Virus record (IMG/VR): IMGVR_UViG_3300010354_016854 | Location: 1-24,323 of that record | DNA: 24,323 bases | From: a virus | Direction: 5' to 3' (one strand) | Shown here: one piece after another, positions 1 through 24,323 of the stretch | Layout: each line of letters starts with the position of its first letter | Numbering within the stretch: position 1 is the first letter of the stretch | Notes under the pieces: model-generated | Database searches by the model: none | The model's input: the letters and a program-made list of their open reading frames with translations, nothing else | Told to the model about the DNA's origin: nothing | Position numbers and translations under genes: made by a program

Positions 1-2
1 CT

Positions 3-533
3 ACGAGACCAAGATTCAATCAAAAACCTATCAGTGTCTATGACTTTGACTATTCAGCCTATCCTGATCTCAGTGCTCGAAACCCTAATTTTAAATCTGG
101 ACAATTTATCAGCGAAACTCTCAGTAACATGCTGGATCATCAGGGCAATCTGGTTGAAAACTTCTATTACGATCTCACCGAAACCAAAGTCTCTGCGCTG
201 AAAGACTATGTTCTAGAACTCTATAATGAACCATTGGCTCAAAAAAAGAACAGCTGGATTTCACAGGCCATCGTTGATAGTCTAAGGCAGTCTGGACGAG
301 ATTGGCTGTTTATTTTTAACGCTGGCAGCTGTAGTTTCTCACCGGTGCTAGACAGAGATCGAGACCCTAGATTAATCAAGCAGAAAGAGCTGTTGCCTCT
401 AAACTATGTGGATCGATCACCTAGGCGCTGGCATACCACAGATCAATCACAGCAGCTACTGGCAGAGCTCTACGCAGGTTATATCAAAGATCACAATATT
501 CTAACTCTTCATAGCCAATCTAATAAAGGCTAG
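3..533 (+). CDS. Hypothetical phage protein, 5' end outside the window
   Basis: The reading frame is open to the left edge of the window, so this is the C-terminal 176 residues or so of a longer protein. The first ATG inside the window (129) is probably internal. I do not recognise the family. The visible part is mixed alpha/beta, has no membrane segment or signal peptide, and carries a hydrophobic strand WLFIFNAGSC followed by a charged DRDRDP stretch and a helical C-terminus. It ends 33 bases inside the 3' end of the convergent gene 501-785. The frame is convincing because it is uninterrupted for about 530 bases in AT-rich DNA; the function is unknown. Confidence 0.7.
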   Translation, partial: TRPRFNQKPISVYDFDYSAYPDLSARNPNFKSGQFISETLSNMLDHQGNLVENFYYDLTETKVSALKDYVLELYNEPLAQKKNSWISQAIVDSLRQSGRDWLFIFNAGSCSFSPVLDRDRDPRLIKQKELLPLNYVDRSPRRWHTTDQSQQLLAELYAGYIKDHNILTLHSQSNKG

Positions 534-785
534 AATTATCACGATAAACCAAATACCCAAAGGCCAATTGCTGCTCAATGTGTAGCCTAGATAACAGGCC
601 AAAAAGAAACTGCCTGCCAGGAGAATTCCCGAACCACTGGGTTCAGATGATCTATTTTGACCTTGGCCAGAAGGCCTATCATAACTGAGAGGTCTGCCAG
701 TATTGATGTCTATAATTTCAGTGCAGTAGGGACAACGACTGGCCTGAAGGCTAACTTGATTGAAACAGCGTAGACAGGTTTTCAT
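501..785 (-). CDS. Small zinc-ribbon membrane protein
   Basis: This 94-residue protein begins with a short zinc-ribbon-like knuckle (CLRC near residue 4, CPYC near residue 18), followed by a polar Gly/Ser linker. Two hydrophobic segments (about residues 52-70 and 73-91) probably form a membrane hairpin. The layout of N-terminal cysteine knuckle plus C-terminal transmembrane pair is common in small bacterial membrane proteins with a cytoplasmic metal-binding head, but I cannot assign a function. The start is the ATG at 785. The gene converges on, and overlaps, the upstream partial gene by 33 bases. The paired cysteines and clean hydrophobic segments support a real gene. Confidence 0.65.
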   Translation of the reverse strand: MKTCLRCFNQVSLQASRCPYCTEIIDINTGRPLSYDRPSGQGQNRSSEPSGSGILLAGSFFLACYLGYTLSSNWPLGIWFIVIILAFIRLAMKS

Positions 786-830
786 ATTGATATAATACTA
801 CAGAGCAGGAGTTCTGTCAACTAAAATCAT

Positions 831-836
831 TAAATA
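831..836 (+). promoter_or_regulatory. TAAATA late-promoter-like core, 7 bases before an ATG
   Basis: TAAATA at 831-836 sits 7 bases upstream of the ATG at 844. It is one of seven such start-proximal motifs in the window and matches the core of the T4 late promoter (TATAAATA). No Shine-Dalgarno sequence lies between the motif and the ATG. Confidence 0.45.
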
Positions 837-843
837 ATTAACC

Positions 844-1107
844 ATGAAAGCATTTTGGGATCGCTATCCAGAATTGCCCTATTCAGTATGGGCGCCCTGG
901 CCCAGAGTAGACTATTGTGGACAACAGGATTGGGAACAGGCTGTTTTTATCGTAGATACTTGGCTAGTAGATCACATAGGCTATCGATGGGTAGATTGGA
1001 CCTGGGGATGGGCAACTTTCAGCATGGAGATAGGCTACAATCAATGTTGCGTGAATTTTAAAAGGGCCAGCGCCAGTAGCCTTTTTCTATTAAAGTTTGG
1101 CCATTAG
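844..1107 (+). CDS. Small tryptophan-rich hypothetical protein
   Basis: This 87-residue protein is unusually rich in Trp (eight residues, with a dense WVDWTWGWATF run near residue 50) and has a CC pair near residue 68. I do not recognise the family. There is no signal peptide. The start is the ATG at 844, with TAAATA 7 bases upstream and no Shine-Dalgarno sequence. A second overlapping frame (855-1061) is shorter and basic and looks like a shadow. A GC-rich segment with a possible weak AAAAGG/CCTTTT stem (about 1060-1085) lies inside the 3' end of the gene. Confidence 0.55.
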   Translation: MKAFWDRYPELPYSVWAPWPRVDYCGQQDWEQAVFIVDTWLVDHIGYRWVDWTWGWATFSMEIGYNQCCVNFKRASASSLFLLKFGH

Positions 1108-1215
1108 ATAGTCTAAGTCTTTAGATTAATGTCATACGCTGTATAAAATTAAGAAAACACTTTAGAAATAGCCAAAAACTAGGTAAATAAGTTATATTTT
1201 AGATTGGAAACCACC

Positions 1216-2262
1216 ATGAGCGCAATTACAGATCAAGATCTTTTAGACTGTTTGTTTTTAGAAAATCAAACACCTAGTAACAATCACCTACTTGGACCCC
1301 AGTTAGGAGAAAACCATTACATAGTGCTATGCCATTTTACTGCTGAAAAAATAGCAGATGTTGCAGACGCACAATTAGATATGGCTGTAGCACATATTTT
1401 TAATCACATGCAGAGTCTACAAAAAACTGAATTAATGTTTGATTGTTCCGGATCTTTTCTGCATTTTCACACCTTAGAATTTTTAGATAAATTGGTAAAG
1501 AAATTCCTAGCAAATCATAGTCTATCTATCACAAATATTTTTATTGTTACTGGCATGTTGGCTCATAAGAAGAACGTGGAAGCATACACAAAGTTCTGTC
1601 AAGATAATAACTTTACACGGCTTAACCTTGTGTTTTCATCCGGTGATGAAAGTCTACTCAATCTAAAATTAAGTGACTCTAATTACAGTCACCCAGCAGT
1701 AAATCTAAGTGCAGTTCTAAAGTCTAAAAAGTTTGCCTGTTTTGAATCTCAGTTGTTTAGTCAAAATATAATGGCATTTGATGACAATGCCATTGAGCTC
1801 GATAGTCATTCTCAAGATATTCATAACATGACCCTGGCCGCTAAGGATTTTTTTGAAAACAGCTATTTCACCGTAAGTTCAGAATTAAACTGGTATGATC
1901 CTCCAATGGGAACAGGGCCGTTGGATCTTCTAGGATTTAGTTTTAGAATCTTTACACCTATTGCCTTTAGACATCCGTTTATTCTTTTAGATAGACCAGG
2001 AAGTCTAGCTGCACTACGAGATATGGGCTTCAAAACTTTTAGTCCATTTATAAATGAAAACTATGATTCTATCGTAGACGATCACGAAAGATTTGTTGCA
2101 ATCTGTGATGAAATTGAACGTTTAAGCGGGCTCTCAGATCAAGAATGGTTAGATGTCCTTAACGGCGTGCAAGAAACAGTCAATGACAACTATGACAGAT
2201 TGGCAATGAAAATGACCAGATTTGTTTTTGAATCCGAGGTTGACAGACTTTACGGAGTATAA
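1216..2262 (+). CDS. Conserved phage hypothetical protein, possibly glycosyltransferase-like
   Basis: This is a 348-residue soluble protein. The ATG at 1216 is preferred over the in-frame TTG at 1204. The C-terminal third carries a recognisable pattern, TPIAFRHPFILLDRPGSL then GFKTFSPFINENYD, that I associate from memory with virus and bacterial hypothetical proteins whose tail resembles a GT-B glycosyltransferase C-terminal domain (nucleotide-sugar side). No catalytic motif can be pinned, so the glycosyltransferase idea is inference. The N-terminal half is alpha/beta with hydrophobic strands (TNIFIVTGML near residue 113). The gene stands alone, and the 96 bases upstream contain an AT-rich TATAAA at about 1142 that could be a -10 box. 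The next gene follows after 27 bases. Confidence 0.75.
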   Translation: MSAITDQDLLDCLFLENQTPSNNHLLGPQLGENHYIVLCHFTAEKIADVADAQLDMAVAHIFNHMQSLQKTELMFDCSGSFLHFHTLEFLDKLVKKFLANHSLSITNIFIVTGMLAHKKNVEAYTKFCQDNNFTRLNLVFSSGDESLLNLKLSDSNYSHPAVNLSAVLKSKKFACFESQLFSQNIMAFDDNAIELDSHSQDIHNMTLAAKDFFENSYFTVSSELNWYDPPMGTGPLDLLGFSFRIFTPIAFRHPFILLDRPGSLAALRDMGFKTFSPFINENYDSIVDDHERFVAICDEIERLSGLSDQEWLDVLNGVQETVNDNYDRLAMKMTRFVFESEVDRLYGV

Positions 2263-2289
2263 TATACTAGCCAAAGGGTAGGAGATGTT

Positions 2290-2616
2290 ATGCTTAAGAA
2301 AATTTTATTGCCCAGTGTTTTAGGTATAGTATTAACAGGTTGTGCTTCAACAGGTAGTCATACCAATGAAACTGTAGTAAGACAATCACCTAGAGTTATC
2401 TATGTTTATCCTCATGACCCTTGGTTACACCATCGTCATTGGCATTGGGGATGGCATCATAGATACGGCTGGGGATGGAATCATCCACGACATTACCATG
2501 CTCCATTTCATCACGTGCCTAACAGAGATTTAAACGATCAACGTAGAACTATACCTACTCCTATTAATCCAGGAGAGGCCAATCGTTCTATACCTAGAGA
2601 CAGTCACCTTAAGTAA
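2290..2616 (+). CDS. Secreted His/Trp-rich lipoprotein
   Basis: The protein has 108 residues. A signal peptide of about 17 residues ends in a lipobox, LTGC (Cys18), so the mature protein should be lipid-anchored in the envelope by the Lgt/LspA route. Residues 45-75 are extraordinarily rich in His, Trp, Tyr and Gly (for example HHRHWHWGWHHRYGWGW), then a polar Pro-rich tail. A stretch like this could bind divalent metals; function is otherwise unknown. A good Shine-Dalgarno sequence (TAGGAGAT) precedes the ATG at 2290. Phage lipoproteins are sometimes spanins or superinfection-exclusion factors. Rz1-type spanins are Pro-rich and usually overlap Rz, and no Rz is seen here. Confidence 0.75.
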   Translation: MLKKILLPSVLGIVLTGCASTGSHTNETVVRQSPRVIYVYPHDPWLHHRHWHWGWHHRYGWGWNHPRHYHAPFHHVPNRDLNDQRRTIPTPINPGEANRSIPRDSHLK

Positions 2617-2619
2617 AAA

Positions 2620-2684
2620 ATTATTGTTGTATGAAGCGAAAATGATGCGTTCCGGACGCAAGGGTGTCTAACCGTTTTCTACCA
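2620..2684 (+). pseudogene. Decayed copy of the endonuclease 3' end plus tmRNA acceptor piece
   Basis: Bases 2620-2639 match 3401-3420 at 18 of 20 positions. That downstream copy spans the last codons of the GIY-YIG gene (encoding IIAV-stop; the upstream copy would encode IIVV-stop). The similarity continues more weakly through GGAC (2653-2656) to ACCAT (2681-2685), in the same order and almost the same spacing (54 versus 56 bases from TGAAG to ACCAT) as in the intact tmRNA acceptor piece. The T-stem and acceptor strand are no longer complementary, so it should not fold as a tRNA-like end. I read it as a relic of duplication or displacement. Chance similarity is possible for the weaker right half. 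Confidence 0.45.
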
Positions 2685-2689
2685 TTCGT

Positions 2690-2719
2690 ATAATAGGTCC
2701 TTTTTGGGCCTATTATTTT
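2690..2719 (+). terminator. Rho-independent terminator-like hairpin
   Basis: An 11-bp stem with one G-T wobble (ATAATAGGTCC / GGGCCTATTAT) around a TTTTT loop is followed by TTT. It lies after the lipoprotein and the acceptor-piece relic, where transcription would be expected to stop before the endonuclease gene. Confidence 0.6.
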
Positions 2720-2751
2720 GGATTACCAAAGTTGTTAGGATTATAGATGGG

Positions 2752-2771
2752 GTTCGATTCAGGAGTCGAAC
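2752..2771 (+). promoter_or_regulatory. Hairpin just upstream of the endonuclease gene
   Basis: An 8-bp stem (GTTCGATT / AGTCGAAC, one T-G wobble) with loop CAGG abuts the TAAATA motif at 2772. In T4-like phages, hairpins often sequester early translation of homing endonuclease genes, but here the hairpin lies 5' of the predicted transcript start. It could act only on read-through RNA or as a protein-binding site. Confidence 0.4.
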
Positions 2772-2777
2772 TAAATA
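2772..2777 (+). promoter_or_regulatory. TAAATA late-promoter-like core, 5 bases before an ATG
   Basis: The octamer ACTAAATA ends 5 bases before the ATG at 2783. It matches the T4 and cyanophage late-promoter core. There is no Shine-Dalgarno sequence between the motif and the start, and this is one of seven such sites in the window. Confidence 0.5.
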
Positions 2778-2782
2778 ACTGT

Positions 2783-3415
2783 ATGTTCTATACAGTCTAC
2801 AAAACAACAAATCTTATCAACGGAAAAATCTATGTAGGTCTTCATATCACAGAAGACCTCAACGATGACTATTTAGGTAGCGGCACCCAAATTCGTGCCG
2901 CTATTAAAAAATACGGAAAAGAGAACTTCAAACGAGAATACATCAAAGTCTGTGAAAGTCCAGAAGAGATGTATAATTTGGAAGCAGAAATAGTTAATGA
3001 AGATTTTGTAAAAAGACCCGACACTTATAATATGAAAACAGGTGGAACAGGGTCCTGGTATCATGTAAATTCAAATTCAGAAGAAAAAAGAAAGAGTAGC
3101 AGTAAGGGCGGTAAGAAGCAAGCACAAAACCCAGATAACCCTTTTTACAGTAAAGAATGGCAAAAGAATTTTAATTCTATGAATAACCCGGAAATTGTTA
3201 AATCGATTGGGGCAAGGGCAAATACTCCAGAGGCAATAGCGAAGAAAAAAGAAACCTGGAAGAAAAACGGTAGAGGCAAAGGAGAGAAGAATTCTCAATT
3301 TGGAACTTGTTGGATTTATCATTCGGAGCAAGGAAATAAAAAGATAAGTAAAGAAGATCTTGACAAGTTTTTATCTTTAGGTTATATTAAAGGTAGGAAG
3401 ATTATTGCTGTATGA
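2783..3415 (+). CDS. GIY-YIG homing-type endonuclease
   Basis: The 210-residue protein opens with the GIY-YIG nuclease core: YTVYKTTNLINGKIYVG at residues 3-19, then LGSG near residue 33, a helix with KYGKENF, and the catalytic-type Glu region (YNLEAEIV near residue 69). The rest is Lys/Asn/Gly-rich, with repeats resembling NUMOD-type DNA-binding modules (KSIGARANTPEAIAKKKETWK near residue 135). This organisation is typical of free-standing phage homing endonucleases such as T4 Seg proteins. I chose the ATG at 2783 over the extension to 2747, because the GIY motif starts immediately after it and TAAATA lies 5 bases upstream. The gene directly abuts the tmRNA acceptor piece, so the target may lie in or near the tmRNA gene. 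Confidence 0.88.
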   Translation: MFYTVYKTTNLINGKIYVGLHITEDLNDDYLGSGTQIRAAIKKYGKENFKREYIKVCESPEEMYNLEAEIVNEDFVKRPDTYNMKTGGTGSWYHVNSNSEEKRKSSSKGGKKQAQNPDNPFYSKEWQKNFNSMNNPEIVKSIGARANTPEAIAKKKETWKKNGRGKGEKNSQFGTCWIYHSEQGNKKISKEDLDKFLSLGYIKGRKIIAV

Positions 3416-3659
3416 AGTGAAGTGAAACAGGTCTTGGACCCGGGGGCAGAGCCCGGCACCTCCACCATAAACATTTTGACACAGAGTGTTTATGCCGGGG
3501 GTGACACAGATTCGACAGGGCAAAGAGTAACAGAGTGGACAGCACGTTAGATGACGAACGTTAATCGCATAAAATTAATAACCGCAAACGACGAGTTATT
3601 CGCATTAGCCGCTTGATCGGCACGCTGAGGTAGGTATTACCAAGAAACAGAAAAATGCC
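3410..3659 (+). ncRNA. ssrA: Circularly permuted two-piece tmRNA
   Basis: tmRNA rescues stalled ribosomes by entering as alanyl-tRNA and then templating a degradation tag. Here the tRNA-like 3' half comes first. The acceptor piece ends in ACCA at 3464-3467, with a T-stem CCGGG/CCCGG (3440-3444 with 3452-3456) around a non-canonical 7-base loop GGCAGAG. A 29-base spacer with a TAAACA/TGTTTA hairpin follows. The coding piece begins at 3497. Bases 3497-3503 (GGGGGTG) pair with 3457-3463 (CACCTCC) to rebuild the 7-bp acceptor stem, and the third pair is G-U, the alanine identity element (G3-U70). The hallmark GATTCGAC is at 3509-3516. The 5' limit of the acceptor piece is approximate. Host SmpB and RNases are presumably needed; no smpB is seen here. 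Confidence 0.93.
3584..3616 (+). CDS. tmRNA proteolysis-tag reading frame
   Basis: The resume codon GCA at 3584 opens a ten-codon frame ending at TGA 3614-3616. It encodes ANDELFALAA, preceded by the typical AATAACC context. The LAA-type hydrophobic end is the usual ClpXP/ClpAP degron, and the AND start with the FALAA end is close to betaproteobacterial tags such as ANDERFALAA. The tag is read from tmRNA after trans-translation, not from a normal mRNA. Confidence 0.92.
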   Translation, partial: ANDELFALAA

Positions 3660-3687
3660 AATAGGGTCTTCGGACCCTATTTTATTT
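3660..3687 (+). terminator. Terminator of the tmRNA gene
   Basis: A perfect 9-bp stem AATAGGGTC/GACCCTATT is closed by the stable TTCG tetraloop and followed by a T-rich run (TTTATTTT). It ends the tmRNA transcript just before the next gene. Confidence 0.9.
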
Positions 3688-3689
3688 TG

Positions 3690-3695
3690 TAAATA
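3690..3695 (+). promoter_or_regulatory. TAAATA late-promoter-like core, 6 bases before an ATG
   Basis: TGTAAATA ends 6 bases upstream of the ATG at 3702, directly after the tmRNA terminator, where the downstream gene needs its own promoter. There is no Shine-Dalgarno sequence. Confidence 0.5.
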
Positions 3696-3701
3696 ATTTT
3701 T

Positions 3702-4457
3702 ATGATTTTATACGAAAACATTACCAGTCCGTTAAAATATCATCCAATAAAATTTGGTGACGCTGAAATTAAAAGTGAAAAAGGGTATGATTTTGATTTA
3801 TTGGTCAAAGGTGAAAAATGGTTAGCCTACGATAGTAGACCTATTGATTTTAAATCAATGTATTGTTCTGCCGCAACTGAAGTTTTTTTAGAAATAAATT
3901 TAGGATATGGCACAGTTATTACCACTGGATTAGGATTAGGTATAAAAGAAACGTTGCTCGCTAACAAACCCGAAGTTGATCAAGTTATTGTCTATGAAAA
4001 GAATTTAGATGTTATAGAAATTTTTAAAATTTTCTGTCAAGAATCTAATTACGATTCCCGTAAGATAAAAATAATCAATCAGGATGCAGATTTAATGTCT
4101 GGTCTATCAGCTGATTGTATTTTTATAGATCATTTTGAAAACGAGTCGTTAGACGTAATTGAAAACAGAGCTAGAAAAATTTCCAATTCTAACACTTGCA
4201 GTCTTTTTTGGTATTGGACGGCTTGGAACAGTTATTTTGTTGATATCATGAAATTGAAACAACCAGTTTCTCAAGAATCATTTATAAAATGGTGTCTATC
4301 TAAAAAAATAGACAATTTAATTTCTGAAATTCCAAATGACATCTTTCAAGAGGCTCATAAATTATATCTTGCCTTTACCTCCCATCCAATGGGAAAACAT
4401 CAAGAGCTTGATCTGCAAAGAGAAAAAATCAGAAAGTTTTTCAAAAGAAATACTTAA
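3702..4457 (+). CDS. Class I SAM-dependent methyltransferase-like protein
   Basis: The 251-residue protein has a Rossmann-type core in its middle: TVITTGLGLGIKETLL (residues 71-86) reads as methyltransferase motif I with a Gly-x-Gly-x-Gly loop. It is followed about 20 residues later by VIVYEKNLDVIEIF, where the Glu would bind the SAM or nucleoside ribose. IIDQD-like and IFIDHF strands follow (about residues 125-138). The arrangement resembles the spermidine-synthase branch. No catalytic or target-recognition motif (such as NPPY) is visible, so the substrate is unknown. The C-terminal third is helical and basic. The start is fixed by the ATG at 3702, preceded by TAAATA and lacking a Shine-Dalgarno sequence. 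It stands alone between the tmRNA terminator and the porin promoter. Confidence 0.68.
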   Translation: MILYENITSPLKYHPIKFGDAEIKSEKGYDFDLLVKGEKWLAYDSRPIDFKSMYCSAATEVFLEINLGYGTVITTGLGLGIKETLLANKPEVDQVIVYEKNLDVIEIFKIFCQESNYDSRKIKIINQDADLMSGLSADCIFIDHFENESLDVIENRARKISNSNTCSLFWYWTAWNSYFVDIMKLKQPVSQESFIKWCLSKKIDNLISEIPNDIFQEAHKLYLAFTSHPMGKHQELDLQREKIRKFFKRNT

Positions 4458-4501
4458 CTGCTACTATAACAGAAAAAAATATAGAAAATTTACCTAATAT
4501 T

Positions 4502-4530
4502 TTGACATATTTGGTTATCTATGCTATATA
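4502..4530 (+). promoter_or_regulatory. Near-consensus sigma70 promoter for the porin
   Basis: A perfect -35 box TTGACA (4502-4507), exactly 17 bases of spacer, and a -10 box TATATA (4525-4530) predict a start near 4537 and a leader of about 39 bases ending in AAAGGA ahead of the porin ATG. This is the clearest host-type promoter in the window and suggests transcription by unmodified host RNA polymerase. Confidence 0.8.
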
Positions 4531-4575
4531 TTACTTACACAGAGTTTATTAAGGACTTTTTTAAAGGAATAAATT

Positions 4576-5460
4576 ATGAAGAAGATTTTATTAGCTGCAT
4601 TATTAGCTGGACTTACAACTACCGCCAGCGCACAAGTTGTTCTATCTGGAAAGATTGGAACAACATTAGACAGAACAGAAGTTGGTGCAACAACTAAGAC
4701 AGGGTTCGTAAACGATCCCACTAGTAATATTGCTGTATCAGCATCTGAAAGAGTTGGTGCTCTCGGTTTCCGTGCAGTGGTTGAAACTAGTCTTTTCGGT
4801 AACAATGAAAATCTTGGCACCGAAACTAGATTAGGTGATCGTCAAAGAACAGTTGGTTTTACATTTAAGAATGTTGGTGTCGATGTTGGACGTAATGTTC
4901 ACAGTCATTTCTTAAATATTACCAAACACGATCCATTCTCTACTGTTTATGGTAGTATTGCAGGTGATATTCACCCGTTACATGGTCTGCGTATGAGCAA
5001 TGCTGTCTTTACACATGCTCATGTTACAAAACAGGCACAGGTTAACTATGAGCGCACTCAAGGTGAAACAGTAGAAACTACTGTAATGGCCGGTAGCGGT
5101 CAAGTAGGACCTTTGAACGCAATGGTAAGTCGTTTCGAGCGTGGAGAAGTTAAAAGCACAGTAGTAAGTGCAGGCGCTAATCTTGCTGGAAACAAGCTAA
5201 CTGCTACCTATAGTGAAAATCAAGGCCCTGCATCACATAACGGTGTTACAGTTAATGCGATGCGAGATTTAGGTCCTTGGACTCTAAAAGCTAGTTATGG
5301 TAAGACTAACACCGACGTTAAAGCCTATGCTTTAGGTGCCGTTTACAATTTTAGCAAACGAACAGAAGCAGGTCTAGCTTATCGTAATGTAGATAGAAGT
5401 AGTGTTCCATCAACAGGCGATATCAGTCAGGTTGGTTTTGGTCTAACACATCGATTCTAA
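4576..5460 (+). CDS. Outer-membrane porin (betaproteobacterial Porin_4-like)
   Basis: The 294-residue protein carries a classic Sec signal peptide (residues 1-19, cleavage after ASA). The mature protein, near 275 residues, is made of alternating amphipathic strands (for example VVLSGKIGTTLDR, LGFRAVVETSLFG, WTLKASYGK, KAYALGAVYNF) and ends in GFGLTHRF, with the C-terminal Phe recognised by the BAM complex. This is the layout of betaproteobacterial general porins, though shorter than their usual 330-400 residues, so some loops or strands may be trimmed. It has a strong Shine-Dalgarno sequence (AAAGGA) and a near-consensus sigma70 promoter. It probably inserts in the host outer membrane during infection, perhaps altering permeability or replacing a receptor porin. 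It could also be a recent host acquisition. Confidence 0.87.
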   Translation: MKKILLAALLAGLTTTASAQVVLSGKIGTTLDRTEVGATTKTGFVNDPTSNIAVSASERVGALGFRAVVETSLFGNNENLGTETRLGDRQRTVGFTFKNVGVDVGRNVHSHFLNITKHDPFSTVYGSIAGDIHPLHGLRMSNAVFTHAHVTKQAQVNYERTQGETVETTVMAGSGQVGPLNAMVSRFERGEVKSTVVSAGANLAGNKLTATYSENQGPASHNGVTVNAMRDLGPWTLKASYGKTNTDVKAYALGAVYNFSKRTEAGLAYRNVDRSSVPSTGDISQVGFGLTHRF

Positions 5461-5472
5461 ATAAAACACTAG

Positions 5473-5508
5473 CCAAAAAAAACGCCCCATTGGGGCGTTT
5501 TTTATTTT
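5473..5508. terminator. Bidirectional terminator
   Basis: The inverted repeat AACGCCCCA/TGGGGCGTT (5481-5499) is flanked by an A-run on the left and a T-run on the right. It can therefore terminate both the rightward porin gene and the leftward DUF454 gene, whose stop codon is at 5502. Confidence 0.9.
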
Positions 5509-5921
5509 AACCATCCTAACTTTTCTCCAGCAGCTTTACGCCTTTCTGCTTCTTCTCGACTTCCTGGATATCTAGTTGCCCAAATCATCCAAAATGCCAT
5601 AAACAAGGCAACGCCTACTGTTAACTTTACATTGTAAGTTGTAAACCAAATTATAACTAACGAGATATCCATGCAAATGAACATAGCCCATTTTGCAGTG
5701 GTTGGAAATACGCGACCACCTTGCCAATCGCGGATGAATGGCCCAAAAAGTTTATGGTTTATTATGTAATTGTGCCATCGTTCACTACTCTTGGCAAAGC
5801 AGTAGGCAGCAATTAAACTAGGTGTGCTCCACGGAATTCCTGGAGTTACAACTCCAATGTAGGCAATTCCTAGAAAAACAAAACCTGCGGTCATCCAAAG
5901 ATATTTTTTTATTTTGTTCAT
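5502..5921 (-). CDS. DUF454 (YbaN-family) inner-membrane protein
   Basis: The 139-residue protein matches the YbaN/DUF454 layout. A first membrane segment (about residues 8-28) contains the Gly/Pro-rich VVTPGIPWSTPSLIAAYCFAKSS region, which corresponds to the family's LPTTPFLLLAA-CFARSS signature. RWHNYIINHKLFGPFIRDW follows, then two more hydrophobic segments (about residues 80-115) and a charged C-terminal tail. The family function is not known in detail; members are small inner-membrane proteins of bacteria and are uncommon in phages. The start is the ATG at 5921. It is convergent with the porin and divergent from the secreted protein at 6009, so this trio looks like an envelope-directed island acquired from a host. 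Confidence 0.85.
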   Translation of the reverse strand: MNKIKKYLWMTAGFVFLGIAYIGVVTPGIPWSTPSLIAAYCFAKSSERWHNYIINHKLFGPFIRDWQGGRVFPTTAKWAMFICMDISLVIIWFTTYNVKLTVGVALFMAFWMIWATRYPGSREEAERRKAAGEKLGWLK

Positions 5922-5962
5922 TTGTGTATACTTATGTCAACGCTTTTAGTATTTAAGGCGTT

Positions 5963-5989
5963 TATAATATACACAGGTAATATCTGTGT
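5963..5989 (+). promoter_or_regulatory. Probable -10 box and 5' hairpin before the secreted-protein gene
   Basis: TATAAT at 5963-5968 lacks a good -35 partner. It is followed immediately by a 6-bp hairpin ACACAG/CTGTGT (5971-5976 with 5984-5989), which would sit at the 5' end of the mRNA, and then a clear AAAAAGGAA Shine-Dalgarno sequence before the ATG at 6009. The hairpin could stabilise the message. Confidence 0.5.
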
Positions 5990-6008
5990 TTTACAAAAAG
6001 GAAATATT

Positions 6009-6215
6009 ATGAAAATCGTAGCAACTTTAATCGCAAGTATGTTTGCAATGAGCGCATTTGCCGCTGAGCCTGCCAAAAAGGACGAAAAGAAGCCCGAAGC
6101 TAAGCCAGCCGCTGCTGCCCCTGCAACTCCTGCTCCTGCGGCTGCTCCAGCTGCTGCACCAGCACCAGCTGCTAAGAAGGACGAAAAGAAAGCTGCTGAA
6201 CCTGCAAAAAAGTAA
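6009..6215 (+). CDS. Secreted Ala/Pro/Lys-rich small protein
   Basis: The protein has 68 residues. It has a Sec signal peptide MKIVATLIASMFAMSAFA with a predicted cut before AEP, then a low-complexity mature part made only of Lys/Glu/Asp-rich blocks (PAKKDEKKPE, KKDEKKAAEPAKK) around an Ala/Pro spacer. Similar short periplasmic proteins are common in betaproteobacteria, without known function. I choose the ATG at 6009 over the upstream frame opening at 5922, because the signal peptide starts there and AAGGA lies at the right distance. The last codons AAA AAG before TAA form a slippery heptamer, which may let some ribosomes continue in the -1 frame. Confidence 0.75.
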   Translation: MKIVATLIASMFAMSAFAAEPAKKDEKKPEAKPAAAAPATPAPAAAPAAAPAPAAKKDEKKAAEPAKK

Positions 6216-6442
6216 TATTAGCTCGTAGATCTAGTATACAGTTTTTACAATTACAAGGTGAAGTTGACGATACATATGTTCTTTTTCTAGATGAAACAAT
6301 TGCAAGAAATCTTAATAGATTACGAATTGTTAATGAAGAGAAAGAAGATGATTTTGAAATTTCTGATGAAATAAAATGGAAACTGTTTTTATCTAGACAA
6401 CTTGCAGTATTAATTGCAGCACAAAAAAGAGCTCAAATTTGA
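6206..6442 (+). other. Candidate -1 frameshift site and downstream frame without a start codon
   Basis: A AAA AAG (6206-6212) sits directly before the TAA stop (6213-6215). Slipping back by one base there continues as GTA ATA TTA and so on through 76 uninterrupted codons to TGA at 6440-6442. That frame has no ATG, GTG or TTG anywhere, yet it reads like a folded acidic/helical protein (for example LQGEVDDTYVLFLDETIA and WKLFLSRQLAVLIAAQKR). A programmed frameshift, an A6/A7 sequencing indel, or a decayed gene could each explain it. No strong downstream pseudoknot or upstream Shine-Dalgarno stimulator is obvious. Confidence 0.45.
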
Positions 6443-6452
6443 GCTCTTTTTT
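6423..6452. terminator. Bidirectional terminator, 30-base perfect palindrome
   Basis: A12-type stem AAAAAAGAGCTC/GAGCTCTTTTTT surrounds the centre AAATTT. It overlaps the end of the frame above and the stop of the convergent gene at 6452, and would terminate both directions. Confidence 0.85.
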
Positions 6453-7144
6453 TATTTTAAACTTAGAGATTTATTTTCTAATTCTTTTATTCGATTTCTT
6501 AATTTGTCTAATAAACCTAAATTTCTTAAACTTTTAAATACAAGGTTAGCTGTTCCAAATTCTCCTTCTTTTGCTAATCCTTGTTTTCTATAGTGCCATA
6601 AAAAAATCTTAGTCTTTTTCAAAAAATCTAAGTCATCTAAGCTAAAGGCTTTTGTCAATAGACTGGCAAGTTTATCAGTTTGAGCTTGAACGAGCTCACT
6701 ATCAATATTTTTAGTAGGTTCCGAGGGTTTTCTTAACCATTTATCACGAAGTAGACTATATGAACCGCCTATTGCAGGTCTATTAATATCTTCTACATAT
6801 AATTCTACAGGAATACCTTTTATTGTTATATCATATTCTCTTTTATATAAGTTTTTTTTGGTATCAAAAAGTTCTTCTACTTCTTGATCACAATCAATTT
6901 TTTGATAATCTGTTATAAGATGTAGATCAAGATCACTGTGTTCAGTATAATACTGACCAGTCATTCCTCCAGTTATAACAACATCTAAAATTGGAAAATC
7001 TACATCAACATAGTCTGCAAAGTGCCTTGCTATTGTTAAAAGTTTCTCTTTAACTTCAGGAATAATTTGATTGTTATTCCATATAGCTGGATTAAGGTCG
7101 CGTTTGACAGAAAATTCACTAGATAAAAATTCTGATATTCTCAT
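6452..7144 (-). CDS. Nucleotidyltransferase-fold protein
   Basis: The 230-residue protein contains a pol-beta-type nucleotidyltransferase signature: VVITGGMTGQYYTEHSDLDLHL (residues 55-76), meaning a Gly-Gly turn followed by the paired Asp of the hG[GS]-D-h-D motif. A third acidic strand, PVELYVED (about residues 111-118), supplies the remaining carboxylate. The C-terminal half is helical. Proteins of this fold transfer NMP to RNA, protein or small molecules, and the substrate cannot be read from sequence. The start at 7144 has TAAATA 6 bases upstream on the same strand and no Shine-Dalgarno sequence. The gene is back-to-back with the YqgE-like gene, the two starts being 29 bases apart. Confidence 0.72.
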   Translation of the reverse strand: MRISEFLSSEFSVKRDLNPAIWNNNQIIPEVKEKLLTIARHFADYVDVDFPILDVVITGGMTGQYYTEHSDLDLHLITDYQKIDCDQEVEELFDTKKNLYKREYDITIKGIPVELYVEDINRPAIGGSYSLLRDKWLRKPSEPTKNIDSELVQAQTDKLASLLTKAFSLDDLDFLKKTKIFLWHYRKQGLAKEGEFGTANLVFKSLRNLGLLDKLRNRIKELENKSLSLK

Positions 7145-7150
7145 AATTGA

Positions 7151-7168
7151 TATTTATTTTATTAAATA
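7151..7168. promoter_or_regulatory. Back-to-back TAAATA late-promoter-like cores
   Basis: Leftward TAAATA (7156-7151, 6 bases before the ATG at 7144) and rightward TAAATA (7163-7168, 5 bases before the ATG at 7174) are separated by only 6 bases. The whole intergenic space is 29 bases, so both genes must be driven from this palindromic element if they have their own promoters. Confidence 0.5.
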
Positions 7169-7173
7169 TTGAT

Positions 7174-7740
7174 ATGGAGAACATAGAAAGTTTAAAAGGA
7201 TATCTAATAGCTGCACACCCTAAAAGATCAGATTCTTTACTAAAAAAAGGTGTGATATTAATCATTGATCAAGATTATACCGGCAGTATTGGTCTGCAGA
7301 TTAACAAACCAATGGTAAATTCTCCTAACTTGTCTGGTGTTATGCATGGGTTAGGTATTACCTATAATTCAGATACACCACTGTATTTTGGTGGTATTGA
7401 AAACACAAATAGGATAATTGTAGTTCATTCTACTGATTGGTCATCATCGGGCACGACTAAAATTACTGATGACGTGGCAATAAGTAATGATATTAGTGTG
7501 TTAGCTGCTATTTCTGCAGGTAAAGGCCCTAGCAAATTCAGAGCTATAGCCGGTTATACTAGATGGTTGCCTGGCCACTTAGAAAGTGAAATAGACGGTG
7601 ACCCACCATTTCATGATATTAATACTAGCTGGAGTTACATTCAAGCAAATGAAGATCTAGTGTTTGCTACATCAGGAGCAGATCAATGGCACCTTACATT
7701 AGAGCAAAGTGCCAAAGCTCAAATAGCAACGTGGTTTTAA
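7174..7740 (+). CDS. YqgE/AlgH family protein
   Basis: The 188-residue protein matches the full YqgE/AlgH (DUF179) domain. The opening LKGYLIAAHP corresponds to the family's LKGYFLIAMP. GSIGLQINKPM matches GAMGLVINRPL, then PLYFGGIENTNRIIVVHS and the characteristic AIAGYTRWLPGHLESEI (family LGYAGWGPGQLE-E). The bacterial family was linked historically to alginate regulation, but its biochemical role remains uncertain; phage copies are unusual. The ATG at 7174 is chosen because the domain starts there, with TAAATA 5 bases upstream; the frame itself opens earlier at a TTG (7147). It overlaps the 3' end of gp41 by 4 bases tail-to-tail. Confidence 0.87.
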   Translation: MENIESLKGYLIAAHPKRSDSLLKKGVILIIDQDYTGSIGLQINKPMVNSPNLSGVMHGLGITYNSDTPLYFGGIENTNRIIVVHSTDWSSSGTTKITDDVAISNDISVLAAISAGKGPSKFRAIAGYTRWLPGHLESEIDGDPPFHDINTSWSYIQANEDLVFATSGADQWHLTLEQSAKAQIATWF

Positions 7741-9149
7741 TCCTTTTCAGGGTTCATATTTGCTAACATTGTTCTTATATCTGCAGAACCCTTGCTTTGA
7801 TTTTTAAATTTATTAATGCTGATTCCTTGACTAGGTTCTGGTTCTGCAGAAGTTGTTGAACTAGAACGTTTCAATCCTTGATAAATTTGATTAGGACTTG
7901 GTTGTGGACTAGCCTGTTCGTCTTCTCCTAGATCACTAATTCTCAATGTATCTACATTAAATTCAAGATCTACTTTCTGACCTACACCACTACTAGATCT
8001 TGTTTTCATAAATTGAATTTGATAGCGTCCACGTTCTTTCATAGCTCTACTTGTAAAGATACCAACAACATTATCAGCAGTTTGAATCTTACTCAATCCT
8101 CCTGAAATGTGGCTATGATCAAACTCAATTTCTTCTACTGCTGATCTATTTAATTGTGATGCCGTTACAGTGATACACTGTGTTTCCATAGCTAAGTTTC
8201 TAATTTCTTCAGACACATATTTGTCTTTAACAAATAGATCGCTGGGCGATACCTTCACTGACAAAGGCATCATCAAATCCAGGTAATCTATTAACAAAAC
8301 ATCTGGTTTTTTGCCTTTTTTGACCTGATATTCCTTCAAATAGGCACGAATATCGTTGCAATTTTTCCCTGATGGCATATACTTGATCTGTATGTTACCA
8401 GCTCGCTTACCTGCCATTTTTACTTTTAATTCTACATCGTCGATGCTTTTAAATATCTCTCTTGTAGCAATTCCTGTAATCATACTATCTAATCTCATTG
8501 ACACTAAATTTTCACTTAGCTCAAATGTCAAATAGATTACATTGAGCCCTGCCATGGCCCAGTTTACTCCAAGATTAGCAAGAAACAAACTCTTACCTCC
8601 GCCAGAGCCTGCGGCAAAAATATTAAGTTCTCCCCTATTAAACCCGCCGTAGAGTTTCTTATCTACAGATGGCCAACCGGTTGATATTTGACCGTTAGAA
8701 TTTTTCAAACTTTCCAATCGTGATCGAGGATCTTCAAAATAATCTGTGCCCATATCCTTATTAAGGCTAATTTGAATAGCATCTTTAATAAGACGTTCTA
8801 CTGGACCGTAATCACCCTTTTCTAATAAATCTGCTGATTTAAGAATTGCACGTTCAAGGCCTTTGTGCCTGCTAAATTTTTCAAACTCTTGAAGTAGCCA
8901 ATCATAATTTTCTTTAGGCACAGATACAGATTCAAGATTGCTTTTGCACATTGCATTTACTTGAATAATTTCCGGCATAATCTTATATTGGTCTACATAT
9001 GATGTTATAAACTTTGCAGTATCTCTTAGTTTTTGATCAAAATTTTCTGGATCAAAAATACTTTGACATCTTATAAAACTTTCTGCATCTGACAAAAACA
9101 TTTCTAAGTAAAGTTTTTGAACGTCATGTGAATATTCTGTATTAGCCAT
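7737..9149 (-). CDS. 41: DnaB-like replicative helicase (T4 gp41 type)
   Basis: The 470-residue protein is close to T4 gp41 (475). The N-terminal 160 residues are the helical collar. The RecA-like core shows Walker A GSGGGKSLFLANL (about residues 181-193), the VIYLTFELSENLVSMRLDSM strand-helix with the catalytic-type Glu, Walker B VLLIDYLDLM (about residue 287), and the DnaB-like TASQLNRSA sensor region. The C-terminal 60 residues are a polar, Ser/Pro/Gln-rich linker, perhaps for primase or loader contact. It unwinds the replication fork 5' to 3' together with the gp61 primase, whose gene lies directly upstream and overlaps this start by 8 bases. The pair is translated from one leftward message. 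Confidence 0.93.
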   Translation of the reverse strand: MANTEYSHDVQKLYLEMFLSDAESFIRCQSIFDPENFDQKLRDTAKFITSYVDQYKIMPEIIQVNAMCKSNLESVSVPKENYDWLLQEFEKFSRHKGLERAILKSADLLEKGDYGPVERLIKDAIQISLNKDMGTDYFEDPRSRLESLKNSNGQISTGWPSVDKKLYGGFNRGELNIFAAGSGGGKSLFLANLGVNWAMAGLNVIYLTFELSENLVSMRLDSMITGIATREIFKSIDDVELKVKMAGKRAGNIQIKYMPSGKNCNDIRAYLKEYQVKKGKKPDVLLIDYLDLMMPLSVKVSPSDLFVKDKYVSEEIRNLAMETQCITVTASQLNRSAVEEIEFDHSHISGGLSKIQTADNVVGIFTSRAMKERGRYQIQFMKTRSSSGVGQKVDLEFNVDTLRISDLGEDEQASPQPSPNQIYQGLKRSSSTTSAEPEPSQGISINKFKNQSKGSADIRTMLANMNPEKD

Positions 9150-10143
9150 TTAATTTCTCTAATTTTTTCTTTAGTAGTTCAATTTTAATTTTGTTTGTTT
9201 CTTTATAGTGCAAGATACTGTATAAAGTATACAGCCTACCATATTTTTTTACAGCATCGGCAACATCTTTAATCTTATCATCCCAAGGAGGCAAACTAAC
9301 TGACCAATTTTGTTCTATGGCTGTGTTGATTATCTTTGCTCCAGCCTTATCTCGATCAGGAACAATAATAACTTCTTTACCTAATGAATTAATTCTTGCT
9401 ACCTGCGTTGGATTAGGCTCGTTATGCATAATTGCACAACAATCTAGTCCAATTGCATCAAACTGGCCTTCAACAATAATAACAAATTGCCGATCTACAG
9501 TCTGTGCATCAAAATTAAACACATAACCAGGTTGCGTATCTGTTAGATACTTAGGTTTACCTTCCTTAATTTTTCTGCCAGTATATCCAACAGTCTTTCC
9601 GTTTTGATAGAAAGGAATTATTACTCTATCACGCCACCCTGGACTAGCACTCCAATGCCAATTATACCAATCTAACTTCATGCCTCTGTTAGAAATATAA
9701 TTTATCACACTAGACAAATCGTCAGCAATATCTTGAGGAAGGTCTTCGTTTATCCAATCATTTATTGGTAAAGTCAATTCAGGTAACGACTTTTCTGTAA
9801 GATCTAGATTAATTGGCTTAATAGTTGTAGGTTGGTTTTCTTTGAGTTGAAGAGCAATCAGTCCTAATTTATTAAGTTCAGTTTCGCCTAATCCTAACCA
9901 TCTAAATAATTGTCTAGTATTGTTACTTAGAAGTTTTCCAGGCGCCCAACCTGCTTTAAAGTTACAATTAAAACAATGGTATTGCCAATTATCATTACTA
10001 GTCAATACACCGCCTCTACTTCTAGTGTCAGGTTTTTCTCCCCTATGATGACAGCATACTGCATTAAACGAAATCCAGCCGCTAGGAGTAGACTTGCGCT
10101 TTGGTGGCAAGAAAGCTAACAGCGTAGATTGAATCTCGTTCAT
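9142..10143 (-). CDS. 61: DnaG-type DNA primase (T4 gp61 type)
   Basis: The 333-residue protein is close to T4 gp61 (342). The N-terminal zinc-binding module has CCHH near residue 30 and CFNC near residue 58 (pattern C-H...C-x2-C). The RNA-polymerase/TOPRIM part includes VIIPFYQNGKTVGYTGRKI (about residues 174-192), VIIVEGQFDAIGLD with the catalytic Glu (about residue 226), and VIIVPDRDKAG with the metal-binding Asp-x-Asp (about residues 255-265). The C-terminal tail is Lys-rich. It makes RNA primers for lagging-strand synthesis on the gp41 helicase. The ATG at 10143 is clear. The upstream structural-type gene ends 9 bases before it. Confidence 0.92.
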   Translation of the reverse strand: MNEIQSTLLAFLPPKRKSTPSGWISFNAVCCHHRGEKPDTRSRGGVLTSNDNWQYHCFNCNFKAGWAPGKLLSNNTRQLFRWLGLGETELNKLGLIALQLKENQPTTIKPINLDLTEKSLPELTLPINDWINEDLPQDIADDLSSVINYISNRGMKLDWYNWHWSASPGWRDRVIIPFYQNGKTVGYTGRKIKEGKPKYLTDTQPGYVFNFDAQTVDRQFVIIVEGQFDAIGLDCCAIMHNEPNPTQVARINSLGKEVIIVPDRDKAGAKIINTAIEQNWSVSLPPWDDKIKDVADAVKKYGRLYTLYSILHYKETNKIKIELLKKKLEKLNG

Positions 10144-10152
10144 CTTACTAGT

Positions 10153-10989
10153 TTAGCTTCTGTATAATACTTTGTCAAATGATCCGAAATAACTAGGGTC
10201 GTCGTTATCTAATCCCGCTGGAGCCTTTGCCGGAATAAATTTAATTCTTAAAAAGGAAAAAACTCCATTTAAATTTACATACTCAATTCCTGTAAATTGC
10301 GAAAATACTTTTGAATATTCGGTTGTCCAAGATGTGCCCACCCCAGGGTTGTTATCTAATGTAGATTGAATATAAACAGTTCCTCTAAACGCTGTCAAAT
10401 AGATAGCTAAGGTATGTAATCCACTGTTACCATTGAATTCTGGATTGGCATAGATACTACCGCTAAAATGTTCATATAAGTTAGTATCTCCATTAAAGAC
10501 TTTATTGAATGTAGAAACCTCTATTATATCCTTTGGAATAGGCATAACATCGTCTGTTAATTCTAAGGTTCCAGAAACTCCGTAATATGTATTAGAATAG
10601 GTAGGAACATAACTACCGTCTGTATGAAGTAGCTTAATAGAGAAATTGTAATTACTATTAGGCAAGTCTAAAGTATCGCTTTCGTTTAGAGTTAGAAGTC
10701 CTAAACCTTTGGTAGAGGTAGTATTGACATCTAGGATTTCTAGTGGTTTTTCTAACAATAGACGTTTGCTGATCGCATCAAACATAGAGAAAACATATGT
10801 TTGAGTGTTGTATACCCTAATTTTCTTTTGATCGCTGTTCTTAAATTGAATTCTTACTTGATTTTTTAATCCCTTTTGTATAACTAAATTCCTTTGATAC
10901 ATAACTTGATTAACTCCTCTCACAGTAGAATCCAAATCTAAAACAACGTCATAAATATTTTGGTATAAATAGATCGGTAAATTTTGCAT
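10153..10989 (-). CDS. Beta-rich protein, presumed virion/tail component
   Basis: The 278-residue protein is almost entirely beta-strand in character, rich in Asn, Ser, Thr and aromatics, with few cysteines and no membrane or signal segment. The first 100 residues resemble the immunoglobulin-like attachment domains of phage baseplate and fibre proteins (IQKGLKNQVRIQFKN, VYNTQTYVFSMFD), and the rest looks like a jelly-roll or fibre-type domain (HTLAIYLTAFRGTVYIQ, FSFLRIKFIPA). This is inference from composition. The ATG at 10989 is preferred over TTG at 11007, because TAAATA lies 5 bases upstream on the same strand. The gene is embedded between replication genes and is likely under its own late promoter. 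Confidence 0.6.
   Translation of the reverse strand: MQNLPIYLYQNIYDVVLDLDSTVRGVNQVMYQRNLVIQKGLKNQVRIQFKNSDQKKIRVYNTQTYVFSMFDAISKRLLLEKPLEILDVNTTSTKGLGLLTLNESDTLDLPNSNYNFSIKLLHTDGSYVPTYSNTYYGVSGTLELTDDVMPIPKDIIEVSTFNKVFNGDTNLYEHFSGSIYANPEFNGNSGLHTLAIYLTAFRGTVYIQSTLDNNPGVGTSWTTEYSKVFSQFTGIEYVNLNGVFSFLRIKFIPAKAPAGLDNDDPSYFGSFDKVLYRS
10964..10971 (+). promoter_or_regulatory. Perfect T4 late promoter octamer TATAAATA
   Basis: The octamer TATAAATA is identical to the T4 late consensus. It lies within the 5' part of the leftward gene but points rightward, 40 bases ahead of the ATG at 11012, so a leader of about 35 bases is predicted. Confidence 0.6.
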
Positions 10990-10994
10990 ATCAA

Positions 10995-11000
10995 TATTTA
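10995..11000 (-). promoter_or_regulatory. TAAATA late-promoter-like core, 5 bases before an ATG
   Basis: AATAAATA on the minus strand ends 5 bases ahead of the ATG at 10989. The 13-base string AAATATTGATATG here is shared exactly with the start region of the YqgE-like gene (7164-7176). Confidence 0.5.
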
Positions 11001-11011
11001 TTGACAAAAGG

Positions 11012-11386
11012 ATGAAAGAAGAGTTTCAAAAAAATTTCCCGTATATAACATGTATAAAATCTAACGATAAAGAATATTTAGGCATAATAATTAACTGCGA
11101 TTCCAATGTTGCTAGTATCTATGATTTAAACATGATGCTAGATGAAAATTTAAGAAAACTTTTCCTACAAATGGGAGAAGTTTGGTGGTGGGAAAGCAAT
11201 AGAAAAATACCTATTAATATTTTCCTAAAGAAAGAAATGTTAGTTTTTAGACCTTATATAAAAACCTTTAACTTTAAAGATATTGAAGTTTTATTCGGTC
11301 CCATTGTAAATCTCAGCGATATTGCTGAAAAAAGAGTTAAACGTAAAAGTATTCAACTAGTCCGAAATATACGGAAAGTTACATAA
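11012..11386 (+). CDS. Conserved phage hypothetical protein
   Basis: This is a 124-residue soluble protein. Its centre carries an aromatic patch VWWWESNRKIPINIFL (residues 57-72) followed by TFNFKDIEVLFGP (about residues 90-102), and it ends in the basic helix KRVKRKSIQLVRNIRKV. The family looks conserved among T4-like marine and freshwater phages in my memory, but I cannot name a function. The basic tail could bind nucleic acid. It is the only rightward gene between 7.7 kb and the right end, set against the leftward train, and overlaps the DnaE-like gene tail-to-tail by 8 bases. A perfect late-promoter octamer lies upstream. Confidence 0.7.
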   Translation: MKEEFQKNFPYITCIKSNDKEYLGIIINCDSNVASIYDLNMMLDENLRKLFLQMGEVWWWESNRKIPINIFLKKEMLVFRPYIKTFNFKDIEVLFGPIVNLSDIAEKRVKRKSIQLVRNIRKVT

Positions 11387-11948
11387 ATCCCCAACTTAAT
11401 TCTTCACAAATTAAATTCATCTGAACTACAACAGCAGCAGCATAAGCAGTAGCATGTGACTTCTTAAAGTAATATTCATCACCTTCAGGTTTAATCCAAA
11501 CCTCGTTCATCACCGTAGTCCAATCTTTCCCAATCAGATAGCGTTTCGCAGGGCGTATCATAGCCAAAACTGCCGCTAGTTGGGGTATCGTTTTTGGTTT
11601 CATTTCTCTTAAGATCGAACCATGTCCGTTGACGTGAAAGAGCAAGTTGACGAAATCGTCCTGTTCCAGTAAATCCCATAATGGCTCCGTATTCAATAAT
11701 TCATTTAAATGTTCTTCGTTACGAATTTTTTTATATACACTAACATTTAGAAAATCAATCTTAAAGTATCCGCGTTCTTCTGCTTCCTTGTAATTGATGC
11801 TAGCAGCTCCTGTAATAGAATTGAAAGGTATGTTGTGAACATATACTCCTGTGTTATGTCTTCGACCGTCTTCTAAACTTGCCGGAATGTGTCTAATGAT
11901 ATCGAGAATTTTATTTCTGTCAGCAAAGTCGATGTCGATGTCAGGCAT
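11379..11948 (-). CDS. Miniature DnaE-like (Pol III alpha-related) protein
   Basis: The protein has 189 residues, against 1,000 or more for bacterial DnaE. It starts directly at the C-family polymerase motif: PDIDIDF at residues 2-8, whose Asp3 and Asp5 correspond to E. coli alpha D401 and D403. HNTGVYV follows (31-37; DnaE HAGGV), then GYFKIDFLNVS (60-70), whose Asp65 matches D555 of KFDFLGL. LAAVLAMIRPA (124-134) resembles the fingers' ALFRPGP, and YYFKKSHATAYAAAVV (159-174) resembles FNKSHAAAYALV. The PHP, most of the palm, thumb, OB and tau-binding regions are absent. Function could be regulatory, a nuclease, or residual polymerase; activity is unproven. It overlaps the upstream gene by 8 bases. 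Confidence 0.8.
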   Translation of the reverse strand: MPDIDIDFADRNKILDIIRHIPASLEDGRRHNTGVYVHNIPFNSITGAASINYKEAEERGYFKIDFLNVSVYKKIRNEEHLNELLNTEPLWDLLEQDDFVNLLFHVNGHGSILREMKPKTIPQLAAVLAMIRPAKRYLIGKDWTTVMNEVWIKPEGDEYYFKKSHATAYAAAVVVQMNLICEELSWGFM

Positions 11949-12378
11949 TTTGAGTCCAGTTTTCTAGTATTTTACTTGAACTATTAATTTTGTCAATCCC
12001 ACCTACTCCAAATACGAATTCAACATCTGGCCAACCTACTTCTGGTATGTTGTGCGCATTTCTATCTCCGCCGTTTGCAAAAATAATTTTTTTCTTTTGT
12101 GGAAAGATTTGTTTAACTTTCCAAATTGCATTATTGGCAGTATCATCATCGTCGTTAAATGTAATTACCATATCTACCATTTTGAGATTTTGTATAATCA
12201 ACGATCTTTCCCAGTTTGGCATAAAGGCCTTGCCTTTTTTCCTTCTTAGCCAATTATCTGAATTTACACCTACAACTAAAATGTCACCTAATTTTTTAGC
12301 ATCAGTAAAGTAATGGATATGACCACTGTGAAGAGGATCAAACCCTCCTGTAACTAAAACAATTGTTTTTTCTTTCAT
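11941..12378 (-). CDS. Cytidylyltransferase-like protein
   Basis: The 145-residue protein has the complete small nucleotidyltransferase signature. TGGFDPLHSGHIHYF (residues 10-24) carries the HxGH metal/nucleotide motif (His17, His20). VVGVNSDNWLRRKKGK and ERSLIIQNLKMVDMVI follow, then FANGGDRN (about residues 99-106) and the closing SSSKIL. The family includes glycerol-3-phosphate cytidylyltransferase and the HldE adenylyltransferase, and the length suits a stand-alone enzyme activating a phosphorylated sugar or polyol. The gene overlaps the HldE-like kinase by 4 bases (ATGA) and the DnaE-like gene by 8. It is the second such transferase within 2 kb, so two different activated products may be made. 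Confidence 0.85.
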   Translation of the reverse strand: MKEKTIVLVTGGFDPLHSGHIHYFTDAKKLGDILVVGVNSDNWLRRKKGKAFMPNWERSLIIQNLKMVDMVITFNDDDDTANNAIWKVKQIFPQKKKIIFANGGDRNAHNIPEVGWPDVEFVFGVGGIDKINSSSKILENWTQNA

Positions 12379-13157
12379 ATAACCTCTGTTAGTTTAGGTG
12401 CGTAGTTTCCTCTGTGCTTTACGCTTTCGCTTGCTGCCTTGATAGCTAATTCAATCGCCTTGTCTATATCTTTACTTTCTAGATAACCATAGACTAAAAA
12501 TGCAAGAAAGGTATCCCCTGCACCACAGACATCTGCTACATCTACTTTAGGTGCTGCGTAATGTTTCAAACTATGCATAGCACCATTTTCTCCATTTGTA
12601 ACAATTAAACCTTTTTCATTCTCTGGAACAGAAATACATTTGTTATATTCGTAAAAATTTATTTTTATAAAAGCTCCTGTGAATCTCTTTAAATCAGTTT
12701 TCTTTGTATCAATGAAAATAGGTTTAGTGGGATTCTCAACAATCAACTTTTCAATTTGTTCATAGGTTAGAAATCCTTTATTATAGTCAGAAATAACAAT
12801 TGCATCGTAGTTATGAACACTACGTAACATTCCTAATCTACCAGACCAAGAAGGAATTTTAGGTTCGTCGTCTACTCTTAGAAGATGTTGACCTGATCTT
12901 TTATCAATATACCTAATTTTCTTAATTTTTTTATCATTGCTAATAAAATCAACATCCTGCTCTAATGCTTCAAAATTTTTCTTTACATTAGCGGCCATAC
13001 CAGGTGTTGTAAAATTTTCTTGAATTTTTAAAATAGGAACAGGCGCTTCTGGACTAAGACGCTCACAAGACCCTATATAGTATTCATCTTCGCACCTATC
13101 CCCTATCAACAATATCTTGAATTTTTTGGGTGCTGGAGTATTTGTTAAGTCTGTCAT
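12375..13157 (-). CDS. HldE-like D-beta-D-heptose 7-phosphate kinase (PfkB family)
   Basis: The 260-residue protein aligns with the kinase half of HldE/RfaE (about 315 residues). LLIGDRCEDEYYIGS (16-30), RLSPEAPVPILKI (34-46), and PGMAANVKKN (53-62; family PGGAANVAMN) are followed by KKIRYIDKRSGQHLLRVDDE (about residues 81-100), DAIVISDYNKGF, and the phosphotransfer motif VCGAGDTFLAFL with catalytic Asp (about residues 208-219). It is shorter than usual by some 50 residues, lost mainly around the lid and middle. It should phosphorylate heptose 7-phosphate at C1 to heptose 1,7-bisphosphate. It overlaps the adenylyltransferase-like gene by 62 bases, the two functions of HldE thus being split. 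Confidence 0.85.
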   Translation of the reverse strand: MTDLTNTPAPKKFKILLIGDRCEDEYYIGSCERLSPEAPVPILKIQENFTTPGMAANVKKNFEALEQDVDFISNDKKIKKIRYIDKRSGQHLLRVDDEPKIPSWSGRLGMLRSVHNYDAIVISDYNKGFLTYEQIEKLIVENPTKPIFIDTKKTDLKRFTGAFIKINFYEYNKCISVPENEKGLIVTNGENGAMHSLKHYAAPKVDVADVCGAGDTFLAFLVYGYLESKDIDKAIELAIKAASESVKHRGNYAPKLTEVI

Positions 13158-13521
13158 AAAATAAAATCTGTTTACAGTGTTCTGAACCTATTATAGGTTT
13201 ACCTTCATAATCACTACCCTTGATCATAATGTCAGGTTCAAAATTTTTTATAAAATTACGTAGATCGTTGTCAGTATCAAAAATATCTACCCTATCTACA
13301 TATTTTAAAGAAAATAAAAGATTGGCTCTTTCATATTCTGTATTGTAAGGTCGTTTTGGACCTTTTAATTCTTTAACTCTTTGATCGCTATCTATAAGAA
13401 CATATACAAAACTATTTTGAAATGATCTTGCATAACCTAACAATCTAAGATGTCCTAAATGTATAACATCAAAAGTTCCATTAACTACTATTCGTAACTT
13501 ATCTTCAGTTCCCTGTAACAC
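13096..13521 (-). CDS. HldE-like D-glycero-beta-D-manno-heptose 1-phosphate adenylyltransferase
   Basis: The 141-residue protein carries all family landmarks: VVNGTFDVIHLGHLRLL (12-28) with HxGH at His21 and His24, ERANLLFSLKYVDRVDIFD, IMIKGSDYEGKPIIG (about residues 98-112), and YSSTQKIQDIV at the C-terminus (family STTxII). It is the size of the HldE second domain alone. It would convert heptose 1-phosphate and ATP to ADP-heptose, a precursor of LPS inner core. The GTG start at 13521 is chosen: no ATG is available before the HxGH motif, and AGGAGAT lies 8-9 bases upstream. It overlaps the cupin by 17 bases and the kinase by 62. The true substrate could be another sugar phosphate. Confidence 0.85.
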   Translation of the reverse strand: MLQGTEDKLRIVVNGTFDVIHLGHLRLLGYARSFQNSFVYVLIDSDQRVKELKGPKRPYNTEYERANLLFSLKYVDRVDIFDTDNDLRNFIKNFEPDIMIKGSDYEGKPIIGSEHCKQILFYDRLNKYSSTQKIQDIVDRG

Positions 13522-13873
13522 TTTGACTATCTCCTGGTGCTACTCTATAATTATCTTCTACGCTATCAGGAGTGCTAACTTCTATAATAGTGCCTTCTTC
13601 CAGGCAGATTACTTGATGAGGTAACAGAGGCGGATTATGCCATGTATCACCTTCAGAAAGATATCTTACTTCTTCAGCAGCGTTTTTTGTATTGATAGTT
13701 TTCACTATAAACTTACCGCTAAGAATATACCAAGTCTCATCTTTTTCTGAATGAAAATGCATACTAAATTTTGCATCTTTATTAAAATGCAAAAATTTTC
13801 CACAATATTTGTCGTTGGTGCACCAGATCTTTTCGTGCCCCCAACCTTTTTTAACAAATCCTTCTAATCTCAT
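13505..13873 (-). CDS. Cupin, sugar-phosphate-isomerase-like
   Basis: The 122-residue protein has both cupin motifs. FSMHFHSEKDETWYILSG (about residues 36-53) gives the HxH...E metal ligands, and GDTWHNPPLLPHQV (about residues 76-89) gives the second-motif His. GWGHEKIW at residues 10-17 and the VSTPDSVEDNYRVAPGDS tail resemble small cupins found next to sugar-nucleotide enzymes and type II mannose-6-phosphate isomerases. It may isomerise or epimerise a sugar phosphate, or bind one. It starts by ATGA overlap with the zinc-finger gene and leads into the two HldE-like genes, so a common carbohydrate pathway is likely. The substrate is unknown. Confidence 0.8.
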   Translation of the reverse strand: MRLEGFVKKGWGHEKIWCTNDKYCGKFLHFNKDAKFSMHFHSEKDETWYILSGKFIVKTINTKNAAEEVRYLSEGDTWHNPPLLPHQVICLEEGTIIEVSTPDSVEDNYRVAPGDSQSVTGN

Positions 13874-14565
13874 TTTATTTTTACCTCTTCTAAAATCTCT
13901 TTGACTAACGCAACGTCAGCAGGATTTTGATTAAACTTTGATAACCAATACTTGACATCAAATGCAGGACTAATAAGATCTAATTGTTCATCATTCATCT
14001 TATTGATCATGTCTTTTCCGCTTTTACTATTTAGAATTATCCATGGGCTAACCTTGCCGTTTCGAATATCATGAACAGCTTTATTAAGGCTTACATACAA
14101 GAAGTAATGTGCAAAATCTGCATTTTGCTCATCTGCCCATTCCATCATAGTTGCTAGCGATCGTTGAATTGCACTTTCTACAGGTTCTACTTTGATCATT
14201 TCATAAAGATAGGTTTCATAAAGCTCGTCCCTGCACCAATGATCTAATTTTACTCCACTTTTTATAACATAGTCGATAAATTTATCTGGGAATAATGGAT
14301 TGACATTATTAATGAAACTGCCAAATTTTACAAACGCATTATAGTAACTGCTATTGCAAAATTCTTCATAAGTTTTAGATTTTTTACTACCTTGTGTCAG
14401 ACTATAAAATCTATTAAATGCTAAAAACCCAGCTTGAACACGCTTTTCAGTTTCTTGCATTGCTCTGCGTTTTCTTTCACACACGTGAGCAAGACAAGTT
14501 TTTTCTTTCATAAAACTTTTACCGCAATGAACGCATTTATATGGCTGACTAACTAACATTATCAT
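13870..14565 (-). CDS. Zinc-finger phage protein, function unknown
   Basis: The 231-residue protein has an N-terminal CVHCGKSFMKEKTCLAHVC stretch (about residues 12-30), a Cys2-His-Cys finger with an extra Cys, followed by a basic patch ERKRRAMQ. The rest is helical with several aromatic clusters. Position beside the probable clamp-loader subunit and inside a replication train suggests a DNA-related role, perhaps a late-transcription or loader factor, but there is no recognisable match to T4 gp33, gp55 or gp59. The frame opens at TTG 14574, and ATG at 14565 or 14559 are the likely starts. It lies 9 bases after the gp62-like stop and ends in ATGA overlap with the cupin. Confidence 0.72.
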   Translation of the reverse strand: MIMLVSQPYKCVHCGKSFMKEKTCLAHVCERKRRAMQETEKRVQAGFLAFNRFYSLTQGSKKSKTYEEFCNSSYYNAFVKFGSFINNVNPLFPDKFIDYVIKSGVKLDHWCRDELYETYLYEMIKVEPVESAIQRSLATMMEWADEQNADFAHYFLYVSLNKAVHDIRNGKVSPWIILNSKSGKDMINKMNDEQLDLISPAFDVKYWLSKFNQNPADVALVKEILEEVKIK

Positions 14566-14574
14566 ATTCAACAA

Positions 14575-15063
14575 TTACTCGTAGGCTTTGCGTTGTTTAT
14601 CATCAAATCCCATCTTATCAATAAGTTCTTGTTTTTCCTCTTCAGTCATCATTGAAGCCAAAAGTTTAATGTCCTCAGTTTTCATTAAAGGATTTAATTC
14701 AGCAATTAATTTTTCAATTTTATTCAGCTCAATTTTCAATAACGGCAAGTATGGATGGAAGGAAGGAACTCCGGCTCCTACTCCTGCGCAAAGTTTCCAT
14801 AAAAGTTTTTTATGATTTTTACTTAGGTTCCAATGATTTTTATTAACAAGTTCATTAGTCCTATCTAAAAACCATTCTTGTGTATCGGCATCACCTTGAA
14901 CATTGGAAATAAATCTCATTAAGACATAAGGACTTAATTCTTTTTCCTGTTCAGCAGTTAGCTGATCATAAAAATCATAGTTTCTAAGATCAACAGCCTT
15001 TAACACATCTTTAAGTTCAAGTGCTGATTCTTTTTTAGATTTTGTTGCTTTCTTTGTCGCCAT
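14575..15063 (-). CDS. 62: Probable sliding-clamp-loader small subunit (T4 gp62 type)
   Basis: The 162-residue, mostly helical protein has a basic N-terminal tail (MATKKATKSKKES), then LSPYVLMRFISN (about residues 45-56), which resembles the gp62 signature Y.. f.vnr.lS, and NHKKLLWKLCAGVG (about residues 82-95), resembling the KR..KW.K segment. A C-terminal bundle follows. T4 gp62 is 187 residues and, with gp44, opens the gp45 clamp. The other clamp-loader parts are not in the window. Motif-level similarity is modest, so this is a probable rather than certain call. It overlaps the upstream small gene by 29 bases and is part of the coupled replication train. Confidence 0.65.
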   Translation of the reverse strand: MATKKATKSKKESALELKDVLKAVDLRNYDFYDQLTAEQEKELSPYVLMRFISNVQGDADTQEWFLDRTNELVNKNHWNLSKNHKKLLWKLCAGVGAGVPSFHPYLPLLKIELNKIEKLIAELNPLMKTEDIKLLASMMTEEEKQELIDKMGFDDKQRKAYE

Positions 15064-15349
15064 TTATAAGTCCGTTACTATGTTTATCTCTTATTGAATC
15101 TAAATCTTGAAACAACTTCTTTTCTTGTGGTGTAACTTCTTTAAAAATTTTCCTAGGATTACCGCATAACATACATCCAGGTCGTCCACAATCCATTGCA
15201 TGATGTTTGGCCATTCTGTGAGGTTCCTTAATGGCTTTATCGTGAACTCCTAGTCCTTTTGATTTTGCAATTTTTACCTGCTTTTTAATTGCTACCTCAT
15301 CATTATGTCGACGCTTTGAACTTTTTACTTTATCTTTTTGATTGCTCAT
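15035..15349 (-). CDS. Basic Cys-rich small phage protein
   Basis: This 104-residue, highly basic protein has a central motif HRMAKHHAMDCGRPGCMLCG (about residues 44-63) with CxxxxCxxC spacing and following NPRK, similar to the CxCxxCGNPRK motif of many small bacterial and phage proteins. It probably binds zinc and perhaps nucleic acid. The start overlaps the preceding gene's stop (ATGA). Function is unknown. Confidence 0.65.
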   Translation of the reverse strand: MSNQKDKVKSSKRRHNDEVAIKKQVKIAKSKGLGVHDKAIKEPHRMAKHHAMDCGRPGCMLCGNPRKIFKEVTPQEKKLFQDLDSIRDKHSNGLINGDKESNKI

Positions 15350-15564
15350 TTGCCCTCACTCAATCGATATATCATTATAACATTGTCAACAGCTTTTTTC
15401 AATGCAGAATTAGAATCAGCAACTTCAAAAATATGATTCCATTCTATTTTTGCTTTGACTTTTTTTGCATAATCGTCTTCATGAATCAAAGTTCGGCTAT
15501 TGGTTCCTGTATCCCTAACATAAACCGTATGCCCACCATCTGGACTTTCATAAATTGGCCCCAT
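15346..15564 (-). CDS. Small hypothetical phage protein
   Basis: This 72-residue protein begins at the ATG 15564 (TAATG overlap with the upstream gene's stop); the TTG at 15570 is a less likely start. It has an N-terminal beta pattern MGPIYESPDGGHTVYVRD, reminiscent of a small beta-hairpin domain, and a helical C-terminus. It is conserved in context but functionally unknown. It ends in an ATGA overlap with the next gene. Confidence 0.6.
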   Translation of the reverse strand: MGPIYESPDGGHTVYVRDTGTNSRTLIHEDDYAKKVKAKIEWNHIFEVADSNSALKKAVDNVIMIYRLSEGK

Positions 15565-16067
15565 TACCAAACTTTTGAATAGTTTACAATTTCACTTTGC
15601 CTATTAATTTCTTTAACAAAGTAAGCACAAGTTGGATTATCTCCAGGTTCTAACGGAGTGCATAACAATTGTCCTGATCTCATTTTAGGAAAATACCATT
15701 TAACATCTTGAAATACATCAACAATATCAATGTCTAAAAACTCTGGTCTAAAACTTCCTAAAGGATTAAAACAAAAAGTTTTAAACCCTCGGTCATTGAG
15801 ACTAGTTAACGGTAATACTTCCATGTCAGGTCCTTCTGTATCTCCCACAATGGTGCACCAGTCTAATGGCATAGTGACTTCATGATTACCAATTTTTAGC
15901 ACCACTGCCGGACCTGTAAAACTTTCTAAAAAAATTAAGGGTATAAAAAAATAATCTGGATCATTGTTATCGCTATTGTCTAAAACAGCAAATCTTAGAT
16001 CGTTATCAATTTCTTCTGGAAGTTCATTGAGATAAAATGTTTTATTTTCTAATGTTAGTATTTGCAT
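15564..16067 (-). CDS. Conserved phage hypothetical protein
   Basis: This 167-residue acidic, beta-rich protein has prominent strands YFFIPLIFLESF, AVVLKIGNHEVTMPLDWCTIVGD (about residues 53-75) and VKWYFPKMRSGQLL (about residues 122-135). I recall similar proteins encoded next to UvsW in T4-like phages but cannot give a function. It begins 2 bases after the UvsW stop and overlaps the next gene by one base. No signal peptide, membrane segment or catalytic motif is visible. Confidence 0.7.
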   Translation of the reverse strand: MQILTLENKTFYLNELPEEIDNDLRFAVLDNSDNNDPDYFFIPLIFLESFTGPAVVLKIGNHEVTMPLDWCTIVGDTEGPDMEVLPLTSLNDRGFKTFCFNPLGSFRPEFLDIDIVDVFQDVKWYFPKMRSGQLLCTPLEPGDNPTCAYFVKEINRQSEIVNYSKVW

Positions 16068-16069
16068 TC

Positions 16070-17524
16070 TTAATATTTCGTTTTCTCTATACTGAAGGGA
16101 TATTGTGCTTCTTTATAGAAACGCTTCCTTTCTGTTAAATGTCTTTTAGCATATTTTGAACTTGCTGTCAAATCCCAGATCTGGACGAAGTCCTTATCTT
16201 CAGCTCGTCTAATGCCTCGCCCAATAGATTGTATAACCCTTGTAAAGCTCTTTCCGGGCTCCAAAAGAACCAAATTAAAAATCCGAGGAATATTAATACC
16301 CACAGCGGCCACACCGTAAGTCGCCACAATAATCTTGTTATCAGCGACCGCCACTTCATCATATTCCTCTTTGCGATCCTTGGTTTTGACTCTTCCTGAT
16401 ATGAATACACTGTCTGTTAACCTATCTTGTAAAAAATTACCACTTTCAATTCTATCAACTAAAATTAGTGTGTTGCCTGACTCAGATATACCCTGTATCA
16501 TATTGGTTATATAGGTCATTCTAGTTTCGTCTGTTACCAAATATTTTAATTCTTCTGCATAACTGCGAAATTCTTTGTGCTCTGCTGTTTGAATAATCTG
16601 AACATGACATTTACTTAGAATTTCTTTTTCCTGCAATTCGTGTGCTGCAACACGATGAACTACATCACCAATTGAACAACGAATATTTTCAAAGTCAATT
16701 TCAGCTTTAGGTATAGTTCCTGTCATCCCCCACCTAATAGGTGTCTTGCCTAAATTCTGCGTTAATAATTTTTTAAGAACATCAGCCTTGGCCATATGAA
16801 CTTCATCAACAATCACAGCTTCAACACCATCTAAAAATTCTGCTAGGCTCAAAAGTTCGTCGTCATCGTGAGATTTTTTTTCTAAAATATTCAAACTTTG
16901 CCATGTTGCTATTATATGCTTTTTTCCTAGTTCTTTCCTATCCCCGTAGTATACTCCGACATCCAATTGACAATTTCGAAAGTCTTCTTCGGTTTGTTCT
17001 ACCAGACTTTTGTTTGGCACAATAGTGATTGTTCGACCGTATTTTTCACAGATTTTTGCCAAAGTTGCAGTAGTAATAGTCTTTCCAAAGCCGGTTGCTA
17101 TTTCCTGTAGACTCTGTGGGTTCTCTAAAAATTTGTTAATGACTTCTACCTGATCGTCTCTAAGTCTAATAGGTTGTCCCTCAAATCTATGTCCTTGGGG
17201 CCATGTTAAATCTCCCCAAAAATCTTCAGAAATTTTGTCAAATTTAAGGTCAATAGGTGACCTATAATCTTCAATCTCTACGTAATAGTTTCGCTCTTCT
17301 AGATATTCAAGAACTCTCGGAAGCATTGATAGATAAGTAGTTCCTCCTAGACCAAAAAAACTAGTAGTTCCATCCCATCTGCCTAGCTTATAAGCTGGTC
17401 TAAACCTAGCTGTAGGGTCTTCTAATTTGAATTTCTTAACTAAAGCCTTTCTTGTATCTAAATCTAAGTTTAGGAATTTACAATTGACTTCGTCAATAAT
17501 TTTTAGTTGTGTAGTTTTGGACAT
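16070..17524 (-). CDS. uvsW: UvsW-like superfamily II DNA helicase
   Basis: The 484-residue protein (T4 UvsW 503) has an N-terminal substrate-binding domain of about 110 residues, then helicase motifs: Q-like LRDDQ, motif I ATGFGKTITTATLA (about residues 142-155), motif Ia TIVPNKSLVEQ, motif II IVDEVHMAK (DEVH rather than DEAH, about residue 240), motif III GMTGTIP, motif IV TLILVDRIESG, motif V VATYGVAAVGINIP, and motif VI QSIGRGIRR. UvsW unwinds D-loops, R-loops and branched DNA and shifts replication from origin- to recombination-primed. The ATG at 17524 overlaps the previous gene's stop (TGATG); an in-frame TTG at 17536 is not favoured. Confidence 0.95.
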   Translation of the reverse strand: MSKTTQLKIIDEVNCKFLNLDLDTRKALVKKFKLEDPTARFRPAYKLGRWDGTTSFFGLGGTTYLSMLPRVLEYLEERNYYVEIEDYRSPIDLKFDKISEDFWGDLTWPQGHRFEGQPIRLRDDQVEVINKFLENPQSLQEIATGFGKTITTATLAKICEKYGRTITIVPNKSLVEQTEEDFRNCQLDVGVYYGDRKELGKKHIIATWQSLNILEKKSHDDDELLSLAEFLDGVEAVIVDEVHMAKADVLKKLLTQNLGKTPIRWGMTGTIPKAEIDFENIRCSIGDVVHRVAAHELQEKEILSKCHVQIIQTAEHKEFRSYAEELKYLVTDETRMTYITNMIQGISESGNTLILVDRIESGNFLQDRLTDSVFISGRVKTKDRKEEYDEVAVADNKIIVATYGVAAVGINIPRIFNLVLLEPGKSFTRVIQSIGRGIRRAEDKDFVQIWDLTASSKYAKRHLTERKRFYKEAQYPFSIEKTKY

Positions 17525-18744
17525 CAAGACAACCAATCTATACTATTTTCAGTTTTCTTTGGTAGATTTTTATCAACGAGTTCAATAACATTTTGAAAGT
17601 TTTTCAAAAAATCTTTAGTAGCGTAATGAACATATATTTTACTAAATGTAATCACAGTATTAAAGATCAATTTTGACTCTAACACAGTCTTTGGAACTTT
17701 TTGACTCAGCAAAACTGCCTTGGTGTTCTCATTAATTGGTGAATTTAATTTTTCTTCTTTGATAAACTTGTTAAAGTTACTGTCAGTTTCGTTCGGCAGA
17801 CGGAACATAGTGGAAATTTCTGAATTTTTAATTCCGGCATTAGATAAAATTTCAAAAATGTCTCTTGTTTTAGAAAGTTCGCTACCTGCTGGTATAAAAA
17901 TTACCAATGGAGTCAGGTAATTGATAAATTTTTCAAATTGTTGTCTGTTATATTTTTCAAAATCAACTTGAAATTCTTCATCTTTACTGTGTTTCAAAAA
18001 ATCTAACACGATAGGATCAAAATTTTCACGGTTAATGAGTTCATCTACTTTATCAGACCATAAAAAAATTCCGGATTTTTTAGCTTTAAACAAAGAATCT
18101 AATAAATTTTGAGATTTGTAATCTTGTAGAGTTTTATCACTATTCACAAATTGAAAATTATTTTCAATTTTGTCTAACATTGGAACATTTTGTTCTAAAT
18201 TTGACTCAATTTCATTAATTTGTTTAAAAAAAGTGCCTAAATTTTCGTCAAATTCAAACTCATAGTCATTTACTAATGTCAAGCATAATTTAAGTGCAAA
18301 TTCATCCAAAGAAAAATACCAACACTTGTCTTCTGGGGACCAAGATGAGTAAAAAATACCATTTCTTTCCTTTTTTACAAAAGAAATAATTGTTTCATTG
18401 TAAGGAAATTCTATTTTTATCCTTTTTTGAGGTTCATTTTCAGAAATGTATGAAATCCGTTTGTATGAAATAGAATTTCTTATAGGGAACTTGTATGTAG
18501 GATTAAGAATGTATTCTAAAACATCTTTTTTGTAGATATTGTTTAAGACATCTACATTATTTTTAAGAATTTTAAGAACAAGAGAAGCTTGTTTATCAGT
18601 TAGACCCTGCTGATAGTATGAAATTTGATTAGAAATACTGTCTACTACTTTAAGATCATAACTTTTCACATGGCCTTGCCCATGTCTTGCCAATGAATGA
18701 ATAAGTGCTTCAATTTCGATTGTATTAGAGGGTGATGTCTTCAA
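17524..18744 (-). CDS. Unknown 406-residue protein between UvsY and UvsW
   Basis: This 406-residue protein is Lys/Asn/Phe-rich. Near residues 42-66 is GLTDKQASLVLKILKN, seen in some helicase-associated proteins. Residues 107-160 (KIEFPYNETIISFVKKE then WSPEDKCWYFSLDEFALKL) resemble the HARP-type domain found in annealing helicases. A later alpha/beta segment has LVIFIPAGSELSK and TMFRLPNETDSNFNKFI (about residues 280-330), but no Walker A or DEAH motif exists, so it cannot be an ATPase by itself. It may be a derived helicase partner or strand-annealing protein. The domain call is a weak inference. It overlaps UvsY by 20 bases and UvsW by one. Confidence 0.7.
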   Translation of the reverse strand: MKTSPSNTIEIEALIHSLARHGQGHVKSYDLKVVDSISNQISYYQQGLTDKQASLVLKILKNNVDVLNNIYKKDVLEYILNPTYKFPIRNSISYKRISYISENEPQKRIKIEFPYNETIISFVKKERNGIFYSSWSPEDKCWYFSLDEFALKLCLTLVNDYEFEFDENLGTFFKQINEIESNLEQNVPMLDKIENNFQFVNSDKTLQDYKSQNLLDSLFKAKKSGIFLWSDKVDELINRENFDPIVLDFLKHSKDEEFQVDFEKYNRQQFEKFINYLTPLVIFIPAGSELSKTRDIFEILSNAGIKNSEISTMFRLPNETDSNFNKFIKEEKLNSPINENTKAVLLSQKVPKTVLESKLIFNTVITFSKIYVHYATKDFLKNFQNVIELVDKNLPKKTENSIDWLS

Positions 18745-19180
18745 GGCCAGCAGTCCTTAATTTAATAATATTGCTCAATTGCCATTGTTTTATATCAAGA
18801 CCTTTAATTATGCCCAGCCATTGGTTACGTAACATGGCAAATTCGTTAATTATTTTTTCCATGTCAACTACATCGTCCTCTCCATCCACGTATTTTTCTA
18901 CATCTCGTGAACTTAAAGCACGTTGATAGTTTTCTAGATATTTTTTAAAGACCTTACTGCGAATCTTCCTAAGTTCAATATTAAGATATTCTAATATTGC
19001 TTCAATTTCTTGAAGTTGGTTAAATCTATGTTCAACAATACCAGGAAGAGACGCAGAAGCCTTTTCTATATTACCACTGATTTTTGATTCTAACTTAGCT
19101 GAATTGAGTTCTTGATAAAAATAGTCAATACAGTCAGGCAAGGATGTGAGATCCTTGCTGACTCTTGAATACCATTTCAT
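18725..19180 (-). CDS. uvsY: UvsY-like recombination mediator
   Basis: The 151-residue helical protein (T4 UvsY 137) has a long central helix ILEYLNIELRKIRSKVFKKYLENYQRAL (about residues 62-90), an acidic hinge GEDDVVD, then AMLRNQWLGIIKGLDIKQWQLSNIIKLRTAG (about residues 115-145). This is the UvsY layout of a coiled helix followed by a terminal oligomerisation helix. UvsY loads UvsX onto gp32-coated single strands and displaces gp32. The gene is within the uvsX-uvsY-uvsW train, starting by overlap with the acidic protein's stop (TGATGA). Identity is inferred from size, pattern and context together. Confidence 0.82.
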   Translation of the reverse strand: MKWYSRVSKDLTSLPDCIDYFYQELNSAKLESKISGNIEKASASLPGIVEHRFNQLQEIEAILEYLNIELRKIRSKVFKKYLENYQRALSSRDVEKYVDGEDDVVDMEKIINEFAMLRNQWLGIIKGLDIKQWQLSNIIKLRTAGLEDITL

Positions 19181-19437
19181 CAGTAGTCCTCATCATCCTC
19201 GTAATCATACCCATCTTCGTCGTATGTATCTTCATCGTCTTGTTTTTCTTCTTCTAAAACAAGTTCGATAGCATTATCAAGATGAGTATCATACCCGGTG
19301 ATACCTTCTAGAGTAGCTGTGTCTACATCTCTACCAATTAAAAAATCTACAAATTGATTAGCAGCAGTATCTCTATTTTTTTCTGGAATATAATCCTTAA
19401 AAGTATCCCATATTTCTATAATTAGTGACTCTTCCAT
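19180..19437 (-). CDS. Small acidic protein next to UvsX
   Basis: The 85-residue protein has a helical N-terminus (IIEIWDTFKDYIPEKNRDTAANQFVDFLIG, about residues 6-35) and a C-terminal tail of Asp/Glu/Tyr (for example EEKQDDEDTYDEDGYDYED). Similar short acidic proteins accompany uvsX in T4-like phages. The acidic tail might mimic DNA or contact a recombination protein. It shares a TAATG overlap with UvsX and ends in TGATGA with UvsY. Function is unknown. Confidence 0.7.
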   Translation of the reverse strand: MEESLIIEIWDTFKDYIPEKNRDTAANQFVDFLIGRDVDTATLEGITGYDTHLDNAIELVLEEEKQDDEDTYDEDGYDYEDDEDY

Positions 19438-20495
19438 TATTCTTCCTCAATAGTTTGATCAGTTGTAATAGGAGTTACGACAGCTGAATTGTCCCATTCA
19501 AGCATGATTTTCATTAATTTATCTTCAGACCAGTTTTTTCTAAATTCTGCTACGATTTCTCCAGTCTGCTTACTAATATATTGTAACTTATTTCCTGATT
19601 TTGTCAATACACCCATCTTTTCAAACATATCAACTAGACCAGAGGTAGGACTCATTCCAGTTGAATAAGGAATCTTTACTTGGACGCTCTCAAATGGCTT
19701 TGCATAACGTGTTTTCATCACTTTACAGGCCGAACGAATACCTAAAACATCACTAACCTTGTTACCATCTTCATCCTCTTTAAGTTTGAGCTTTTTCATA
19801 GCAACAACGATTGAACTTGCATAGATAAACCCCTGTCCGCCTGAAATCTTATCATCAGGATCAAACATGTCTTGCGATGCATATGTATGATTGGTTGCAA
19901 CTAATCCTACATTGTAGGAACCGAAGGTGTTAACGCAGTTACGAACCAATGCGGTTAATGCTTTGGGCTTACGACCCATGTCTCCCTTAAGATCACCAGC
20001 TTCAAATTGATTAACATCGGTAGGAGTTAGCAACATACCAAGACTATCAATGACAAAAAGAACCTTAGGCCTCTCATCTTCAGGCATAAGTTTGTATTCT
20101 TTCATAAATTCATTAATAGTTTTTGCTACGTCATCAATCATAGCCATGTTTAACTTTAGAAGTTTATCTTCTGAAGTGTCAACACCTAGCCGTTCAAGCC
20201 AATCTTTGTCCAAAGCATTTTCAGAGTCAACTAAAACTACAAAAATCCCTTGTTCTTGAGCATGACGAATTAGATTACCTGAACAGATATAACTCTTTCC
20301 TGCACCACTTTCGCCAGCAAATACAGTAACCTTGCCCAACGGAACACCTTTGAAAAAGTCTCCGCTGATAAGGAAGTTTAGAGCATAATTTCCGGTTGAG
20401 ATCCAATCAGTTGGATCATTAAAGCCAATACCAAGTCCGTCAATAGACTTGGTAAGGCTCTTTCTAAATTTTGAAATATCAAAAGCCTTACCCAT
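19437..20495 (-). CDS. uvsX: UvsX RecA-like recombinase
   Basis: The 352-residue protein (T4 UvsX 391) has Walker A GESGAGKSYI (about residues 61-70), the VLVDSENALDKDWLERLGVD segment with catalytic Glu, Walker B VLFVIDSLGMLL (about residues 143-154), and loop L1 / L2 elements (VATNHTYASQDMF, KISGGQGFIYASSIVVAM). It forms filaments on gp32-bound single-stranded DNA for strand exchange and recombination-dependent replication. The Shine-Dalgarno sequence AAGGAGAT sits directly on the gp32 stop region, and the start is the ATG at 20495. The gene follows gp32 at 11 bases and is coupled to the acidic protein and UvsY downstream. Confidence 0.96.
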   Translation of the reverse strand: MGKAFDISKFRKSLTKSIDGLGIGFNDPTDWISTGNYALNFLISGDFFKGVPLGKVTVFAGESGAGKSYICSGNLIRHAQEQGIFVVLVDSENALDKDWLERLGVDTSEDKLLKLNMAMIDDVAKTINEFMKEYKLMPEDERPKVLFVIDSLGMLLTPTDVNQFEAGDLKGDMGRKPKALTALVRNCVNTFGSYNVGLVATNHTYASQDMFDPDDKISGGQGFIYASSIVVAMKKLKLKEDEDGNKVSDVLGIRSACKVMKTRYAKPFESVQVKIPYSTGMSPTSGLVDMFEKMGVLTKSGNKLQYISKQTGEIVAEFRKNWSEDKLMKIMLEWDNSAVVTPITTDQTIEEE

Positions 20496-20506
20496 GATCT
20501 ATCTCC

Positions 20507-21487
20507 TTATTGTTGTTGACGTTTACGAATCATCGCAATAATATCTGCGGCTCGGCTACTGGCTTCGGTTCCAGCGCTTGCATTTGCTTTTTCTTCAACT
20601 ACAGCAGTTTTAGCGGTTGCTGGAGCCGCTGCTTCAAAAGGGGGGTCGTCTTCCTCTACAGGTTGAGCCTTTGCTGGTTTTGCACTTACAGAAGGTTCGC
20701 TTGCTGCCATTCCTGCTGGCTTATAGTATTGCCCCCAACGTTCCATATCAAATGCTTCGCCGTCTACAGATGCTTCAAACATTTCTTTGATAACCTTGAG
20801 TTCAACTTCACCTGGCTTTTTAGGCAGAAAGTCACTAAGTTTAAACAAGCCATATTGTTTAACAGCAGCTTGTTCAATTTCACTTAGAGCACGCTCGCGT
20901 CGAGCCCAAGTAGAAGTAGAATAGTCAGCATAACCGCCCTTAGAAGTTTTAGTAATCTTGAAATCTAAACCACGAACAAAATCAGTGGGTAATTCTTCAA
21001 TCTCAGAATCCATCAAAGCGTTTTTAACAATATTAAAAATTTGGCTACCGATAATAAACCGGCGAATAGGATTCTCAGGAGTCTTATCCTCTGCTAGTTT
21101 TGTATCAACTACAAAACCTTGGAACAAATAGCTCTTTTTCTTCCAATACTTACGACCCATATCTTCCAAACTCTTGTCCTTAAACCAAGGACGGACCTCG
21201 GTAAGAATAGGACATGTCTCATTCCACATTTCCATACATGGAACTTGAACTGTTACCGGTTTAGAATTAGTCTCTCCTTTGACTCCTGCAAACGGCAATT
21301 TAATCATTGCACGTTCGATCCAAAAGAAAGTGTTGTTTGGGTCTCCGTCGGGTAGGAAACGAACTGTAGTAGTTGTTCCTTCAGCAATATTCCAATGTGG
21401 AAAAATTGCATTATCACCGCCTGTGCTTCCGCCTTGTTGTTGGGAAGCCTGTTGAAGTTTCGCACGAATTTCTGCCAAAGTTGCCAT
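20507..21487 (-). CDS. 32: gp32-like single-stranded DNA-binding protein
   Basis: The 326-residue protein (T4 gp32 301) has a short N-terminal cooperativity-type region, then an OB-fold core with VRFLPDGDPNNTFFW, PCMEMWNETCPI (about residues 83-94), and RKYWKKKSYLFQGFVV (about residues 111-126). An acidic, Ala/Pro-rich C-terminal tail (about residues 262-310) for protein contacts is followed by a short basic end (MIRKRQQQ). Only two of the usual zinc-site cysteines are obvious, so the zinc knuckle of T4 gp32 is degenerate. It coats single-stranded DNA and organises replication and recombination. It has a strong Shine-Dalgarno sequence (AAGGAG). A terminator separates it from the upstream structural gene, so its own promoter must lie within 21488-21545; I see no consensus there. 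Confidence 0.93.
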   Translation of the reverse strand: MATLAEIRAKLQQASQQQGGSTGGDNAIFPHWNIAEGTTTTVRFLPDGDPNNTFFWIERAMIKLPFAGVKGETNSKPVTVQVPCMEMWNETCPILTEVRPWFKDKSLEDMGRKYWKKKSYLFQGFVVDTKLAEDKTPENPIRRFIIGSQIFNIVKNALMDSEIEELPTDFVRGLDFKITKTSKGGYADYSTSTWARRERALSEIEQAAVKQYGLFKLSDFLPKKPGEVELKVIKEMFEASVDGEAFDMERWGQYYKPAGMAASEPSVSAKPAKAQPVEEDDPPFEAAAPATAKTAVVEEKANASAGTEASSRAADIIAMIRKRQQQ

Positions 21488-21545
21488 AATATATTCTCCT
21501 TAATGTTATGCCTTGGTTTTTGCCACTTCTTTCCAGCCCACTGAC

Positions 21546-21583
21546 TAAAAAGAAAAAGTGCATATAGTTAACTATACGCACTT
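21546..21583 (-). terminator. Strong leftward terminator
   Basis: On the minus strand a 14-bp stem (AAGTGCGTATAGTT / AACTATATGCACTT, one G-T pair) is followed by TTTTCTTTTT. It ends the structural gene's transcript before gp32. Confidence 0.88.
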
Positions 21584-21622
21584 CTATTTAGTATGTCAAT
21601 CTAAATCGAGTAAGAAAATAGG

Positions 21623-23542
21623 TTATTTTGCCATACCTGCTAATTTACGGATTAAATCAACTTCTTCATCATATCGATTAAATTCTTTACGGATTTTGTC
21701 CATTTTTTCTTCGCCGGCACCATCCTGTGCTGCACGTCTTAGAGCATCCATACCTTTCTTGCCATATTTTTCGTAGCCTTTAGCATGACGGCTCATTGCT
21801 TCTAAGGCTTCATCATCGCTTTCATCCATCCCTTTCTCACCCATTAGGCTATCACCCCTGTGACGCTGTGCCCATTCTTGGGTAAGTTTGGCCATGAACT
21901 TTTCTGCCAGCACTCGAGCATGTTGGCCTGCTTCCTCGCCAAACTTTTCTGATATTTCTTTTTCTACATCAATGGCAATGCCTTCTTCCGAACGGAATGG
22001 ACCAACGTTTGGATTATCTCTGTTGTAAAAACTTTTTACAATGCGAGCAACTTCACCAATCATAGCCTTCATGCCGCGATCTTCTGCTACAGGCTGTGGT
22101 TGCTCAGGAGTGGTGGGAGCTGCTGCTGGTTCGGCAGCAGGTTCTCCCGCCATGCTTGTTAGTAATTCAGATAAGCCTGGAAATTTCTCTTGATTTTCTG
22201 GTTGTTGAGCCCAAGGGCTAATAACATCTTTGATTGGATCTGCCTGTGGATTGATTCGAGCCTGATCTTTTAAATTGTCTGCCAATTCTGGGCTTTCAAC
22301 ACCGTATTCACTGAAGAAACGCACTACCTCATCTGCTGCCATCTCGTCACTAAGTGTTAATGGCTGTGGTAATTCTTGTAGAGCTTGTGCTAGTTTCGTT
22401 GCATCAAATTCTGTGCTTGCAGCATCTTCTGCCCATTCTATAAATTCTTTATCTAGTTTGCCTGGTGGGACGGTTTCACTTACTGATTCTTGTGCCTGTT
22501 CTTCTACTTGATCTGTTTCACTTACATAATCTTCTAAACTGACCTTATTTGCTTCACTCATAATGCGATGAAGCAAAGGAAAATATTGACTTAGTTCTTC
22601 TTCAAAATTTTTCTGTGTAAACTTTGCCTTATAGTCTTCCATTGTAACAGCATCTAACTCTGCCTGTAGTCCATCATCTTCTGTTGCTGTAAATTCTGCC
22701 ATCCATGATTCATAATGTGGGCGCTTACTCAAGCTCTCAATTTTTGCCTTTAATTCTGTAAGTCGGCCTATGGCCCTTTCTGTAATTCCTAGTGCATCGT
22801 CATGTAGAGTAGCGCCTCTTACTGTCTTCTGAAATTCTGCCAATTGAGCTATTTCTTCGCTCATTCTAATTATTGCCTTACCAGCCGGATCGTGAGGAAC
22901 ACCACCGTGATCAACATGCTGTGCCATAGCGAATGCACCTGCTGGATGGATGAAAGGATATTTAAATCTCTCACCATCTCTGTTTTGAATAAAAATTGCT
23001 TTAATATTTTTACGTTGGCTCCGAGCACCTGGAAATGTTTCCTCCACAGGCTTGTTGTGTCTAATGATAACTTCTGTGCGTCCCTTGACAGCACGACTGG
23101 TTTTAGAACTGCTGCGACCGTTCCAACGTCCTTCTGCAATACTTGTCATATCTTCTTCCTTAGGGCCTTGAGTAGCGGCTAAATGTTGAAAATCGTTTTT
23201 ATCTAAATTTGTTTTAGCAATGTCTCTAGTATCAAATCTAAGCAATCTGCGCATTGCAAAAAATCTCATTTCTTTGAGAAAATCATACCAAAGTTTCTTA
23301 CTTAACGGATCTTGTCCTTCTGTGATACCTTGACTGTAATAAACTTTTAAACTTCCTAAATCATTTAGACTTATACTTACACGACCAAGATCTACACCTT
23401 CTCTCACAAAATCAAAATCAAAAAATCTAGCTTCTACTGGATCAATAGTTACTGCACCAGTTTCATCACCCATTTCAAGGTTGCTAAAACGGCTGCGTAT
23501 TTTGTCAAACAAATCTTGGCTAATAATTTGTATAGGTTTCAT
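21623..23542 (-). CDS. Large conserved phage protein, presumed structural
   Basis: This is a 639-residue protein. The N-terminal 250 residues are mixed beta/alpha with a distinctive block KNIKAIFIQNRDGERFKYPF then HPAGAFAMAQHVDHGG (about residues 181-222). I recall this block in virion-associated proteins of marine and freshwater T4-like phages. The middle is helical and acidic with Glu/Gln/Pro linkers. The C-terminus carries a repeated helical motif, MKAMIGEVARIVKSFYNRDN, and YEKYGKKGMDALRRAAQDG (about residues 590-608), plus a coiled tail RKEFNRYDEEVDLIRKL. Position immediately after the terminase supports a structural or packaging role; no function is proven. TAAATA lies 6 bases before the ATG at 23542, and a strong terminator follows. 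Confidence 0.75.
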   Translation of the reverse strand: MKPIQIISQDLFDKIRSRFSNLEMGDETGAVTIDPVEARFFDFDFVREGVDLGRVSISLNDLGSLKVYYSQGITEGQDPLSKKLWYDFLKEMRFFAMRRLLRFDTRDIAKTNLDKNDFQHLAATQGPKEEDMTSIAEGRWNGRSSSKTSRAVKGRTEVIIRHNKPVEETFPGARSQRKNIKAIFIQNRDGERFKYPFIHPAGAFAMAQHVDHGGVPHDPAGKAIIRMSEEIAQLAEFQKTVRGATLHDDALGITERAIGRLTELKAKIESLSKRPHYESWMAEFTATEDDGLQAELDAVTMEDYKAKFTQKNFEEELSQYFPLLHRIMSEANKVSLEDYVSETDQVEEQAQESVSETVPPGKLDKEFIEWAEDAASTEFDATKLAQALQELPQPLTLSDEMAADEVVRFFSEYGVESPELADNLKDQARINPQADPIKDVISPWAQQPENQEKFPGLSELLTSMAGEPAAEPAAAPTTPEQPQPVAEDRGMKAMIGEVARIVKSFYNRDNPNVGPFRSEEGIAIDVEKEISEKFGEEAGQHARVLAEKFMAKLTQEWAQRHRGDSLMGEKGMDESDDEALEAMSRHAKGYEKYGKKGMDALRRAAQDGAGEEKMDKIRKEFNRYDEEVDLIRKLAGMAK

Positions 23543-23548
23543 AATGTA

Positions 23549-23556
23549 TATTTATT
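23549..23556 (-). promoter_or_regulatory. AATAAATA late-promoter-like octamer, 6 bases before an ATG
   Basis: On the minus strand AATAAATA overlaps the terminase stop codon (23555-23557) and ends 6 bases before the ATG at 23542. It matches the cyanophage NATAAATA late motif, again with no Shine-Dalgarno sequence in between. Confidence 0.55.
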
Positions 23557-24322
23557 AGTGCGTTATATAAATGGGCATAGGCATTATCCATTCATCTTCT
23601 CTTTCTTCACGCATTTTATCGTAAATTGCTGGATCCCACTCTTGTAGCATCATAACCATACGAAGAGCTAGCAGCATACTGCTTACTAAGTCGTCAGTAG
23701 AACCGCTTTTTCCAGCGAAGCTAATACCTTTAGCAACATAAGTTTTGAGCTCACTGACCAAAGGCTTACTATAGATTTTCAATCTATCACTTTCAATTAA
23801 GTGTTTTAATTTAGCACAGATTGATATTTTTGCTGAATGTGTAGTGTTGAATCCTTTGCGAAATCTGCGCACATGACCTTTCTTTATAGGCTCGCTGAGA
23901 AACAGCCCAGGTATGCTTTCTTCACCTAATTCTGATATAGCTACAAGTGCTGCTTCACCTACAGCATTATTTTCCACACTGAAGTATAAATTAGCTTGAC
24001 TACCTTGTCTAGCGCATTCGTCGTTGATGTAATTACAGATATCCCTTAATATTCTAACCTGCCCTTGTATAGTAGTAAGGTTATGCTGCCATTCACCTGC
24101 TTGTTCAAAACTAGGGATTTCTAAGATCTGTATAGCTGCTGGATCTCCACCTGTGCCCAGACTGGGATCGAGGGCAACGATATACGAGCAGTTAGGTTTA
24201 ACCTTCTTATACCAACGACACTGTCCCATCTTCATAAATGGCTCTTTGCCCTCTAAGGTAGCCAATTTTAGGCTGCTGATCAGTGTTTCATCGAAGACCA
24301 AAAATTCGCATTCGTGCTCACG
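23555..24322 (-). CDS. 17: Terminase large subunit, nuclease half (gp17 type), cut by window edge
   Basis: The frame is open to the right edge (reading REHECEFLVFDETL, the typical gp17 junction sequence E-CEF), so the ATPase half lies outside. The visible 255 residues are the RNase H-like packaging nuclease: VALDPSLGTGGDPAA (first Asp), LYFSVENNAVGEAAL (catalytic Glu), and STDDLVSSMLLALRM (final Asp pair). T4 gp17 uses D401, E458 and D542 in the same order. It cuts concatemeric DNA and packages the head. The TTG at 24301 is internal, not the start. The end is followed directly by the next gene's late-promoter motif. Confidence 0.94.
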   Translation of the reverse strand, partial: REHECEFLVFDETLISSLKLATLEGKEPFMKMGQCRWYKKVKPNCSYIVALDPSLGTGGDPAAIQILEIPSFEQAGEWQHNLTTIQGQVRILRDICNYINDECARQGSQANLYFSVENNAVGEAALVAISELGEESIPGLFLSEPIKKGHVRRFRKGFNTTHSAKISICAKLKHLIESDRLKIYSKPLVSELKTYVAKGISFAGKSGSTDDLVSSMLLALRMVMMLQEWDPAIYDKMREEREDEWIMPMPIYITH

Positions 24323-24323
24323 A

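Follow-up and report, generated by a model that had tools for sequence, protein, structure and literature searches.

A permuted tmRNA gene with an apparently mosaic sequence in a T4-like jumbo phage

Structure and predicted function of the gene

The stretch of viral DNA analyzed here (24,323 nt, hereafter called the window) is a 24.3-kb fragment of a T4-like jumbo phage and carries a complete circularly permuted (two-piece) tmRNA gene at positions 3400-3684 of the plus strand. Judging from its sequence, this gene is likely functional (with a probability that we estimate at about 0.8) and would provide the phage with an RNA working in trans-translation together with host factors. The initial annotation had proposed such a gene in a phage; it proved to be genuine, and every feature described was found at the position given. 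Only the assigned range (3410-3687) has to be adjusted: the gene does lie there, but its start should be placed nearer 3400, the 5′ strand of helix P2 being located at 3407-3411. The covariance-model search with Infernal and Rfam that had been suggested as a check gave 135 bits for RF01850 beta_tmRNA (E = 2e-41, cut-off 84) and 130.6 bits for RF04321 tmRNA_permuted (E = 1e-25, cut-off 47), compared to 98 bits for the alpha_tmRNA model RF01849. Furthermore, ARAGORN called a tmRNA* (permuted) whose tag was read as ANDELFALAA, and, when folded in silico, the sequence lies 2.95 standard deviations below shuffles (z = -2.95).

All the elements are on the plus strand, and the acceptor piece comes first. 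According to the sequence and to the covariance-model alignment, it includes the 5′ strand of P2 (GCTGT), which pairs with ACAGC at 3539-3543, the T arm CCGGG-GGCAGAG-CCCGG (3440-3456) and the acceptor 3′ strand CACCTCC (3457-3463), and it ends with an encoded ACCA (3464-3467). It is followed by a 29-nt spacer (3468-3496), which contains an inverted repeat, (CA)TAAACA...TGTTTATG, and is devoid of ORF. The coding piece begins at 3497 with the acceptor 5′ strand GGGGGTG (3497-3503), forming seven pairs whose third is G-U, i.e., the intact alanine identity pair that had been reported. Downstream are found the hallmark GATTCGAC (3509-3516), the tag frame GCA...GCT TGA (3584-3616), which encodes the ten-residue tag ANDELFALAA (ANDExFALAA type) and a TGA stop, and the tetraloop terminator AATAGGGTC-TTCG-GACCCTATT with its T-rich tail (3660-3681). 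The usual tmRNA T loop is UUCGANU. The one of the window, GGCAGAG, is atypical, a point that was initially passed over; this atypical loop also serves Alphaproteobacteria.

From these elements, we infer the transcription, processing, charging and tagging activity of the RNA, as well as its benefit to the phage, as follows. A host-type promoter located just upstream would drive the synthesis of a single precursor, from which tRNA-processing enzymes, including the RNase P of the host, would cut out the 29-nt spacer, leaving a two-piece RNA held by the acceptor stem and P2. The candidate promoter is a sigma70-type match (TTGACA-17-TATATT, 11/12, positions 3360-3388 of the plus strand), the best of 10 sites where 7.9 would be expected at ≥9/12; it falls in the upstream segment modelled in RF01850. 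The alanyl-tRNA synthetase of the host (AlaRS) would charge the RNA by means of the G-U third pair and ACCA, and the charged RNA would then enter stalled ribosomes with host SmpB and switch them to the ANDELFALAA frame, so that the ribosomes would be released and the product marked for ClpXP-type proteases. No smpB was found in 20 tmRNA-bearing phage records and therefore the phage tmRNA would depend on host SmpB. The benefit would probably be that ribosomes are kept free while phage nucleases cut mRNAs; the ribosome recycling during infection that had been put forward is plausible.

Constraint on the gene and its genomic neighbourhood

Scans of viral sequences revealed 146 tmRNA-like loci with 7/7 acceptor pairs, and no locus with five or six pairs, in a parsing that did not require pairing; the remaining parsed loci have at most four acceptor pairs and mostly correspond to anchor offsets. 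Every full-stem locus has G-U as its third pair (146/146). The pattern of the first scan partly imposes this pair but the second scan, based on the tag, does not, and G-U was found there in 59/59 parsed loci (selected for full pairing). In the subset of 43 loci carrying an ANDExFALAA tag, both strands vary at pairs 4, 5 and 6, and pairs 1, 2, 3 and 7 are invariant. When the relatives are taken from the scan performed independently of the tag, their tags differ from that of the window mainly by synonymous codons; for example, the tag of locus L028 shows five synonymous and no other changes. It was also observed that positions 54/58 of the T loops of phage split tmRNAs are either T/A or G/G, mixed combinations never being seen even though the parsing allowed them.

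The gene is overlapped at its 5′ end by an apparently full-length gene encoding a GIY-YIG (Seg-type) homing endonuclease (2747-3415, plus strand). This ORF matches Pfam GIY-YIG (23.8 bits for a cut-off of 22.6, 5.5e-5) and PHROG 314 (homing endonuclease, 1.6e-40), and tblastn aligns residues 13-219 of its 222 residues with phage homing endonucleases. Like the Seg-type GIY-YIG endonucleases of T4, it belongs to PHROG 314 with near-full-length similarity, but it differs from them by its location directly 5′ of a tmRNA gene that it overlaps: the codons at its end, ATT GCT GTA TGA, coincide with the conserved 5′ end of the tmRNA up to 3415, and its 3′ end contains the best promoter match of the region. 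In the viral contig L005, which has no GIY-YIG gene, a promoter-like sequence (TTGACT...TATAAT, recognized by eye) directly precedes the tmRNA. This arrangement would most simply be explained if the endonuclease gene had inserted next to the 5′ end of the tmRNA gene. Seg enzymes encoded beside the T4 tRNA genes have been proposed to affect the spread of those genes and, by analogy, the endonuclease may affect the spread of the tmRNA. A general association between tmRNAs and homing endonucleases was considered and rejected: no second GIY-YIG was found among 82 neighbouring proteins (25 commonest families listed), the commonest neighbour being a PD-(D/E)XK exonuclease (20 among the 82).

This overlap, together with the patchy occurrence of the gene among relatives and its mosaic sequence, could suggest a passenger that spreads with the adjacent endonuclease or by recombination without any current benefit to the phage. 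We consider this improbable: every functional element of the gene is intact, stems show compensatory changes and tags silent changes across relatives, and a GIY-YIG gene beside a tmRNA was seen only in the window within the same set of neighbours. Slightly less probable still is a decoy, i.e., an RNA that would compete for SmpB, AlaRS or stalled ribosomes and thereby block the trans-translation of the host. There is a precedent, since phage DS6A has a tmRNA-like gene without tag, reported to inhibit the tmRNA of Escherichia coli (PMC11915505). However, a decoy would not need an intact tag frame, stop codon and post-tag structure, all of which are kept in the window, where the tag ends with ALAA; moreover, the tag codons of the relatives change mostly silently. 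A functional tmRNA working in trans-translation is therefore the reading that we prefer.

The right two thirds of the contig encode T4-type helicase, primase, UvsW, UvsX, gp32, structural protein and terminase, and UvsX is 60-68% identical to that of jumbo phages of 337-490 kb. The helicase has at least 598 relatives, the best 80 of which are 74-82% identical to it; among these best 80, it is flanked by an AlgH-like gene in 73 and by a PHROG-36119 gene in 60. Two viral contigs, L199 and L297, carry a permuted tmRNA just beyond the same helicase/AlgH/PHROG-36119 block, and L364, a 354.7-kb member of the same clade, carries one at another place. The conservation of this block in viral contigs and the location of the tmRNA beside it in L199 and L297 indicate that the gene belongs to phage DNA and not to a chimera. 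Misassembly of host DNA with the phage contig, which might be evoked by the bacterial-looking genes found nearby (porin, DUF454), is made very improbable by a gene order (helicase, AlgH, PHROG-36119) kept in dozens of viral contigs, by the tmRNAs adjoining this block in L199 and L297, and by the closely similar acceptor piece located beside a different porin in the viral contig L005. Only 4 of 50 helicase relatives, many of which are fragments, hold a permuted tmRNA and, therefore, the tmRNA would be dispensable in this clade.

Some other genes of the window deserve mention. The AlgH (DUF179) gene (7147-7740) adjoins the replicative helicase gene. At 11941-13521, neighbouring kinase and nucleotidyltransferase ORFs resemble a split HldE (heptose kinase/adenylyltransferase) and sit beside a short DNA-polymerase-like ORF. 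The tmRNA of the window and that of L005, whose acceptor pieces are closely similar, both have a porin-like gene in their vicinity (4576-5457 in the window and 6476-7534 in L005). The porin of the window has no tblastn match among 50,697 phage records and no match at 1e-5 in 150 genomes of one bacterial order (a search run without positive control), and few or no relatives were obtained for the ORFs at 3702 and 1204.

Prevalence and apparently mosaic sequence of the phage gene

The initial annotation considered phage tmRNA genes, and permuted ones in particular, as rare; this does not hold. A previous study found a tmRNA in 402 of 18,146 phages, the two-piece form accounting for 53 of the 133 distinct phage tmRNA structures (PMC9004378), and another one gives a list of 79 distinct tmRNAs from phages, whatever their form (PMC11915505). 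Our two pattern scans of IMG/VR each retrieved at least 120 loci, and ARAGORN called 100 of the 126 loci with ANDExFALAA tags as permuted. The cut-off of RF01850 was passed by 14 of the 24 records tested, large viral contigs among them. Permuted tmRNAs are also carried by cultured phages: Stenotrophomonas phages Marzo and DLP6, Xanthomonas phage Rb1 and Sinorhizobium phage Phosso. Those of Marzo, DLP6 and Phosso score 119, 136.8 and 113.3 bits, respectively, with RF04321 (all above its cut-off), and those of Marzo and DLP6 also exceed the cut-off of RF01850. They are permuted like that of the window but have other tags, and that of Phosso further differs by its alpha type and its much longer spacer. 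The tmRNA of Marzo was already annotated; those of DLP6 (KU682439.2, 102838-103059) and Phosso (PV764938.1, 349596-350198) were unannotated. The tmRNA of the window thus adds to the permuted tmRNAs already reported from phages, where they are common.

The betaproteobacterial type initially put forward for the tag fits the P2/coding part of the gene but not its tRNA-like core, which is of alphaproteobacterial type. Over the 53 nt that make up the T arm, the acceptor strands and the hallmark, the identity is 96% with the Alphaproteobacteria retrieved, a value partly due to selection since these bacteria were picked with a pattern covering 27 of the 53 positions, and 66% with phage L137; for the P2/coding part, it is 82% with L137 and 28% with the same Alphaproteobacteria. 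L137 is the nearest phage relative of this tmRNA and is paired with it in the whole-gene tree (96/91, with a bootstrap that had not settled). The arm and acceptor pattern matched 19 contigs in a collection of 84,980 species from GTDB, all from Alphaproteobacteria wherever the title is more specific than "proteobacterium"; the absence of matches in other lineages is not a product of the selection by pattern. The viral contig L005 shares the T arm of the window. Taken together, the tmRNA of the window looks like a mosaic of an alphaproteobacterial-type tRNA-like core and of a P2/coding part nearest to those of phages, a convergent change of the T arm being a possible alternative. Such a mosaic suggests that these two parts of the gene may each have their own evolutionary history.

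Compared to RF01850 beta_tmRNA, the gene shows a full-length match with the same order of pieces, tag type, P2, acceptor stem and upstream segment, but it carries the GGCAGAG T loop. Its score of 135 bits contrasts with those of the main group of bacterial members (mostly 220-311 bits), and it encodes ACCA, whereas an encoded CCA is mostly missing from the parsed examples of this bacterial group. Methylophilales phage Melnitz is also a T4-like phage with a permuted tmRNA (ssrA), but this tmRNA belongs to the alphaproteobacterial type and is associated with a glutamine riboswitch (PMC9004378), whereas the coding part found in the window is of a betaproteobacterial-like phage type.

In the bacterial order that we sampled, the beta-type form was present in 4 of 150 genomes, and a high-scoring one-piece tmRNA in 52 of 60 genomes. 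Bacteria are generally considered to have evolved the two-piece tmRNA on just a few occasions. Since the beta-type two-piece form is scarce in the order sampled and frequent in phages, phages may be a reservoir of this form of the gene. Permuted tmRNAs of a second bacterial group (L296, L518-L522), patchily distributed, were also found in 6 of 61 genomes from a single family. Most parsed members of this group have a TTGAT-type spacer end and an encoded ACCA, like the phage genes, and an exchange with phages is possible. One tree places this group with the main bacterial group and another one among phages; given this disagreement, the hypothesis of a phage origin of the bacterial beta form was dropped.

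Spacers of related phage tmRNAs

In several relatives, the spacer reaches about 80-280 nt and starts, right after ACCA, with a Shine-Dalgarno sequence followed by a start codon. The spacer of the window (29 nt) is too short for a peptide gene, and this arrangement is seen in relatives, not in the window. In the two unbiased scans, an ORF of 18 aa or more, preceded by a Shine-Dalgarno sequence and closing 1 nt short of the coding piece, was found in 9 of the 72 spacers of at least 60 nt, and seven of these nine ORFs are hydrophobic; shuffles keeping the last eight bases gave 0.6 such ORFs and 0.04 hydrophobic ones. A scan for TCCACCANAAGGAGATTNNNATG retrieved 110 loci, of which 103 parse as tmRNA. 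In this set, which is enriched because TCCACCANAAGGAGATTNNNATG selects start signals but not the peptide, 66 of 70 distinct spacers contain an ORF whose stop codon leaves a single nucleotide before the coding piece; a membrane segment is predicted for each of these ORFs. The terminal TTGAT also closes non-coding spacers and one bacterial spacer, so that the stop codon of the spacer ORFs would reuse an existing signal. No convincing protein family match and no cultured-phage match were obtained for the spacer peptides tested, and we found no report of them in the open-licence literature.

Overall, it seems somewhat more probable than the contrary that phage split tmRNAs form a large modular group, in which alpha and beta cores would be exchanged and the spacer could carry cargo, the gene of the window being a member with an alpha core and an empty spacer. 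Under this modular reading, a single precursor would serve in many relatives as the source of a ribosome-rescue RNA as well as of a membrane protein; if expressed, the spacer peptides would represent a novel means of nesting a gene within a tmRNA gene. Spacer ORFs were observed in L191, L224, L210, L179, L142, L390, L395, L425, L434 and others, most of them predicted to encode single-pass membrane peptides of 21-29 aa, or of 34-47 aa with a WSICADI motif. One group of 24-aa peptides shows a pN/pS of 0.17 over 66 pairs, and the 354.7-kb phage L364 has an ORF of 80 residues in the same spacer arrangement.
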